64,000 bases of DNA from Bdellovibrionales bacterium (GTDB lineage: Bacteria > Bdellovibrionota > Bdellovibrionia > Bdellovibrionales > UBA1609): assembly GCA_027459485.1 (NCBI GenBank), contig DAIDIG010000001.1:1-64000 (forward strand), read 5' to 3'. A program made the position numbers and the translations under genes. The notes beneath the pieces were generated by a model. That model worked only from the letters and a program-made list of their open reading frames with translations, was not told the origin of the DNA and did not search any database. Position 1 is the first letter of the stretch. The number at the start of each line of letters is the position of its first letter. Shown here piece after piece: positions 1 through 64,000 of this stretch.

Positions 1-49
1 AAAATCTATAACTCATTCAAACGGATACCCTTATTCTAGTCTCAAACTG

Positions 50-193
50 ATGACCATTTCAACGGTAAAAGCGCTCGCGATTATAATATTTGCGTGTACG
101 CTGTCAGCGCGCGCAGCCGACGTCTTGTTCAAGCGCCGGTTGATTTCGGTACGCATTAGGTTTCGGCGATCCGTTCTTCGGCGATTCCTTTGA
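50..193 (+). other. Short ORF: signal-peptide-like start with a cationic tail
   Basis: A 47-codon ORF starts with ATG. Residues 1-23 look like a signal peptide: Lys7, a hydrophobic run ALAIIIFACTLSA, then an Ala-rich c-region. The remaining 24 residues carry nine Arg/Lys and one Asp, including VRIRFRR. Its last 38 bases run antisense to the 3' end of the PEBP gene at 156-701. I see no Shine-Dalgarno sequence. It could be the broken 5' end of an exported-protein gene whose remainder was lost, or a small secreted cationic peptide; the remnant explanation is more likely. Confidence 0.25.
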
Positions 194-701
194 TCGCATT
201 ATCATGCCGAATCTTCTGTTCGGATCGTCGCTCGTATGTACCGATGAGTTTGGCCGTCGCGACGATATGATTTTTCATCGCTACGGTCAGCGTTTGCTTG
301 TCGATACCGCCGTCGAGCTTCAAAGCTGCATTTAATGCGTAGAGAGTAAAAACATAATGATGGACGCCCGAATCGATCGGTGGCAATGGTCCGCCATAGC
401 CGGATTTGCCAAATGAGTTGACGCCCTGAACAGCATGAAGCGGTTTTCGCAAAACCGTATCGCGCGGCAACGCCTCAGGCAACGACATGGTATTACCCGG
501 CATTCCGTAGATCAGCCAATGCGTAAACGGGTAATCTTGACCTGCGACTTTCGGGGCATCCGGGTCTTCGCAAATGATTGCGAACTGCACACTTCCATTC
601 GGCACTGACCAGCTGAGCGCTGGTGAGATATTGTCGCCTTCTTTCGTATATTTTGCGGGTATCCACCCGTAATTTCTAAACGCGGGGCTTTTAAGCTCCA
701 T
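156..701 (-). CDS. YbhB/YbcL (PEBP, Raf kinase inhibitor-like) family protein
   Basis: A 181-residue phosphatidylethanolamine-binding-protein fold of the bacterial YbhB/YbcL type. The family signatures are visible: DGxNISPALSW-like start (GDNISPALSW), the ligand-pocket block CEDPDAP followed by HWLIYGMP, and the FGKSGYGGPLPP block with the GVHHYVFTLYAL strand. There is no signal peptide, so it is probably cytosolic. ATG at 701 has AAGGAG seven bases upstream. The C-terminus has a basic tail beyond the usual fold. It lies 11 bases downstream of the CBS-DUF2267 gene on the same strand and is probably co-transcribed with it. The physiological ligand of bacterial members is not settled. A second, exported PEBP protein lies at 6927-7469. 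Confidence 0.9.
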   Translation of the reverse strand: MELKSPAFRNYGWIPAKYTKEGDNISPALSWSVPNGSVQFAIICEDPDAPKVAGQDYPFTHWLIYGMPGNTMSLPEALPRDTVLRKPLHAVQGVNSFGKSGYGGPLPPIDSGVHHYVFTLYALNAALKLDGGIDKQTLTVAMKNHIVATAKLIGTYERRSEQKIRHDNAIKGIAEERIAET

Positions 702-712
702 TAATCTGCTCC

Positions 713-1591
713 TTATAAAAGGTCGTGTTCAAGGAACACTTGTCGCATATCCTTGGGTAGGTGGAGTGAGACTTTGCTCGTCTCGCCCGGTGAGATAATT
801 TGGCCGATGGCGGTCCATGCTTCGCGCAGAAGTTGAACGGACTCTTCCGGCGTTTTGTTGAAGCGACGGCCGATCTCCGAAATAATTTCAGAACTATCGA
901 TGATTTCATCGGAGTCGAGTTCGGGGATGAGCTCCATCTGAAATATATACGGAAATTGTGAAATCAAATGCTTGCCTTCAGTCGAAGTAATTCGACGCAG
1001 AACTGTCGTCATTAAATAAAGAATTAAATTGCGAGCATCACCTCGGCTGAGATCGGTGGCTTCAGCGACACTTCTTATAAACAGGTGATACGAATTTTGT
1101 CGCTTATCCTGATGGCGGAATGGAGCACGTGCCCGCGACTTGAAGTTTTCAGAGCCGTCCAATTGCGCGCGCAATATGGATCGTTCATCGCTGTCTTCAA
1201 GCATTTTGGCCTTGATTAGATCGTCGAGGGTCACAATGCCGATGCATTTTTGCTTGCCATTTGATTCATGCACCACCGGTATACGACGAATCTTTTCTTC
1301 GCGCATGAGATCCACGACATCATGCAGAGTCGCCTCATCCGTCACATAAACAAGTTTCTTATCAGTTAACAGCCGGTGCACGGGGTCGCCGGCCTTAATT
1401 TTCTGAAAGGCCAAAGCGAAAGCGACATCGCGATCCGTTACGATGCCGATGAGCTTGCCGCTCTCATCATTGACTAGCACGCTCCCGATATTATTTGTTT
1501 GCATGGCATGAGCCGACTGTTTAACTGTGCTAGTCGCATTCAATATGACAGGCCTATGGAGGGGCAGGTTACGAACTCCAACCGCATCCAT
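713..1591 (-). CDS. CBS-domain pair plus DUF2267 protein
   Basis: A 292-residue protein. Residues about 8-135 form two CBS motifs: the first includes GSVLVNDESGKLIGIVTDRDV, the second IRRIPVVHESNG then CIGIVTLDDL. After a linker, residues about 160-290 match DUF2267, a helical domain with FIRSVAEATDLSRGDA and LPKDMRQVFL. CBS pairs usually bind adenosine nucleotides, so this is probably an energy or redox sensor; the DUF2267 role is unknown. ATG at 1591 has a strong AAGGAGG. It sits downstream of hsp20 and upstream of a PEBP gene, a combination I associate with stress and dormancy gene clusters. Its upstream region holds two inverted repeats annotated separately. Confidence 0.88.
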   Translation of the reverse strand: MDAVGVRNLPLHRPVILNATSTVKQSAHAMQTNNIGSVLVNDESGKLIGIVTDRDVAFALAFQKIKAGDPVHRLLTDKKLVYVTDEATLHDVVDLMREEKIRRIPVVHESNGKQKCIGIVTLDDLIKAKMLEDSDERSILRAQLDGSENFKSRARAPFRHQDKRQNSYHLFIRSVAEATDLSRGDARNLILYLMTTVLRRITSTEGKHLISQFPYIFQMELIPELDSDEIIDSSEIISEIGRRFNKTPEESVQLLREAWTAIGQIISPGETSKVSLHLPKDMRQVFLEHDLL

Positions 1592-1622
1592 GTCGCCTCC
1601 TTTTCAAGTGCCAAAAGAAGTC

Positions 1623-1646
1623 TGTGCATAGTCCGTGCCATGCACA
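1623..1646. promoter_or_regulatory. Inverted repeat, possible operator
   Basis: TGTGCAT and ATGCACA form a perfect 7-bp inverted repeat separated by 10 bp, 32-55 bases upstream of the CBS-DUF2267 start codon at 1591. The 17-bp centre spacing would put both half-sites on nearly the same DNA face, as expected for a dimeric repressor. No convincing -10 or -35 could be fixed around it. Confidence 0.4.
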
Positions 1647-1670
1647 AAGCGGCAATTGACGGGAACGCGC

Positions 1671-1685
1671 GTACAATTATTGTAC
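1671..1685. promoter_or_regulatory. 15-bp palindrome between hsp20 and the CBS gene
   Basis: GTACAATTATTGTAC is a perfect palindrome with one central base. It touches the hsp20 stop codon (1685-1687) and lies about 80 bases upstream of the CBS-DUF2267 start. With a 1-base loop and A/T-rich arms it suits a protein-binding operator better than an RNA terminator. Confidence 0.4.
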
Positions 1686-2131
1686 TAATGGACGGCGATT
1701 TGCTTTGCCTTTGAAGTCTCGGTTTTGGGTATTGTCACGGTCAACACTCCGTCTTCAAATTTTGCATCGACTTTCTTTTCGTCAACGGTCGATGGGAGTG
1801 TGCAGCTGCGCGCAAAAGAACCATAGCTGATCTCAGAATAGCGACTGCGCCGGTCTTCCGATTTTTTCTCTTCGCGCCGCTCAGCTGTTACCGTGAGAAC
1901 GTTACCGTCGACTTCGACGTTCACGTCTTCTTTGCGTACACCCGGTATATCGAACTTCATAATGTAGTTTGATTTATCTTCGCTGAGTTCGAGCGAAGGG
2001 GAAAATGCACCCGTCGTCGGCGTCGATCGATTGGACGTGAAATCCTCAAAAAAACGATCGAGATCGTTTTGTAGACGCGAGAACGACCGAAACGGTTCGG
2101 TTTCTCTTTGCCATAATGATGGTAATTTCAT
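1685..2131 (-). CDS. Hsp20/alpha-crystallin small heat-shock protein
   Basis: A 148-residue small heat-shock protein that holds unfolding proteins in soluble oligomers. The alpha-crystallin domain spans roughly residues 45-135, with FDIPGVRKEDVNVEV, GNVLTVTAERREE and the diagnostic DGVLTVTIPK near the end. The C-terminal IAV matches the I-x-I/V motif used in oligomerisation. A longer frame reaches 2191, but ATG at 2131 has AAGGAGGAA five bases upstream and starts directly at the family N-terminus (MKLPSLWQRE), so I chose it. The leader contains a candidate ROSE-type RNA thermometer (2136-2204). The CBS-DUF2267 and PEBP genes follow downstream. Confidence 0.93.
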   Translation of the reverse strand: MKLPSLWQRETEPFRSFSRLQNDLDRFFEDFTSNRSTPTTGAFSPSLELSEDKSNYIMKFDIPGVRKEDVNVEVDGNVLTVTAERREEKKSEDRRSRYSEISYGSFARSCTLPSTVDEKKVDAKFEDGVLTVTIPKTETSKAKQIAVH

Positions 2132-2135
2132 TTTA

Positions 2136-2204
2136 TTCCTCCTTATCGGAAAATTGATTTTACCTTCCAACAGGAGCAAATTGAGGGCCACCAGAACAGC
2201 CCTC
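2136..2204 (-). promoter_or_regulatory. Candidate ROSE-like RNA thermometer in the hsp20 leader
   Basis: On the minus strand, UUGCUCCU (2179 to 2172) can pair with the Shine-Dalgarno AGGAGGAA (2143 to 2136). All positions pair except one internal G-G opposition, which is the hallmark of ROSE elements controlling hsp20 genes in rhizobia and enterobacteria. The 28-base loop contains GGAA and TTCC, which can extend the hairpin. Just upstream a second hairpin forms from GAGGGC (2204 to 2199) and GCCCTC (2188 to 2183). The pairing is seen in the sequence; its temperature response is inferred. Confidence 0.5.
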
Positions 2205-2260
2205 TTATTTTTCAGATGAGTCAGAACCGAGCCATTCTGTCATAGCGGCGTGACAAAAAA

Positions 2261-2890
2261 TCAAAACCCGACATTTAATATCGGAGAGACGGAAAACATC
2301 CCCTTGTCGTTAAAGTTTAACAAGCCGATTTGAACGCCGTGCAGATCTTCCGCATGATTGAATAGTCCGATTTGAAAGCCGTAAACTTCTTGCGCGTCAT
2401 TATAAATGCCGAGTTGAAGGCCGTGCACTTTGGTGTGGGGGGCATAGTTCGCGAGACCCGCGAATTGCACTCCGTATATGCTCGATTCGGCCGTGTCGAC
2501 GTTGGCGCCCACTGAAATTTGGGCGCCTGCGACGGTGGTTTTTTCCGAGTTATAATTGAATATACCGGCCACCTGAATGCCTACAACGTTTGTGTACCCG
2601 TGTGTAATATTGAATATGCCGGAGACGGCGCTGCCGACGAACCGCTGATCGGTCATATTGCCGATTAACCCGATATCGGCACCATACATGCTGCGCTGGT
2701 GACCCCACAGAAGGCTGATTCGCGCGCCGGTCACAGCGAAGTCATCGGGTGGGAATTGAGCCGGCGGCAGTAGATTGATCGAGAGAGGCGATGCGGCCGC
2801 ATGCGCTTGCGAAGCGTATGTCATGGTCCAAGCCATTATGGTCACAATCGACAGCATAAAAAAGATATGTGGGGCTGAGTTTGATTTCAT
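2261..2890 (-). CDS. Exported repeat protein, LA_2272 surface-repeat type
   Basis: A 209-residue protein. The N-terminus is a signal peptide (about residues 1-33, ending in ASQAHA). The mature part is mainly tandem repeats of about 18-20 residues with a GxQ(I/V)(G/A)xxN core: GIQVAGIFN, GAQISVGAN, GVQFAGLAN, GLQLGIYN, GFQIGLFN, GVQIGLLN. This resembles the LA_2272-type surface repeats described in Leptospira and probably folds as a repetitive beta structure at or beyond the outer membrane. The ligand is unknown. ATG at 2890 has only a weak ribosome-binding site. It shares a 141-base divergent region with the pirin gene. Confidence 0.72.
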   Translation of the reverse strand: MKSNSAPHIFFMLSIVTIMAWTMTYASQAHAAASPLSINLLPPAQFPPDDFAVTGARISLLWGHQRSMYGADIGLIGNMTDQRFVGSAVSGIFNITHGYTNVVGIQVAGIFNYNSEKTTVAGAQISVGANVDTAESSIYGVQFAGLANYAPHTKVHGLQLGIYNDAQEVYGFQIGLFNHAEDLHGVQIGLLNFNDKGMFSVSPILNVGF

Positions 2891-2904
2891 GAATTTATTT
2901 TACG

Positions 2905-2920
2905 AGCCGTCGAGACGGCT
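2905..2920. promoter_or_regulatory. Perfect inverted repeat in the divergent region
   Basis: AGCCGTC and GACGGCT flank a two-base centre (GA). The element lies 15 bases upstream of the surface-repeat gene start (2890, minus) and 112 bases upstream of the pirin start (3032, plus). The tiny loop and the position between two start codons favour an operator over a terminator. Confidence 0.35.
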
Positions 2921-3031
2921 GTCGAACTCGACTGGATCTTCGTCTAAATATTAAAAAACGTAAACCAAACGGGTTTGCATCGTGGGGGCTTATTGACATT
3001 CCTGTATAGTTACGCAAATGATGACGCATCT

Positions 3032-3748
3032 ATGTTGGCGGTTCGAAAAGCGCAGGAGCGGGGTTCATTTGATCACGGGTGGCTTAAAACCTTCCACACC
3101 TTTTCATTTTCTCAGTATTATGACCCCGATTTTACTGGCTTCAGTGTATTGCGAGTCATAAATGAAGATCGTATTAGTGCCGGTGCGGGGTTCCCGATGC
3201 ATGCCCATCGTGATATGGAAATATTAACTTACGTGATAGACGGCGCCCTCGCACACAAAGATTCAATGGGTAACTCCAGCGTAATCCATCCGGGAGAAGT
3301 TCAGCGCATGACCGCCGGTACCGGAGTGCGGCATTCTGAATTCAATTCTTTGCACGATCGTGAAACGCATCTTTTGCAGATATGGATATTACCGGGCGAA
3401 AACTCGCTCGAGCCGAGTTATGAGCAAAAAGAATTCGGTCATCCGTCTGAGCCGTTATTTTTAGTTGCTTCCGACGACGGGCGTGAGGGTTCGCTTGTTA
3501 TTCATCAGGATACAAGTGTTTACGTTGGGCGCGTGCCAAAGGCCCCGGCAACCACGCAAGCTATTTTTCTGCCGCTACTGGCATCGCGCCGCGGTTGGCT
3601 TCAGCTCATTACGGGCGAGATCAAGTTAAAAGCTGACGAGTCTTCAATAAACGTCACCAGTGGCGATGGGGTCGCTATTGAAAATGAAAATAAAGTTGTG
3701 GCCGAATGTTCACCTGGCAGCGAATTTCTATTTTTCGATTTACCTTAA
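3032..3748 (+). CDS. Pirin-family bicupin protein
   Basis: A 238-residue two-cupin protein. The first cupin has the metal-site block FPMHAHRDMEI and later VRHSEFN, which supply the His/Glu ligands known in pirins. The FHTFSFSQYYDPD segment is also typical. Some bacterial pirins oxidise quercetin or other substrates and others act as redox-linked regulators; the sequence does not decide which. The frame opens earlier with TTG at 2975, but ATG at 3032 (MLAVRKAQERG) matches the usual pirin N-terminus. No clear Shine-Dalgarno sequence precedes it. It stands alone, convergent with the sugar-transporter gene 17 bases downstream. Confidence 0.92.
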   Translation: MLAVRKAQERGSFDHGWLKTFHTFSFSQYYDPDFTGFSVLRVINEDRISAGAGFPMHAHRDMEILTYVIDGALAHKDSMGNSSVIHPGEVQRMTAGTGVRHSEFNSLHDRETHLLQIWILPGENSLEPSYEQKEFGHPSEPLFLVASDDGREGSLVIHQDTSVYVGRVPKAPATTQAIFLPLLASRRGWLQLITGEIKLKADESSINVTSGDGVAIENENKVVAECSPGSEFLFFDLP

Positions 3749-3765
3749 GGTTGCCGGCGCGCCAT

Positions 3766-4776
3766 TTACTCGAGCGCAAACACGCTCGCCATGACGAAAC
3801 TCACAAGGCCTAAAACGTAAGCGGCCAACATCGCGGCCAAAAGCGTATTAGTGCCGCGCGAAGCGTTTCGATATTCGTCCCCAAAAAACATCGACCAGAA
3901 TGCCGATACGAGAAGAGCGCCTTGGGCAAGGCCAAAAGAAATCGCAAAACCAATGCGTTCGGCTGCCAAAATGCTAAGTTCAAGGCCAATGCCCCACACG
4001 GCTCCGCCCAAAATTCCGACGAGATGATTGCGCAGGCTCTCGTCGAGATAATCATCGAAGCTGAGCGAGGCGCCGCGAATTGGCCGTTCCATAAACGCGG
4101 GCACGAATAAAAATGAACTCAAAAACACGCCCAGAGCAAAAACAAAGACTGAGGCATACGGCCCCATTTTGCCCATAGCGGGCAATAGAAAAGTGCGCGC
4201 GGTTGCGGCCGCGATCAAGCGATAATAAATTCCGAGTAGTAAACCACTTGCGCAAGCCGCAACAAAACCAACAGCCGGTGCGCGAATAAAAGGTGGATTC
4301 ACTCGGGCCTTCGTTTCAGAGTCCAGCCAAATCGCGAAGCTGATCAATGTGACGCCTGAAAACAGAAACGCAGGGTGCCCGAACGGGGCGCCGAAGTAGT
4401 TCAGAGTGACTCCAGTGACGAGCGCGATCCCCATAGCCAGAGGCAGGGCCCGCGGCGAACTGATTGTCGCCATCGCTGTCGTTAGCAATATATTGCCGAT
4501 ATTAAAAAGAACACCGGCCGAAACGGCTGTTAACAAATTGGGGGTCGAAGCTTGCCCAAGATCCGCGAGAAATGGCCGGCCCGCACCACTCGTCATCCCC
4601 CAAGTGAAACCGAGTAGAAGTGTCGCCAACAATATCCCCAGCGCGTAATCCCAATAAAACAGTTCAAACCGCCAGCTGTCGGTAACGAGGCGTTCCACTT
4701 TGGCCCATGAGCCCCAGCAGGCCATTGTAATGACACAAAAAAGAATAGATTCGCCGTAACTTGCCGGGATGTACAT
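3766..4776 (-). CDS. GRP-family (GlcU/RbsU-like) sugar transporter
   Basis: A 336-residue, very hydrophobic protein with about ten transmembrane segments, consistent with the GRP branch of the drug/metabolite transporter superfamily. The N-terminal CVITMACWGSWAKVERLV and the GVLFNIGNILLTTAM segment resemble GlcU/RbsU-type glucose or ribose uptake proteins, which work by proton symport. The actual substrate cannot be read. ATG at 4776 has GCGGAG six bases upstream. A 14-bp palindrome lies 47 bases upstream of the start. Confidence 0.8.
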   Translation of the reverse strand: MYIPASYGESILFCVITMACWGSWAKVERLVTDSWRFELFYWDYALGILLATLLLGFTWGMTSGAGRPFLADLGQASTPNLLTAVSAGVLFNIGNILLTTAMATISSPRALPLAMGIALVTGVTLNYFGAPFGHPAFLFSGVTLISFAIWLDSETKARVNPPFIRAPAVGFVAACASGLLLGIYYRLIAAATARTFLLPAMGKMGPYASVFVFALGVFLSSFLFVPAFMERPIRGASLSFDDYLDESLRNHLVGILGGAVWGIGLELSILAAERIGFAISFGLAQGALLVSAFWSMFFGDEYRNASRGTNTLLAAMLAAYVLGLVSFVMASVFALE

Positions 4777-4822
4777 TGTGTCTCCGCAAGTCGAACCTAC
4801 ATGTGAACGATCTGAATGAGGG

Positions 4823-4836
4823 TCAAAATATTTTGA
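4823..4836. promoter_or_regulatory. 14-bp perfect palindrome upstream of the sugar transporter gene
   Basis: TCAAAATATTTTGA is fully self-complementary and lies 47-60 bases upstream of the transporter ATG at 4776 (minus strand), a typical place for a repressor or activator site. It is directly downstream of the strong hairpin at 4842-4869, which separates this gene from the protease gene. Confidence 0.4.
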
Positions 4837-4841
4837 TGTGC

Positions 4842-4869
4842 CATGGCGGCGACTAAGCTCGCCGCCATG
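4842..4869 (-). terminator. Strong 11-bp hairpin after the C1A protease gene
   Basis: CATGGCGGCGA and TCGCCGCCATG form a perfect 11-bp stem with a 6-base loop, 16 bases past the protease stop codon in its direction. A U-tract does not follow directly; the downstream minus-strand sequence is A/T-rich after about six bases. It is best read as a transcript-end or mRNA-stabilising hairpin, not a textbook intrinsic terminator. Confidence 0.5.
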
Positions 4870-4884
4870 ATCAAATTTCAGGTG

Positions 4885-6378
4885 CTAGTTCTGAACATTA
4901 AAAGTGATTTTATTACTGTCGATGAGCGTCGTTTTGCCGCCCGCATAGGCCTGGCCCTCGATCCAAACGGTGTATGTGCCATTCGGGACTCGATCCGTGC
5001 CCCAAGTCAGATTCATAGTCGGGCCGACATCGGGAGTCCAAGTGGACTTCGTATTGCCATTCGAGTCAACGTGCATAAAAGCGATTCGCTGAAGCGGAAC
5101 CGGGCTTTGGCTGTCGATTGTAATAGTGAACGTCACATCGCCGCTCACCGGTTGAGACGGGTTCACCTTTTGCGGAGCAAGTTGAATGTTGTATTGTTCC
5201 GGTTGATTGGCGACGTAAAAGTAACGGTACAAATTCGTATCGCCGTTGCTTGCCGTCAACGTGTATTTGCCATCGGGGAGCGCCGTAGTGTTAACGTTTA
5301 AAGCACAAGTCGGGTTTTGGCAAACCGTCGACGATTTCTGCGCTTGGTCGGCGCCGTTGATCGTCAACGAGAGCGGGCTGCCAGCTCTTTTGGGACCGTT
5401 TTGGCCTTCCGTGTATTCGGTTGCCGAAAATTTCGTCATGCCTGAGACGTAGTCGCGATCGCGAATCGGCGATGAAATATAATCGGAGTTATTGTTGACT
5501 TGAAATTGCGTGTTGTCTTGCCCGACGCCTGAAGTGTCGTAATAGCTCACGTACGCAAAGCCATTCATGCCCCAGCCGCGCCCCCAGCTGTTACGGATAA
5601 TCCAGGCCTGTTTATTATCGTCAAAGCCGACGATCGATACGGCGTGGCCGCCCAATACATCACCCGTCACGTGCTGGTAAACTCCGCTCGAGTAATCGAT
5701 GAAATCTGCATAAACTTGCAAAGTCGTCACAACCGGTCCTTGTTTCAATGCGGCCTTCAGTGCGTCCATACCATTTGGGGTGGTGAACGAAGCGATTCTT
5801 TGCGATCGCGCCGCTGCATCCGAGCAGATTGACGAGCACGAGACGTCTGTGCCGGTTGCGCCAATTGTGTAAGGTGCACAGGCTTCATCGGGCACACCTG
5901 TATTCACAAGATACTGCGCAGCTAAATTCGGCTCCCAACCGTAATCGCAAGCGCCGCCGCCGCATTCAAATAAAGCTTGCGGCGACAATTCCATATTCAA
6001 ATTCGGAATTCCCGATGTTACGTTCATCTGCGTTTCTAAAGTGGCAATCGTGGCAAACGCGACGCAACTGCCGCAGTGGCCCTGATTAAGAATCGGGCTC
6101 ACATAGTTCATGCCATTGACATTTCGCCAATCCCATACTTGTGGTACGGCGGGCGAATAATTTTGTGTCGAGAACATCACTCCCGAAGGATGAACGTTGC
6201 GCGCGCCCATCATGCGGACAAGGTCTGAACGGGACAAATGATTGAGCCAATTGTCTTTTGCCCGCCAAGTGGCGTGTTTTGCTGCTAGACTTTTGTTGAG
6301 ATTATCAATTGACAGTACTTGAGCGGCATTGGCCCCCCCGGCCACCATCAGAGCCGTTACAAAAAGCAGTTTCTTCAT
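4885..6378 (-). CDS. Secreted papain-family (C1A) cysteine protease
   Basis: A 497-residue exported protease. Residues 1-19 are a signal peptide (KKLLFVTALMVAGG, ANA). A propeptide-like region follows to about residue 80, then the C1A domain begins at VWDWRNVNG. The catalytic set is visible: Gln99, Cys105 in NQGHCGSCVAF, His245 in GGHAVSIVGF and Asn263 in IIRNSWGRGWG. The residue after the catalytic Cys is Val, where papain has Trp. Residues about 300-497 form one or two beta-rich modules, possibly for binding or secretion. The frame opens at 6396, but ATG at 6378 has GGGGAGGG and starts the signal peptide. An extracellular or periplasmic role in protein breakdown fits. Confidence 0.93.
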   Translation of the reverse strand: MKKLLFVTALMVAGGANAAQVLSIDNLNKSLAAKHATWRAKDNWLNHLSRSDLVRMMGARNVHPSGVMFSTQNYSPAVPQVWDWRNVNGMNYVSPILNQGHCGSCVAFATIATLETQMNVTSGIPNLNMELSPQALFECGGGACDYGWEPNLAAQYLVNTGVPDEACAPYTIGATGTDVSCSSICSDAAARSQRIASFTTPNGMDALKAALKQGPVVTTLQVYADFIDYSSGVYQHVTGDVLGGHAVSIVGFDDNKQAWIIRNSWGRGWGMNGFAYVSYYDTSGVGQDNTQFQVNNNSDYISSPIRDRDYVSGMTKFSATEYTEGQNGPKRAGSPLSLTINGADQAQKSSTVCQNPTCALNVNTTALPDGKYTLTASNGDTNLYRYFYVANQPEQYNIQLAPQKVNPSQPVSGDVTFTITIDSQSPVPLQRIAFMHVDSNGNTKSTWTPDVGPTMNLTWGTDRVPNGTYTVWIEGQAYAGGKTTLIDSNKITFNVQN

Positions 6379-6452
6379 AAACCCTCCCCTAGACAAAAGA
6401 GCATACCGAGTTTAGGGTTTATGAATACTGCTTAATTTAAATTTTTTGCAAA

Positions 6453-6496
6453 AACTGGTAGAAAGTTGAGTAAAGCAAACGCTACTGCTACCAGTT
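6453..6496 (-). terminator. Possible intrinsic terminator for the KGG peptide gene
   Basis: On the minus strand AACTGGTAG (6496 to 6488) pairs perfectly with CTACCAGTT (6461 to 6453), followed by TTT so that the transcript ends in a short U-run. The 26-base loop holds a smaller hairpin (AGTA with TACT). It lies 34 bases beyond the stop codon of the gene at 6530-6802. The stem has moderate GC and the U-run is short. Confidence 0.35.
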
Positions 6497-6529
6497 GTTA
6501 TTGTTCATATTGTTAGACTTTATCGCTAC

Positions 6530-6802
6530 TTATCGCCAGCCATTATCCTCTTCGCTGGGTCGATAACCGCCGCGCGAATGCCGCATCTCATGACGTGGCA
6601 CGTAATCGCGACCCCGGCCACCATGGCTCGCTCGACCGCCCATACTGGCAATCGCTCGTCGCTCGGATAGTGACATGGCCGCGAAACCGCGACGGCTTGT
6701 GCCGCTACGGCGGCTCGAACTTTTTCTAGCTATTGAACGTCTATTTGATTTTCGTGCTGGCGATCGCCGACGCGATCTTGATGAACTATTTCGTCTTGCC
6801 AT
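6530..6802 (-). CDS. Small basic KGG-motif stress peptide
   Basis: A 90-residue protein. Residues 1-38 are almost entirely Arg, Ser, Lys and Ala. Residues about 39-65 match the stress-induced KGG repeat (PF10685 type): RGFAAMSLSERRAIASMGG followed by RASHGG, with GGRA in place of the usual GGKA. The C-terminus is rich in Arg, Gly and acidic residues. KGG proteins such as YciG/GsiB are induced by general stress or desiccation. The basic N-terminus suggests nucleic-acid binding, which is inference. ATG at 6802 has AGAGGAG eight bases upstream. Confidence 0.78.
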   Translation of the reverse strand: MARRNSSSRSRRRSPARKSNRRSIARKSSSRRSGTSRRGFAAMSLSERRAIASMGGRASHGGRGRDYVPRHEMRHSRGGYRPSEEDNGWR

Positions 6803-6926
6803 GAATGTACTCCTCTGTTGGTTTTCAACTGTGCAACTCTTATGCCATTAACTGTTGAATAGATAACGGCACAAAAACGTGGAGAAGTTCCGCTCAAAGC
6901 TGTAATTGCAGTCCCGCAATTCCGCT

Positions 6927-7469
6927 CTATCGACCGTAACGAGCTTGCAGTCGACCCTCAGCAATTTTCAAATTGTGGATGTAAAATCCGATCATCGATC
7001 CGCTCGCCGAACTGTCGAGTGGCAATGTTCCTTTCAAGGCATACACACTGAAAATGTATCGATGCGGTTTATCGCCGACGGGCGGGCAGGGACCTCCGTA
7101 GCTCGAGGTGCCGAAATCGGTTCTACCTTGAATCGCGCCGTGTGGCAGTTGCGCTTTACCGGTACCTGCGCCTAGTTTCAGCTCGTGAATGTTGCTTGGG
7201 ATGTTAAACACCAACCAGTGCCACCATCCGGCTCCGGTTGGAGCATCCGGATCGTAAACAGTGACGGCAAAAGCTTTCGTATTTTTAGGCGCGTGTGACC
7301 ACTCGAGATCGGGCGATATATTATCGCCATGACAACCGAAGCTGTTAAACACCTGTGCGTTAGGAACAGTCTTGCCGGCGTGTACGGTCTTACTTGTGAC
7401 GGTTAAAGCCGACGCGAAAATGGGTGCGAATATCGCGGCGGAGACGATGGCAACTGCGTTGCGGATCAT
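6927..7469 (-). CDS. Exported YbhB/YbcL (PEBP) family protein
   Basis: A 180-residue PEBP-family protein with a signal peptide (about residues 1-21, ending FASA). The mature part has GDNISPDLEWSHAP, VYDPDAP, WHWLVFNIP, FGTSSYGGPCPP and PHRYIFSVYAL, the complete family signature including the HRY strand. It is therefore the periplasmic counterpart of the cytosolic PEBP protein at 156-701. ATG at 7469 has GGGAGG at good spacing. A ligand-binding role in the envelope is likely; the ligand is unknown. Confidence 0.92.
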   Translation of the reverse strand: MIRNAVAIVSAAIFAPIFASALTVTSKTVHAGKTVPNAQVFNSFGCHGDNISPDLEWSHAPKNTKAFAVTVYDPDAPTGAGWWHWLVFNIPSNIHELKLGAGTGKAQLPHGAIQGRTDFGTSSYGGPCPPVGDKPHRYIFSVYALKGTLPLDSSASGSMIGFYIHNLKIAEGRLQARYGR

Positions 7470-7499
7470 GGTGGACCTCCCTTTGATAGTCTTACGAGG

Positions 7500-7997
7500 T
7501 TACTCAGGCAAAATTAGAAAGACAAGAGCCGCCGAATCGATCAAGATAAGCCGCGCCGCCGAGTTCATGGCCCCCGACCATGGGTGCGGGGCGAGCCAAA
7601 GATAAAACCATTCGCCGGCAATCGTGATAAATGCAGTCACTAAAAATATGAATCCGATCGTGAGACCCGTGACGGCCCAACTTTTGGCCCGCGCAAAATC
7701 GACCGGGTCGTGGCGGGCGCGGGCGAGTTGAAGGGAGCCGCCTGCGCTTAAGAACCCGATCGTGCACTCCGCTATGATGATAAAGCCGTAAACTAAATCT
7801 TGCAAAATTCGTGAATGGATAGCGCGAAGAAGAGTGCCGCGCGACAACCCTGCGTCGTGGGGGATTGTATCCATACTGAGAACATGACGGACGAACGCGA
7901 AGTTCACCGCGAGATTGAGCAAATTGTTCGCCGCGATCATCATGAACAATAAGGCGACGCAGGCGACAACGGCGATTTTACATTGGCGTAAAGACAT
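7500..7997 (-). CDS. DUF2165-family small integral membrane protein
   Basis: A 165-residue membrane protein with about four transmembrane segments (residues about 8-32, 68-88, 106-127 and 144-163). The N-terminal helix followed by NNLLNLAVNFAFVRHVLSMD, and the conserved loop after it, resemble DUF2165. No catalytic residues are evident. ATG at 7997 has no clear Shine-Dalgarno sequence. It is 30 bases upstream of the exported PEBP gene on the same strand and may be co-transcribed with it. Function unknown. Confidence 0.75.
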   Translation of the reverse strand: MSLRQCKIAVVACVALLFMMIAANNLLNLAVNFAFVRHVLSMDTIPHDAGLSRGTLLRAIHSRILQDLVYGFIIIAECTIGFLSAGGSLQLARARHDPVDFARAKSWAVTGLTIGFIFLVTAFITIAGEWFYLWLAPHPWSGAMNSAARLILIDSAALVFLILPE

Positions 7998-8046
7998 CTT
8001 GTTCGTTAGAGTTCAAATTTGATGCCATGTTAGCGAGGTTGCGTCG

Positions 8047-8778
8047 ATGAAATGGGCTTTGATTTTTCTAGTGTTCAACTGTTGGCTCGTACAAAAAGTG
8101 CACGCCCGCACGATTTTGACGAACGCTGTGCGGATGCACAATGCCCCGGCTTGGCTCAATCATGTGCGCATCGACCAAGTCGTGAACCACATCGAACTTC
8201 ATCTGGAGTGGTCGATTCATCGAATCGACGCTTACATGTATTCGAGCGAGACCGAGTACGACAATGCGCAAAGTTTCGGGCCGCTTTCGCTCGCAGTGAC
8301 TGAAACGGGCGATAACAAAGCGATCGTGCGACTAAGCCCACGGGTAAATAAAGACAATTTCGATCAAGTGTTCGGTCACGAACTCGTGCACGTGATTGTG
8401 TTTCAAAAGTATCGCGGTGCCGTGCCGAAATGGCTTGAAGAAGGCTTGGCGAATTTTTACTCGCGCACCGATTGCATCGACTATAAGTGGCTCGCGAAGC
8501 AGCCGTTTCCGAAAGATGTGCGCCAGCTCACGCACCCGATGCACGGGACGCTCGCGCGAATCGATTACCGTTACAAGGCGTCTGAAGCGTTTGCCGAAAT
8601 GCTCCATCATAACTGCAATTTGACCGAGTTGCTCCGGTTGAGTGTCACACGCAAAATGACCCCATACATTCACTCTTACTGCGGCATCAAAGATCTAAAT
8701 GCGGCTTTTCGCGCATGGGTGAAAACGCAAGCCACGCATTCGACCTGCGTGCCCGATCACTGGGATAAGATTTATTAG
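8047..8778 (+). CDS. Exported gluzincin-like (MA-clan) metallopeptidase
   Basis: A 243-residue protein with a signal peptide (residues about 1-20, ending VHA). The zinc motif HELVH lies in FGHELVHVIVFQ, followed about 18 residues later by WLEEGLANFYS, where Glu is the expected third zinc ligand of gluzincins. This matches the peptidase-MA-like family. Only this core is recognisable; the flanking parts are not. Four Cys lie in the C-terminal half and may form disulfides. ATG at 8047 follows GAGG at reasonable spacing. It is divergent from DUF2165 and convergent with doxX. Confidence 0.82.
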   Translation: MKWALIFLVFNCWLVQKVHARTILTNAVRMHNAPAWLNHVRIDQVVNHIELHLEWSIHRIDAYMYSSETEYDNAQSFGPLSLAVTETGDNKAIVRLSPRVNKDNFDQVFGHELVHVIVFQKYRGAVPKWLEEGLANFYSRTDCIDYKWLAKQPFPKDVRQLTHPMHGTLARIDYRYKASEAFAEMLHHNCNLTELLRLSVTRKMTPYIHSYCGIKDLNAAFRAWVKTQATHSTCVPDHWDKIY

Positions 8779-8789
8779 AATCAGATCTG

Positions 8790-9173
8790 TTAGAGCCTGA
8801 ACAACTGCCGAATTTTATCGCTGTACGGTCTGGCGATGAAACCGAGGTAAAATTCAAGCAAACCGACCACGATGGCGAGTGCCAGGCCTTTGTGATCGAC
8901 GAAAGTATGGAACAAGACGATGTTCACCACGACCGGAGCGAGAATGACCACTCCCAAACTAACGAAGGCGCCGGTCAGTAGAAGCGCCCCACCCACGACT
9001 TGCACACCGAACAGTAGGGGAAAGAAATAGCGGACCGCCGACAAGCCTGAAAAGAAATCGAGGGTGCGGCCCGACAATGGTGGCATCGGCAAAAAATGAA
9101 AGAAGCCATTGAGCCCAAACACGACAAAAATCAAACCCAACACGATGCGCGCAAAAGTTGGTAATCTACCCAT
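8790..9173 (-). CDS. DoxX-family membrane protein
   Basis: A 127-residue protein with four transmembrane segments typical of DoxX: FARIVLGLIFVVFGLNGFFHF, then YFFPLLFGVQVVGGALLLTG, then VILAPVVVNIVLFHTFVDH, then a last helix to LEFYLGFIARPYS. DoxX proteins are linked to thiol and oxidative-stress control in some bacteria, but here the role is unknown. The frame opens at 9224, but ATG at 9173 begins directly at the family N-terminus. Its upstream region is shared with the ABC exporter genes. Confidence 0.88.
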   Translation of the reverse strand: MGRLPTFARIVLGLIFVVFGLNGFFHFLPMPPLSGRTLDFFSGLSAVRYFFPLLFGVQVVGGALLLTGAFVSLGVVILAPVVVNIVLFHTFVDHKGLALAIVVGLLEFYLGFIARPYSDKIRQLFRL

Positions 9174-9267
9174 AATACGGCCCGCCTTTGTGACTGTTAA
9201 ATAAATCTTTCCATTTCGTCGCATTCGCTGTCAACACCGGCCTGATTATCTAATATGATGATAGGGC

Positions 9268-10188
9268 ATGAACCCAATCATTGAAATCAGCGACCTCAAC
9301 AAAGTGTACGCCGGCGGTTTTCAAGCGCTCAAAAATATTCATTTAAAAATTAATAAAGGTGAGATTTTTGCATTGCTTGGTCCGAACGGAGCAGGCAAGA
9401 CCACGATGATCAGTATCGTGTGCGGAATTGTCAACCCGACCAGCGGCAACGTGAAGGTCGACGGGCATGACATCGCGAAAAATTATCGTCATACGCGGTC
9501 GCTCATCGGGCTTGTCCCGCAAGAAATTGCGACGGACTCATTTGAAACCGTATTTAATACCGTGAGTTTCAGCCGGGGGTTGTTCAACAAACCAAAAAAT
9601 CCCGCTTATGTCGAAGACGTTCTAAGAAAACTCACGTTGTGGGAGAAACGCAAAAGCAAAATCATGACTTTGTCCGGCGGGATGAAACGCCGATTGATGA
9701 TTGCCAAAGCTCTCGCTCACGAACCGAAGATATTGTTTTTGGACGAGCCGACGGCGGGCGTCGACGTGGAGCTGAGAAAAAACATGTGGCAGCAAGTGCG
9801 CGCTTTACGTGAAGCGGGCGTGACGATCATTTTGACGACTCATTATATCGAAGAAGCCGAAGAACTGGCCGATCGAATCGGGGTGATCAATCACGGTGAA
9901 CTCATCGTGATTGAAGAAAAAAAGCACCTCATGAAAAAACTCGGCAAGAAAGAGTTGAGTCTCGAACTCAAAACGCCGCTGACTCAAATACCAAATGCAT
10001 TGTCGAAATACGATTTAAAATTGGGCTCGGGCGGGTATGTGCTCACGCTTTCTTACGATTCGAATCGCAGTGAAAGCGGCATTACCGATCTGCTCGACAC
10101 GCTTCGCGAACACGGAGTTGCGTATCGGGATATTTATACAAAACAAAGCAGCCTTGAAGAAATATTTGTTCAGTTGGTGCATCAATGA
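9268..10188 (+). CDS. ABC transporter ATP-binding protein (YadG/DrrA type)
   Basis: A 306-residue ATPase subunit of an ABC-2 exporter. Walker A is GPNGAGKTT, the signature is LSGGMKRRL, Walker B is ILFLDEP, and the H-loop is [11 protein letters not shown]. The C-terminal 80 residues form the usual small regulatory domain. The stop codon overlaps the permease start by four bases (ATGA), so the two make one exporter. The YadG-like order suggests export of a lipid, polysaccharide or drug; the substrate is not visible. Confidence 0.93.
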
Positions 10189-10946
10189 ATTTTCGAGCTA
10201 TTCGTGCGATTTACAAATACGAGATGTCGCGAACGTTTCGCACGGTCGGTCAAAGTGTCGCCTCGCCGGTCATCTCGACAGTTTTGTATTTTATCGTATT
10301 CGGTTCGGCGATCGGCTCGCATATGAGCGCGGTTCAGGGTGTGAGTTACGGTGCCTTCATCGTGCCGGGGCTCACGATGCTGACCGTGCTGCAACAAAGT
10401 GTCGCAAATGCGTCGTTCGGCATTTACTTCCCACGCTTTGTCGGGACGATCTACGAAGTTTTATCGGCGCCGATTTCATACGTCGAAATCATTATCGGCT
10501 ACGTGGGCGCGGCTACAACCAAGGCTCTCATGGTCGGCACGATCATTCTTATCACTTCGAGCTTTTTCGTACCGCTTGAAATTCGGCACCCGTTTTGGAT
10601 GGCCGGCTTTTTATTTCTCACGTCGCTGACGTTCAGCCTGCTCGGTTTTATTATCGGCATTTGGGCGGACGGTTTTGAAAAGCTTCAGTTGATACCGCTT
10701 CTCATTATCACTCCGCTTGCATTTTTGGGCGGCTCCTTTTATTCGATAAAAATGCTGCCGCCGCTTTGGCAGAAAATTTCGATGGCAAACCCGGTCGTGT
10801 ATTTGATCAGCGGGTTTCGCTGGAGTTTTTATGAACGTTCAGACATTAGCGTCCACACAAGCCTTCTCATGATCGCGATCTTTCTCGGCATTTGCCTCGT
10901 GATTGTCGCGCGTATTTTTCAGACGGGTTATCGGCTCAAAACATGA
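10185..10946 (+). CDS. ABC-2 type permease (YadH type)
   Basis: A 253-residue membrane protein with six predicted transmembrane segments and the ABC-2 motif region ending [12 protein letters not shown], followed by [15 protein letters not shown], which is characteristic of YadH/NodJ-type permeases. It pairs with the ATPase encoded immediately upstream. Its stop codon overlaps the ATG of the glycosyltransferase gene (10943), so all three genes are probably co-transcribed, and the exporter may act on a glycolipid or glycan. Confidence 0.93.
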
Positions 10947-12475
10947 ACCGTCGCATTCTTGGCATCCCGGCGTGCGACTGGTGTTGGCTTTTAGGTCTTG
11001 GGCTGATCCGCGTTTTGATCGCCCTTCGCTACGGTTTAGGAGTGGACGAAGCCCATTACGCGCTCTATGGCGTTCACCTTGACTGGAGTTATTTCGACCA
11101 CCCGCCGCTCGTCGGATGGATTCAAGCGATTTTTATGCGCCTATTCGGTCATCATGATTGGGGGGTGCACTTACCCGCCGAAATTTTGGGAGTGGTGGCA
11201 GGCGCTCAAGCTTACCGTTTAGGCGAAAAACTCACGGGAGATTTGAAAGCCGCGCGATGGGCGGCCCTCGCGCTCAGCGTGTCGTTTTTGCCGAACGGGC
11301 TTTGGTTCATGCTGGTGCCCGATACGATTTTGCTCGTTCTAATTTTGTGGCTGGTTGAAGTGGTGATGCGGCTTCACGAAAATCGGTATCAACGACTGCG
11401 CGAATGGATTTCATTCGGTCTGGCGCTCGGTCTTTGCGGGCTCACGAAATATACGGCGGTCATTTTATTGCCGGGGCTCGTCGGTTTTATTCTCGGCGAA
11501 CGCTCTATTTTCCGTTCTTTTGACCGTCAGCAGATGCAACGATTTATTTTTGGCTTTATCGCCGCCGTCCTGGTCGCGTGCATCGTGGTTGCACCGGTTT
11601 TTTATTGGAACGCCACTCATCAATGGATCAGCTTTCAATATCAAATTTTACACGTGGTTCACGCGCATCAAGTCGGGCTTTTTGGGAGGCTGCGAAAATT
11701 GTCGGCTTTTTTGGCGGTCCAATTTGTCGCCTACAGCCCGTTTGTCATTGCGGCGGCGGCCATCGGTTGGTTGATGCGTCCCGATTTGGCGCCCGAGCGC
11801 GCTCGACTGATCTTATGGTTGTCGCTGCCGTGCCTGTTGTTTTTCGCCTACTCGGGTTCGCGCGAAGCGGGCCTGCCGCACTGGACGTTCTATGCGTGGG
11901 GTCTCTTGTTACCTTCGGGGGTTGCTCTCGGGGTCAAGCACGCCCCGGCGCGGGGTCGAATGGTTCGCTCGATCAAGACTCTTGTTTCAGTTTCAGGGGT
12001 GCTCGTTGGCGTTTTACTTTTTGAGCTCGCGTTTCATGTCATTCGATATCCGGCCTATCATTCGGCGTACAACGATTTCGCGGGTTGGAGCGAATTGCGC
12101 CCTGTGATTCGAAACATATTGGCCGGCCAAAACGGACGCGAAGTTGCGATCGGTGTGCCGAACTGGACACTCGGCAGTCGCGCCAATTGGTACTACGGTG
12201 ATTTGGCGCCCGTCTATGTTCTTCAAAATAAACTCGATCAATTCAAATTGTGGGAGAAAACTCCCCCCACCGGTCGCGATATTTTGATTCTCGAGTGGCG
12301 TGGCTTTGCAGTGAGCCCAGCGCAAAAAGCGCAGTGTGCGTCGATTGAACCGGTGACGAGCCGAACGTTTTACGAACACAATTCGCCGATTACGTCGGTT
12401 GACCTTTGGTGGTGCCGAAAATACGGCCTTCGCGGCGCACAAGGTAAAAATACAAGCCCGAAAGTGACCAAATAA
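10943..12475 (+). CDS. GT39-type glycosyltransferase (ArnT/PMT-like)
   Basis: A 510-residue integral membrane glycosyltransferase with about eleven transmembrane segments. The GT-C acidic motif is in the first periplasmic loop: [11 protein letters not shown] followed by [11 protein letters not shown] second PDT motif follows in MLVPDTILL. Such enzymes transfer sugars from polyprenyl-phosphate donors to lipid or protein at the outer face of the inner membrane. The frame opens at 10892, but ATG at 10943 overlaps the permease stop and starts the family N-terminus. The last 86 bases overlap the gene on the opposite strand. Confidence 0.85.
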
Positions 12476-13370
12476 ACTGAACGATCTGCACGACGGTGAT
12501 CGAAAGCGGGCCGAGCGGGGATTTATGCCCTAGGTACGTGTTAAAGAAAAACAAAAAGGCCGCCTGCCCAACGCCGATGCCGGCTGGTGCGATAGGCAGC
12601 GATGTCACAATGTACCCAAGCGGGCCGATAAAAAAGTAGGCGCTCAAGGGAATCGGCTCCAAATGGAGCGCCACGCCGATTGCGGCCAATGCCAGAATCG
12701 CGAAGATTTGCATGAGCGTACCCCAAGCCAAACTGGTCAGAACATGGTGCGGGTTCGCGGCGTAAAATTCAAATGACGAGGCGATCTGCTCGGCAAATTT
12801 ACGGATGGGGACGAGACGCTTTGGTACCAGTTTCACGAGCAACTCGCGAGACGTGCGCCAACATCCCAAACTCATGATAGAGCTTAAGACCAAAAACAAG
12901 GCGATCATGATGAGCGAGAGTGTGTGCAGTTTCGGCAAAAGCGAAAAACGCGACCACTGGCAAATCACCACAATCACAGCCATTAAAGACAAGACGTAAA
13001 AGCCGATGAACCGGTCAAACAATACGGTGTAGGGCGATGTTTTGGCGTGTTCGCCGACATCTTTATGCAGATAAAAGGCTTTGACGACATCACCGCCGAC
13101 CCCGCCGGGCAGGATAAAATTAAAAAAATTGCCGATGAAAAATATCTCAAAATTGTACCGAATGCTGAGGTTCACGCCTTGGGCTTTCAGCAGATAGCGA
13201 AATCGTTCGGCTCCGCAAAGCAGCATGGCGAGTAGGCTCACCGCCGCCAGCGGAAAGTACACCGGGTCGAGCGCACGCTTCAGATCGGCGAAGTTGAGAT
13301 AATTCGAATGGACGAGCCACACGATAATTGCGACCGCAAACGCGGTTTTCAGAATTGAGGTGATTTTCAT
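12390..13370 (-). CDS. UPF0104/LPG-synthase-type flippase-like membrane protein
   Basis: A 326-residue protein with about eight transmembrane segments, of the lysylphosphatidylglycerol-synthase transmembrane type (AglD/MprF N-terminal relatives). Conserved blocks include FFIGNFFNFILPGGVGGDVVKA and LFDRFIGFYVLSL. Members flip or otherwise handle lipids. No C-terminal aminoacyltransferase domain is present. Its 3' end overlaps that of the GT39 gene by 86 bases in convergent orientation. Its start overlaps the stop of the AgmX/PglI-type gene by four bases. Confidence 0.86.
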   Translation of the reverse strand: MKITSILKTAFAVAIIVWLVHSNYLNFADLKRALDPVYFPLAAVSLLAMLLCGAERFRYLLKAQGVNLSIRYNFEIFFIGNFFNFILPGGVGGDVVKAFYLHKDVGEHAKTSPYTVLFDRFIGFYVLSLMAVIVVICQWSRFSLLPKLHTLSLIMIALFLVLSSIMSLGCWRTSRELLVKLVPKRLVPIRKFAEQIASSFEFYAANPHHVLTSLAWGTLMQIFAILALAAIGVALHLEPIPLSAYFFIGPLGYIVTSLPIAPAGIGVGQAAFLFFFNTYLGHKSPLGPLSITVVQIVQFIWSLSGLYFYLVRREGRIFGTTKGQPT

Positions 13371-14272
13371 TTGTAATCGATCGGATAGTTAATCGTCATC
13401 GGGTCACCGTTGAAGGATTCAAATTGCAAGCGCTCGAGTACCGACCGTGTGCACTCCAAAAGTTCTTTATTGTTCAACATGTCTTGCAGAATGTGCAAGT
13501 GGGCCACTTGACCGGCTGGGCTTATTGTCATGTTGAACAGCAGAGAACCTTCGGATGCCAGATTGTCGCGAATACTGTTCATTTGACAGTGCTGAAATGC
13601 GGCGGCGTGCGTGCGAATCACTTTTTCAATGTACTCATTTGAGAGTGTTTCGCGACCGCCCACCAATAACTTATCGGGAGCCGAGCTCGGCGCAGTCGCG
13701 GCGGCTGACACTGCAACCGATGGTTGGGCGCTAGCCCGAGTCGGGGCTGTCAGCGTCATCGATGCGAGCGGTGGAGTCGCCGGCGCCGATTTCGGCCGAA
13801 ACTCCGGCGCAAAAATTTGATTGTTCATGGCAATATAGAGAAGCCCTTCGGTGCCGCGAGCGAGTATTTGAAAGTCGCCGCTCGATAACGTGATGAGAAC
13901 CGGGGAGCCTGCCTCGTTGGGGCGGTACGACTGAATAGTCGCTTCCGTGCCCGGCAACAATCGAAGCCGATATCCGGAGGGGAAGCTCAAATCGGCCGCC
14001 GACGCTCGCGCGAGTAAGATTTGGTCCAAATGATATATCGGAGATTGGGCGCGCGCCCTATACGTGATATCCGACTGGTCTGTTAAACGATGAATGACCG
14101 CGGAGCCACTGGCGTTTTCAACGATGGCAATGACCGGGCCTCGATTCGTAGCTGAAACTGCCGCGCGTCCGTTCATCCAAGTGACAAGTTTTCGCGAAAT
14201 GGGTTTTGAATAATAAATGAAGACGCCAGCCAACGCAGCCGAGACGAGGGTGATGGCGGCTTCCACCCGCAT
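13367..14272 (-). CDS. AgmX/PglI C-terminal domain protein
   Basis: A 301-residue protein. Residues about 1-20 form a membrane anchor. Residues about 60-150 have a FecR-like beta stretch (GYRLRLLPGTEATIQSY). A Pro/Ala/Ser-rich linker spans about 155-200. Residues about 208-301 match the AgmX/PglI C-terminal domain: VIRTHAAAFQHC, LLFNMTISPAGQVAHLHIL, LLECTRSVLERLQF and INYPIDYK, with the paired Cys typical of this TonB-like fold. Such domains are common in myxobacteria and bdellovibrios, some linked to gliding. ATG at 14272 follows AAAGGA inside the end of secG. Confidence 0.75.
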   Translation of the reverse strand: MRVEAAITLVSAALAGVFIYYSKPISRKLVTWMNGRAAVSATNRGPVIAIVENASGSAVIHRLTDQSDITYRARAQSPIYHLDQILLARASAADLSFPSGYRLRLLPGTEATIQSYRPNEAGSPVLITLSSGDFQILARGTEGLLYIAMNNQIFAPEFRPKSAPATPPLASMTLTAPTRASAQPSVAVSAAATAPSSAPDKLLVGGRETLSNEYIEKVIRTHAAAFQHCQMNSIRDNLASEGSLLFNMTISPAGQVAHLHILQDMLNNKELLECTRSVLERLQFESFNGDPMTINYPIDYK

Positions 14273-14274
14273 TT

Positions 14275-14655
14275 TTATTTTCCTTTGGGTGCGGTTGGCG
14301 TTGTCGCCGTAGCACTCGAGTTGCTGGGCGCAGCCCCTGGTTTGGCCGGTGTCGGAGTTGTCGGCGTGGTCGTTTTAGTCGCCGCTGCCGGCGGCACATA
14401 ACTGTCAGTCACACTGCCTGAGTGCGATGTCGTCATATAAGTCAACGTAATGGAGGTGGCTGCAAACACAATCGCGAGGCCCCACGTGAAATTCACAAGA
14501 AAGCTAGCTGCGCCCGTCGAGCTCAAAATCTGATTCGAGCCGCCGCCGCCACCACCAACGCCAAACACGCCGCCGCCTTTTGCATCTTGAAGGAGCACGA
14601 TCGTCACTAATAAGATAGCTGTCAAAATCTGAATAACCGATATAAAAACAATCAT
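14275..14655 (-). CDS. secG: Preprotein translocase subunit SecG
   Basis: A 126-residue SecG, the accessory subunit of the SecYEG inner-membrane translocon. The first helix (VIQILTAILLVTIVLLQ), the cytoplasmic DAKGGGVFGVGGGGG loop and the second helix (FTWGLAIVFAATSITLTYM) match the family. The C-terminus carries a Thr/Pro/Ala-rich tail of about 45 residues that is longer than in E. coli. ATG at 14655 has GGAGG at good spacing. In many bacteria secG lies next to tpiA; here the gap-pgk-tpiA genes are about 3.5 kb away. Confidence 0.92.
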   Translation of the reverse strand: MIVFISVIQILTAILLVTIVLLQDAKGGGVFGVGGGGGGSNQILSSTGAASFLVNFTWGLAIVFAATSITLTYMTTSHSGSVTDSYVPPAAATKTTTPTTPTPAKPGAAPSNSSATATTPTAPKGK

Positions 14656-14737
14656 GAAGCCTCCGCGGGCACATCAATTTCTGTAAGAATTTTATATAAG
14701 AGAGATTCGGCGCGGCGTCCACAAAAAACTGTGGCGA

Positions 14738-15700
14738 TTAGGTTGATATGAGCCCGTACCGACCGAGGGTTCTTGGTTCCACGGTATTGAGATAAAGGCT
14801 CAATACTTTCGCCAAATATTCTAGAAATACAACGTCGCCATCCGGCACCTTGGTGCAATGGGGCGGCATTCGCGCCGACAAAACGCCGAATGGTTTCTGC
14901 CTATACGCGATTGGGCAAACTACGAGCGAATTAAAGTCGATATTTTTGAAATTGGCGCGGATTTGGCTAAGAGCTCGGCTCTCCGACAAATTGTCTATGA
15001 CGACGGTCTTGCCGGTGTGAACGGCCAGTCGAATCTCCGGATACTTTGTTAGATCCAGCGCGAGGCCACCGATGTCTTTCTTGTCATTGGAGGCCACTAC
15101 GATGCCTTTCTCGTAAGTCAACTGTTGAACAATAGACACGCGAAGGGCCGATGTTTTATATGCGGCCATAGTCGTGAACTCAAACAGCGTTTCTTCAAAG
15201 GCGGCAGGTCGCAGCGCGAGAGCAATTGCCGAATCAGCTAGTTGCAATGCGTCTTTTTGCGCGTGCTGATGCTGAGATTGTACTTCGCGCGGCTCGCGAC
15301 AGTGAAAGACAATCCGGGTGAGAAGATCTTTAAACATGATCGGTCGAGCTAAAAAGTCGCGGGCGCCGCGCTCGTACGCTTCGCGCACGTTGTCGGCGTT
15401 ATTGTGCCCCGACATCACCAATGTGGCGATATGCACGCCTCGGAGTGACGGATCGCTGTGGATGAATTTAAGAATTTCAAATCCGTTGGCGCCCGGTAAC
15501 AATAAATCTATCAACAAAATCCGCGGTCGCCATGACGATAATATTTTTTTCGCGCTATTACCATCGATGGCCATGCGGCAGTCGAACCCGTTTTCGGTCA
15601 GAAAGTCGAACATGCGGCGTGCGGTCAAAGTGTCGGCATCCGCGACGAGAACGCGTATTTTTTCGGCTGTGCGAACTTTGACTTTTTTGGCGGCAGTCAT
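14738..15700 (-). CDS. Degenerate receiver domain plus GAF domain protein
   Basis: A 320-residue protein. Residues about 15-130 are a receiver domain with acidic residues Asp21 and Asp23, the phospho-acceptor Asp65 in ILLIDLLLPG, and Ser97. The otherwise invariant Lys is Arg119 (FLARP in place of FLxKP), so phosphorylation signalling may be altered. Residues about 165-310 resemble a GAF domain. There is no DNA-binding or catalytic output domain, so it may work through protein contacts. The frame opens at 15727; ATG at 15700 has AGG five bases upstream. It is divergent from tmk. Confidence 0.83.
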   Translation of the reverse strand: MTAAKKVKVRTAEKIRVLVADADTLTARRMFDFLTENGFDCRMAIDGNSAKKILSSWRPRILLIDLLLPGANGFEILKFIHSDPSLRGVHIATLVMSGHNNADNVREAYERGARDFLARPIMFKDLLTRIVFHCREPREVQSQHQHAQKDALQLADSAIALALRPAAFEETLFEFTTMAAYKTSALRVSIVQQLTYEKGIVVASNDKKDIGGLALDLTKYPEIRLAVHTGKTVVIDNLSESRALSQIRANFKNIDFNSLVVCPIAYRQKPFGVLSARMPPHCTKVPDGDVVFLEYLAKVLSLYLNTVEPRTLGRYGLIST

Positions 15701-15750
15701 ATACCTAATGTTCGGTTGAATTCCCACGCCAATTGAGTAGAACGAAGAGT

Positions 15751-16368
15751 ATGAAGTTTATCGCATTTGAGGGCCTCGACGGGTCGGGAAAATCGACCTT
15801 GATTCAAGGTACGGCCAGCGAATTAAAGACCAAAGGCCAGGCTGTCGTGACCACGCGTGAGCCGGGCGGCACTCCGCTTGGAGATGAAATTCGCAATCTT
15901 CTTTTGCGCACGACCGGCGACGCGCCGGTGCCGCGCGCCGAACTGTTGCTCTACGGTGCCGCGAGGGCGCAACACGTTGACCGCGTGATTCGGCCGGCAC
16001 TCCAAGAGAAAAAATGGGTACTGTGCGATCGCTATTCGGCATCATCAGTCGCGTTTCAAGCCGGCGGGCGAACGCTTCAGCGTGAGAGTATCGATTGGCT
16101 CAATGATTTCGCCACGGATCGTCTGAGACCTGATTTGTGGGTGTTACTCGACTTGAGCGCTGAGGACGCGTTTCGCCGGATGCAAGGCCGCACGCTCGAT
16201 CGCTTTGAACGTGAAGCGCGCGACTTTCACGAACGCGTACGGGCCGGCTATCGCGCCCTTGCCAACGAGGAGCCGAGAAATTGGCTCGTGTTGGATGCTC
16301 GGCAGTCGGCGGCGCAATTGCAAACTGAATTGATAGACGAATTGCAGACACGCGGGTGGTGGCCATGA
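15751..16368 (+). CDS. tmk: Thymidylate kinase
   Basis: A 205-residue dTMP kinase, making dTDP for DNA synthesis. The P-loop is EGLDGSGKST, followed by TTREPGGTPLG, the WVLCDRYSASSVAFQAGGR block with the DRY/S motif, and a short Arg-poor LID. Length fits the family. The frame opens at 15733, but ATG at 15751 starts directly at the conserved MKFIAFEGLDG. It overlaps holB by four bases (ATGA), forming tmk-holB-tatD, a common bacterial arrangement. Confidence 0.96.
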   Translation: MKFIAFEGLDGSGKSTLIQGTASELKTKGQAVVTTREPGGTPLGDEIRNLLLRTTGDAPVPRAELLLYGAARAQHVDRVIRPALQEKKWVLCDRYSASSVAFQAGGRTLQRESIDWLNDFATDRLRPDLWVLLDLSAEDAFRRMQGRTLDRFEREARDFHERVRAGYRALANEEPRNWLVLDARQSAAQLQTELIDELQTRGWWP

Positions 16369-17204
16369 GAATTTTGGATCAAGTGATCGGCCATGGCAAA
16401 ATCATCGAGCGACTTCTGAAAACGGTTGATCAGGACCGGCTGCCGCCGAGTTGGCTTTTTGTCGGCGCGAAAAATCAAGGTAAGAAAATGGTTGCGCTCG
16501 GGATCGCTCAGGCAATTTTGTGCGAACGGTCTCGCGCCGCTTGCGGTGAATGTGGGCCCTGCCGACGCGTTGCCAATCGGCAGAGCGAAGGTCTAATCGT
16601 CATCGAACCTGAAGGGGCCACCATAAAAGTCGAAACGGCCCGGCAAATCGTTGCTGATTTGAGTCTAGCAGTTTTGGGCCGCGGTCGCGTGGTCGTCATC
16701 GACGACGCGGAAAAGCTCGGCGCGCAGGCCGGTAACGCCCTATTAAAATCCGTCGAAGAACCGCCACCGCGCACTCATTTTATTTTGCTGACGACAAGCC
16801 GTGATGCTGTACTGGGCACGTTGCGCTCACGCAGTCAGGTGGTTCGGTTTGGTTCGCTCACTGATAGCGAATGCGCGACACTAGGGCGCGAAGATGCGGA
16901 CGACGAAGTATGCGCCAAAGCTCGTGAAGACTTTAGAACCGTCTTCGTCAGTTCGGCCCACCCCGATTTTGCGCCGTTGCGCGAGCGAGTGACTTCGCGT
17001 GAAACAGCGCTTCTTTATTTGAGACTTTGGTTGGGCATGGCCCGCGATACGTGGGCGGGCCACGAAACCACTGTCGAGCTTTCATTTTCGCGATTGGCGA
17101 TGATCGCCCAAAAGATAGTGCGTGCTGAACGTGATCTGCAAGGTCATTGTGACGTCGGCCTCACGTTTGAGAATTTAATCAATGAATGCTGCGGTGATTT
17201 GTGA
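16365..17204 (+). CDS. holB: DNA polymerase III delta-prime subunit
   Basis: A 279-residue clamp-loader subunit. The degenerate P-loop region VGAKNQGKKMVAL lacks the canonical GxxGxGKT, as expected for delta-prime. A zinc-binding cluster CERSRAACGECGPC follows, then VVVIDDAEKLGAQAGNALLKSVEEPPP and the LRSRSQ motif, the SRC-type region. ATG at 16365 overlaps the tmk stop. The downstream tatD start overlaps its stop. Confidence 0.94.
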   Translation: MRILDQVIGHGKIIERLLKTVDQDRLPPSWLFVGAKNQGKKMVALGIAQAILCERSRAACGECGPCRRVANRQSEGLIVIEPEGATIKVETARQIVADLSLAVLGRGRVVVIDDAEKLGAQAGNALLKSVEEPPPRTHFILLTTSRDAVLGTLRSRSQVVRFGSLTDSECATLGREDADDEVCAKAREDFRTVFVSSAHPDFAPLRERVTSRETALLYLRLWLGMARDTWAGHETTVELSFSRLAMIAQKIVRAERDLQGHCDVGLTFENLINECCGDL

Positions 17205-17968
17205 ATTGGATCGACGTCCACACACACATCAATATGCTCGAGCGAGATGAACAGTCGGTGCTCGAAGCGGCGCGCGCGGCCGGTATTGAGCGGCTGATCA
17301 CGATCGGCACCGGGCGCGACGACCATCCCCGCGTCGTGGATATGGCGTCACGTCTCACGCCGTGGGTCTACGGCACGTTGGGGTTTCATCCCCATGACGC
17401 CAAAGATTTTACCGCAGCCGACGAACACTATATGCGCGAGCATCTACGCGACTCGCGTATCGTCGGGGTGGGCGAAATCGGACTCGATTACTACTATTCC
17501 CATTCTGATCATGACATTCAGCGCGAAGTCTTTCGAAAGCAGATGGCGATCGCGGCTGACTTGAAATTGCCCGTCGAGATACACACGCGAGATGCCGAGG
17601 CCGACACGGTCGAAATTTTACGCGAGTACAGCGGCCGGGTGCGCGGGCTTCTTCATTGTTTTACAGGCACACAAGATCTAGCCGATCAGGCTTTAGCATT
17701 GGGTTACAATATCTCCATCAGCGGCGTCGTGACATTTAAAAACGCCGAACCTCTGCGTGCTGTGGTGAAATCGGTCCCGCTCAATCGGCTTCACCTCGAA
17801 ACCGATGCGCCGTTTTTGGCGCCTGTCCCCCATCGCGGCAAGAAAAACGAACCCGCGCTCATGGTTCACACGGCGCAAGTAGTGGCCGATTTGAAGGGGA
17901 TTTCACTCGAGGAGCTCGCGCGCGCGACCGGCGAAAATGCACGTGCCTTATTCGCAAAATTGAGTTAA
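17201..17968 (+). CDS. TatD-family metal-dependent hydrolase (YcfH type)
   Basis: A 255-residue TIM-barrel hydrolase. Metal ligands are visible: DVHTHINML at the N-terminus, GVGEIGLDYYY, VEIHTRDAEADT, LLHCFTG and LETDAPFLAP near the C-terminus, followed by GKKNEP. TatD proteins act as 3'-5' DNases or D-aminoacyl hydrolases, depending on the member. The start is GTG at 17201, overlapping the holB stop by four bases. The tmk-holB-tatD order is conserved in many bacteria. Confidence 0.95.
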   Translation: MNWIDVHTHINMLERDEQSVLEAARAAGIERLITIGTGRDDHPRVVDMASRLTPWVYGTLGFHPHDAKDFTAADEHYMREHLRDSRIVGVGEIGLDYYYSHSDHDIQREVFRKQMAIAADLKLPVEIHTRDAEADTVEILREYSGRVRGLLHCFTGTQDLADQALALGYNISISGVVTFKNAEPLRAVVKSVPLNRLHLETDAPFLAPVPHRGKKNEPALMVHTAQVVADLKGISLEELARATGENARALFAKLS

Positions 17969-18002
17969 AAGTTGCCCGTCTTTACAAAAGAAGGAGCAAA
18001 TA

Positions 18003-19007
18003 ATGGCAAAACCTAGAGTGGCAATCAACGGATTTGGTCGGATCGGTCGCATTCTCTTTCGCGCGGGCTTTGAGAAGCTCGATTTTGTTGCGATCAATGA
18101 CCTCGGTGAAGCCAAAACTTCAGCCCATCTTTTAAAATACGATAGCACTCATCGCACATTCGCGGCTGACGTGAAGTGCGACGAAACGAGCCTCAGCGTA
18201 AATGGTAAGAAAATCCGCTACACGAAACTTAAAGACCCGACGCAATTGCCGTGGAAGGAGCTCGGTGTTGACCTCGTTCTCGAATGCACGGGTAAATTCA
18301 CCGAAAAAGAAGACGCGATGAAGCATGTGCAAGCGGGTGCGAAACGCGTAATCGTGTCAGCTCCAGCCAAAGGTGCGGATTTAACCGTCGTTTTTGGCGT
18401 GAATCACGAACAATATGATCCGAGTAAACACACGATCGTGAGCAACGCCTCATGCACTACGAATTGTCTCGCCCCCGTCGCTAAGGTTTTGCACGACGCG
18501 TTCGGGCTCGAACACGGTTTGATGACAACCGTGCACTCGTACACGAACGATCAGCACACCCTCGATGCCCCCCATAAAGATTTGCGTCGCGCGCGAGCCG
18601 CGGCTTTGTCCATGATCCCGACGACGACCGGTGCCGCGAAAGCGGTCGGGCTCGTTCTGCCTGAATTGAACGGCAAGTTGAACGGCATTTCGGTTCGCGT
18701 GCCGACACCGGACGTGAGCCTCGTCGATCTCGTGGCGCAAACGAAGCGCGAAGTGAGCGTTGAAACGGTCAACTCGGCTCTCAAAGACGCAGCGGCCGGT
18801 TCGCTCAAAGGCATCCTCTATTGCGAAGAGGCGCCGCTCGTGAGCAGTGATTTTATTGGCAACCCTTACAGTTCGATTGTCGACATGCAAAGCACGATGA
18901 CTATCGGGTCGAATATGGTGAAAGTATATTCGTGGTACGATAACGAGTTCGGTTTTTCTCTTCGAATGGTCGATTTGGCCCTTTACATTCAATCTAGAGG
19001 TCTATGA
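18003..19007 (+). CDS. gap: Glyceraldehyde-3-phosphate dehydrogenase
   Basis: A 334-residue GAPDH of glycolysis, oxidising glyceraldehyde-3-phosphate to 1,3-bisphosphoglycerate with NAD. The N-terminal NGFGRIGR dinucleotide motif, catalytic Cys151 in SNASCTTNCLAP, and the C-terminal WYDNEFGFS block are all present. ATG at 18003 has AAGGAG at good spacing. pgk follows with a four-base overlap, so both are co-transcribed. Confidence 0.98.
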   Translation: MAKPRVAINGFGRIGRILFRAGFEKLDFVAINDLGEAKTSAHLLKYDSTHRTFAADVKCDETSLSVNGKKIRYTKLKDPTQLPWKELGVDLVLECTGKFTEKEDAMKHVQAGAKRVIVSAPAKGADLTVVFGVNHEQYDPSKHTIVSNASCTTNCLAPVAKVLHDAFGLEHGLMTTVHSYTNDQHTLDAPHKDLRRARAAALSMIPTTTGAAKAVGLVLPELNGKLNGISVRVPTPDVSLVDLVAQTKREVSVETVNSALKDAAAGSLKGILYCEEAPLVSSDFIGNPYSSIVDMQSTMTIGSNMVKVYSWYDNEFGFSLRMVDLALYIQSRGL

Positions 19008-20209
19008 TGAAAAGCACTTTAGCGGGTATTCGCTCGATCGAAGATTTCGAGTTGAAAGATCAGCGCGTATTCTTGCGACTCGATCTCAACGTGCCGCTAA
19101 AAAACGGCTCGATCACCGATACGACTCGCATTGATGCTGCACTCCCGACGATTCAATACGCCCTCGAGCATGGCGCGAAACTTGTCGTCGCGTCGCACCT
19201 CGGGCGTCCTGAAACGAAAGAAGATCGGGCGAAGTATACACTCGAACCCGTTGCTGAAAAGCTGCAGCAGCTCCTAAATGTCGAGGTTATTTTGGTCGAT
19301 GAGCCCGAGAGCGAGGCGCCAAGCGCATTGCTGCGATCATTAAAGAAGAATCAGATGATATTGCTTGAGAACCTGCGGTTTAATGAAGATGAAACTGCAA
19401 ATGGGGATGGTTTGACAGAGGCTATTTGCGCATACACCGATATTTATATTAATGATGCATTCGGCGCGAGCCACCGCGCTCACGCAAGTATCGTCGGCGT
19501 CCCTGCAAAAATTAAACAAAAGGGTATCGGGTTTCTGATGAAAAAAGAAATCGAGATGCTCGATAAAGTGATGGTCTCACCCGAACCGCCGTTTGTCGCT
19601 ATTCTAGGTGGCGCGAAAGTGAGCGACAAAATCGGTGTGATCGAGAACATGATCGACAAGGTCGACGCTTTTTTGATTGGCGGCGCTATGGCCTATACTT
19701 TTCTAGCTGCAGAAAAAGTGCAGGTCGGTGCGTCACGGGTTGAGAAAGATAAAGTGAAATACGCAGCGGATCTACTCCAACGCGTGAAAGCCCGTAACAA
19801 AAAAATCGTGTTGCCGGTCGATCATCGAATCGTCTCGAAGGTCGACTCTTCGGCTGATCTTAAGACAACCGATGTCCCATCAATCCCTGACGGCTGGCTT
19901 GGCGTTGATGTAGGCCCAAAAACAGTGCAACTATTCAACAATGAACTGAAGCATGCCAAGACGGTTTTTTGGAATGGCCCCATGGGCATTTTTGAAACCA
20001 AAGCATTTGCCGAGGGCACATTCGCGGTTGCGAAGGCCCTATCTGAATTACCTAATTCCATTACCATTGTTGGCGGTGGTGATTCGGCGGCGGCGATCAA
20101 TGCGTCTGGATATGCCGATCGCGTGACGCACATCTCGACGGGCGGGGGCGCGAGCCTTGAATTTCTACAAGGTGACAAGTTGCCGGGTATTGAAGCCTTG
20201 CGAAAATAA
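19004..20209 (+). CDS. pgk: Phosphoglycerate kinase
   Basis: A 401-residue PGK that makes ATP from 1,3-bisphosphoglycerate. The N-terminal [14 protein letters not shown] and SHLGRPETK, the middle [12 protein letters not shown] and the C-terminal [11 protein letters not shown] and [13 protein letters not shown] blocks are complete. Two adjacent Met codons (19004, 19007) are possible starts; the first overlaps the gap stop by four bases. Transcription then meets a convergent gene 29 bases downstream. Confidence 0.98.
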
Positions 20210-20238
20210 ACTCGAAATCGGCGGCTCAAATGCCAACA

Positions 20239-21159
20239 TTATCGCCCAAATAAATCTGAACCGTTGCCGCCGAAGCCCCAAACGTCGGCGCTGTTATCGA
20301 ATTGTTGATAGCAGGCTGTGAAGGCTTCTTTCATCGGCTGTCCTTGGATAGCCGCGATCATTGTGCATTTGCCCGCTTGGTCACTCGGCCCGATTTGCAG
20401 GTCGCTGATGCCGGCTGCGTATTTTTGGGCCGCGGCGCCTTTTTCGACGGCTGAGAGCATGGGGTCGTTATAGGCCTCGCATGCGAGCCAGATATTTGTA
20501 ACTTTAAAACGAAATGCTCCGTTTAAGGCTGCCATTTCAGCTGCGCTGATCACTCCATCATTTGTGACGAATTCAGACGGGTCCGAGTCACCGTCGTAAA
20601 AATTGCCAATTAGATTTGGGCATGTCATGTAGTTGAGGTATGCGTCGTGGGTCGCGGCTGTGCGATAAAGCTCAACTGTTTTCAAATGAGCGGCTTTAGC
20701 TGCTGTCGCGACATCGGTTGCAACTCCCACTTCAAAATCGTTGTCGTTGGGCGCAAACGATATGAACTGTACCGAGGGATCCGGGCACTTGGGTACAAAA
20801 CCGGGCGTCGACTGTTGAGCGATATCGACCGCTTGCAGTTGGTAAGGGAGAGCATTTGAAATCGCTCGAAATTGCCCGTTCAGTCGAATAGCCGCGAAAT
20901 CCACGCGGTGAATTCCTTTTTCTTGTAAGTAAACAAGAATGTGATCAGGCCGACCGAAGCGATCCACGATGAGTTGTGCTTTGACTCCTCGATACTGAGA
21001 TAAATCGACTCTTTGCGCGACGATGTTGCCAATCTTTTGCCCGGCGATCGTTGACATGGTGATATGAGCGCCGCGGTTCGGCAGCACTTGAATAGCAACC
21101 GTGGCAAACGCCATGGTAGAAGCAGTCAGAACCCCAAAAACGAGCAATATGTTGCGCAT
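20239..21159 (-). CDS. Exported protein of unknown function
   Basis: A 306-residue protein with a clear signal peptide (residues 1-19, ending AFA). No family was recognised. About residues 182-205 hold DGDSDPSEFVTNDGVISAAE, which resembles a calcium-binding DxDxD loop (an EF-hand with an insert). Several Cys residues in the mature part could pair. The distance between pgk and tpiA is set by this gene, which lies in opposite orientation to both. ATG at 21159 has AGAGGGGG five bases upstream. Confidence 0.6.
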   Translation of the reverse strand: MRNILLVFGVLTASTMAFATVAIQVLPNRGAHITMSTIAGQKIGNIVAQRVDLSQYRGVKAQLIVDRFGRPDHILVYLQEKGIHRVDFAAIRLNGQFRAISNALPYQLQAVDIAQQSTPGFVPKCPDPSVQFISFAPNDNDFEVGVATDVATAAKAAHLKTVELYRTAATHDAYLNYMTCPNLIGNFYDGDSDPSEFVTNDGVISAAEMAALNGAFRFKVTNIWLACEAYNDPMLSAVEKGAAAQKYAAGISDLQIGPSDQAGKCTMIAAIQGQPMKEAFTACYQQFDNSADVWGFGGNGSDLFGR

Positions 21160-21338
21160 CGATCCCCCTCTTGAGCTTAGTTTTTAAGCATAAAAAATTG
21201 TAAAAATGGGGGAGCAGTAAGGTCAAACTTACGTCGCGTTGGTGCGTAAAAGCCAGACAGACGGCTTGTTACAACCCTTGACCAAAGGACGTGAAATACT
21301 GGACATTCGTCTTTAAAAGAATCTGCAAGAGGCCAACA

Positions 21339-22091
21339 ATGAAAAAAATCTGCGCGGCGAACTGGAAGTTGAATTTCTCTCCCGAAGAAGCGCGCCGCTA
21401 TTTCGCCGAATGGAGCGCCTTGAGGCCGGCGAACTTGTCGTGTGATGTTTTGTTTTTTACGCCGGCTTATGATTTGACCGTGGCGGCGGAGTTTGCGCCC
21501 GCAGAGGGGTTTCATTTCGGCCCGCAAAACATCTATTTCGAAACAAGCGGTGCGTTCACCGGCGAAATTTCGGCGCGCGCCGTTCATTCGTTGGGGGCGC
21601 GCTGGGCGCTCATCGGGCACAGCGAACGACGGACATTGTTCGGCGAGACCGATGATGTGATCGCGAAAAAAGTGAAAACGGCGATATCGAGCGATTTGGC
21701 GCCCATGCTTTGCGTGGGTGAGACGTTAGCTGAACGCGAAGCGGGCCAAACAAAAAATATTGTGGCGCGACAGGTGCGCGCCGGGCTTGGACGTGTCGTG
21801 ACCGAGACCGCGTCTCACACGCTGGCGATTGCTTATGAACCTGTTTGGGCGATCGGGACCGGGCGGGTGGCGACACCTCAACAAGCGGGCGATGTGCACG
21901 CCGAAATTCGCCGCATATTGTCTGACCTATTGAGTCCACCGCGGGCGCACGAGATCGCCATTTTGTACGGAGGCAGCGTCAAGCCCGACAATGCGAAGGA
22001 CCTCGCGAGCCAACCTGATATCGACGGCTTTCTTGTGGGCGGCGCAAGCCTTAAACCGAAAGATTTTTTTGCGATTGCTGACGCTCTTTAA
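21339..22091 (+). CDS. tpiA: Triosephosphate isomerase
   Basis: A 250-residue TIM-barrel enzyme interconverting dihydroxyacetone phosphate and glyceraldehyde-3-phosphate. It has AANWKLN at the N-terminus with the active-site Lys, GHSERR with the catalytic His, CVGETLAEREAG, and AYEPVWAIGTG with the catalytic Glu, followed by ILYGGSVKP. The frame opens at 21291, but ATG at 21339 with AAGAGG starts directly at MKKICAANWK. Confidence 0.97.
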   Translation: MKKICAANWKLNFSPEEARRYFAEWSALRPANLSCDVLFFTPAYDLTVAAEFAPAEGFHFGPQNIYFETSGAFTGEISARAVHSLGARWALIGHSERRTLFGETDDVIAKKVKTAISSDLAPMLCVGETLAEREAGQTKNIVARQVRAGLGRVVTETASHTLAIAYEPVWAIGTGRVATPQQAGDVHAEIRRILSDLLSPPRAHEIAILYGGSVKPDNAKDLASQPDIDGFLVGGASLKPKDFFAIADAL

Positions 22092-22097
22092 CGGCGA

Positions 22098-22283
22098 TTA
22101 GTTGCCGATCTCAGGAGATTGGGTCGATTGCGCCATCGGTTGGCGGCCGCCCAGAGATGGCGACTGTTGGCTGGATTGCCGATGAATGGCTTGTGCGAGT
22201 AGGATGAGAAGCGCAAATGTGGTGAAACCCCACAAAACAAGCTCAAGATTGTGATTGAACCAGGGCGAATGTCGGTCTCGCAT
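22098..22283 (-). CDS. Small single-helix membrane protein
   Basis: A 61-residue ORF that is probably real. ATG at 22283 has CGGAGG about 11 bases upstream. One transmembrane segment spans about residues 13-34 (LELVLWGFTTFALLILLAQ), followed by a Gln/Ser-rich tail. No known family was recognised. It sits seven bases from the tpiA stop, in convergent orientation, in an otherwise empty 349-base gap (22092-22440). Confidence 0.5.
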   Translation of the reverse strand: MRDRHSPWFNHNLELVLWGFTTFALLILLAQAIHRQSSQQSPSLGGRQPMAQSTQSPEIGN

Positions 22284-22315
22284 GGGGCGGGATACCTCCG
22301 TGTAGCTGTCTATTC

Positions 22316-22334
22316 AAAAAAAATGCCGTCGGCA
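22316..22334 (-). terminator. Weak hairpin with a long U-run
   Basis: On the minus strand TGCC-GAC-GGCA is followed immediately by eight T residues. The stem has only four base pairs and a three-base loop, so it is a marginal terminator. It lies just upstream of the small membrane ORF at 22098-22283 and could stop antisense transcription coming out of the NFACT gene. Confidence 0.25.
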
Positions 22335-22388
22335 GAAGCAAATTAGGGGTACGCCACGACCAACGCCATGTAAAACTTGACGTTTTTT

Positions 22389-22403
22389 CGTCACCAGGTG
22401 ACG
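22389..22403. promoter_or_regulatory. 15-bp palindrome upstream of the NFACT gene
   Basis: CGTCACCAGGTGACG is a perfect palindrome with one central base, 41-55 bases upstream of the ATG at 22444. TTGACG lies just before it (22377-22382), but no -10 fits that element. The arrangement suits an operator for the NFACT-gld string. Confidence 0.4.
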
Positions 22404-22443
22404 GTTTGCCGAACGCTTTGACACCGCATAGAATTTTCAAGTG

Positions 22444-23613
22444 ATGGGTAATTCGACTCCGCCAGACTGTTGGAATGAAATCAAATCTGCCCGACTGCAA
22501 GGAGCGGACTACTCGCCGACGGCCGGGCTTCTGCTCGAGTTCTATATTGGTCGCGGTGAGCGCCGGTGGTTGATTTTGAATCCGGCAAATTCCACGCCGA
22601 TCGAGCTGACTGAGAGCAAGCCGAACATTCGCGGCGCTGCCGTGACTAAACCATTAACGTTGTTTTTGCGCTCGCATTTTAAGGGCCATGCATTGTTAGG
22701 CGTCGAACACGTCGCTGGCGGCGTCCGCCTGCGCTTTCCGATGGATCGCGAAATTGTCGCTCGGCCGGCATTTCATGAATTCGAGATAGATGCATTGGCT
22801 GAGGGCAAATCCGTTCGGATGCATTTGGCAGCGACCGCGGCGAATAATGAAAAGAGCGAACCGGGCCTGACGAAACGAATCGAGAAGCTCGAGCGCGCGC
22901 TCAAAAAAGTCGACCAAGAATTGGCGAACAAGCGCGATCAAATTTGGCAACGAGCCGGCGAGTGGTTGCTCACGGCGCAAACCGTGGACGACGCACCCGA
23001 AGAATTCGTCGACTGCCTGGACGCTCAACAGACGTTTTCATGGAATCTCAACCACTGTTTTGAAAAGGCGAAGCAAATCCGCGCTAAAATCGGCGGCACG
23101 CAATCGCGCCGCGACGAAATTGCGAAACAATTGAATGAACTGACGGCGCGCACCGCAAAGGGTGAGCCAACGGCCGGTGAATCGCGCGTCGCTCCACAAA
23201 ATGAAAAAAAAGATAACCTACTGGCGCGTGCCGGTTCGCGAGGCCGAACTTTTGATGTGGGGAATCATTTATTTTTTATCGGTAAATCGGCTGACGATAA
23301 TTTGCGGCTATTGCGCGCGGCCAAGGCTTGGCATTTATGGTTTCACTTGAAAGATTACCCCGGCAGCTTTGGCATACTTCAGATCAACAAAAGTGAACAG
23401 ATCGCTGATTCATCTCTGCATGCGGCGGCGGAGCGTTTGCTGAAAACTCAGTTTGGCGACAGGGCCTCAAGGCGTCGAGGCGACAAGTTTGACATTTTGG
23501 TAGCGGAGTGTCGATATGTGAGACCGATCAAGGGAGACCGAGCCGGCCGAGTCAACTACACGCATGCTCGCACGTTGATCCACCAATTCGGCCGCGACGA
23601 ACAAAAAGGTTGA
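22444..23613 (+). CDS. NFACT-family protein with a short N-terminal domain
   Basis: A 389-residue protein. The C-terminal half is an NFACT-R (DUF814) RNA-binding domain: GRTFDVGNHLFFIGKSADDN and KAWHLWFHLKDYPGSFGIL. The middle (about residues 150-260) is predicted coiled coil. The N-terminal 110 residues look like a shortened NFACT-N domain, and the Asp-Arg pair that RqcH uses to recruit tRNA is not present in the matching region (VEHVAGGVRLRF). RqcH of Bacillus is about 570 residues. It probably binds ribosomes or RNA but may not add Ala tails. The start is uncertain (GTG 22441 or ATG 22444). Confidence 0.82.
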   Translation: MGNSTPPDCWNEIKSARLQGADYSPTAGLLLEFYIGRGERRWLILNPANSTPIELTESKPNIRGAAVTKPLTLFLRSHFKGHALLGVEHVAGGVRLRFPMDREIVARPAFHEFEIDALAEGKSVRMHLAATAANNEKSEPGLTKRIEKLERALKKVDQELANKRDQIWQRAGEWLLTAQTVDDAPEEFVDCLDAQQTFSWNLNHCFEKAKQIRAKIGGTQSRRDEIAKQLNELTARTAKGEPTAGESRVAPQNEKKDNLLARAGSRGRTFDVGNHLFFIGKSADDNLRLLRAAKAWHLWFHLKDYPGSFGILQINKSEQIADSSLHAAAERLLKTQFGDRASRRRGDKFDILVAECRYVRPIKGDRAGRVNYTHARTLIHQFGRDEQKG

Positions 23614-23660
23614 CGAACCGGCACGTTGGAATTTTAAATTTATCACTGCGCGGAGGTTAT

Positions 23661-24596
23661 ATGGCCGATACATCAAACATTATCGAGATACGCGAACTGA
23701 CCAAAAATTATGGCGATCGCCGCGCCATTGATCATTTGAGTTTCAACGTAAAAAAAGGCGAAGTGGTCGGTTTTCTCGGGCCAAACGGCGCCGGTAAAAC
23801 AACGACGATGAAAATTGTGACGGGGTTTATCGCTCCCACAACCGGCGAGGTTAAAATCGCCGGCTATGACGTTTTTGAAGACCCGTACGAAGTGAAACGG
23901 AGGATCGGGTATTTGCCCGAAACACCGCCGGTGTATGGCGATATGATTGTCGCTGATTATCTGGATTTTGTGGCTCGGCTCAAAGGCGTCGAAAGTTCGC
24001 GCGTGCCGGGTCTCGTGGCGCGGGCTCTCGAAAAGACGCAACTGACGGACGTCCGCAAGCGACTGATTCAAAATTTGTCAAAAGGGTATCGACAGCGCGT
24101 CGGCCTTGCGCAAGCGATAGTCAGTGACCCTGAAATTTTGATTCTTGACGAGCCCACTGTCGGTTTGGACCCGCGTCAGGTCGCCGAGATTCGACGATTG
24201 CTGCAAGAGTTGCGCGGTAGCCACACGATCGTTCTTTCGACTCACATTTTGTCTGAAGTCCAAGCCACATGCGATCGAGCTATCATTATAAATGGCGGGC
24301 GAATCGTCGCTGAAGATACACTGACTGGCCTCACCAACCGCTTGCGCGGTAATAGCCAGATTCATATTCGCGTCCGGCGCAATGCTTCGGATTTGGCCCA
24401 AGCGCTCGAACGCGTGTCGGGTGTCACCGAAGTGGAAATGTCGGGAATGCAAATCCGCGTTCAAGGTCATCTCAGTGACGACCTGATCGAGAAAATCTCA
24501 GAGGCCGCCGTACAACAGCGGGCGGGCTTACTCGAAATGACCCAGCCGGATGCCGGACTTGAAAATATATTTATCGAACTGACGTCCCAACACTAG
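23661..24596 (+). CDS. ABC transporter ATP-binding protein, GldA-like
   Basis: A 311-residue ATPase. Walker A is [10 protein letters not shown], the Q-loop region has GYLPETPPVYGDM, the signature is LSKGYRQRV, Walker B is ILILDEP, and the H-loop is STHILSEV. The C-terminal domain matches GldA-type ATPases. The frame opens at 23508 inside the NFACT gene, but ATG at 23661 has GGAGG and starts at MADTSNIIEIREL. It starts a tight gene string running to 31227. Confidence 0.92.
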   Translation: MADTSNIIEIRELTKNYGDRRAIDHLSFNVKKGEVVGFLGPNGAGKTTTMKIVTGFIAPTTGEVKIAGYDVFEDPYEVKRRIGYLPETPPVYGDMIVADYLDFVARLKGVESSRVPGLVARALEKTQLTDVRKRLIQNLSKGYRQRVGLAQAIVSDPEILILDEPTVGLDPRQVAEIRRLLQELRGSHTIVLSTHILSEVQATCDRAIIINGGRIVAEDTLTGLTNRLRGNSQIHIRVRRNASDLAQALERVSGVTEVEMSGMQIRVQGHLSDDLIEKISEAAVQQRAGLLEMTQPDAGLENIFIELTSQH

Positions 24597-24606
24597 AGGT
24601 GACCGC

Positions 24607-25374
24607 ATGCGATCGATTTTATTAATCGCCAAGAAGGATTTTAAGCAGGTTGTAACAAGCCCGCTGTTTTTTGTGATCTGCGCGTTTTGCACGATCGTTT
24701 GGACGATCATGTACCGCGTATTTCTCCAACAGTTCGCCTCCCAAAGCATGATGTCGATGATGCAAGGCAGTCAGGCTGGGCAAAGTTTAATGAATACCGT
24801 TTTCATGCAGCATATTTCGGTTGTGAACCTCGTTCTGATTTTCACGTTACCGGCATTGATGATGCGTTTGATCTCCGAAGAAAAAAAGCTGCATACTTAT
24901 GATTTGCTGTTGACTTCGCCGGTGAGTTCCACCGACATTGCGGTTGGCAAATTTCTGGCCGGTTTCGGCATCGCCACGGTATTGCTTTTTGTTTCATTCC
25001 TTTACCCAGCCTTTACCCGTATCTTGGCTGACTTCAATTGGTCGACGCTTTTCGTCCTATATTTTGGCATTTGGTTATTGACGGCGCTGTATTCAGCCGT
25101 TGGGCTATTCGCCTCATCGTTCACCGAATCGGCCCTGCTCTCGTTATTTATCGGCGTCGTTTTTAACCTGCTCATTTGGTTTGCGGGGCAAAGTGGGGCG
25201 GGCTCTGATATTCAATGGGTGGCTTCGGTCTCGAATTACATTTCGGTCGGCCAGCATTTGGTGCATTTTCTGAAGGGAATGATCAAAATCAGCTCGCTTG
25301 TCTTTTTCGTATCGTCGACTGCGTTTTTTGTATTTCTAAGTCAGCGGGTCGTCGAATCATCCCGTTGGAGGTAA
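24607..25374 (+). CDS. ABC-2 permease, GldF-like
   Basis: A 255-residue membrane protein with six transmembrane segments. The family block FTLPALMMRLISEEKK (the cytoplasmic EE motif) and LLTSPVSSTDIAVGKFLAG match GldF/ABC-2 permeases. It pairs with the ATPase 11 bases upstream and with GldG-like and DUF4340 proteins downstream. In Bacteroidetes the GldAFG complex supports gliding; in other phyla the same set has no settled role. Confidence 0.92.
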   Translation: MRSILLIAKKDFKQVVTSPLFFVICAFCTIVWTIMYRVFLQQFASQSMMSMMQGSQAGQSLMNTVFMQHISVVNLVLIFTLPALMMRLISEEKKLHTYDLLLTSPVSSTDIAVGKFLAGFGIATVLLFVSFLYPAFTRILADFNWSTLFVLYFGIWLLTALYSAVGLFASSFTESALLSLFIGVVFNLLIWFAGQSGAGSDIQWVASVSNYISVGQHLVHFLKGMIKISSLVFFVSSTAFFVFLSQRVVESSRWR

Positions 25375-25380
25375 AAAGTC

Positions 25381-26925
25381 ATGAGTAAGTGGGGCAAAAT
25401 TTGTTATTTGGTCGGCGGTCTATCGCTGCTCGTGATGTTGGTCGCGCGGCTCTTGCTGCAAGGGTGGATCGATTACCTCTTTGTCCCGTTTTTTATCGGG
25501 ATCGCGGCGGTTCTCGGTGCTTTGATCATCGACTATAAGTTCTACCTAGAATTTTTTACGATGAAGACCACGAAGCGCGGCATGAATATGGGCGTGATCA
25601 TTTTGCTCGCTCTAGTTCTGATTGTGGCCGTAAATTTTCTGGGCGTTCAGTTCGATCACTCATTCGACATGACAAAAGAAAAGCTCAATACGCTTTCCGA
25701 TCAGTCAATCGAAGCGCTCAAGAATTTGAAAGGCGATCTTAAGATCCTGGTATTTTATCGTGGCGGTGAAGATAAAGATTTGCGGGTGCAGCTCCGGCAG
25801 AATTTTGAAATATATACGGATGCAAGCAGCAAAGTGAAACTGCGTTTTGTCGATGCGCTCACTAACCCGGATCTGGCGAAACAATATCTTGAGCATCAGC
25901 GGTTCGCTGTGATGGTCGATTATGACGGGCGGCGCGTTCAGATCGACGACCCGTACAACGAAGAAAAGACAACTTCGGCGATTCTGAAAGTTGAAGAAAA
26001 GACGCAAAAGACAATTTATTTTCTGACCGGTCACGGCGAGAGAAGCATCGATGGTGCCGAGCAAGAAAATATAAAAGGTTTTGCCGAGGCTCTTCGCGAA
26101 GACGGCTATCGTGTTGCGGCTATTGATTTGATGAAGGGCGACAAATTGCCGCCGCCCCCGGGCGTGGTCGTCATCGACGGGCCACATAGCGCGTTTTTAG
26201 ACGCCGAGCTCGATGAATTGCGAAAATTTGCTGAAGCCGGCGGTCGCCTGATGATTTGTATCGACCCCGGTTTAAGCCACAATCTGGCACAATTGACGAA
26301 CTCGTTCGGGGTTGAATTTCACAATAATTATGTGATCAACGAGTTCGAGCAATTGAACGAACTTGGGCCGCTCGCCGCGCTGGGTGGCGAGTATGATCGT
26401 CAAAGCCCGATCACCAAGAAATTTTACGAGGGTGGGCGGGTCATGGGCTCCATCTTTATGATCGCAAGCGAAGTGACGGCCGCGCATAGCGCACCATCCG
26501 GTCTTACAATTGCGAATCTTGTCAGTAGCTCACCTCAGGCCTATGTGAGCAATGATCCGAAGCCTTCAAAGAACCCTGAACGTCGAGTTGTGACGCTCGC
26601 AGTATCCGTGCACGGCGCTCTCGATGCAGCGGCGAAAAACCCGACACCTGCGCAAAAGAATTTTGAAGCGGTAGTTTTCGGTGATAGCGATTTCACCGAT
26701 AATACGTTCTTCCGGTTCGGCGCGAACAAAGACTTGGCTATGAACTCGGTTTCTTGGCTGGCCGATGATATGAGTCATATTTCGATTCGACCCAAAGTGC
26801 CGGAGGCCACTCCGCTTGAATTGACCTCGACGAAGCAAATTATTTTCTTATTGTCAGGTCTGGGGATGCCGCTCGCGTTCGTCGTTTTAGGCGGGTTTTT
26901 CTGGTACCGGAGACGCAGCCTATGA
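25381..26925 (+). CDS. GldG-like ABC transporter auxiliary protein
   Basis: A 514-residue protein. Three N-terminal membrane segments are followed by a large periplasmic part with the GldG/ABC_transp_aux signature (DMTKEKLNTLSDQSIEALKNL, YFLTGHGERSIDG, GVVVIDGPHSAFLDAELDEL) and a final C-terminal helix (IIFLLSGLGMPLAFVVLGGFFWY). It is the partner of the GldA/GldF-like pair. Its stop overlaps the next start by four bases (26922). Confidence 0.9.
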   Translation: MSKWGKICYLVGGLSLLVMLVARLLLQGWIDYLFVPFFIGIAAVLGALIIDYKFYLEFFTMKTTKRGMNMGVIILLALVLIVAVNFLGVQFDHSFDMTKEKLNTLSDQSIEALKNLKGDLKILVFYRGGEDKDLRVQLRQNFEIYTDASSKVKLRFVDALTNPDLAKQYLEHQRFAVMVDYDGRRVQIDDPYNEEKTTSAILKVEEKTQKTIYFLTGHGERSIDGAEQENIKGFAEALREDGYRVAAIDLMKGDKLPPPPGVVVIDGPHSAFLDAELDELRKFAEAGGRLMICIDPGLSHNLAQLTNSFGVEFHNNYVINEFEQLNELGPLAALGGEYDRQSPITKKFYEGGRVMGSIFMIASEVTAAHSAPSGLTIANLVSSSPQAYVSNDPKPSKNPERRVVTLAVSVHGALDAAAKNPTPAQKNFEAVVFGDSDFTDNTFFRFGANKDLAMNSVSWLADDMSHISIRPKVPEATPLELTSTKQIIFLLSGLGMPLAFVVLGGFFWYRRRSL

Positions 26926-28400
26926 AGGGTTTTCGCGGGACACTAATTTTCGCAATTGTTGTTGCCGCAGTCGTGGGCCTTTCGGTTTGGCAATATAAAC
27001 ATAGCGCCAAAGAAGCCGAAGAAAAGACGATCAAAGCCAGTTTGTTTCATGAACTGAAGGCGGCCGACGTTGTCGAGTACGATTTTACGGGCCCTAAGGG
27101 CTCTTTCAAGATCAAAGGCAATGGATCTGATTGGCAAATCGTAGCGCCGTTTCAAGATCGCGCGAACGGCGATTACGTAAAATCCAACATCACGAGCATT
27201 TTTGGGCAGTCCGTTGTGTCCCCCGAATCGGGCGGCGTGGCTATTGATTGGTCTAAATTCGGTTTAGTTGACCCCGAAGAAACGATCGTACTGCATTTTC
27301 GTGACGGTAAAACCCAAACTCTCAAGGTTGGCCGAGTGCGGACTTATGACGACGGCTATTATTTGCGTCGCAATAACGAGCCGGATCTTTTGGTCGGAGA
27401 TCGCGGATGGGATGGCATCCTGTCAAAAACGGTTGAAGATTTTCGATATAAGAAGCCGGAGATCCCGCCAGCCGACATTCAAACTTTGACTATTCGTTCG
27501 TTGCGCAAAGGTAAACTGGTCAATTTCACCATCGCACAGAAAGACGGCGTTTGGTCAATCGTGGGCCATCCGGATATTCGAATTGCCACAAGCCTTGTGA
27601 ATCAATGGATCAATTCAATCCGTGATTTGACGGCCGATACTGTCGTATCTGATACGAAAGCAAGCGCTGATCTTAAGAAATATAAGTTGAGTCATCCTGA
27701 AATTGAATTCGATCTGGCTTACGAAAACCCTGCAAAGACAAAACATGTGATTGCAATTAGCGGGGCTACAAAGGGCGGTGAAGTGCATTGGTATTCAACC
27801 GACAATCCCGCCATATATGAAATGAGCGCCGGCAAAACGGATATCCTTATTAAAACACCCGATGACTTGCGTGATCTGGGGTTCGTATTCGCGTTTGATC
27901 AAGATCAGGCGGCGCATTTGACTTATGATCGTGTCACGGATGCAAGTACTGGGCATGCAGTTAAACCAGTGACACCGATTCACATTGCACTTGATAAGGT
28001 CAATGGCGAGTGGACGTTGCACAAAGCGGACCCGAAGAAAAATGTGGATCAAGTCGAAGTCAAAAACTTTTTGACGTATCTTCGCGGTCTGAAAGCATCC
28101 AAATTTCTAAAGCAGAAGGTCGCTCAAGCTTTGAAAGAAAACGACGTTGAAATTAAAAACGAAAAGGGCGACGTCATTTACCATTTGCAGTGGGGTGGCT
28201 CGCTCACTGACAAGTTGGCTGATAAAGCGAAGATCGAATATTATGCGGCCAAGGCCAACGTATCGAATGAGTATTTTGAGGTCACGAAAGCAACGCTCGA
28301 CGAATTGGCGAATAAGAAGCTGATTGATAATTTGCCTGGCTACCTCACTCCTAAAACCGGGCGCGTCAACGAGACGAAAACCATTAAAGGTAAAGAATGA
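26922..28400 (+). CDS. DUF4340 domain protein
   Basis: A 492-residue protein with one N-terminal transmembrane helix (IFAIVVAAVVGLSVWQY) and a long periplasmic beta-rich part with repeated FDLAYENPAKTK-like and DWQIVAPFQDRAN-type segments. It matches DUF4340, which is usually encoded next to gldAFG-like genes and is thought to complete the transporter in the periplasm. It is flanked by four-base overlaps on both sides, which places the following GHMP kinase in the same transcript. Confidence 0.85.
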   Translation: MKGFRGTLIFAIVVAAVVGLSVWQYKHSAKEAEEKTIKASLFHELKAADVVEYDFTGPKGSFKIKGNGSDWQIVAPFQDRANGDYVKSNITSIFGQSVVSPESGGVAIDWSKFGLVDPEETIVLHFRDGKTQTLKVGRVRTYDDGYYLRRNNEPDLLVGDRGWDGILSKTVEDFRYKKPEIPPADIQTLTIRSLRKGKLVNFTIAQKDGVWSIVGHPDIRIATSLVNQWINSIRDLTADTVVSDTKASADLKKYKLSHPEIEFDLAYENPAKTKHVIAISGATKGGEVHWYSTDNPAIYEMSAGKTDILIKTPDDLRDLGFVFAFDQDQAAHLTYDRVTDASTGHAVKPVTPIHIALDKVNGEWTLHKADPKKNVDQVEVKNFLTYLRGLKASKFLKQKVAQALKENDVEIKNEKGDVIYHLQWGGSLTDKLADKAKIEYYAAKANVSNEYFEVTKATLDELANKKLIDNLPGYLTPKTGRVNETKTIKGKE

Positions 28401-29407
28401 CATTTAAGAGTCAGTCGCCGACGCGAGTGGACCTCGCGGGTGGCACTCTGGATTGCTGGCCGCTCTATTTATTTGTCGGTGATTGCGTCACGGTGAATCT
28501 TTCAATCAGTGTATTCACAGGGTGCGATTTAGAAATCCACTCGTCGCCAGAAATAGAAATTGAAATTTCAGATCTGGGTTACCGGCGTAAATTCGAGAAT
28601 CTCAGCGCGTTCTTGGCCGATCGCAGCCCTGAACACGAGCTTGTTCGCACGGTAGTCGAATTTTTTCGTGAGAAAATCGGTTCACGCGGTTTGGCTCTGA
28701 AGACGCGGTCGCAGAGCCCCGTTGGTGGCGGGCTCGGTGGCTCCAGCAGTCTTTGTATTAGCTTGATCAAGGCATTCTCGCAGTGGCTCGATTGGCCTCA
28801 ATTCGCAAACATCTACGATATGGTCACCCTGGCCGGAAATCTTGAAGGCAAAGTGATTCGCGCGCCGACGGGTACGCAAGATTATTTCGCGGCTGTTCAA
28901 CCTGGCCTCAATATCATTCACTATACGTCTGCGGGTGTAAATCTCGAGCTGTTGAGTGGACCTACGGGTGAATTGTTTGATCATCTTCTTCTTGTCTATA
29001 CGGGGCGCTCTCATCATTCCGGCATAAATAATTGGCAGGTCATTAAATCGGTTATCGATGGCGACGTTGCCACTTTATCGGCTTTAAAGGAGATCGCGCG
29101 AATCTCTGACGAAGTCGCCCAGGCTTGCCGAAGGCGCGATTGGCAGGCATTGCCCGCGCTTTTTATGCGTGAATTTGACTCGAGGATCCGTTTAAGTGCA
29201 TCATTCACCAGCCCTGAAATCGAAAGGGTGCGCGCAATAGCGGTTGAAAGTGGTGCCAGCGCAGTAAAAATTTGCGGCGCCGGCGGCGGCGGGTGCGTTC
29301 TTTTATGGGCGGAGCGAAAGCTCCACGAAAGGATCAGCGAGGCATGTCGAAAAAGCGGGTTTCAGCCGATAAACATTCAGCCAGTGACTGGCTCTCAAAA
29401 TCGTTAA
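28397..29407 (+). CDS. GHMP-family small-molecule kinase
   Basis: A 336-residue kinase. Motif 1 is PTRVDLAGGTLDCWP, motif 2 is SPVGGGLGGSSSLCISL, and motif 3 is KICGAGGGGCVLLW. This is closest by eye to sugar or heptose-7-phosphate kinases (HddA-like), but the substrate is uncertain. It shares four bases with the DUF4340 gene and its last 64 bases overlap the DUF429 gene. A sugar kinase in a Gld-like transporter operon suggests handling of a glycan precursor, which is inference. Confidence 0.85.
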   Translation: MTFKSQSPTRVDLAGGTLDCWPLYLFVGDCVTVNLSISVFTGCDLEIHSSPEIEIEISDLGYRRKFENLSAFLADRSPEHELVRTVVEFFREKIGSRGLALKTRSQSPVGGGLGGSSSLCISLIKAFSQWLDWPQFANIYDMVTLAGNLEGKVIRAPTGTQDYFAAVQPGLNIIHYTSAGVNLELLSGPTGELFDHLLLVYTGRSHHSGINNWQVIKSVIDGDVATLSALKEIARISDEVAQACRRRDWQALPALFMREFDSRIRLSASFTSPEIERVRAIAVESGASAVKICGAGGGGCVLLWAERKLHERISEACRKSGFQPINIQPVTGSQNR

Positions 29408-30231
29408 AGCGCCACGGCTTTATCGGGGTCGCGCTTTCGGGCGGCAAATCGGACCGCACGTGCCTGGCGCGCGTCGAATACTACCCTGAACACAAAAAAA
29501 TTTTTTTAAGCGAACTGTCAGATCGTATCAAGAGCGAAGGCGATCTTTCGGCTGACCTCGTATTGCATGAAAAGATCAGCCGAAGCCGTATCAAAACCGA
29601 GTTGATCGGGTTTAACGTTCCGTTGACCTTTCCTAAATGCTTGCGCTGTAAGTTGAAATGCCCCGGCTACGAGGCGTGTGATGAAGATGAGATACTTTGG
29701 CTGTGGCAACATTTTCGAAAGACTGAGGCCAAAAACCGCAATCACAAATTGTTCACGCCCTACACCGAACGATGTGTCGAGCGTTATATCGCCGATCAAA
29801 TCAATGAGCCATCGGGCGGTGATTTTCACATTCAACACGGATTCGGAGCGAACATGGCGCCGCTACTTGCGCGAGCCTATTTCATCCGCCGGCGACTTAA
29901 AATCAAAGCGATTGAAGTGCAGCCTCAGCTCAGCTTGTGGCGAATCGGCAAAGCGCTGCACATTCAAAAATCATATTTAAAGTTTCACAAACATCAGATC
30001 GGCGGCGATGAAGCTCGAATGGCGATTCTCAAAGAGATGGTGCGACGTGAAATTGCTTTTCTTTATGAGCAGGACGTTCGTCTGATGGTCGAAAGCGCTT
30101 CTGCGTTCGATGCGTTCATTTGCGCGATGACGGCCGTCCTCAAATTCAAAGGGCTGTGCGAAAAGCGGCCAAAGGACTTCCCGAACGGCGCGGGTTGGAT
30201 AGAGATTCCCAAAGAAAACATCATCTGGTAG
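29344..30231 (+). CDS. DUF429-family protein
   Basis: A 295-residue protein. The C-terminal region AFDAFICAMTAVLKFKG followed by GWIEIPKENI is the characteristic end of DUF429, a predicted RNase H-fold nuclease family. A Cys-rich segment (about residues 97-115, FPKCLRCKLKCPGYEAC) might bind a metal. The frame opens at 29272, but ATG at 29344 has the better N-terminus; it still overlaps the GHMP kinase gene by 64 bases. The function is unknown. The link to the kinase and Gld genes is by operon only. Confidence 0.7.
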   Translation: MSKKRVSADKHSASDWLSKSLKRHGFIGVALSGGKSDRTCLARVEYYPEHKKIFLSELSDRIKSEGDLSADLVLHEKISRSRIKTELIGFNVPLTFPKCLRCKLKCPGYEACDEDEILWLWQHFRKTEAKNRNHKLFTPYTERCVERYIADQINEPSGGDFHIQHGFGANMAPLLARAYFIRRRLKIKAIEVQPQLSLWRIGKALHIQKSYLKFHKHQIGGDEARMAILKEMVRREIAFLYEQDVRLMVESASAFDAFICAMTAVLKFKGLCEKRPKDFPNGAGWIEIPKENIIW

Positions 30232-30240
30232 CGTTTACGC

Positions 30241-31227
30241 ATGCAGTTTGGTATCGGAACGCGCTCCTTTAAGACGGCGCTCGCGGCATTGGTTATTTTG
30301 CCCGCAATTTTATTACCTTCAGCGAAGGCCTTGGCGAAATTTGAACATCAGCGAATTCGGCGTATTGTCGTGTTTCCGTTTCGTGTTGACCCGACTGATA
30401 AAGATCTCAGCAAGGTCGCGGATGAGACCTGGTGGACTGCGCGCGAGAAGTTAACCGAGTCGAAACGATTTTTGGTTGCGAGCCGAAACTTCATGACTGC
30501 GAAAGAAGTTTTTCAGCCGCGTGGTGAATTGAAGCCTGCGGATGCGTTGATCTTGGGGCGCCTGCTCGACGCCGACGCCTTGATCAGTGTTTTTCTTGAT
30601 GATCGCACACTCAACATGCGCGTTTACGAAACTACTAACGGTCTGACTTTATGGAGTGGCCAAGTTCATCTCGAGCCGGCCATTCCTCTCGCGCGGCAAT
30701 TCAGCGACGCAACAGAAAAGCTTTTGTATGAATTTCTGGCGGCGATCCCTTATCAAGGCTACGTTATTGTCGACCCGTTGATTAATCATCCCACTTATGT
30801 CGAAGGCGGCAATCTCATGTTTAAAGCCGAAGTGGGCTTGAACGCGCAAATCACCAAAGGTGAAAGTGTGCAGTTGATTCGAGTGGGGGCCGAAGCCACC
30901 AATCCGGTATTTCAGGCGGCCGAGAACATCGAAGTCTACGCCGAGGGAGCTGTTACAAGTGTCGACCGACAAATTATCACCGTGGCAGTGACCCGCCGGC
31001 AGCTGGGCGCCGAAATTAAGTCCGGAGCCCTCGTGCGCATCCCAGATGAAATGCAGAGGCTTCAAAAGGCGTTTGGCGTACAAGAAGACGTGACCAAGAA
31101 TTTAGCGGTAGAGTTGTACAAGGTCGACGACGATCAGCCGACCGACGAGCAAAAGAAGCGCCAACCTCTAGTCACTTCGTTGGCCTTTATTGGCAATCTT
31201 GCCCTCGTGTTACTTCTTGCGTTTTAA
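30241..31227 (+). CDS. Exported protein with a CsgG/FlgT-like fold, function unknown
   Basis: A 328-residue protein. Residues 1-33 form a signal peptide (ending ALA). The mature N-terminal part (RRIVVFPFRVDPTDKDLSK, then ALILGRLLDADALISVFL, LNMRVYETTNGLTLWSGQ) resembles CsgG/TolB-N-like alpha/beta folds that sense or assemble envelope parts. The C-terminus ends in a hydrophobic helix (SLAFIGNLALVLLLAF), an unusual tail for an exported protein. It starts ten bases after the DUF429 gene and closes the Gld-like string. Confidence 0.6.
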   Translation: MQFGIGTRSFKTALAALVILPAILLPSAKALAKFEHQRIRRIVVFPFRVDPTDKDLSKVADETWWTAREKLTESKRFLVASRNFMTAKEVFQPRGELKPADALILGRLLDADALISVFLDDRTLNMRVYETTNGLTLWSGQVHLEPAIPLARQFSDATEKLLYEFLAAIPYQGYVIVDPLINHPTYVEGGNLMFKAEVGLNAQITKGESVQLIRVGAEATNPVFQAAENIEVYAEGAVTSVDRQIITVAVTRRQLGAEIKSGALVRIPDEMQRLQKAFGVQEDVTKNLAVELYKVDDDQPTDEQKKRQPLVTSLAFIGNLALVLLLAF

Positions 31228-31230
31228 TTA

Positions 31231-32307
31231 TCAGCGGTAATCGTGAAGATAATCGACTCTTTCGGGTATCCACGGGTCGAAGTTCCCGTCAAGTCGGACG
31301 ACGACGCTGCCCCGGGTTTCAGCGATTGCTCGGGGTTTGACCGACACGTCGAATTCGGGTGAAAGAAGTTGCCGCGCCTTCAAAATGGGGACGATGGCCA
31401 GAGTCGCAGGTTCGCCTAATTTCTCACGTCGAACCAATTCATCGAGGCTGCGATCAAGTTCTTCGACTGTGAAATCGAATTCGTTAATTAGGTTTTCAGC
31501 CACGCGCGCAACATCATCAGCGCCGATGCGATCGTCTTGAAAAAGGTCGAGCGCGGCTTGAAATGTGTTGCTGATTGGTAAAGTTCGCCGACCGAATTTT
31601 AGATAGTAGTCTGAGTCTGTATCGTCGGCGAGATTAATGTAGATTTTTTCGACTGGGTCTTGGTTCGGGACTTTGTCTTGAAGTCGAAAGATAGCATCGA
31701 CCTGGGCGTCAACGACATACAATGCGTTGAGGGTCTGGCGCAATTCCGAAGTATCGAGGCGGCGCGCGCAAATATCAGAAAAAATCGAGTAAATGACCGC
31801 ATCATATTCACCGTCGTCGCCGAACATGACCAAGCGCACATCCTTGTGAAGTTCGAAGCGCATTTGCATCAATGACTGAAGTTTGTAACCAACTTGTTTG
31901 TTGAGCCGCCAAAATCGGCGTGGGCGCAAATTCGGCAGATTATCTTTACAAAAGATGCCGTACGGTTTGACGCCGTCGAGCTCGAGTTTTTGGCGAATCC
32001 GCTTCTCCATTTGTGGCGGTGAAGCGGTGATAAAATAAATCGGGAAGAAAGGACTGCCGTTACGTTTAGTCCAGGCACCGTTGAGGCACCGGACGAGCTC
32101 CGCCGCACCGGGCACGTTCTTCTTTTGAGCCGGTTTTTCCGTAGCTGTGCGAATGAGGCCCTTAACTGTTTCGAATTTAGTGTCGAGATAAGTCTTATCA
32201 ATATCCCACACATAGACTTCGCGCGCGTCGGACGTCGCCGACTCAGGCGAGCCCGGGAAGTAGACGACGTCGTCGGTGATGATCGCGTGTTTTCGCCATT
32301 CCGCCAT
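31231..32307 (-). CDS. HAD-superfamily App1-like (DUF2183) phosphatase
   Basis: A 358-residue protein. The HAD motif I is VYVWDIDKTYLDT (DxDxT type). FITASPPQMEKRIRQKLELDG and YGIFCKDNLPNL match the App1/DUF2183 phosphatidate-phosphatase family, and FGDDGEYDAVIYSIFSDI supplies the late acidic motif. The last 120 residues are unassigned. The frame opens at 32577, but ATG at 32307 is the natural start because a gene begins on the other strand at 32369. It may act on a lipid phosphate. Confidence 0.7.
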   Translation of the reverse strand: MAEWRKHAIITDDVVYFPGSPESATSDAREVYVWDIDKTYLDTKFETVKGLIRTATEKPAQKKNVPGAAELVRCLNGAWTKRNGSPFFPIYFITASPPQMEKRIRQKLELDGVKPYGIFCKDNLPNLRPRRFWRLNKQVGYKLQSLMQMRFELHKDVRLVMFGDDGEYDAVIYSIFSDICARRLDTSELRQTLNALYVVDAQVDAIFRLQDKVPNQDPVEKIYINLADDTDSDYYLKFGRRTLPISNTFQAALDLFQDDRIGADDVARVAENLINEFDFTVEELDRSLDELVRREKLGEPATLAIVPILKARQLLSPEFDVSVKPRAIAETRGSVVVRLDGNFDPWIPERVDYLHDYR

Positions 32308-32368
32308 GCCGGCCGTACTCCTATCCCACCTGCTGACAATAGAATGCAGACAGTGTAGGACGTCTGTC

Positions 32369-33211
32369 ATGATAATCGATGTTGTTTCGCGCTGCGATAG
32401 ACGGTTGAACTTTGGCGCCAATGCCGTATGGCCTGAGGCTTTACCAGCCGTTGCGTGGGATGGGATTTGGGTCGCGGGTTTCAACCGCACAGAAACCGAC
32501 GCATGTCTTCTGGTTTCTTGTGACGAGCAATCTCTTGAGCGTCTTTTAGCCGGTTTATATCCGCGCCTTGGCTTCATTGAACTGTCACGCCTGGCCGCAG
32601 CGATCGACGAGCTTCAGGTGCCTTTTGATTGGCGCGATTTCTCATCGCGACTCGGGTTTCGATGGAGTGACGATTGGCCGGCGCTCTTTAAAATTTTGCG
32701 CGAGACCCCTGTCGAGCTAGTCGAATGGTTCAAACAACGTGAAGTAGCCGCCCGCGATTTGGCTCCTATTCTCGCACTCAAAGATGAATCGCAGTTGGCG
32801 CATTGGTTCACCTTAGCCATACACATCTTGAAATTTCAACCGTCGAAATCGGACGGCATTCAAGTGCTCGAGTGGTTGGTCGATCTTTTACTCGCGGTAA
32901 AACCGGTTGACTTTATCTCGAGCGCGCGAACGTTTGCGGAGATGAAGGATCGTTTGCGCGCGGCGCGCTTTCCGATGGCGGCTCAACAAGAGCGATCGCA
33001 TTCGGATCTGGCGGCGAAATTGCCCTGGCCGCCGGGCGCCAAGACGGGCTGGGTGAGAAACGGGGATCGCGCAGGGCTCGAGATCCGATTGTTTGCAAAA
33101 TCGCCTGGCGAACTCGAGAAGCAAATCACTTCGTTGCGAAACGCGGCGTCTGAATGGGCGAATGTCTCGCGGCAGCCGAACGACTCCGGTGAATCAGGTG
33201 GCGGCGTATGA
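32369..33211 (+). CDS. Unknown protein overlapping the SPL-like gene
   Basis: A 280-residue protein with no family recognised and no signal peptide. The middle (about residues 100-190) is predicted mostly helical with many Trp residues. The C-terminal 60 residues contain LPWPPGAKTGWVRNGDRAGLEI. ATG at 32369 has GTAGGA upstream; earlier in-frame starts run into the divergent HAD gene. The stop overlaps the start of the SPL-like radical SAM gene by four bases, which points to a linked function. Confidence 0.65.
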   Translation: MIIDVVSRCDRRLNFGANAVWPEALPAVAWDGIWVAGFNRTETDACLLVSCDEQSLERLLAGLYPRLGFIELSRLAAAIDELQVPFDWRDFSSRLGFRWSDDWPALFKILRETPVELVEWFKQREVAARDLAPILALKDESQLAHWFTLAIHILKFQPSKSDGIQVLEWLVDLLLAVKPVDFISSARTFAEMKDRLRAARFPMAAQQERSHSDLAAKLPWPPGAKTGWVRNGDRAGLEIRLFAKSPGELEKQITSLRNAASEWANVSRQPNDSGESGGGV

Positions 33212-34341
33212 CTGAATGGGGGCTTGAGCGGATCGAACGCATTTTCATTGACTCTCGGGTGCGCGATTCAGAACTCGCAAAGCGAGTCTGTGAGATTTTC
33301 GATACGACGAAAATCGAATGGGTGCTGAGTGAACCCTTGGCCGAGCTTCAAGGCGACTTATCTGTTCGTGACTTTGAGGCAAGCAAACAGATGTTATTTA
33401 TAACTGAATTTAAAGGCGCGTTTTTCAAGCGTTGCCCCGGCGCCCGCCCAGGCCTTACATGCTGCAATTACTTCGTCCTCAATTTAGGCTCGCAATGCAA
33501 CATGAATTGTTCCTATTGTTATTTGCAGAGTTTTATCAATTCGCCGGTCATGAAGTTGTACGCTAATATTGACCGGGCACTCGATGAACTGAAACAGATC
33601 GGTCGCGATCTTCACGATCTGCCCTTACGGGTCGGCACGGGTGAGACCACCGACTCATTGAGCCTTGATCCGGTCACGTTGTTTTCGCGGCGTCTGATTG
33701 AATTTTTTAAAGATTATCCGAAATGGCGTCTCGAGTTTAAAACTAAATCAAGCCAAGTGGATCAGTTCGTGAATGTCGATCATGTTGGGAACGTGATTGT
33801 GAGCTTTTCGGTGAACCCAAATGCCGTCATTGAACACGAGGAACACGGCACCGCCTCATTGCGCGCCCGTTTGGACGCGGCCCAAAAGTGCCGGGCGAAA
33901 AAATTTGAGGTGGCCTTTCATATCGACCCGATGATATGGCACCCCGAGTGGCGAGAATCGTACCGCGAATTGGTACGCGATATTTGCGAGCGGTTCAACC
34001 CTGAAGACGTGAACGTGATTTCGGTCGGCGCACTTCGCTTTCAACCCCAGCAGCGTCACATGATGCGAGAGCGGTTTGCGGCCCAGTCGTGGGTGACCGG
34101 CGCCGAGCTTTTCACGAGTCGCGACGGCAAATTGCGCTACGACGAGACCTTGCGGCAAGAAATGCTTAAATTCGTCGTCGACGAATTTCGCCAAGATTCC
34201 CATGATTGGCGGGTTTTCTTGTGTATGGAAACTCCTGAAGTTTGGCTCGAAACTATGCAAGGCATGCCCAAAAGTCTTGGCAATTTGGAACAAATGTTCG
34301 ATCATGGGGTCACGCGAAAGGTAACCGCCGAATGTCGATAG
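33208..34341 (+). CDS. SPL-like radical SAM protein
   Basis: A 377-residue radical SAM enzyme. The cluster motif is CNMNCSYCYL (Cys97, Cys101, Cys104), and the surrounding VMKLYANIDRALDELKQI, RLEFKTKSSQVDQF and AFHIDPMIWHPEWRESYREL resemble spore photoproduct lyase. In spore-former SPL a Cys supplies the hydrogen atom in the segment matched here by LRVGTGETTDS (about residues 140-150), which has none. Extra Cys76, Cys85 and Cys86 precede the cluster. It is therefore unlikely to repair spore photoproduct in the classical way. Confidence 0.8.
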   Translation: MTEWGLERIERIFIDSRVRDSELAKRVCEIFDTTKIEWVLSEPLAELQGDLSVRDFEASKQMLFITEFKGAFFKRCPGARPGLTCCNYFVLNLGSQCNMNCSYCYLQSFINSPVMKLYANIDRALDELKQIGRDLHDLPLRVGTGETTDSLSLDPVTLFSRRLIEFFKDYPKWRLEFKTKSSQVDQFVNVDHVGNVIVSFSVNPNAVIEHEEHGTASLRARLDAAQKCRAKKFEVAFHIDPMIWHPEWRESYRELVRDICERFNPEDVNVISVGALRFQPQQRHMMRERFAAQSWVTGAELFTSRDGKLRYDETLRQEMLKFVVDEFRQDSHDWRVFLCMETPEVWLETMQGMPKSLGNLEQMFDHGVTRKVTAECR

Positions 34342-35093
34342 GTAAAATTGCGCTCGCATTTTTTTCCGCTTTGATCGTCGCGTTGATGTGTCATCGCGCG
34401 GTAGCTCAAAATGTTATGATCAGTTTTAGGCCAAATGAGGCGTTGCCGCTGCTTGCCGTACTGCCTGGCCTCAATTTAAAAGCCGAAGCGCCAATGAGCC
34501 CGATTTGCAAAATGACAGCTTCGGACATCCGTTCATTGCAAGCCGAAATCAGCAAGGACTCATTGGCAGCGAGCAATTATTTCAATGCTGCGGCGGATGT
34601 ATACAATAGTTGGTATCGGCAACTGGTACCGCAAGAAGGCAGGACCGTCGATTTTGCGATTGGGTTTTTTTCGACGATCAATCAAAGCGCGCAAACGCTC
34701 AATTTGATTTCGAATGAATTGGATTCAGCCGGGCAGACCTACCTGAACTCGGTTGATGTCATCGGTAAGATCGTGAACGATTGCTTTTTAGGCGACTCGG
34801 CAGAGCAAAACGTACAAGCTGAGTTTTCAAAATTTCGGCAGGACTTGAACGATAATCAATCGGCGATCGATGCCTTCGTCGGGCAAATGCAATCGAATCT
34901 TTCAAGCGACGGAAGCGATTGGCAGCAGTGGGAAGGGCAGCCCACCTTTATACCCACCGGCACATTCGAGACTCTTCAGAACGATGCAAATTGCTACGTG
35001 CAGGCCGCCGGGTACATCCGACAAAATGGCCAATTGATCGCCAAAAAATTGGGTCCGGTTGCCGAGCAAATCGGCGCGCTCACTCGCAAATAA
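34332..35093 (+). CDS. Exported helical protein of unknown function
   Basis: A 253-residue protein with a signal peptide (residues about 1-25, ending RAVAQ). The mature part is predicted mostly alpha-helical, with heptad-like spacing in TINQSAQTLNLISNELDSAG and QAEFSKFRQDLNDNQ. Three Cys residues are present. The frame opens at 34242 inside the SPL-like gene; ATG at 34332 starts the signal peptide and overlaps that gene by ten bases. No family recognised. Confidence 0.6.
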   Translation: MSIGKIALAFFSALIVALMCHRAVAQNVMISFRPNEALPLLAVLPGLNLKAEAPMSPICKMTASDIRSLQAEISKDSLAASNYFNAAADVYNSWYRQLVPQEGRTVDFAIGFFSTINQSAQTLNLISNELDSAGQTYLNSVDVIGKIVNDCFLGDSAEQNVQAEFSKFRQDLNDNQSAIDAFVGQMQSNLSSDGSDWQQWEGQPTFIPTGTFETLQNDANCYVQAAGYIRQNGQLIAKKLGPVAEQIGALTRK

Positions 35094-35135
35094 GCGCTTG
35101 CTGAAAACAATGCGAAACCGTAAACTGGCACCAAG

Positions 35136-35567
35136 ATGGCAGAGGCAAAGACATCCGAGATTTTTAACTGTACGCCCGAAGAATTTTACCGCGTCGTCAG
35201 CGACTATGAGAAATATCCTGAATTTTTGACCGAAGTGAGAGATTGCAAGATATTGAAGGCCGAGCCGGGCCGCAAGCTCGTCGAATATACGGTTTCGGTC
35301 ATAAAAGACTTTAAATATCGCCTGTGGATGACTGAAGAGCTGAATCAAAAGGTTTCGTGGGTGTTCGAATCCGGTGACTTATTCAAGCTTTCGACGGGGT
35401 ATTGGCTTTTGCAAGAAGAGGGCGGCAAAACGCGCACGACGTATTTTTTAGATGCCAAATTCACGCTCTTCGTGCCGGGCCCGATCGCCAAAGCGCTGGT
35501 TAATGTCAATTTGCCGAACATGATGAGCTCCTACCACAAGAGGGTCAAAGAACTCTATGGCAAATGA
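35136..35567 (+). CDS. START/RatA-like (polyketide cyclase) protein
   Basis: A 143-residue SRPBCC-fold protein. The EFYRVVSDYEKYPEFLTEVRDCKIL segment is the typical start of RatA/COQ10-like proteins, which bind hydrophobic ligands such as quinones. The strand SWVFESGDLFKLSTGYWLL and the last helix (GPIAKALVNVNLPNMMSSY) complete the fold. No associated antitoxin gene is present, so a toxin role is not supported. It overlaps the next gene by 11 bases. Confidence 0.85.
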   Translation: MAEAKTSEIFNCTPEEFYRVVSDYEKYPEFLTEVRDCKILKAEPGRKLVEYTVSVIKDFKYRLWMTEELNQKVSWVFESGDLFKLSTGYWLLQEEGGKTRTTYFLDAKFTLFVPGPIAKALVNVNLPNMMSSYHKRVKELYGK

Positions 35568-35895
35568 CGACGAGTCGCGCGGCAGTTTCGATCTATTCAA
35601 AAAAGTGATCAGCGCCGGTGTCGGCGCGGCTTTCATGACCGAAGAAACGATTCGGTCATATCTGTCGGAGCTCAAACTGCCGAAAGACGTTTTAGGTACA
35701 GTCCTTCAGGGCGCACAAAAATCAAAAGATGAACTGATGGATCGTGTTGGTAACGAGATTATCAAAATCGTTCAAAAAATCGATTTCGTGAAAGAAGCCT
35801 CGCGCTTCGTTGAAGAACATAAATTCCGCATCATTGCCGAGGTGGACGTTGTGAAAAAAGAATCGGCACCGGGTTCGAACGTCGGGCAAAAATAA
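35557..35895 (+). CDS. Small helical protein, function unknown
   Basis: A 112-residue, charged, mostly helical protein without a signal peptide. Its middle (TEETIRSYLSELKLPKDVL, KSKDELMDRVGNEIIKIVQK) has the amphipathic pattern seen in phasin-like or coiled-coil adaptor proteins, but no family can be assigned with confidence. It overlaps the RatA-like gene by 11 bases and is probably translationally coupled. Confidence 0.65.
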   Translation: MANDDESRGSFDLFKKVISAGVGAAFMTEETIRSYLSELKLPKDVLGTVLQGAQKSKDELMDRVGNEIIKIVQKIDFVKEASRFVEEHKFRIIAEVDVVKKESAPGSNVGQK

Positions 35896-35936
35896 ATCTC
35901 AAGTTGAAACATTGATCTGCCGATGAACTTATCGCT

Positions 35937-36167
35937 ATGATCGGCGCGTGCACAGTTTTCATTTTATCCGTACTGGTTTTTGGTCTGTCGTCTCGGGGGC
36001 TCATGTCCGCCGTGCGCGAGAATGTCGACCTTCAGGCTCTGATGAGCGGATATTCTCGGCAAGCCGTTCGTATAGCGAAAGCCTACAAGCTTACCGCGTG
36101 GGGAGTGCTCACCCTTTTTCTACTTGTGACGATGATGGGGAGTCTCATTGAGGTCCTCAAGCTCTAA
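35937..36167 (+). CDS. Small two-helix membrane protein
   Basis: A 76-residue protein with two transmembrane segments (about residues 3-20 and 52-70). No family recognised. ATG at 35937 has no strong Shine-Dalgarno sequence. The tilS frame starts inside its end (TTG at 36148) or 25 bases past it (ATG at 36193). Confidence 0.55.
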   Translation: MIGACTVFILSVLVFGLSSRGLMSAVRENVDLQALMSGYSRQAVRIAKAYKLTAWGVLTLFLLVTMMGSLIEVLKL

Positions 36168-36192
36168 GTCTCAACATAAGTCGAAACCGCCG

Positions 36193-37155
36193 ATGGCGCC
36201 CCGGTTACTCCCTCTCGAGCATAGAATTCTGCGTACATTACGCGCCTGCGAAGTGGAACGTCGAAATATTTTGGTGGCCGTCTCGGGCGGCGTCGATTCA
36301 ATCGCTTGCCTGTCGATTTTGGTTCGACTTAACCCGCTGCTCAAAAATAAAGTTTCTGTAGTGCATATTCATCACGGGCGAGGTGAAAAGCGTCAAATTA
36401 ATGAATTTCGTAATGCCGCCCGCGCGCTGGTGAAGAAGGCGGCACAGGCGCGCGCGGTTAATTTTTATTCACAATCTTATCGAGGTAAAACCCCGCTTCG
36501 CTCAGAAAAAGATTTGCGCGATTTTCGCTGGGGCAAGATCCGCCGATTGATGAAAAGCGGCGACTTAATCGCGACCGGCCACAACGCAAATGATTTACTT
36601 GAAACCCGTTTGCTCCGCTTACTGAGAGGCACTGGTTGGCGCGGTTTGCCGGCGATGGACCCATCCATTCTGCGACCACTGCTTGAAGTGTCTCGAAATG
36701 ATATTCTCGAGTACGCGCGGCTAATGGGCCTCGTATGGATCGAAGATCCCAGCAATTCGAGTTTGGACCCACAACGGAACTGGCTCCGTCATGTTTGGTT
36801 GCCTCAATTACGCGAAAAATGGCCCTCCGCCGAGCGAACATTGGCGCGATCGCTTGACATCATCGCCTCCGAATGGTCTCGTGCGCAAAAACGACGGCGA
36901 ACAAGAACAACGACAAAAGGCCTAGTCACTAATAAGGCGCTTTCGCGACCTAAGTTCCTGGCATTGAGTCGTGACGAGAAAACGGCCTGTTTAGCGGATT
37001 ACCTCTTACAAATTGGTATCCGCGATTATACGCGAGGGCAAATTCTCGAGATTTGGCGCCAGCTTGACAGCCCCCGTCGTCGTTACGAATTTACAACGGC
37101 CCGGACCGATTGGGTGGTCACTCCGAAAGAAATTCGTGGTAAAATAAAAAAATAA
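36193..37155 (+). CDS. tilS: tRNA(Ile)-lysidine synthetase
   Basis: A 320-residue enzyme that puts lysidine on C34 of tRNA-Ile(CAU), changing its codon from AUG to AUA. The PP-loop is VAVSGGVDS (residues 29-36), followed by HIHHGRGEK, TGHNANDLLETRLLRLLRGTG and RPLLEVSRNDI. It lacks the extended C-terminal domain of E. coli TilS. A TTG start at 36148 would overlap the previous gene; ATG at 36193 is preferred. ftsH follows after 17 bases; a tilS-ftsH neighbourhood is known in several phyla. Confidence 0.93.
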   Translation: MAPRLLPLEHRILRTLRACEVERRNILVAVSGGVDSIACLSILVRLNPLLKNKVSVVHIHHGRGEKRQINEFRNAARALVKKAAQARAVNFYSQSYRGKTPLRSEKDLRDFRWGKIRRLMKSGDLIATGHNANDLLETRLLRLLRGTGWRGLPAMDPSILRPLLEVSRNDILEYARLMGLVWIEDPSNSSLDPQRNWLRHVWLPQLREKWPSAERTLARSLDIIASEWSRAQKRRRTRTTTKGLVTNKALSRPKFLALSRDEKTACLADYLLQIGIRDYTRGQILEIWRQLDSPRRRYEFTTARTDWVVTPKEIRGKIKK

Positions 37156-37172
37156 AAGGAAGCGAACTTTTC

Positions 37173-39149
37173 ATGCGAAACTCACAAAAAACCATGGCCC
37201 TTTGGGCGATCTTTCTTGTGCTCGGGATATTGTTTTTTCAGATGTACCAAGCGCAACGGCACATGACCATCCGCGACTTCAATTATCCGAAGTTTGTCGC
37301 GGCACTCAAAGCGGGCGATATCAAAGACGTCACGTTTCGAGACGGCGAAATTTTGGGCGACGTGAAAGATCAATTCAAAGATAAGTACGGCGGAGCGACC
37401 AAATTTCAAATCGTCGGCAATACCGAAAGCGACGGTTACAAACTCGTGGTCGCGAACGGCATCATCCCGAACTATGAGCGCAATGATAATTCTCTCGTGA
37501 CGTCGCTGTTCTTGAACTGGCTCCCGCTGATTCTGATCATTGTCATGTTCATGTTTTTGTTTCGACAAATTCAGGCCGGAGGCGGCAAGGCGATGAGCTT
37601 CGGCAAGTCGCGGGCGCGGCTTTTGACCGAAAATAAAAACCGGGTGACGTTCAAAGATGTGGCGGGGGTCGAAGAAGCCAAGCAAGAATTGGTTGAGATC
37701 GTCCAGTTTTTGAAGGACCCGAAAAAGTTCACGAAACTCGGCGGCCGTATACCGAAGGGCGTCTTGCTCGTCGGCCCTCCCGGCACGGGCAAAACGCTGC
37801 TCGCGCGCGCGGTGGCGGGTGAAGCCAATGTGCCGTTTTTCACGATTTCCGGTTCTGATTTCGTTGAAATGTTCGTTGGTGTGGGTGCCAGCCGTGTTCG
37901 CGATTTGTTCGAGCAAGGCAAAAAAAATGCGCCATGCTTGATCTTCATAGATGAGATCGATGCCGTCGGCCGCCATCGCGGAGCCGGTATGGGCGGCGGT
38001 CACGACGAGCGCGAACAAACGTTGAACCAACTTCTGGTTGAAATGGATGGCTTCGAAAGCAACGAAGGTGTGATCTTGATTGCGGCCACCAACCGGCCGG
38101 ATGTGCTCGACCCCGCGCTTTTGCGGCCGGGGCGCTTTGACAGACGTGTCGTTGTGAATCGCCCTGATCTCAATGGTCGAGAGCAGATCTTGCGCGTACA
38201 TACGCGAAAAACTCCGCTTGCGTCGAACGTCGATGTTTCGAAAATCGCTCGCGGTACGCCAGGTTTTAGCGGCGCCGATCTCGAGAATTTGGTCAACGAA
38301 GCTGCGCTGATCGCCGCCCGTTCGGATAAAAGCAAAGTTGAAATGAGCGACTTTGAGCACGCCAAAGATAAGATTTTGATGGGCAGCGAGCGAAAGTCGA
38401 TGATCGTAAGCGACGACGATCGCCGCATCACGGCCTACCACGAAGCCGGCCATACTCTTGTCGGTAAAGTTCTGCCGGGGATGGATCCAGTACACAAAGT
38501 GTCGATCATCCCGCGCGGCATGGCATTGGGTATTACTCAGACGCTCCCCAAAGAAGATTTGCTGCATCTCACGCGAAGCAAAGCCGAGAACACGATCGCG
38601 ATGCTGTTCGGCGGTCGCGCGGCTGAAGAATTAATTTTCAAAGATTTTACAACCGGCGCCGGCAACGATATCGAGCGCGCCACCCAAATGGCACGCAGTA
38701 TGGTGTGCGAATGGGGGATGAGCGACAAGATTGGACCATTGGCTCTCGAAAAGCGCGAAGGGCCCGTTTTCTTGGGTTTACAGTCGACGCATCAACGTGA
38801 GTATTCCGACTCGAAGGCTCAAGAGATCGACGCCGAAGTGAAAAGAATCGTCGACGAAGCTCACACGAAGGCCATCGATATTTTGAAGAGTAATATGGCG
38901 GCCTTGCACAGTATCGCCAAATCGCTTCTTGAGCATGAGACGATTGACGGCGAAGAGGTCGACATGATCATCGCCGGCGGTTCGCTCGAAGACATTTCAC
39001 GTAAGCGAGCCGAGATAAAATCTAAACTTGAAGAAGAACAGCGGATCGCCCAAAAAGAAGAAGAAGAAAAGAAAAAGAAACTGAATGCGGCCGCGACCGG
39101 GTCGGGTTCGCGTGACCCTATGGGTAATCCGGGTCCTGTAACGGCATAG
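37173..39149 (+). CDS. ftsH: ATP-dependent zinc metalloprotease FtsH
   Basis: A 658-residue inner-membrane AAA protease that removes damaged membrane and cytosolic proteins. Two transmembrane segments (about residues 9-24 and 111-131) flank the periplasmic domain. Walker A is GPPGTGKT (201-208), Walker B is [10 protein letters not shown], and the zinc site is HEAGH (423-427). The last 45 residues are Glu/Lys-rich. ATG at 37173 has AAAGGAAG. The cdaA-cdaR-glmM genes follow directly. Confidence 0.98.
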
Positions 39150-39180
39150 ATGGGCGAGTTCTGGCAGCGAGGGGCATCTT

Positions 39181-39996
39181 GTGGGCGTGTGGACCGATAT
39201 CGAGAAGATTCGATTTCTTTTAAGACAAGTTGGTTGGCGCGACATCGTCGATCTCATTCTCGTCTGGTTTGTTATCTACCGCGCGCTACTCTTAACTAAA
39301 GTCTCAGGTGCCGTTCAGATTTTATCGGGCATGGGCGTTCTCGCCATCGCCTATTTCATCAGCCAATGGCAGGGCTTTGTTACATTCAACTGGATTCTCG
39401 AGTTGTTCTTTTCTAATTTATTTTTGATCGTGGTGATTTTATTTCAAGGTGAAATCCGCCGGGCCCTGGCACAAATTGGATCGAATCCGCTTTTAATCGG
39501 GTATTCGTCGATGGAAACGCGGCAGAACCTCGACGAAGTGGCCCGGGGGGCGATCGAGCTTGCTCGGCGTGGCATCGGCGCTCTGATCGTGATTGAACGT
39601 GAAATCGTTCTCGATTATTTCGTCGAGCCGGGGACGGAGCTCGATGCTGCGATTTCGTCTGAACTCATCACGGCCACGTTCACTCCGACGAGCCCGCTCC
39701 ACGATGGTGCCATGATCATTCGAAATGGCCGTATTTTTTCGGCGGGTAACTTTTTGCCGCTATCAAAGAGCTCGGCGCTTGATAAACACAAAGGGACGCG
39801 CCATCGAGCGGCCCTCGGGCTCGCCGAACAAACCGACGCTTTGGTGATTGTCGTCAGTGAAGAAACCCGTTCTCTAAGTTTATTCTACGGTGAAGTTGTG
39901 CGAACGGATTTAGATTCAGCCGTATTAGGCCGCGTTTTGTACGAGCAAATGGGGTTACGGATGCGACCCGAAAAGATTTCGAGTGTGAGCGCATGA
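39181..39996 (+). CDS. cdaA: Diadenylate cyclase (c-di-AMP synthase)
   Basis: A 271-residue membrane-bound diadenylate cyclase. Three transmembrane segments occupy about residues 20-92, then a DisA_N catalytic domain with the conserved DGA (175-177) in SPLHDGAMIIRNGRI and RHR (207-209) in GTRHRAALGL. It makes the second messenger c-di-AMP from two ATP. The start is GTG at 39181, supported by GAGGGG seven bases upstream. cdaR and glmM follow, the classic gene set. Confidence 0.95.
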   Translation: MGVWTDIEKIRFLLRQVGWRDIVDLILVWFVIYRALLLTKVSGAVQILSGMGVLAIAYFISQWQGFVTFNWILELFFSNLFLIVVILFQGEIRRALAQIGSNPLLIGYSSMETRQNLDEVARGAIELARRGIGALIVIEREIVLDYFVEPGTELDAAISSELITATFTPTSPLHDGAMIIRNGRIFSAGNFLPLSKSSALDKHKGTRHRAALGLAEQTDALVIVVSEETRSLSLFYGEVVRTDLDSAVLGRVLYEQMGLRMRPEKISSVSA

Positions 39997-40018
39997 GAAA
40001 TCGCAAGGTGGGCGCCAC

Positions 40019-40441
40019 ATGGCGATGAAGACGACCGTGACCAGAATGGCCGATATCGTCAGCCAAAACTGGTTATACAAAATCGTGGCGCTCATTGTGG
40101 CCTTCGCAGTTTGGGCGACAACAATTTACGGGCGTAAAGACACCATAATGATTAAGACGTTGAACTTAGAATATATTTTGAAGCCGAATTTCGCTCTCAA
40201 AAATGAGTATCGACGTACGGTTCAGGTTAAAGTTTCGGGCCCGCGCGAAGAGCTGAATACGTTTGCTATGACGGCGACGCCGATTGTGATTAATTTGGCG
40301 GACAGGCCCGTCGGCGAAAATGAAATTTCAATTTCGCCGTCCGATGTCGCGATCCCGCTTGGTGTGAAGGTGATGGCGATTCAGCCCAATAGCATTGATC
40401 TGGTCATAAAGAAGGTGAGAGGTCGAAATGAGCCCAACTGA
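40019..40441 (+). CDS. cdaR: YbbR-like (CdaR) protein with one repeat
   Basis: A 140-residue protein with one N-terminal transmembrane segment (WLYKIVALIVAFAVWATTIYG) and a single YbbR-like domain (VKVSGPREELNTF, PIVINLADRPVGENEISI). Bacillus CdaR carries several such domains, so this is a minimal form. CdaR regulates CdaA in Firmicutes. It overlaps glmM by 14 bases. Confidence 0.85.
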   Translation: MAMKTTVTRMADIVSQNWLYKIVALIVAFAVWATTIYGRKDTIMIKTLNLEYILKPNFALKNEYRRTVQVKVSGPREELNTFAMTATPIVINLADRPVGENEISISPSDVAIPLGVKVMAIQPNSIDLVIKKVRGRNEPN

Positions 40442-41816
40442 AACTTCGACGAGAAAATTGTTTGGCACTGACGGCATTCGCGGCACCGCGAACCGTTGGC
40501 CGATGACGCCTGAAATCGCGCTCAAAGTCGGCCAAGCGCTCGGCTATGTTTTGAAAAGCCAACCGATTCGAAAGGGCAAGAGCCGTACGGTTCTTATCGG
40601 CAAAGACACGCGCCTATCCGGTTACATGATTGAGCAGGCGATGGCATCGGGCTTGAATTCGATGGGGGTGCGCGTGCTGCTGACGGGGCCACTACCGACT
40701 CCGGGGATTGGCTTTGTCGCGCAAAATATGCGGGCCGATGCCGGCGTGGTGATTTCAGCTTCGCACAATGCCTATCACGACAATGGTATCAAAATTTTCG
40801 GATCGGATGGTTTTAAAATCGATGCTTCGATGGAAGACGAAATCGCGCGGCTCGTGTTCGAAGAGGATATTTCGGCGCTTCTTGAAGACCCCGACAGTGT
40901 CGGCCGTACCCGTCGAATCGACGATGCCGACGGGCGATATATCGTTTACGCGAAGAATACGTTTCCGCTCAATTTGAGTCTCGACAGTATGCGGATCGTG
41001 CTCGATTGTGCCAACGGTGCTGCCTACAAGGTAGCCCCGGCTATTCTTGAAGAGCTCGGTGCCGAAGTCATGGTGATCGGTAACGATCCGAATGGGCGTA
41101 ACATCAACGACAAAGTGGGAGCGCTCTTCCCGCATCGTACGTGCGAAGAAGTATTGCGCTTTCGCGCCGATGTGGGGGTGTCACTCGACGGCGACGCCGA
41201 TCGCGTGATCATGGTCGATGAGCGAGGCCGCATCGTCAATGGTGATCACATTCTCGCGATTTCGGCGATTCACAAGAAAAGCGAAAAAAAATTGGCGCGC
41301 GACACAGTCGTCGCGACTGAGATGAGTAACATCGGACTTGAACAGTGCCTGCAGAAAAACGGAATACAACTTGTGCGAACCGATGTCGGTGATAAATACG
41401 TCGTCGATGAGATGCGGCGAAACGGTTACAACCTAGGTGGTGAACAGTCGGGGCATATTATTTGTCTCGATCACAGCACGACTGGTGACGGCATGGTGGC
41501 CGCGCTCGACGTGCTTTCGGTCATGCGCTCCACAGGCAACAGATTGAGTGAGCTCAGCGACGTCATGACGGATATTCCACAAGTTTTGGTGAACGCGCGA
41601 GTAAAGTCTCGCTGTGAACTGACAGAAATACCCGGTTACAACGAGTTGATTCGCAAAGTTCAAGATCGGCTGAAAGGCCGCGGCCGTGTTTTCGTTCGTT
41701 TTTCTGGGACGGAGCCGGTCGCGCGCGTGCTGCTCGAGGGGCCGGATAAGCGCTTGATCGGCACTTTTGCTGAAGAAATCGCGAATCTCATTCAAAATCA
41801 TTTGGGTCATCAATAG
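40428..41816 (+). CDS. glmM: Phosphoglucosamine mutase
   Basis: A 462-residue enzyme making glucosamine-1-phosphate for peptidoglycan and LPS. The N-terminal KLFGTDGIRGTAN, the phospho-Ser in VVISASHNAYHDNGIK (Ser112), the metal site SLDGDADRVIMVD and the C-terminal RFSGTEPVARVL are complete. ATG at 40428 has AGAGG six bases upstream. In other bacteria CdaA interacts with CdaR and GlmM, linking c-di-AMP to wall synthesis. Confidence 0.97.
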   Translation: MSPTETSTRKLFGTDGIRGTANRWPMTPEIALKVGQALGYVLKSQPIRKGKSRTVLIGKDTRLSGYMIEQAMASGLNSMGVRVLLTGPLPTPGIGFVAQNMRADAGVVISASHNAYHDNGIKIFGSDGFKIDASMEDEIARLVFEEDISALLEDPDSVGRTRRIDDADGRYIVYAKNTFPLNLSLDSMRIVLDCANGAAYKVAPAILEELGAEVMVIGNDPNGRNINDKVGALFPHRTCEEVLRFRADVGVSLDGDADRVIMVDERGRIVNGDHILAISAIHKKSEKKLARDTVVATEMSNIGLEQCLQKNGIQLVRTDVGDKYVVDEMRRNGYNLGGEQSGHIICLDHSTTGDGMVAALDVLSVMRSTGNRLSELSDVMTDIPQVLVNARVKSRCELTEIPGYNELIRKVQDRLKGRGRVFVRFSGTEPVARVLLEGPDKRLIGTFAEEIANLIQNHLGHQ

Positions 41817-41841
41817 CATCTTGCGGGAGTGAATTCGCACC

Positions 41842-43392
41842 ATGCGTTTGGCAACGGTTGAACAATGCCGCGAAATGGACCGCCTATCGGTCAAAAAATA
41901 CGGGCTCGCCGGCGACACCTTGATGGAGGCCGCCGGAGTCATGGCGGCGCGCGAGCTGGAGCAGAATTTTTATCCCGAACTCACGCGCGGCAGGACGGTC
42001 ATAGTTTGCGGCCCCGGCAATAACGGTGCCGACGGTTTAGTGGTCGCGCGCCATCTTCACTCGGCCGGGTTTCGCGATCTTTTGATTGTGCGATCGAGCG
42101 GCAAAATGTCGCCCTTGTTTCAGGTGCAGCTCAAACGCGCGCAGAAACATGGTCTGCGCGTTGTCGCTGACGATGAATTGAACCAACTCGATTCGGCTGT
42201 TCTGATTGTCGACGCTCTCTTTGGTTTGGGATTCAAGGGTAAGCCCGAGGGGCGATTTCTACGCGCGATTGAGAAAATCAACGCGTGTAAAGTCCCGGTT
42301 GTGAGTTTAGATGTTCCTTCCGGTCTTGATTGCGACACCGGCAATGCAAATGGAGTTGTTGTCCAAGCGCACACCACCTTCACGTTTGGGCTCGCGAAAC
42401 CTGGATTTTTCGTGGCGGATGGGCCGGCTTACAGTGGCAAGATTCGCGTTTTGCCGATCGGGTACCCATACGAACTCGTACGGTCGACGGCTCTCACACA
42501 CTTTTTGTTCAACGAAAAACTGGCGCGACGTTATTTACCCGAAAGAAAAAGTCGAACCAATAAATCGGATTACGGTCGCCTCGTCGTCATGGCTGGTCGG
42601 CAAGACACATGGGGGGCCGGTGTGCTCTGCGCGCAATCCGCGTATCGCATGGGTGCAGGATATGTGATTTGGGCCGGTCACGATCTACCGATAGAGAAGC
42701 TCGAACAAACGCCTGAAGTTTTGACGGCAAAACTTGAAGATGCCCGTGTGTGGGATAAGTCGGTGACCGCTTATGCCGTGGGTCCCGGTCTCGGTGCCGA
42801 TGCTGAAACACTCGATATCGTGCGGCGCCTGCGTCGCGAACGCGCAGCGCGTGTAGTTTTAGATGCCGACGCCATTACGGTCTGCGCGCGTGAGCTTTAT
42901 GAGAGTAGCGCGTTAATCGGGCGAGAGGGCAAACGAAAGTCGAGCGAGCGGTCCGCCTCGAGAATTTTTCCGTTACCCGAGTCGTGGGTCGTTACTCCCC
43001 ACGCCGGTGAACTTGCGCGGCTCTTAAGGATGACTCCGCATGAAATTGAAAATGACCGATTCGCGGCGGCGCTCAAGGCTGCCCAAATATTAGGGTGCCA
43101 TGTTCTGCTCAAAGGGTATCGGCCCGTCCTCGCGTATAAAGATCGTTGTTTGATTATAGGTGCGGGCAATTCTGCGCTCGCCAAAGCGGGGTCCGGTGAT
43201 GTGCTGACGGGCATGATCGGCAGTCTGCTCGCGCAAGGGCTTGATACGGTTCAAGCCACTGCGACAGCTACGTATATTCATGGGCGGCTTGCTGACGAAT
43301 GGGTGCGCACCGGTCATGATAAGCGTACGCTGAACCCTAGCGATTTGAAGGATTCTCTCGGCCAGCTTATTGCTCAAGTCGTGCAGAGCTGA
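41842..43392 (+). CDS. nnr: Bifunctional NAD(P)H-hydrate epimerase/dehydratase
   Basis: A 516-residue repair enzyme for hydrated NAD(P)H. Residues about 1-215 are the YjeF_N epimerase domain (CGPGNNGADGLVVARHL, VSLDVPSGLDCDTGN). Residues about 230-516 are the ribokinase-like dehydratase, with VVTPHAGELARLL and the GAGNSALAKAGSGDVLTGMI signature. Both domains look intact. It is followed by tsaE, as in many bacteria. Confidence 0.95.
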   Translation: MRLATVEQCREMDRLSVKKYGLAGDTLMEAAGVMAARELEQNFYPELTRGRTVIVCGPGNNGADGLVVARHLHSAGFRDLLIVRSSGKMSPLFQVQLKRAQKHGLRVVADDELNQLDSAVLIVDALFGLGFKGKPEGRFLRAIEKINACKVPVVSLDVPSGLDCDTGNANGVVVQAHTTFTFGLAKPGFFVADGPAYSGKIRVLPIGYPYELVRSTALTHFLFNEKLARRYLPERKSRTNKSDYGRLVVMAGRQDTWGAGVLCAQSAYRMGAGYVIWAGHDLPIEKLEQTPEVLTAKLEDARVWDKSVTAYAVGPGLGADAETLDIVRRLRRERAARVVLDADAITVCARELYESSALIGREGKRKSSERSASRIFPLPESWVVTPHAGELARLLRMTPHEIENDRFAAALKAAQILGCHVLLKGYRPVLAYKDRCLIIGAGNSALAKAGSGDVLTGMIGSLLAQGLDTVQATATATYIHGRLADEWVRTGHDKRTLNPSDLKDSLGQLIAQVVQS

Positions 43393-43470
43393 ACGTTTTT
43401 AATAGGCGAAATTATACGAAGCAAGAATTGGCGACTTTGCGACACGTCGAATTAAAATTAGGATCTTGGC

Positions 43471-44043
43471 ATGAAGAAGAAATATTCCGCAAATTCACCG
43501 GATGAACTTGTGCCCGTCGCACGAGAATTGATTCGCCTTCTCAAGCCTTGGTCGTGTGACAATACAGCCAGCTCCGGCAATTCTGCGAATAATCTCGAGG
43601 CCGATTCCGCGCTGTCTCCCACCCTCATTTTTCTTTCGGGCCCGCTCGGCGCAGGCAAAACCAAGTTTGTGCAAACGTTTGTGCAAGAGGCAGCTCGTTT
43701 TTGCGGTTCACATCGCTCATGGGGCGCAGGCGACACCGCCGAAATTAAAATCGCCGATGTCTCGAGCCCTACATTTGCACTCCAACAACAGTATCGCTTG
43801 CCGGGTAACCAGTTGATCCACCATTTCGACCTTTATCGCGTCGAATCTGAAGATGAGGTGGAAAATGTGGGGTTGTGGGATGTACTTGGCTCACGCCAGG
43901 GTGTTGTGTTTGTAGAATGGCCTGAAAAATTGCCGGGGTTTACCGACCCCATCGGATTTGCAGCGCCGGGATGGTTCATCCTCCTCGTGCGTTTCGAGGT
44001 GCTCGACAGAGGTGTGCGCGAAATTAAAATTCAAACGCCTTAA
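43471..44043 (+). CDS. tsaE: tRNA t6A biosynthesis ATPase TsaE
   Basis: A 190-residue P-loop protein of the t6A37 pathway. The P-loop is SGPLGAGKTKFVQTF, followed by SSPTFALQQQY, HHFDLYRVES and VVFVEWPEKLPGF. It is slightly longer than usual (about 150 residues) because of an N-terminal extension and an insert around residues 75-95 (RFCGSHRSWGAGD). TsaE works with TsaB and TsaD, which are not in this window. Confidence 0.93.
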   Translation: MKKKYSANSPDELVPVARELIRLLKPWSCDNTASSGNSANNLEADSALSPTLIFLSGPLGAGKTKFVQTFVQEAARFCGSHRSWGAGDTAEIKIADVSSPTFALQQQYRLPGNQLIHHFDLYRVESEDEVENVGLWDVLGSRQGVVFVEWPEKLPGFTDPIGFAAPGWFILLVRFEVLDRGVREIKIQTP

Positions 44044-44071
44044 CGCAAAAGGCCGCTACAACCGCCGCCGC

Positions 44072-45406
44072 TTATGCCGCGGATTTTTGCGCGCCGATGA
44101 GACTACTGAATTCGGCCGCTAATTTCTCTGACTCGCCCAACATTTGATGGGGATGCGCTTGGTCAGTCGCAAGGCCGAGCAGTAGATGGGTCACCTGACC
44201 CGATGAATTCTTCACCGGTTGCACGAGTATGCACTTCGGTAAATCTTTGAACCCCCACTCTTTAAAGAAATCAGTATTGGCGGGTGTTTCAACGACATGA
44301 CCCAAGTACGGCTGCCCTGTGCGAAAGGCGATACGAAACGCGCTCGGCGGATTCAAGTTCCATACTTTTTTTGCACGGTCGCTTTGCGGACGAAAGCTTT
44401 CGTTCCAAATGATCGGTAAAAAATTATCTTTCGATATTTCGATGATCATCGAGCCGCTGAATTTCGTCGCCATACTTGAAAGAAATTGCGTGTGAAATCT
44501 CGTCACGGTACTCGTAGTAGTGCCTACGGATGGTTCGTTGGCACCCGATTCCTTCCGTTTGGGCACCACGGTTAACGTCGGCGGTTCAGAAAGCCCGGCG
44601 GGTCCTTTGTTCAGGGGCAAATTCGACGGAGCATCGAACCCGACTGGGGCATTCATAGTGTCGTCGCCAATTATGACATCGGCCGGTGCAACTTCGACAG
44701 GTGCCAGAGCATCCGCCGCGAGTTCCAGTGGGTCCGGCGAAATCGTAAGAGGATCGGCTGCTGTTACAGCTGGCGCCGAGGCAAGTGGATCCGGAATCGG
44801 TGCCGCGACGACAGAATCCCCGGTCGCGTTCGATAAATTGAGAAATCCGTCGGGGGCGAGCGTTTCTTCATCGTTCAAGACCGGCGTGGGCGGCGCTTTG
44901 AAAGCTGTTAACGTTAATCCGCTCGGCTCATCGGCCAGCAATGCTGGCGGCTCGGCCTCGGATGTCTGTTTATCCGGTGTGGGAGGGATGGATGCGAACG
45001 ATCGCTCCTCGGTCATCACAAGCGTCTGCCAGAATTGTTTTAAGTCTTTTGCTGACGCGAGTACCTGTTGAACCGGAAAGCTCCACTTCACATCCGTCGG
45101 CTCGACGCAGGCGATGTAAACGACATTGTCCCATTGTGCGATCGGGACCATGGCGGCCGACCAATTGGCGACGCCTTGAATAGCGGTCCACAATTCGGTG
45201 GATGCGCCTTGGGCGAAAAACTCCGGTCCAAGCGATGGGAGGCCGTAATAATCGCGAGCCCAAGCCGTGTACTCATCCTGCGGGATGCGGCCCGTTTGCA
45301 GGCACCAAAATGTAAAAGATTCGTCAGCCGGAGCTTCGCTCAGCCAAGATTGGTATTTTTCAGCGGAAATTTTAAGGCCCGAAACCCAGTCTTTGACAGT
45401 TTTCAT
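44072..45406 (-). CDS. Three-part protein: MshEN-like N-terminus, linker, GAF-like C-terminus
   Basis: A 444-residue protein with no signal peptide. Residues about 20-135 weakly resemble the MshEN/T2SSE-N fold (AWARDYYGLPSLGPEFF, AAMVPIAQWDNVVYIACVEPTD). Residues about 135-300 are an Ala/Pro/Asp-rich low-complexity linker. Residues about 305-444 resemble a GAF or sensor domain (FSGSMIIEISKDNFLPIIWN, CILVQPVKNSSGQVTHLLLGLA). If the first match is right, it could sense a nucleotide such as c-di-GMP. This is a weak reading by eye. Convergent with tsaE. Confidence 0.55.
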   Translation of the reverse strand: MKTVKDWVSGLKISAEKYQSWLSEAPADESFTFWCLQTGRIPQDEYTAWARDYYGLPSLGPEFFAQGASTELWTAIQGVANWSAAMVPIAQWDNVVYIACVEPTDVKWSFPVQQVLASAKDLKQFWQTLVMTEERSFASIPPTPDKQTSEAEPPALLADEPSGLTLTAFKAPPTPVLNDEETLAPDGFLNLSNATGDSVVAAPIPDPLASAPAVTAADPLTISPDPLELAADALAPVEVAPADVIIGDDTMNAPVGFDAPSNLPLNKGPAGLSEPPTLTVVPKRKESGANEPSVGTTTSTVTRFHTQFLSSMATKFSGSMIIEISKDNFLPIIWNESFRPQSDRAKKVWNLNPPSAFRIAFRTGQPYLGHVVETPANTDFFKEWGFKDLPKCILVQPVKNSSGQVTHLLLGLATDQAHPHQMLGESEKLAAEFSSLIGAQKSAA

Positions 45407-45487
45407 CCGTATTTATATCGGAAAATTTGCTTCGAAGCTTGACCACGACTTTCGTCGATGACCCACCTGTGGTAGGCTGCGCCGGCT

Positions 45488-46738
45488 ATGATAAAACCGA
45501 GCTGGTCCCTTAAAGACGCGGGTCGGATTTACCTTGACCACAATGCCACCACACCGCCGCTCCAATCGATTGTGGAGCATTTGCCGGAGTGGGCAACCAA
45601 GTGGGGTAATCCGTCCAGCATCCATTGGTCGGGTCGAGGCCCGAAAAATTTAATTCGCGATGCGCGCGAGAATTTGTCGCATCTCATCGGGTGTCATCCG
45701 CTTGAGCTGGTGTTCACCGGCGGGGGCAGCGAAAGCAATAACTCCGTTATCAAAGGCTTATTCGCGCAGCTGCGCGGCGGCGATCGCAACGAATATATCA
45801 CTTCGAGCGTCGAACATCCAAGCGTCGCGCGCTGTTTCGATTGGTTGCGTGAGCAAGGCGCGATCGTTCACTTCATCGGAGTTGATCGCGACGGCCGGCT
45901 TGACGTCGAACACTACAAACGCGCTTTATGCGAGCGGACCGCCTTGGTTTCGATCATGGCGGCGAACAACGAATCGGGTACGCTGTTCCCGGTTGCCGAA
46001 CTCGCGCAACTCGCACACGCGGTCGGGGCGAAATTTCACACCGATGCCGTGCAGACTCTGGGTAAGATCCCGGTCGACGTCGGTCATTGGGGAGTGGATT
46101 ACGCAACCTTTGCCTCTCACAAAATGTACGCCCTTAAGGGCGTCGGTTTGATATACGCAAAAAAAGGCGAGCGGCTTACGAGTCTCATTCACGGCGGTGG
46201 TCAGGAGCGCGGTCGCCGCGCTGGTACCGAAAACGCGCTGGCGATCGCGGCTTTTGCGTGGGCGGCCCACGAACACTTGAACCGAATTGCCGAACACTCC
46301 GCTCGCATGCGCGAATTACGTGATCGGTTCGAGCGCGATTTACTGGCGCGTGTGTCGCGAATTTCAATCACGGGCATCGGAACACTTTCACTAAGCGGTG
46401 CTGGTTTGGCGCGATTACCCAATACTTCGAGTCTCGTCATTGAGGGCGTCGATGGTGAAAGCTTACTTATGAATCTCGATCTCGAGGGAGTTTCGGTCAG
46501 CACGGGTGCCGCTTGTTCGAGCGGCAATCCGGAGCCGAGCCCGGTGCTGATGGCGATGGGGCTTAGCCGGCAAGAGGCGCAATCGAGCCTGCGCGTGAGT
46601 CTCGGTTGGGACACCACCGCCGAAGAAATCGCGCGGTTCACGGATATTTTGCAAAACGTAATCGAGAGACTGCGAAATCTACATGCATCTTTTGCGGCGA
46701 AGCGGTCGCATGGCGAGGGTACTTATGTCAGGTCTTGA
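45488..46738 (+). CDS. Cysteine desulfurase (NifS/IscS family)
   Basis: A 416-residue PLP enzyme that removes sulfur from cysteine for thio-modification and Fe-S assembly. DHNATTPP at the N-terminus, the PLP lysine in FASHKMYALKGVG, and the active Cys in STGAACSSGNPEPSP are visible. The next two genes modify tRNA with sulfur, so this desulfurase probably feeds MnmA. The 3' end overlaps mnmA by 14 bases. Confidence 0.94.
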   Translation: MIKPSWSLKDAGRIYLDHNATTPPLQSIVEHLPEWATKWGNPSSIHWSGRGPKNLIRDARENLSHLIGCHPLELVFTGGGSESNNSVIKGLFAQLRGGDRNEYITSSVEHPSVARCFDWLREQGAIVHFIGVDRDGRLDVEHYKRALCERTALVSIMAANNESGTLFPVAELAQLAHAVGAKFHTDAVQTLGKIPVDVGHWGVDYATFASHKMYALKGVGLIYAKKGERLTSLIHGGGQERGRRAGTENALAIAAFAWAAHEHLNRIAEHSARMRELRDRFERDLLARVSRISITGIGTLSLSGAGLARLPNTSSLVIEGVDGESLLMNLDLEGVSVSTGAACSSGNPEPSPVLMAMGLSRQEAQSSLRVSLGWDTTAEEIARFTDILQNVIERLRNLHASFAAKRSHGEGTYVRS

Positions 46739-47828
46739 AGCTACGAAACGCAAACCGCGGGTACTGGTTGCCATGTCGGGCGGGGTCGACAGTTCAGTCG
46801 CCGCCGCTGTGCTTTGCGAACAAGGTTACGACGTCATCGGCGTTACGATGCAGGTGTGGGATTATTCATCGAGCCATTGCGCGATCGAAGAAGGCAACGG
46901 CACGTGTTGCTCGAGCCTCGATGTGGACGACGCTCGATCTGTCGCGGATCGGCTGGGGATTCCGTTTTATGTCATCAATTGCGAAGACAAATTTAAAACG
47001 ACCGTCATCGACGACTTTGTTGGCAGATACCTGAAAGGCGAGACGCCGATCCCCTGTGTGAATTGCAATACGTTTTTAAAATTCGATCATTTGTTGATGA
47101 AGATGCGCGAATTACAATGCGATTTTTTGGCGACCGGGCATTATGCGCGAATCGAAGAGCGAAGCGGTGAGCCGGTGATCGTGACAAGCGAAGATTCGTG
47201 GAAGGATCAGACCTACTTTCTCTTCACGCTCAATCGCGATATTTTAAAGCATTTACTGTTCCCGATCGGCGGTTGGCAAAAGCCGGAGGTTCGAGCTTAC
47301 GCCGAAAAAATCGGTCTACCAGTCGCGCGAAAAAAAGACTCAACGGGAATTTGCTTTATAGGCAAGAAAAACAGCTACGCGAGTTTTATCGAGTCGCAAG
47401 TTCCCTCGCAAAAGTTAAAACCCGGTGTCATCCGTCGCTATCCGACCGGCGAATTTTTGGCCGAACACAAAGGCATTCACCATTTTACGATCGGGCAGCG
47501 CAAAGGTTTCGGCATCGCCGTCGGCCAGCCGATATACGTCGTAAAAATCGACGCTGAAACGGCGACTGTCTGGATGGGCGATGAGTCGCATCTACTTTCA
47601 TCGCGGGTGGATGTTCACGGAGTGAATTGGCTCTCTGACGTCAAAGATGGCGAATCATTGCGCGTGAAAATTCGTTATGCTCATAGCGGTGCTGATGCGG
47701 TTGTCCGAATTCACGACCGCGATTGTGTCGAACTGCAATTCAACGAACCGCAGAGAGCCGTGACGCGCGGGCAGGCGGCGGTCTTTTATCGAGATCATGA
47801 TCTTTTGGGTGGCGGATGGATTCGATAG
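46725..47828 (+). CDS. mnmA: tRNA-specific 2-thiouridylase
   Basis: A 367-residue enzyme placing sulfur at U34 of Lys, Glu and Gln tRNAs. The PP-loop is VAMSGGVDSS, the nucleophile Cys is in PCVNCNTFLKF, and the persulfide Cys is in DSTGICFIGKKN. The frame opens at 46683, but ATG at 46725 has GAGGGT and starts at the family N-terminus. It overlaps the desulfurase gene and, by 13 bases, mtaB. Confidence 0.96.
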   Translation: MSGLEATKRKPRVLVAMSGGVDSSVAAAVLCEQGYDVIGVTMQVWDYSSSHCAIEEGNGTCCSSLDVDDARSVADRLGIPFYVINCEDKFKTTVIDDFVGRYLKGETPIPCVNCNTFLKFDHLLMKMRELQCDFLATGHYARIEERSGEPVIVTSEDSWKDQTYFLFTLNRDILKHLLFPIGGWQKPEVRAYAEKIGLPVARKKDSTGICFIGKKNSYASFIESQVPSQKLKPGVIRRYPTGEFLAEHKGIHHFTIGQRKGFGIAVGQPIYVVKIDAETATVWMGDESHLLSSRVDVHGVNWLSDVKDGESLRVKIRYAHSGADAVVRIHDRDCVELQFNEPQRAVTRGQAAVFYRDHDLLGGGWIR

Positions 47829-49174
47829 AATTCTCGAAACCATCGACCGCAGCTCATGATGTGACGTTTCAGCTGGCAACGTTCGGTTGCAAAGTGAACA
47901 CTTATGACTCGGGCTTACTCGAGGCTCGACTCCAAAAAGGCGGTTTTTCAGCGCACCTTGAGAGCGCGCGGTCAAATGAGGCAGGGCCCCGCCCGATTGT
48001 GCATATCTTGAACAGCTGTGCCGTGACGGGAGAAGCCACACAAGAAGCGATACGCCAAGCGCGCAAGTTAAAACGAGAAGACCCGAATTGTTTGGTGGTC
48101 ATGACTGGATGCGCGGCGCAAGTCGATACAGATAAATTAGTTGAACAACCCGCGATTGACCTGATTGTTGCCAACTCCCACAAAACAAATATTGTAGACC
48201 TAATTAGACAAAGCTTGGATGCGAAAAGAGCGCTGGGCGAGCCGATCGGTCGCGTGCATAAGTCAAATATTTTTAAGCACGACGACTTGGGCGCGGGCGG
48301 GGGGCTAGAGTCGTCCCATACTCGAGCCTATTTAAAGATTCAAGACGGCTGCAACAGTTTTTGCACATTTTGCGTAATCCCGTTCGCAAGGGGTAAAAGC
48401 CGTTCGTTGCCAATCGAAGATTTGCGCCGGCGCACCAATGAACTTTTGGCCGAAGGCGCTCGTGAAATCGTTTTGACCGGTGTTCACATCGGCGACTACG
48501 AATTCGGGCTTGAAAACTTGATTGAGGATTTACTTCTTCGAACGCGCGTACCAAGACTGCGCCTGACGAGCCTCGAACCGATTGAACTGAGCGATCGTCT
48601 TCTCGAATTGTACGCCGACCCCCGGCTTTGCCCTCATTTTCACATGAGTATACAAAGCGCATCGACATCCGTTTTGCACCGGATGAAGCGCAAATATAGT
48701 TCAAGCGAGGTGATTACGGCGTTACATAACATTTATGCGCGCATTCCGAGCGCGTTTGTTGGTATGGACGTGATTGCCGGCTTCCCCGCTGAGTCAGAAG
48801 CAGAGTTTGCCGACACCTATGGGCGTTTAGTCGAATCGCCATGGACTCGTCTACACGTGTTTCCGTACAGCGAGCGGCCGGGTACCTATGCCGCGCGCCT
48901 TAAAGACAAAGTAGACCCAGTGACGATCGCCCGGCGGGCGAGTCGTTTGCGAGAGCTCAGCCGCGAGCGCTATTTGGCGAAAGCCAACGAGCAAATCGGA
49001 TCTACAAAGAAAGTGCTGGTTCTTAGAAACGGCAAAGGTCTCACGCGTGACTATTGGAATATAGAACTCACTTCGGCGTCGACCTCGAATTGCGAGGTCG
49101 CAGTGCGTGTGACCGGCCTTTCGATTACAGCCGGCGGAGTTGAGGCTCCGCCGCTGATTGGCGAGTTGGCTTAG
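47816..49174 (+). CDS. mtaB: tRNA t6A37 methylthiotransferase (MtaB type)
   Basis: A 452-residue radical SAM methylthiotransferase. The N-terminal UPF0004 domain has three Cys, in TFGCKVNTYDS, LNSCAVTGEA and VMTGCAAQVD. The radical SAM cluster is CNSFCTFCVIPFARGKSRS. A short TRAM-like C-terminus follows. It converts t6A37 to ms2t6A37. It ends the desulfurase-mnmA-mtaB set and overlaps the convergent AAA+ gene by four bases. Confidence 0.93.
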   Translation: MDSIEFSKPSTAAHDVTFQLATFGCKVNTYDSGLLEARLQKGGFSAHLESARSNEAGPRPIVHILNSCAVTGEATQEAIRQARKLKREDPNCLVVMTGCAAQVDTDKLVEQPAIDLIVANSHKTNIVDLIRQSLDAKRALGEPIGRVHKSNIFKHDDLGAGGGLESSHTRAYLKIQDGCNSFCTFCVIPFARGKSRSLPIEDLRRRTNELLAEGAREIVLTGVHIGDYEFGLENLIEDLLLRTRVPRLRLTSLEPIELSDRLLELYADPRLCPHFHMSIQSASTSVLHRMKRKYSSSEVITALHNIYARIPSAFVGMDVIAGFPAESEAEFADTYGRLVESPWTRLHVFPYSERPGTYAARLKDKVDPVTIARRASRLRELSRERYLAKANEQIGSTKKVLVLRNGKGLTRDYWNIELTSASTSNCEVAVRVTGLSITAGGVEAPPLIGELA

Positions 49175-51111
49175 GTGTTACTACCTGGTGGCGGTGTGGG
49201 CGGAAGTGCGATCGTACGCGACATCAAATATTCAAAGTATCGAACGACGTAGTTGGGCGTTTGGTAAGCCGGTCCCACTTTTGCTTGGAGATGCGCTAGG
49301 TATTTGCCGGACTCCGTCAGCGCCGATGCGAGCATACCATAAAGTGCTTTTTTGTTTGAGTCGCGAATAAACGTCAGTCTGCGCATGCCGTAAGTTACAA
49401 TGGTTAAATAATACGGCTCGAGCGTTAAACTTGAGTCCGCAGACCGAAGTTCTGCGCCGTCTCTTCGCATCAGTTCGATGGTCACTTCGCTGTTTTTATA
49501 ACCGCAATGTGGGACGACTTTTGGCATTCTCTCAAGAAAATCGCTCAACACTTGATCAGAATAGTAAGGCGCAGTTCGCGAGTAGCTCGCCATCTTTGCG
49601 AGCTTGATGCAATCGTTGGCCTCGTTCAAATTTTGTAAAAACATTTTATAGTGCGCTTGATTACGAACTTCGCTGAAATCGTAAATCAGATTATCAAAGC
49701 CGTCGCCGTTAAGTTGGCCGTCATTTCTAGGTGTGTTTTTAGCGGGACCCAAGGCCTTTTGACTGACGGCGTAAGTATCGTCGGCCTCATTCGGATCTTT
49801 TGGCATTTCCGGTGCTGGAATATTCGGGCCATAAAATTCTTTATACAGCTCAATCTGCTTTTCCCACGTCCATCCGTGTAGGACGCGATGAAAGGTAAGC
49901 CGTTGACCGTCATCAGATACCTTAACGTCCACGACATCGCCGGCCTTAAGATCACCCGATCCGATTAGATTTTCGAGGGGCTTGGTTATCAGTTTTTCAA
50001 CAAGACGGCGAATGCTTCGCCCACCCATCGTTGGGTCAAACCCTTTATCAAGCAGGTATGCGCGAGCTTGTGGCGTAACATTAAACAGTATGCGCGCATT
50101 TTCGTTTTCGTTAGCGAAAAAACTCTCGCGTTGGGCCGCTGCCAGTCGCATGTTGAGAATCTGTTCAGCATCGGACCTTGTTGTCGGCAGAAAGACAAAC
50201 GTGTCTTCGATACGATTTCGAAATTCGGGCGAAAGCCCGTCTGATATCGCGCTCAGAGTGACACCAGTAAGATCTTGATCGAGCTTCTCTTCAACTGATG
50301 TCGGCACAAAACCTATGAATTTATTTTGGCTGTGCAGAATATCTTGCATCTGGCCCTGGCCAAGGTTCGTGGTCATAACAAAAATGGTGTGAGAAAAATC
50401 GAGAGTCGGATTATCTTTACCCGACAAAGTCATCTTACCTTTTTCCAAAGCGCCAAGAAGAAGCCGTTTCAGGTCATCGTGGGCTTTCTCTAGCTCATCC
50501 ACTAGTACGATGTTTACTTTGTAGACCGGGCTTGTTCGTGAATCGAGAACCTCTTGCGTTATGAGAGTGGCGTCGCCGTGGCCTATATAACTTGGTGGTG
50601 CACCAAGCAAGCGAGTTGTCATATGCCCCTGCTGCATTTCACCGCAATCAATCGTAGTGACATCGTCTTTATTTAGGCCGATGGCTTGTGCTAATGCGAG
50701 CGGCGATTCAGATTTGCCGGTTCCGGTAATGCCACCGAGTAGAAACACTCCTGCCGGGCGCTTTGGGTCTTTTGTGCCGAGAGCCGCGCTTTGCACGGCA
50801 AGCGCAAAAGCGCGCTTCATATCATCGTGCCCTATCAGGTATTTGCCCATGTTTGCATAAACCGTCTGTGCGATAGGACCAAGTTTGTTGGCATTGAGTT
50901 CGCCTTGTGGATTCGCAAAAAACTGCGGCCCGTTCGGCTCGTTCTTATCGATCATTTTCGCCGCTTTTTCTTGCAATTGTTCAGAGGTGAGCCCGCCGGT
51001 CATCAGTATGGATGAACAGTCTTGAGCGGCCTCGGCGAACGCGGCCTTGATGCGATAGCCCGATAAAAACGTGAAACAAACAGCAGCCAATACCCAGTTT
51101 TTTTGTGACAT
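49171..51111 (-). CDS. ClpB-type AAA+ ATPase with an export-like N-terminus
   Basis: A 646-residue protein. Residues about 6-26 are hydrophobic and end AAFA, like a signal peptide, though RIK follows the core. Residues about 75-410 match a single HSP100 (ClpA/ClpB D2) AAA+ module: Walker A GGITGTGKS (126-134), pore loop GAPPSYIG with Tyr175, Walker B LVDELEKAH with Asp205 and Glu206, sensor-1 Asn249, Arg fingers 298 and 300, and sensor-2 GGR (363-365). Residues 415-646 are unassigned. ATG at 51111 has AAGGGG at nine bases; ATG at 51120 touches that site. Confidence 0.78.
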   Translation of the reverse strand: MSQKNWVLAAVCFTFLSGYRIKAAFAEAAQDCSSILMTGGLTSEQLQEKAAKMIDKNEPNGPQFFANPQGELNANKLGPIAQTVYANMGKYLIGHDDMKRAFALAVQSAALGTKDPKRPAGVFLLGGITGTGKSESPLALAQAIGLNKDDVTTIDCGEMQQGHMTTRLLGAPPSYIGHGDATLITQEVLDSRTSPVYKVNIVLVDELEKAHDDLKRLLLGALEKGKMTLSGKDNPTLDFSHTIFVMTTNLGQGQMQDILHSQNKFIGFVPTSVEEKLDQDLTGVTLSAISDGLSPEFRNRIEDTFVFLPTTRSDAEQILNMRLAAAQRESFFANENENARILFNVTPQARAYLLDKGFDPTMGGRSIRRLVEKLITKPLENLIGSGDLKAGDVVDVKVSDDGQRLTFHRVLHGWTWEKQIELYKEFYGPNIPAPEMPKDPNEADDTYAVSQKALGPAKNTPRNDGQLNGDGFDNLIYDFSEVRNQAHYKMFLQNLNEANDCIKLAKMASYSRTAPYYSDQVLSDFLERMPKVVPHCGYKNSEVTIELMRRDGAELRSADSSLTLEPYYLTIVTYGMRRLTFIRDSNKKALYGMLASALTESGKYLAHLQAKVGPAYQTPNYVVRYFEYLMSRTIALPPTPPPGSNT

Positions 51112-51217
51112 GCGAGACATCCCCTTTTTAAGAAAGGCAAGTTTAAGGAGTTCGATGTTAGCAAAACAATATTGAAAATTTACAAACAGCAGAACGAGGG
51201 CCTATGGGGGATCGGTC

Positions 51218-51242
51218 AGCGCGGTAACCGTTGCGCTTTTTT
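51218..51242 (+). terminator. Hairpin with a six-U run
   Basis: AGCGC (51218-51222) pairs with GCGCT (51233-51237), with further GG-CC pairing inside, followed by six T residues. It is a good intrinsic terminator on the plus strand, yet no plus-strand gene ends here; mtaB ends 2 kb upstream. It may end a short transcript that starts near 51120 or shield the rnc promoter. Confidence 0.4.
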
Positions 51243-51250
51243 CAATGTAC

Positions 51251-51256
51251 TATAAT
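51251..51256 (+). promoter_or_regulatory. Candidate -10 element for rnc-era-der
   Basis: TATAAT lies 112 bases upstream of the rnc ATG. A consensus -35 is not seen; TTGCGC sits only 14 bases upstream. A small hairpin (TATAAG/CTTATA, 51274-51290) follows in the presumed leader. Confidence 0.35.
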
Positions 51257-51367
51257 TCGATTTGAGGCAACCTTATAAGATAGGCTTATACATTCCCAAT
51301 TTTGTGATCTGCGATGGATTGCACGAAGTTGACGCACAGCTTAATCGCTGATACAACCGCCCGTACA

Positions 51368-52111
51368 ATGGAAATGAAACTGGCTGAACTTCTGCGGGCA
51401 CGTTTCGGTTATACGTTTATTAAGCCGGAGCTACTTGAGCAGGCAATGACTCATAAAAGTTATCATCATGAAATCCGCGAGAAATCTCGCGGTGATAACG
51501 AGCGCTTCGAACTTTTAGGCGATGCCGTTCTCGATCTCGCGCTGACCGCAGATCTTATGGATCGTTTTCCCGATCAAACGGAAGGGGAGCTTTCAAAGAT
51601 GCGCGCGAGTCTTGTAAACGAGGCTGTCTTGGCCGAGATAGCGAAGGAACTCACGATCGATCACGAATTGCGCCTTGGCAAAGGTGAGCGGCAGACCGGA
51701 GGCGCTTCGAAACCACGATTGCTCGCCTGCGGGCTGGAGGCGCTGTTTGGGGCTCTATTTCTTGATGGCCAATATGCGGCTGCGGCTGATTGTATTCGAG
51801 AAATTTTTAAATCGCGAGTCGATCAGCTCGATCTCACGACGCACTTTCGTGGCGACTACAAAACCCGTTTGCAAGAGCGATTACAAATGAGCCAGCGGCG
51901 AACTCCCTGCTACGAAATTGAGAAAGAAGAGGGCCCGGATCACGATAAGACCTTTCATGTGCTGCTTCGCTTGGGCCCGGATGTATTCGCTCGTGGGAGC
52001 GGTCGAAGTAAAAAACAAGCCGAACAAGAAGCGGCTCGGTTGGCGCTACTCGCGCTTGAAAACGGGCCAAACGGTGACGATCTCGCCGGTTACGCGCAGG
52101 GCGAGTTATGA
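51368..52111 (+). CDS. rnc: Ribonuclease III
   Basis: A 247-residue double-strand-specific RNase. The catalytic motif is DNERFELLGDAVLDL, followed by TEGELSKMRASLVNE and ALFGALFLDG. The C-terminal dsRNA-binding domain runs from about residue 175 (DYKTRLQERLQ to SKKQAEQEAARLAL). The frame opens at 51314; ATG at 51368 or 51374 starts the family N-terminus. It processes rRNA and regulates mRNAs. era overlaps its stop by four bases. Confidence 0.96.
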   Translation: MEMKLAELLRARFGYTFIKPELLEQAMTHKSYHHEIREKSRGDNERFELLGDAVLDLALTADLMDRFPDQTEGELSKMRASLVNEAVLAEIAKELTIDHELRLGKGERQTGGASKPRLLACGLEALFGALFLDGQYAAAADCIREIFKSRVDQLDLTTHFRGDYKTRLQERLQMSQRRTPCYEIEKEEGPDHDKTFHVLLRLGPDVFARGSGRSKKQAEQEAARLALLALENGPNGDDLAGYAQGEL

Positions 52112-53010
52112 AATCGGGATTTGTTTCTCTAATCGGCCTGCCCAACGCAGGTAAAAGTACCCTCGTGAATGCCCTTGTCGGCGAGAAGGTCGGCATCGTC
52201 TCGGCCAAACCACAGACCACACGCCGGCGCGTGGTCGGTATTTACAACGATAACGAAACTCAGGCGTGTTTCATTGATTCCCCCGGTAAAATCAAAGGCG
52301 AGAGTGGGCTGAACCGTTTTCTCGAGTGCGAATGCGAGGCCGTCTTGAAAGACGGCGATGTGCTTTTAGCCGTGTTGAATGTCGACTGCCCGAAACTCCA
52401 GGACCTTCTTGATATTATTCATTTTGCCGCCAAACAAAAAAAGCCATGGTTGGCTATTGTTACCAAAACAGATCTCGACGACGGGCGCCGTGAAGCGATT
52501 TTGCGGCAAGAGCTTGTGCAATTAAAAGCTTCCACCGTCGCTGTCAGCGTTGCGAAGAATCCCAATGCGGCCCGTGAACGCGTGATGCCGTTTATTCGCG
52601 AACTGTTACCCGCAGGGCCGCCGCTTTTTGATGGCGCGATTTACACAACACAATCTGAGCGCGAACTCGTGGCCGAGATCATTCGCGAAAAATGTTTTGA
52701 AAATGTGCACAAAGAAGTGCCGTACGGGTTAGCCGTCCGCATTTTAAAGTTCGAGGAGCCAGCCGAGTCGCGAGGTGCTCGCGGCATACCCAAAATCGAA
52801 GCTGAAATTATTGTAGCGAAAGAAAGTTTTGTGCCGATCGTGCTTGGTGAAAACGGGCGGCGGATTCGCCACATCGGCGTCGAAGCGAGACGCGAGATCG
52901 AGAAACTGCTCGGCCAGCAAATTTTTTTGAAGACCCACGTGAAACTGAAGCGCGATTGGCCGAAAAGCTCGGCCGTTATGCGGGAGCTTGGCTATGTCTC
53001 AAATGATTAG
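52108..53010 (+). CDS. era: GTPase Era
   Basis: A 300-residue GTPase of 30S maturation. G1 is GLPNAGKST, G3 is FIDSPGK (usually DTPG), and G4 is TKTD. The C-terminal KH domain (residues about 200-300) has IVAKESFVPIVLGENGRRIRHIG with GxxG. It overlaps rnc and, by 17 bases, der. Confidence 0.95.
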   Translation: MKSGFVSLIGLPNAGKSTLVNALVGEKVGIVSAKPQTTRRRVVGIYNDNETQACFIDSPGKIKGESGLNRFLECECEAVLKDGDVLLAVLNVDCPKLQDLLDIIHFAAKQKKPWLAIVTKTDLDDGRREAILRQELVQLKASTVAVSVAKNPNAARERVMPFIRELLPAGPPLFDGAIYTTQSERELVAEIIREKCFENVHKEVPYGLAVRILKFEEPAESRGARGIPKIEAEIIVAKESFVPIVLGENGRRIRHIGVEARREIEKLLGQQIFLKTHVKLKRDWPKSSAVMRELGYVSND

Positions 53011-54337
53011 CCCATCGAACCCGGGGGCGCAGTTTCGCGTTGCCATTATCGGCCGGCCGAACGTGGGCAAGTCGTCGCTGTTTAATTTTCTCACGCGCTC
53101 CCGCAAGGCGGTGGTGAAAAATGAACCCGGCGTCACTCGAGATATCATCGTTGGTCAGGCGGATTGGTGGGGCAAAAGCTTTGAAGTCCTCGATACCGGC
53201 GGTCTGACGAAGCGCGAAGACCGCTTTTCTGCGCTCATCTATCAACAGGTCATGTCGGTATTAAAATATGTCGATCTTTTGGTGGTGATGATGGATGCGA
53301 GATCCGGTTTGCTCCCTGAAGATCGGGACGTCGTGCGCATTGCGAAGGAGTGCGGTAAACCGTTTTTCATCGTTCTCAATAAAGTAGATCGCGAAAAGGA
53401 CGCCGAGCTATTGAAATCTGAATTTTATGAATTCGGCATGGACGTTTTGCATGCGTCTGTTGAGCGGCGCGATCACACTGACGAAGTGGTCGAGAAAATC
53501 ATAGGGTCCATCCCTGAAGGCGCGGTTGTCGCCGATCAATCGGTGAGGCTAGCAATCGTTGGTAAACCCAATGCGGGTAAGAGTTCGATCGTAAACGCAA
53601 TTTTAGGCGAGTCGCGCGTACTTGTTTCGGATGTCGCCGGTACAACTGTTGACGCGATCGAAGAGCGGTTCGCGTATGACGGCCTGCAGTTCACATTGGT
53701 GGACACAGCCGGTCTGAGACGCCAGGGCAAACGCCTAGCGGGGCGCGATGGCGTAGAAATTCTATCGGCGTACAAATCGTTCGACGCCATCGACCGTGCC
53801 GATCTCGTGCTACTCGTGATGGATTCGGTGATCGGCCCGACCGAGCAGGACGCGCACATCGTTCAATACGCTTACGAGAAGGCGAAAGCACTCATCATTG
53901 TCGCGAACAAATTCGATTTGCTAAAAAAAGAAATGCCGGAGCCAAAAAAATGGTTCCGTGACCGCCTGGATTACACGTTTCATTTCGCTCCGGACGTGCC
54001 TTTGGTTTTTACCAATGCGACGGCGGGCCGACAGGATGCTCTTCTCGACGAGGTCATCCGCATCGCGAAGAAACTGGAATTTAAAATTTCGACTCGCGAA
54101 TTGAATGATTTTTTCTACGATGTGATCCGTCAAGCTCCCGCGCCGGTATACCGTACGACGAATGTCAAATTTTACTACTTGACTCAGACTGAACAAAAAC
54201 CGCCGAGTTTCATCGCGTTCGCCAACCACCCGGAGGGAGTCACGCCCGCATATCGCAAATTTTTGATCAATCGCATTCAACAGCAGTGGCACCTTGAAGG
54301 GGTGCCGGTGCGGGTTTTTATTATGAAGAGCAACTGA
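52994..54337 (+). CDS. der: GTPase Der (EngA)
   Basis: A 447-residue tandem GTPase of 50S assembly. The first G domain has GRPNVGKSS, DTGGLTK and NKVD; the second has GKPNAGKSS, DTAGLRRQGK and NKFD. A KH-like domain follows to the C-terminus (VTPAYRKFLINRIQQQWHLEG). ATG at 52994 has GGGAGC upstream and overlaps the era stop. rnc-era-der forms one transcription unit. Confidence 0.96.
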   Translation: MSQMISPSNPGAQFRVAIIGRPNVGKSSLFNFLTRSRKAVVKNEPGVTRDIIVGQADWWGKSFEVLDTGGLTKREDRFSALIYQQVMSVLKYVDLLVVMMDARSGLLPEDRDVVRIAKECGKPFFIVLNKVDREKDAELLKSEFYEFGMDVLHASVERRDHTDEVVEKIIGSIPEGAVVADQSVRLAIVGKPNAGKSSIVNAILGESRVLVSDVAGTTVDAIEERFAYDGLQFTLVDTAGLRRQGKRLAGRDGVEILSAYKSFDAIDRADLVLLVMDSVIGPTEQDAHIVQYAYEKAKALIIVANKFDLLKKEMPEPKKWFRDRLDYTFHFAPDVPLVFTNATAGRQDALLDEVIRIAKKLEFKISTRELNDFFYDVIRQAPAPVYRTTNVKFYYLTQTEQKPPSFIAFANHPEGVTPAYRKFLINRIQQQWHLEGVPVRVFIMKSN

Positions 54338-54344
54338 GGGTTCG

Positions 54345-55709
54345 ATGCGACGAGGGGCGTGGGCGACACGGTTTGGAATTTACTTCGCGGCGATTGGCTC
54401 CGCATTCGGGCTCGGCAGCTTGTGGCGCTTTCCATACATCGTTTCTGAGAACGGCGGCGGCGCCTTCGTGATTGTTTACTTTTTTCTTATGCTCATATTG
54501 GGCATACCGCTACTCATCGGCGAGCTTCTGATCGGCAAATTCACTCGCCGCAGTTTGATGGCTGCACAAAAACAACTCGTGGCGCAGTCGCAGGTGAAGC
54601 AGGACCCATCCAAAAGAACGATTCTCATTCGACTAATGCCTTACATCGCCACTCTTGCGCTTTTGTGCGCACTTGCGATTTTGGGCTACTACTCCGTCGT
54701 GAGCGGGTGGGTACTGTTTTTTCTAGCGAAGTTTTTAGCGGCGCCTTTTGTGGCGGCGCCTCACGACTTTGTTACGTTGAGTTTGAGCGAGCTTCACGCC
54801 TCATCGGCTTTGCAAGCGACATTAGCGATCGCCCATATCGTTGTCGTCGGTGTGATAGTTGCGAAAGGGGTTGAAGAAGGTATTGAGCGTTGGGTCGGGC
54901 TAATCATGCCCGTTTTTGTGGGCATCTTATCGGTTTTGGTATTGAAATCGCTATCGACGAATTCGAGCATCGAGGCGTTGCGGTACTTTATGTATCCCGA
55001 TTTTTCAAAACTAACGATCAAATCTCTGGGCGCGGCGGTCGGTCAATTGTGTTTCACACTGAGTATCGGGTTCGGGCCGATGATTACGTTCGGCAGCTAT
55101 TTGCGCGACGATTCACTTGTACCTGAGACCGGTTTTCGCGTGGCGGTCTTCGACGCACTCACTGCTATCATCGCGGGGCTTTTGATTTTTCCGCTTGTGT
55201 TCATGGGGAGCAGCGAAACACATGTGCACGGGCCCGGTCTTTTATTTGCCACCGTGCCGCAGTTTTTGCTGAGTATCGATAGTGGGATGATTTTCGGCAT
55301 TTTCTTTTTTCTATGTCTTTATCTGGCGGCGCTCGGCGCGAGCATCGCCATTCTTGAAACAATCGTCGCAAATATATGCGAGAACACGCGGCTCACGCGA
55401 GGCCGAGCGAGCCTGTTAGCCGTTTCAGCTGGTGTTTTTGCTACGTTTATCCCGTCGCTTTCAGTGCACGCGCTCGAGCTCACCGATCTGGTTGTCGTAA
55501 ACGGCATCGTTCCGATTATCGCGCTCTTGTTGTGTTTCGTCGTCAATCGTGAACTGAATGAAAAAGCCAAGCGGGACGAATTTTTCGCCATGGGCAACGC
55601 CGGCTCACCGATTCTTTATTCGCACTGGCGCTTTCTTATGAAGTGGTTTGTGCCACCGCTCATGATCGCGGCTCTAGCGCTGCAAGCGTTCGCGTTTTTT
55701 CACTGGTGA
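54345..55709 (+). CDS. Sodium-dependent transporter of the NSS/SNF family
   Basis: A 454-residue protein with about 11 transmembrane segments. The NSS signature is in TM1: GSAFGLGSLWRFPYIVSENGGGAF. LGSLWRFPY is also found in bacterial LeuT and MhsT and in human neurotransmitter transporters. It imports amino acids with sodium; which amino acid is unknown. It follows der by seven bases and may be read with it. Confidence 0.93.
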   Translation: MRRGAWATRFGIYFAAIGSAFGLGSLWRFPYIVSENGGGAFVIVYFFLMLILGIPLLIGELLIGKFTRRSLMAAQKQLVAQSQVKQDPSKRTILIRLMPYIATLALLCALAILGYYSVVSGWVLFFLAKFLAAPFVAAPHDFVTLSLSELHASSALQATLAIAHIVVVGVIVAKGVEEGIERWVGLIMPVFVGILSVLVLKSLSTNSSIEALRYFMYPDFSKLTIKSLGAAVGQLCFTLSIGFGPMITFGSYLRDDSLVPETGFRVAVFDALTAIIAGLLIFPLVFMGSSETHVHGPGLLFATVPQFLLSIDSGMIFGIFFFLCLYLAALGASIAILETIVANICENTRLTRGRASLLAVSAGVFATFIPSLSVHALELTDLVVVNGIVPIIALLLCFVVNRELNEKAKRDEFFAMGNAGSPILYSHWRFLMKWFVPPLMIAALALQAFAFFHW

Positions 55710-55717
55710 GCTAATTG

Positions 55718-56527
55718 CTAAAAATTAATTCCGAGAATCCCGAGATAGGTGATAATCGCGCCGTTCGGGTAGATGCCTGTGTGAATCGTTCCGTTGTTGA
55801 GAGTGATTTCTGAATACTGATCGGGAAAGTTCACCATCTGGTACATGGCTTGGCCGCCGATGAACATCTCGCGACGCAAGATCGGAATCTCGAAACCGGC
55901 GCCGGCGTCAAACGCCACAGCGCTTTGCGTGGTGAATTCGGATTCGCCGCTGACGGTGGATGTACGCGTGATCGGCGAAAAGCCTGCAATCACATAGGGG
56001 TTGAAATTGGCGAGACCTTTTTTGACATCGTCCATGTTGAAATAATATTTTAAGTCGAGACCAATTTCGTTGAATGTGACGTTGCCTTTCGCGGTTTGCC
56101 CGCCGCCGCTCACGACAATCGAGTGCGAGCTTGTGGTGTACGATATTTGAAGCGCGAAGCGCAGGTCAAAAAAGTACGAAAGGTACCCGCCGTAGGCGAC
56201 GCTGTCGCTGTACATCTGCTTAAATCCGTTGGTGAAGGTGCGCCCGCCCACGAGTAGTGCCGCCGTCAACAACCGACCGTTTTCAAAGAAATTGATATCG
56301 GCTTCTTCGTCGCCGCTGTTGTCGTATTCATTGTAATCGATGAACGGATCATAAGCGTCGTCCGAATCACTGTCGGTGGTCTGGCCGCCGCTTTGATCCG
56401 ACGTGGCTGCGGCGTTCGAACCGTCGCCGGTGTCGTCAGCCCAAGCGTGTCTCGAAATGAGACTTACAGCTCCGCTTGCAATGAGTAGTAAAGTCAGAAA
56501 AAATATGCGGAAAGAATAATGTTTCAA
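55718..56527 (-). CDS. Outer-membrane beta-barrel protein with an acidic N-terminus
   Basis: A 269-residue protein. The signal peptide (about residues 1-31) ends HAWAD. Residues about 30-75 are an acidic Asp/Ser/Gly-rich linker. The rest alternates hydrophobic and polar residues as in an outer-membrane barrel (LLTAALLVGGRTFTNGF, GGYLSYFFDLRFALQIS, LKYYFNMDD) and ends in a terminal Phe. TTG at 56527 has GGGGGA five bases upstream; an ATG at 56551 lacks a ribosome-binding site. Confidence 0.75.
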   Translation of the reverse strand: MKHYSFRIFFLTLLLIASGAVSLISRHAWADDTGDGSNAAATSDQSGGQTTDSDSDDAYDPFIDYNEYDNSGDEEADINFFENGRLLTAALLVGGRTFTNGFKQMYSDSVAYGGYLSYFFDLRFALQISYTTSSHSIVVSGGGQTAKGNVTFNEIGLDLKYYFNMDDVKKGLANFNPYVIAGFSPITRTSTVSGESEFTTQSAVAFDAGAGFEIPILRREMFIGGQAMYQMVNFPDQYSEITLNNGTIHTGIYPNGAIITYLGILGINF

Positions 56528-56656
56528 AAATCCCCCAAAGCCGGTACCCATATTCTAATACAAAAAGAGCGCCAATGGAGCCACCCCAATTGGGCCATTG
56601 TACGCGTTTGGAGCTCACTGACTCCTCATTTCTATGAGAAGAAACGCCCAATCTTT

Positions 56657-56695
56657 AGTCAATTGCCGATTCTGTTGACTCGGTACTTTAGTCAA
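56657..56695. promoter_or_regulatory. Three AGTCAA elements upstream of purM
   Basis: AGTCAA occurs at 56657-56662 and 56690-56695, with its complement TTGACT at 56675-56680. The two outer copies are part of a longer repeat CTTTAGTCAA spaced 33 bp apart, about three helical turns, directly before the purM start at 56709. This could be a purine-operon regulator site. Confidence 0.35.
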
Positions 56696-56708
56696 GTAAA
56701 AGTGGGCC

Positions 56709-57746
56709 ATGCCCATATCATACCAAAAGGCCGGTGTTGACGTTGCGGCTGGCGATCGTCTCGTGGAGTGGCTCCAAGAGAGTAAAACTCAGCCCGCACG
56801 TGCCGGTGCCGTCGTGTCTGGAATCGGCGGTTTTGCGGCTTTATTTCGTGCACAATTCGGCCAGATGAAGTCGCCGCTGCTCGTGAGTTCGACCGATGGG
56901 GTCGGGACAAAAGTCAAATTGGCGGCAGATATGAAGCGATTTGATGGCATCGGGCAAGACCTTGTCGCGATGTGCGCCAATGATCTTGCCTGTGTGGGTG
57001 CCGATCCGCTGTTTTTTCTCGATTACTACGCCTGCGGCAAACTCGACTTGAAATCTGCAAAAAGATTTTTGTCCGGCGTGCGCGCGGCTTGTGACCGCGT
57101 TGGGTGCGCGCTGATCGGCGGTGAAACGGCAGAAATGCCGGGTGTTTATAAACAGTCCGATTTTGATTGTGCCGGTTTTGTAGTCGGGGTGGTCGACGAA
57201 CCCGACATTTTGGGGGCTGCACGAGTGCAGCCCGGCGACCGGTTGATCGGGGTGGCGAGTTCGGGCTTTCACAGCAACGGCTATTCGCTTTTGCGCAAAG
57301 TGTTTGCGCGCGATATGAAAAAGTGGGCCGACGTACTTTTGCGACCAACGCACCTTTATTCACCGCTCATTGCCGATATCAAATCGCAGCCGAATCTCTA
57401 TGCGCAAGTACATGCGGTGGCTCATGTGACGGGCGGCGGTTTTGATAATCTTCTGCGGGTCTTGCCCAAAGGGGTGGCTCTCGATATCAATCCCTGGCCC
57501 ATCCCCAGTGAATTTTTAGAAGTGAAGAGACGCGCTAAAATGAAATGGCCACAACTTCTGCGCGTTCTTAATTGCGGTGTGGGTCTTGTGCTGACGGTCG
57601 GCAGTAATGGTTTCGAAAATCTTCGAGCGAGGGTCGATGCCGCTGGTTTTGAAAGCTTCGACTTGGGGCAAGTTGTGCCGGCTGCGAAAACAAAATGGCA
57701 TGTCAACGGTGATTTGGATGTGGGGACGAAGGGGCTAGTGTCATGA
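56709..57746 (+). CDS. purM: Phosphoribosylformylglycinamidine cyclo-ligase (AIR synthase)
   Basis: A 345-residue ATP-grasp-like enzyme of purine synthesis. Visible blocks are ISYQKAGVDVAAGDRLVEWL, SSTDGVGTKVKLA, FFLDYYACGKLD, LIGGETAEMPGVY and FHSNGYSLLRKV, with HVTGGGFDNLLRVLP near the end. Its stop overlaps the following gene by four bases. Confidence 0.96.
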   Translation: MPISYQKAGVDVAAGDRLVEWLQESKTQPARAGAVVSGIGGFAALFRAQFGQMKSPLLVSSTDGVGTKVKLAADMKRFDGIGQDLVAMCANDLACVGADPLFFLDYYACGKLDLKSAKRFLSGVRAACDRVGCALIGGETAEMPGVYKQSDFDCAGFVVGVVDEPDILGAARVQPGDRLIGVASSGFHSNGYSLLRKVFARDMKKWADVLLRPTHLYSPLIADIKSQPNLYAQVHAVAHVTGGGFDNLLRVLPKGVALDINPWPIPSEFLEVKRRAKMKWPQLLRVLNCGVGLVLTVGSNGFENLRARVDAAGFESFDLGQVVPAAKTKWHVNGDLDVGTKGLVS

Positions 57747-59059
57747 ATGACGTTGTGATTGTGTCAGCGTTTGGTCGCGGACACTGGATCGCCGCCGAGT
57801 TGGCCGGGCATGGAATTTCGGTTTCTCTCGTAGATCTTTCAGATCAACTCCGGTACTGGTCGCCTGAAGATATCGAGGGGCCGTTCGGTTATTTTCACGC
57901 CGCCAACTTGACCTTGTCGCAAAAAGCACGACTTGATGAAGAAGATTATTCAGAACTCGTCGATGACGGGTTTGTCTTGTGGTTAAAAAACGGGCCGATC
58001 GACATGCGCGGATCGCACTCCGCCTACCTTCTTCAGAAAGCGGAAATTCCGCCCGAACAAGTTGATTACGCCAACACCTACGACAGCCTTTCGCAAAAAA
58101 GACGAGACGAGCTCTTAAAAAAATGGTCATCCGAGCCGTTTCACCGAACCTGGTTTGTGAATCTCGCGCATTCTCTCGCAAGCCATCACTCGTCGCCCAA
58201 CTGGCAGGCCGCAAAATTCGGCCGCCCTCTACCGATTGCGGCACCTTATGCTGTTCGCCGTGTCAGTCGTCGAGGATTTGAAAAGTCGCTTCAGTGGATC
58301 GAGTCGCTAGGGGTGAAGGTACACTCCAAAGCGAAAATTCAGGGGCTACAAATTCAAGGTCGCGCAATGTCGGCGCTGAGGCTCGAAGGTGCTAATGCCG
58401 ACGGGCAAGTGCTTGATGGCGGGTTGCTGCGCGGCGAGCAATTTGTTTGGTGTTTAACCAGCAGTGAAACGAAAGTTCTGCGAGCAGAAATCTTTGGCGA
58501 ATTGTTCCCTCACGGTGAACTCCAGCCGGAATGGTTTTGGGCTCGTTACCGCATAAATTTATCCGACACGCCGATGACACAGTCCTTGCCGTTGAAGTTT
58601 TTGGTTTTAGATGACATCGATTTGCCGTGGTCGCATGCGAATCTCATTTGGCTGCAGCGAACGACATCACCTCAATTTTTCGACGGATGGGTGCGGTTGC
58701 CGACCGTTCATCGTTTTCAAAAAAGTTATCTCGAGGCGCTGGGGCGCGAAATCGTGGGTGCCTTGCAAAATCGTTTGACGGGAGTCGACGTGCGCGTCGC
58801 CGAGCATCCGCAGGAATTTACCTACGAGTCGAACGAGCTCGGCCCGGCGCTTTACCAGTTGTTTGAACCGTCGGCATTACAAAAATTTCGCCGGCGCCGA
58901 TTGCGTAATTTGCAGTTTGACGGGCCCGAGATGTGGAGCGCTCTCGACTGGTCGGGTCGTATGGAATCGCAAAAGGAAATTATCGAACAGATACTCGATT
59001 GGCAGAAAGAGCGTCAGCTGGCGCTCGCGAAACAACGGGCACGAGGAGCCATTAAATGA
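57743..59059 (+). CDS. Unidentified Rossmann/FAD-like protein inside the purine operon
   Basis: A 438-residue protein without a signal peptide. The N-terminus looks like a dinucleotide-binding Rossmann unit (VVIVSAFGRGHWIAAELAG, ISVSLVDLSD), and RRGFEKSLQWIESLGVKVHSK resembles the second half of FAD-dependent amine-oxidase or oxidoreductase folds. No catalytic residue is clear, and no known purine enzyme is recognised. Four-base overlaps with purM (ATGA at 57743) and purB (59056) place it firmly in the operon. Confidence 0.65.
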   Translation: MNDVVIVSAFGRGHWIAAELAGHGISVSLVDLSDQLRYWSPEDIEGPFGYFHAANLTLSQKARLDEEDYSELVDDGFVLWLKNGPIDMRGSHSAYLLQKAEIPPEQVDYANTYDSLSQKRRDELLKKWSSEPFHRTWFVNLAHSLASHHSSPNWQAAKFGRPLPIAAPYAVRRVSRRGFEKSLQWIESLGVKVHSKAKIQGLQIQGRAMSALRLEGANADGQVLDGGLLRGEQFVWCLTSSETKVLRAEIFGELFPHGELQPEWFWARYRINLSDTPMTQSLPLKFLVLDDIDLPWSHANLIWLQRTTSPQFFDGWVRLPTVHRFQKSYLEALGREIVGALQNRLTGVDVRVAEHPQEFTYESNELGPALYQLFEPSALQKFRRRRLRNLQFDGPEMWSALDWSGRMESQKEIIEQILDWQKERQLALAKQRARGAIK

Positions 59060-60399
59060 TTGCGCGATACTCGCGTAAAAATATGACGCGGATTTGGACA
59101 TCCGAAAATAAATATCGCCACATGCTCGAAGTGGAAAAGGCAGTCGCGCGGGCTGAGGCGAAACGGGGCATCATCCCAAGAAAAGCCGCGCGCGATATCG
59201 AGGCCAAGGGTCGATTTCGTGTGTCGCGTATCGAAGAAATCGAGAGCGTGACGAAGCATGACGTGATCGCCTTCGTGCAAAACGTAGCAGAATTTGTCGG
59301 ACAGCCAAGCGGTGCTTACGTCCATTTCGGTTTGACCTCAAGTGATGTGCTCGACACGGCCTTGAGCCTGACTCTTCGCGAAGCCGGCGAAGAACTTCTA
59401 AAAACGTTGGATCAATTGGCCGAGACTCTCGCAAAGCTGACGAAGAAACACGTCACAACTCTAATGGCGGGCCGCACCCATGGCATGCACGCCGAACCCA
59501 CAAGTTTTGGTGTCAAGCTAGCTGGCTTTCTGGCCGAACTTGGACGGCATCGCGAGCGCCTTGAGCATGCAATGGAACAAGCGGCCGTCGGCAAATTGAG
59601 CGGAGCCGTAGGGACGTACACCACGCTACCGCCAGAAGTTGAAAGCGATGTTTGCCGCGCTCTGAAACTCACACCCGAAACGCTAGCAACCCAAGTGGTG
59701 CCGCGCGACCGTATAGCTGAGGTCCTTGTGGTGCTTTCTTTACTCGCGGGGTTTTGGGAGCGACTTGCAGTTGAACTTCGTCATTTGCAAAGAACCGAAG
59801 TTGGCGAAGCCATCGAAAATTTCACCCCTGGGCAAAAAGGTTCAAGCGCGATGCCGCACAAAAAAAACCCGATCAGCGCTGAAAATATTTCGGGTCTTGC
59901 CCGTCTTGTGCGCGGTTATTCGGCGGTTGCGCTTGAGAACATGGCGCTTTGGCACGAGCGCGATATCAGCCACTCAAGTGTTGAACGAGTGATTTTACCT
60001 GACGCTTTTATTGTATGTGACTATGCGCTCGCTCGTCTCAACGACGTATTAAGTGATTTGTACATCGATAAAGAGCGTATGCGCGCGAATATGGGGCTTT
60101 CGCAGGGGCAGCTCTTCAGTTCTCAAATCCTGCTACTTATGGTAAAAAATGGGCTCTCGCGAGAAGATGCATACAAGATCGTGCAAGAGATCAGTCACAC
60201 CTTGAAGAGCCGACAAGACTTCATCGAGGCATTAATCGAGCGGGTGAGTCGCGATCCGCTTCTTAAAAAGAAAATTCGCCCGGCCGATCTGCGAGCGACT
60301 GTGAAAGAAGCGAATTTCAAAGCGCGATTTGAAATGCTGACGGGGCGAGTGCTTAAACGGGCGATGAAGCGTTCGAACCAGCGAAAGGCGCGAAAATGA
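59056..60399 (+). CDS. purB: Adenylosuccinate lyase
   Basis: A 447-residue lyase acting twice in purine synthesis (SAICAR cleavage and AMP formation). VHFGLTSSDVLDTALSL, TLMAGRTHGMHAEPTSFG and the superfamily signature GSSAMPHKKNP are present. Stop/start overlaps link it to the upstream gene and to purC. Confidence 0.97.
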   Translation: MIARYSRKNMTRIWTSENKYRHMLEVEKAVARAEAKRGIIPRKAARDIEAKGRFRVSRIEEIESVTKHDVIAFVQNVAEFVGQPSGAYVHFGLTSSDVLDTALSLTLREAGEELLKTLDQLAETLAKLTKKHVTTLMAGRTHGMHAEPTSFGVKLAGFLAELGRHRERLEHAMEQAAVGKLSGAVGTYTTLPPEVESDVCRALKLTPETLATQVVPRDRIAEVLVVLSLLAGFWERLAVELRHLQRTEVGEAIENFTPGQKGSSAMPHKKNPISAENISGLARLVRGYSAVALENMALWHERDISHSSVERVILPDAFIVCDYALARLNDVLSDLYIDKERMRANMGLSQGQLFSSQILLLMVKNGLSREDAYKIVQEISHTLKSRQDFIEALIERVSRDPLLKKKIRPADLRATVKEANFKARFEMLTGRVLKRAMKRSNQRKARK

Positions 60400-61160
60400 A
60401 AATGAGAGACCTCCAACAAGGCGAGCTCTTATACGAAGGCAAAGCGAAAAAAGTTTTCGCCGTTCGAGGTGACGCTGAACATTTATGGCTTCATTTCAAA
60501 GACGACTTGACGGCATTCAACGCGCAAAAGCGCGGTTCATTTCAAAATAAGGGCGCCATCAATCGCGACATCGCATCGATGATTTTTCGGTTTCTTGAAA
60601 GGGCCGAAGTGACGAGTCATTTCGTCGCGGACCTCGGCGAAAGCGATATGATTTGCGAGAAGCTGGAGATGATTCCGCTTGAGGTCGTCGTGCGAAATCG
60701 CGTGGCCGGCAGCTTTGCTAAAAAATTCGATTTGCCGGAAGGCGGTCACATCCCGGGCGGCATTGTCGAATTTTATTATAAAAACGACGCGCTTCAAGAC
60801 CCGTTCGTGAGCGACGATCAAGCGCTCTATTTGAAAGCGGCGAAGGATCAGCGCGAACTTGAAACGTTGAAACGAATCGCCATCAACGTGAACCGCGAGC
60901 TGGTCGATTTTTTTCTCGCGATCCGGGTTGACCTTATCGATTTTAAAATTGAATTCGGTCGCAATGCCGACGGCGATGTCGTTCTGGGCGATGAAATCAC
61001 TCCGGACTCATGCCGCCTGTGGGATCGCGATTCCAAAGAACGTCTTGATAAGGACCGGTTTCGTCGCGATCTTGGCGGAGTGTCTGAGGCTTATCACGAG
61101 ATTCTCAAACGCATGCGCGAGGTCCATGGCGCGCGTGCGATGGGTGGAGGTGTGAAGTGA
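60396..61160 (+). CDS. purC: SAICAR synthetase
   Basis: A 254-residue ATP-dependent ligase, joining aspartate to CAIR. GELLYEGKAKKVFAV, LTAFNAQKRGS, CEKLEMIPLEVVVRNRVAGSF and VLGDEITPDSCRLWD mark the family. ATG at 60396 overlaps the purB stop. Confidence 0.97.
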   Translation: MKMRDLQQGELLYEGKAKKVFAVRGDAEHLWLHFKDDLTAFNAQKRGSFQNKGAINRDIASMIFRFLERAEVTSHFVADLGESDMICEKLEMIPLEVVVRNRVAGSFAKKFDLPEGGHIPGGIVEFYYKNDALQDPFVSDDQALYLKAAKDQRELETLKRIAINVNRELVDFFLAIRVDLIDFKIEFGRNADGDVVLGDEITPDSCRLWDRDSKERLDKDRFRRDLGGVSEAYHEILKRMREVHGARAMGGGVK

Positions 61161-61411
61161 AAATCGGCGTCAAAATTTTGCCGAAAAACGAAGTGCTCGA
61201 CTCACAAGGGCGCGCGGTGGAAGATACGCTCCGCCATCATGGGCAGACCCTTAGCGGATGCCGTGTCGGCCGCTACGTTGTACTTGATTTAAATGAAAGC
61301 GAAAAGTCGCGGGCGATCGCTCGCGCCACCGAAATCTGCGAATTTGTATTGTTCAATCCACTGAGCGAGACCTATGAACTTGAGGTTCTCGAAGGGCAGG
61401 CTCACGCGTGA
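61157..61411 (+). CDS. purS: FGAM synthase subunit PurS
   Basis: An 84-residue PurS, the small linking subunit of three-part FGAM synthase. KNEVLDSQGRAVEDTLRHHG and VGRYVVLDL match. It uses GTG at 61157, overlapping purC by four bases, and overlaps purQ in the same way. Confidence 0.94.
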   Translation: MKIGVKILPKNEVLDSQGRAVEDTLRHHGQTLSGCRVGRYVVLDLNESEKSRAIARATEICEFVLFNPLSETYELEVLEGQAHA

Positions 61412-62061
61412 AGCCGATCGGCGTCGTTCGATTTTTAGGCACCAACTGCGATCAAGATGTTTACGATGCCGTGGCCGCGGTCGGGCTCACACCGAAATGG
61501 ATTTGGCACGAAGATCAATTTGAGGTTCGCGATGTGGCGGCCCTGGTTTTGCCGGGGGGGTTCAGTTACGGCGATTATCTGCGTTCGGGCGCTCTGGCGG
61601 CTCGTGCGCCAGTCATGAAAAGCGTAGGCGAAGCGGCGCGGTTCGGCACACCTATTCTTGGTATTTGCAATGGCTTTCAGATTTTATGCGAAGCCCATTT
61701 GTTGCCTGGAGTTTTGCTGCGTAACAACAGCTTGCGTTTTCGCGATGGATGGGTCGAGCTGCGCAAATCAAGCGAGGCCCCGGCGTTTCGCGACGTCAAA
61801 GCATCGGTTCGATTGCCCATCGCGCATGGCGACGGGCGTTATTACATCGATGAGGATCAAGTGAAGCGCCTTTTCGATGATGATCGCGTGTGGTGGCAGT
61901 ACGAGCAAAACCCGAACGGTTCGCTTGAAAATATCGCAGGCGTGATGAATGAAGCTAAGAACGTCGCGGGTCTGATGCCGCATCCCGAACGAGCGATGTT
62001 CGGTTACTCGGGCGGCACGGACGGTCGCGCTTTTTTTTCATCACTGCTCGCGCTGGCGTGA
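61408..62061 (+). CDS. purQ: FGAM synthase glutaminase subunit PurQ
   Basis: A 217-residue class I glutamine amidotransferase supplying ammonia to PurL. The nucleophile Cys is in ILGICNGFQIL, and the His/Glu pair is in MPHPERAMFG. GVVRFLGTNCDQDVYDAV and LPGGFSYGDYLRSGA are also typical. The start is GTG at 61408. Confidence 0.97.
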   Translation: MKPIGVVRFLGTNCDQDVYDAVAAVGLTPKWIWHEDQFEVRDVAALVLPGGFSYGDYLRSGALAARAPVMKSVGEAARFGTPILGICNGFQILCEAHLLPGVLLRNNSLRFRDGWVELRKSSEAPAFRDVKASVRLPIAHGDGRYYIDEDQVKRLFDDDRVWWQYEQNPNGSLENIAGVMNEAKNVAGLMPHPERAMFGYSGGTDGRAFFSSLLALA

Positions 62062-62070
62062 AGGTGAAAT

Positions 62071-64000
62071 ATGTCCGATAGCGAAAATCTTGAGAAAAAA
62101 CTAAAGCATTATCGGCTTTCGCGCGACGAATACGAACGCTTGACCGGGCTTTTGGGGCGCGCACCGCAAGGGGTCGAATGGGCGCTGTTCAGTGCGTTGT
62201 GGAGCGAACACTGCAGCTATAAAAGTTCACGCATCCATTTAAAGAGCATCTTCAATCGCTCGGAGCGTGTGTTGGCCGCATTCGGCGAAAATGCTGGAGT
62301 TCTGGATCTCGGCCAAGGTGAGCGGATCGCATTCAAAATAGAAAGTCACAATCACCCAAGTTACATTGAGCCGTATGAAGGCGCCGCGACCGGAGTCGGC
62401 GGGATATTGCGTGATATTTTCGCGATGGGCGCCCGACCGATTGCACTGGCGAACTATCTCGCGTTTGGTGAGATGTCGGCTCCACGAATGACGGCGCTCG
62501 TCGACGGTGTCGTGCGCGGTGTCGGCGGCTACGGCAATTGCGTCGGCGTGCCGACGATCACTGGCCAAGCTGAGTTTCATCGTTCGTACAATAAAAATAT
62601 TTTGGTGAATGCCCTCGCGCTCGGTCTATTTCGCGAAGGTGAGCCGGTTCTTTCGGCGCGTGCGACCGGCGTCGGCAATCTTGTCGTGTACGTTGGGGCC
62701 AAAACCGGCAAAGACGGTGTGCACGGCGCTAGTATGGCGAGCGAAAGTTTCGATAGCGCCGGCGAGAGCAAGAAACCGACGATTCAAAAGGGCGACCCGT
62801 TTTACGAAAAGCTTTTGATCGAAAGCTGTTTGGAGGTCATGCGCGAGCGGTTAGTCGAAGCCGTGCAGGATATGGGCGCGGCCGGGCTCACCAGTTCAAG
62901 TTTCGAAATGGCGGCGCGCGGGGGAGTGGGTTTCAAACTCGAACTCGATCGTGTGCCGCTTCGTGACCGTTCAATGACTGCAGAAGAAATTCTTCTATCC
63001 GAGAGTCAAGAGCGCATGTTGCTCATCGTAAGACCTGAGAATATTGAAAAAGTGAAAAGCGTGTTTACCCATTGGAGTCTCGACGCTGAAGAAATCGGAA
63101 CCGTCACCATCGGGCCCGATGTTGAACTCTTTTGGCACGGCGAGTGTATTTGCCGGATTGACCCTCGACTTTTGACAGACGAAGCCCCTCGCTATGAGCG
63201 TCCGTTTGATCAGTGGTCGCCGAAACATCGAGTGGACTCAAAGAGTTTGGTGGCGATGAGCGCAAGCGGCATGGAACAGCCCGCCGGGCAACTTCTTAAA
63301 ATACTGGCAAGCCCGCTTGGCGGCTCGCGCGCATGGATCTACCGCCAATACGATCAGCGCGTCGGCGCCAAGACGGTGTTTGACTGTGAAGAAAACACGG
63401 GTGTCGTGCGCTTACCCGATAGCGGGCGGCAATTGGCGCTCGTTCTTGGCGGGCGCCCGCACGTCATGCGATTCGACGCCCGCGTAGGCGGCGCCGACAG
63501 TGTGGCCTACCCGGCGCTTGAGCTTGCGGCCAAAGGTTTTCTACCGCTGGGTGTGAGCGATTGTTTGAATTTCGGCAACCCCGAAAATCGTGACATTATG
63601 TCGGAGTTCGTCGCGGCCCTCGACGGTATGAATGAAGTGGCGTGTGAGCTTGCGACGCCGGTGATCAGCGGCAATGTGAGTTTTTACAACGAAACTTTGG
63701 GCGCCAATATAACGTCCACAGTGGCCACCGGTCTTGTCGGCCTAGGCGACCCGATAGATAATACGAGCATTGATGCGTGCGAGACTCTGCCGCCGCGATC
63801 GTCATTTCAAAATGCCCGCGACGAGCTGTTTTTGCTCGAGTGCGATCAAATTACGTTCACCGGCATGAATGCCGAGTTCGTCGGAGGCGCAACATTAGGG
63901 CACGGCGACATCAATAGTCGCGATACGGCTCGGTTTATTCAGCTTGTTCGGCATCTGGCGCTCGCGGGCGCGGTTCGCTCCACGCGAGTCGTAGGCAAAT
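62071..64000 (+). CDS. purL: FGAM synthase subunit PurL, cut by the window edge
   Basis: ATG at 62071 follows AAGGTG, nine bases after purQ. The frame stays open to the end of the window (643 codons); the stop lies beyond it. GALWSEHCSYK-like LFSALWSEHCSYKSS, KIESHNHPSYIEPYEGAATGVGG and GDPFYEKLLIESCLEVM are PurL blocks. It lacks the N-terminal PurS-like part of the large enterobacterial PurL, matching the separate purS and purQ genes. Confidence 0.96.
   Translation, partial: MSDSENLEKKLKHYRLSRDEYERLTGLLGRAPQGVEWALFSALWSEHCSYKSSRIHLKSIFNRSERVLAAFGENAGVLDLGQGERIAFKIESHNHPSYIEPYEGAATGVGGILRDIFAMGARPIALANYLAFGEMSAPRMTALVDGVVRGVGGYGNCVGVPTITGQAEFHRSYNKNILVNALALGLFREGEPVLSARATGVGNLVVYVGAKTGKDGVHGASMASESFDSAGESKKPTIQKGDPFYEKLLIESCLEVMRERLVEAVQDMGAAGLTSSSFEMAARGGVGFKLELDRVPLRDRSMTAEEILLSESQERMLLIVRPENIEKVKSVFTHWSLDAEEIGTVTIGPDVELFWHGECICRIDPRLLTDEAPRYERPFDQWSPKHRVDSKSLVAMSASGMEQPAGQLLKILASPLGGSRAWIYRQYDQRVGAKTVFDCEENTGVVRLPDSGRQLALVLGGRPHVMRFDARVGGADSVAYPALELAAKGFLPLGVSDCLNFGNPENRDIMSEFVAALDGMNEVACELATPVISGNVSFYNETLGANITSTVATGLVGLGDPIDNTSIDACETLPPRSSFQNARDELFLLECDQITFTGMNAEFVGGATLGHGDINSRDTARFIQLVRHLALAGAVRSTRVVGK

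Follow-up and report, generated by a model that had tools for sequence, protein, structure and literature searches.

The Plasmodium protein HSP101, a component of PTEX, is an HSP100 that reaches the compartment at the boundary between parasite and host by means of a signal sequence. Mitochondrial CLPB/SKD3, with its ankyrin repeats and mitochondrial presequence, works in the intermembrane space, a compartment that has ATP. The i-AAA protease likewise acts outside the matrix. ATP is thought to be scarce outside the cytoplasm, and the bacterial envelope is generally regarded as free of ATP-driven chaperones and unfoldases. Torsins have neither the Arg finger nor the aromatic pore loops, and they depend on LAP1/LULL1 (PMC5425593, PMC7175109).

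We analyzed a gene of a Bdellovibrionales bacterium (GCA_027459485.1) located in a stretch of 64,000 nucleotides of contig DAIDIG010000001.1, referred to as the window. The sequence-only reading had proposed that it encodes a D2-type AAA+ ATPase with a signal-peptide-like N-terminus, and this observation as a whole was confirmed by the sequence and by an orthologue. The features of the locus are as follows, with residue numbers given for the 646-residue form (3 higher in the 649-residue numbering).

49171-51111, minus strand: coding sequence of the single-D2 AAA+ protein, predicted to be exported (open reading frame and translation; 646 aa, stop included)
51121-51126, minus strand: Shine-Dalgarno-like AAGGGG, 9 nt before the ATG at 51111 (sequence)
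51034-51111, minus strand: predicted signal peptide, residues 1-26 (MSQKNWVLAAVCFTFLSGYRIKAAFA, followed by E; heuristic score 8.6, inferred cut)
51016-51018, minus strand: Cys32 in DCSSIL, the first Cys of the predicted mature protein (SCSTIL in the orthologue, with a Cys nearby in relatives)
50203-50760, minus strand: AAA+ large domain (Pfam AAA_2), residues 118-303 (Pfam)
50710-50733, minus strand: Walker A GITGTGKS, residues 127-134 (motif)
50575-50604, minus strand: pore loop GAPPSYIGHG, with Tyr175 at the position of the Clp D2 GYVG (alignment with ClpA and ClpB)
50494-50514, minus strand: Walker B region, ending in D205 and E206 (IVLVDE; motif)
50212-50229, minus strand: Arg-finger motif PEFRNR, residues 295-300 (alignment)
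49924-50166, minus strand: ClpB_D2-small domain, residues 316-396, containing sensor-2 GGR365 (Pfam)
49174-49878, minus strand: C-terminal orphan tail, residues 412-646 (Pfam and comparison with the orthologue)
47816-49174, plus strand: MtaB-like gene, convergent neighbour with a 4-nt overlap (same neighbour in the orthologue's genome)
51314-52111, plus strand: rnc (RNase III), divergent neighbour, followed by era and der (same order in the orthologue's genome)

Judged by its sequence, the window protein is a single Clp/HSP100 D2-type AAA+ module, and every sequence feature tested for was found. Pfam AAA_2 matched positions 121-306 (649-residue numbering; E = 1.2e-27, 97.5 bits against a cut-off of 27) and ClpB_D2-small matched positions 319-399 in the same numbering (1.6e-11, 44.5 bits against a cut-off of 21.9). 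Both sensors, N249 and GGR365, were present, and the pore-loop Tyr was also identified in the proteins P0002 and P0003, with Leu in P0004. The D2-type module read from the letters alone was upheld by Pfam, NCBIfam and PDB comparisons, and its intact Walker A and B motifs, sensors and Arg finger by alignment and motif comparison. PDB matches, both by sequence and by fold search, were to the D2 of Clp, ClpB and ClpC, and the AlphaFold model was good for about residues 78-430 and poor, with low confidence, for the tail. The best NCBIfam model was ClpB, matched over its D2 part only (564-849 of 853) with 171.8 bits against an equivalog cut-off of 1232.1; since D2 alone is matched and the N-domain, D1 and middle domain are absent, the window protein is not ClpB as defined.

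Compared with the D2 ring of ClpB, ClpA and ClpC, the window protein has the same large and small domains and the same Walker, sensor, Arg-finger and pore-loop residues at 26-31% identity, but it consists of one AAA+ ring without an N-domain or D1, with a predicted signal peptide before it and the orphan tail after it. It shares the single D2-type module with CLPB/SKD3, which was among the PDB matches, and differs from HSP101, which has two rings, is part of a translocon and is eukaryotic. With TorsinA and other torsins it has in common a single Clp-like AAA+ module, and its predicted signal peptide would direct it, as the signal sequence does torsins, to a non-cytosolic compartment. However, it has both the Arg finger and the aromatic pore loop and is therefore not a torsin, so the torsin parallel drawn by the sequence-only reading stands for the predicted location and falls for mechanism. 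The window protein had no match to Pfam Torsin, and no torsin was found among the PDB matches listed for it or for the second AAA+ module of the M41-fused proteases described below; 2 other loci, L040 and L042, pass the Pfam Torsin cut-off. The tripeptide IGF was identified at residues 266-268, in the ClpP-loop region, and also in P0004. This is suggestive, but no exported partner of the ClpP type was found: the one canonical ClpP encoded by the genome carries no signal peptide, and a second match is SppA-like.

The ATG at 51111 is the best-supported start, with AAGGGG 9 nt upstream, and yields the 646-residue protein; an alternative ATG is present upstream at 51120. The gene stands alone between housekeeping genes, and nothing around it hinted at a function. 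A syntenic orthologue, 55-61% identical to the window protein, is encoded in G005, a genome of the same genus. There the gene is divided between two contig ends and flanked by rnc-era-der and mtaB-mnmA-cysteine desulfurase. Elsewhere in the window, positions 55718-56551, close to the AAA+ locus, encode a predicted signal-peptide protein resembling an outer-membrane beta-barrel, and positions 44072-45406 encode a protein of 444 aa with a long Pro/Ala-rich stretch.

The C-terminal 236 residues had no Pfam match, and a scan of 140 genomes of the order returned no homologue of them except for 43 residues that overlap marginally with the orthologue, which ends near window residue 459 and does not have the last ~190 residues. 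Codon use was compatible with a coding as well as a noncoding tail. The tail is thus an orphan addition, and the earlier remark that some 230 C-terminal residues resemble nothing recognizable was correct for both the Pfam search and this genome scan.

Signal peptides were called with a home-made heuristic, which is not a substitute for SignalP. In the window protein, the cut is uncertain (between IKA and AF by the heuristic, between AFA and EA by eye), and the signal peptide is not the cleanest, with RIK preceding AAFA; no hydrophobic segment follows it. The orthologue (L034:3969) starts with MQTRSPLQSVMVVLWAILTMLLWNPIVHA followed by DQ, a textbook signal peptide with a predicted cut between VHA and DQ and without RIK. 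Since the orthologue has this clearer signal peptide and no RIK, export is favoured, and since it retains the signal peptide as well as the AAA+ module, chance is ruled out. The signal-peptide-like character of the N-terminus is therefore substantiated by the heuristic score and by the syntenic orthologue. Further, the N-terminus was not lost in the homologues checked: in addition to the orthologue, 3 distant single-module relatives, P0003 of G002 (MAG Bdellovibrionales bacterium HKST-UBA16, of the same genus as the window genome) and P0004 and L049:3935-5203, both of G032, have signal-peptide-like N-termini. The gene of the G002 relative adjoins 3 genes encoding predicted signal-peptide proteins. 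Predicted n-, h- and c-regions and a putative SPase I site, kept in homologues, are all present, as would be expected for Sec export. A CxxLL-like motif within ~30 residues of the predicted cut was found in 7 of 123 signal-peptide proteins, a non-random sample, against 0.6% of inner windows, and the loci with this motif include window position 51016, L042:7471 and L152:12904.

We surveyed D2-like AAA+ proteins of Bdellovibrionota at loci picked by similarity of the AAA+ module and not by their N-termini, with duplicates removed, except that 1 gene of G004 (seen in L027 and L062) was counted twice. A first contig scan with the window protein as query gave no match. Among 66 noncanonical Clp-D2-like open reading frames with a readable N-terminus, 50 had a signal peptide predicted by the heuristic. 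Of 21 canonical ClpA, ClpB and ClpX proteins, none had one when read from the start that was chosen, and 1 had one when read from an alternative start. The background rate in window genes was 11 of 44, membrane proteins included. A later membrane-like segment was found among the tagged proteins in L051 only and was borderline. The 16 proteins left untagged by the heuristic include several that are cut or masked at the start, some that are misassigned (among the set are 1 divergent ClpA and 1 response regulator) and some that are probably cytosolic; L049 lies just below the threshold, and L042 has a long n-region skipped by the heuristic. A few look truly cytosolic, including 3 Clp/ClpX-like proteins (L236, L237) on a 209-kb second contig, possibly a plasmid, of the Bdellovibrio-like genome G062. 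Complete Bdellovibrio-like genomes (genus g32) encode mostly ClpA, ClpB and ClpX only. Because the predicted exported AAA+ proteins are mostly absent from these genomes, their occurrence is patchy, and they are neither core to nor needed for predation as such.

Many of the tagged relatives are proteins of 1,100-1,600 residues with a predicted signal peptide, 2 or 3 AAA+ modules and a C-terminal M41 peptidase. FtsH and i-AAA likewise join AAA+ and M41, but these relatives have 2 or 3 AAA+ modules, a predicted signal peptide and no second membrane segment, and the window protein differs from FtsH and i-AAA in having no protease domain. The window genome encodes one such AAA+-AAA+-M41 protease (L107:6773-10219, the same as L038, on its contig C13) of 1148 aa, with a GTG start and a predicted signal peptide ending AMA before DQ, as well as another predicted exported AAA+ protein with 2 P-loops (L088:3509-6184, 891 aa). 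The protease gene is divergent from L107:10558-14703, which encodes a predicted signal-peptide protein of 1381 aa. A search of 291 genomes of the phylum with the L039 protein as query identified about 30 clear long relatives in many families, and named relatives of this M41 class include MAGs of Bdellovibrionales, Bdellovibrionaceae and Oligoflexia. In the class alignment, the Walker A motif and the Walker B catalytic Glu were invariant in each of the two modules, as were the sensor Asn, the Arg finger and the zinc motif HEAxH; in the first module, the position of the Walker B Asp was occupied by either Asp or Asn. The invariance of these catalytic residues suggests selection for hydrolysis.

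The same architecture was identified without a signal peptide in 2 cultured Alphaproteobacteria, Rhodoblastus acidophilus DSM 137 and Roseiarcus fermentans DSM 24875, and the tag is therefore not simply part of the fold. The alphaproteobacterial loci (L146:5023-8862 and L148:5080-8913) may reflect lateral transfer. In a tree of D2 modules, the window clade and Clp D2 were split from the M41 class with a support of 0.955, and the window protein grouped near Clp D2 with other single-module proteins predicted to be exported, with low supports inside the window clade; the split is consistent with export having arisen more than once. In G032, near two predicted exported Clp-D2 proteins on contig C11, we identified a SpoVR+DUF444(VWA) fusion with an N-terminal hydrophobic stretch (L037:4792-8352) and a PrkA-like protein, below the Pfam cut-off, with a hydrophobic stretch ending in AHGQ (L049:5591-8353). 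Both have provisional start sites, and exported versions of this cytosolic stress set would be odd.

We favour the reading, with a probability of roughly 0.6, that the window protein is a Sec-exported threading unfoldase that would use ATP outside the cytoplasm. It has the features of a threading unfoldase and no protease domain. The signal peptide would direct this single-ring Clp/HSP100 D2-type ATPase through Sec, most likely to the periplasm, where it would be cleaved; the AAA+ protein would probably form a hexamer, and proteins would be threaded through the hexamer pore with ATP. The substrates may be envelope proteins to be unfolded or disaggregated, or proteins of the prey should the organism be predatory. 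We infer export and cleavage, the hexamer, ATP use outside the cytoplasm and the substrates from the protein's features and its relatives. A protein that starts later and stays in the cytosol, its signal peptide being an artefact of start choice, is very improbable: an ATG does exist at 51003, but it has no ribosome site, unlike the ATG at 51111 with its good one, and the orthologue retains the hydrophobic N-terminus with a ribosome site of its own. The N-terminus could also be an uncleaved N-out anchor holding a cytosolic AAA+ domain at the inner membrane, as the sequence-only reading had suggested as an alternative, since the hydrophobic core of the window protein is followed by RIK and a cytosolic location would solve the problem of ATP. 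However, the orthologue has no RIK and ends its N-terminus in VHA before DQ, the n-region is positive and the site AxA-like in P0003 and most of the larger proteins, as in typical N-in signal peptides, and the same orientation would be needed again in about 50 proteins. RIK being absent from the orthologue and the n-regions being net positive, an anchor is weakened as an alternative, and we consider it unlikely.

ATP supply is the weak point of reading the window protein as a periplasmic unfoldase. The earlier statement that the periplasm lacks ATP was too strong, as a review (PMC7432876) cites a measured steady-state level of periplasmic ATP in E. coli. A Tlc ATP/ADP translocase as the source of ATP gave one weak partial match in 140 genomes and none in the window genome. 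If ATP is indeed scarce outside, an exported protein might serve as a nucleotide-binding scaffold or sensor or stand idle, and in the relative L049:3935-5203 the Walker B motif is indeed degraded (FDKID) and Walker A reads GKD where GKS/T would be expected; yet the window motifs are all intact and the catalytic residues of the M41 class are invariant, which would be unexpected without hydrolysis, and we hold such a role to be about as unlikely as the anchor. Still less likely is a protein that crosses both membranes to act in another cell or a prey compartment where ATP is available. Predators do occur in the lineage, and the ATP transport system that Ruby & McCabe (1986, cited in PMC4834554) reported for B. 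bacteriovorus 109J implies contact with external ATP, but neither a signal for secretion across the outer membrane nor an effector domain was identified in the protein, and complete Bdellovibrio-like genomes are mostly without such proteins.

The interpretation given by the sequence-only reading is thus partly supported: export is favoured, the torsin comparison holds only for the predicted location, and the ATP-free periplasm was too strong a statement. That the protein is one of many AAA+ proteins of the lineage with predicted export, AAA+-M41 proteases among them, was beyond the reach of that reading. In the open-access literature, we found no published account of exported AAA+ proteins in Bdellovibrio or of periplasmic AAA+ proteins, which is weak evidence of novelty, and the main text of a paper on the B. 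bacteriovorus predation proteome does not mention AAA, FtsH or Clp. The presence of tagged unfolding motors across the phylum suggests an unrecognised, ATP-driven handling of proteins outside the cytoplasm. We tentatively propose, at somewhat short of even odds, that Bdellovibrionota have a system of extracytoplasmic ATP-dependent unfolding and degradation formed by exported Clp-D2 unfoldases and AAA+-AAA+-M41 proteases, which would need a source of ATP in the envelope and which, in 1 genome, may possibly include exported PrkA-like and SpoVR/DUF444 proteins. Clp-like AAA+ proteins that bear export tags and keep their catalytic residues, some of them fused to M41, make the assumption of an envelope without unfoldases directly testable. 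If the proposal is true, the periplasm would have an energy economy of a new kind, and bacteria would have a counterpart of torsins, in place although not in mechanism.
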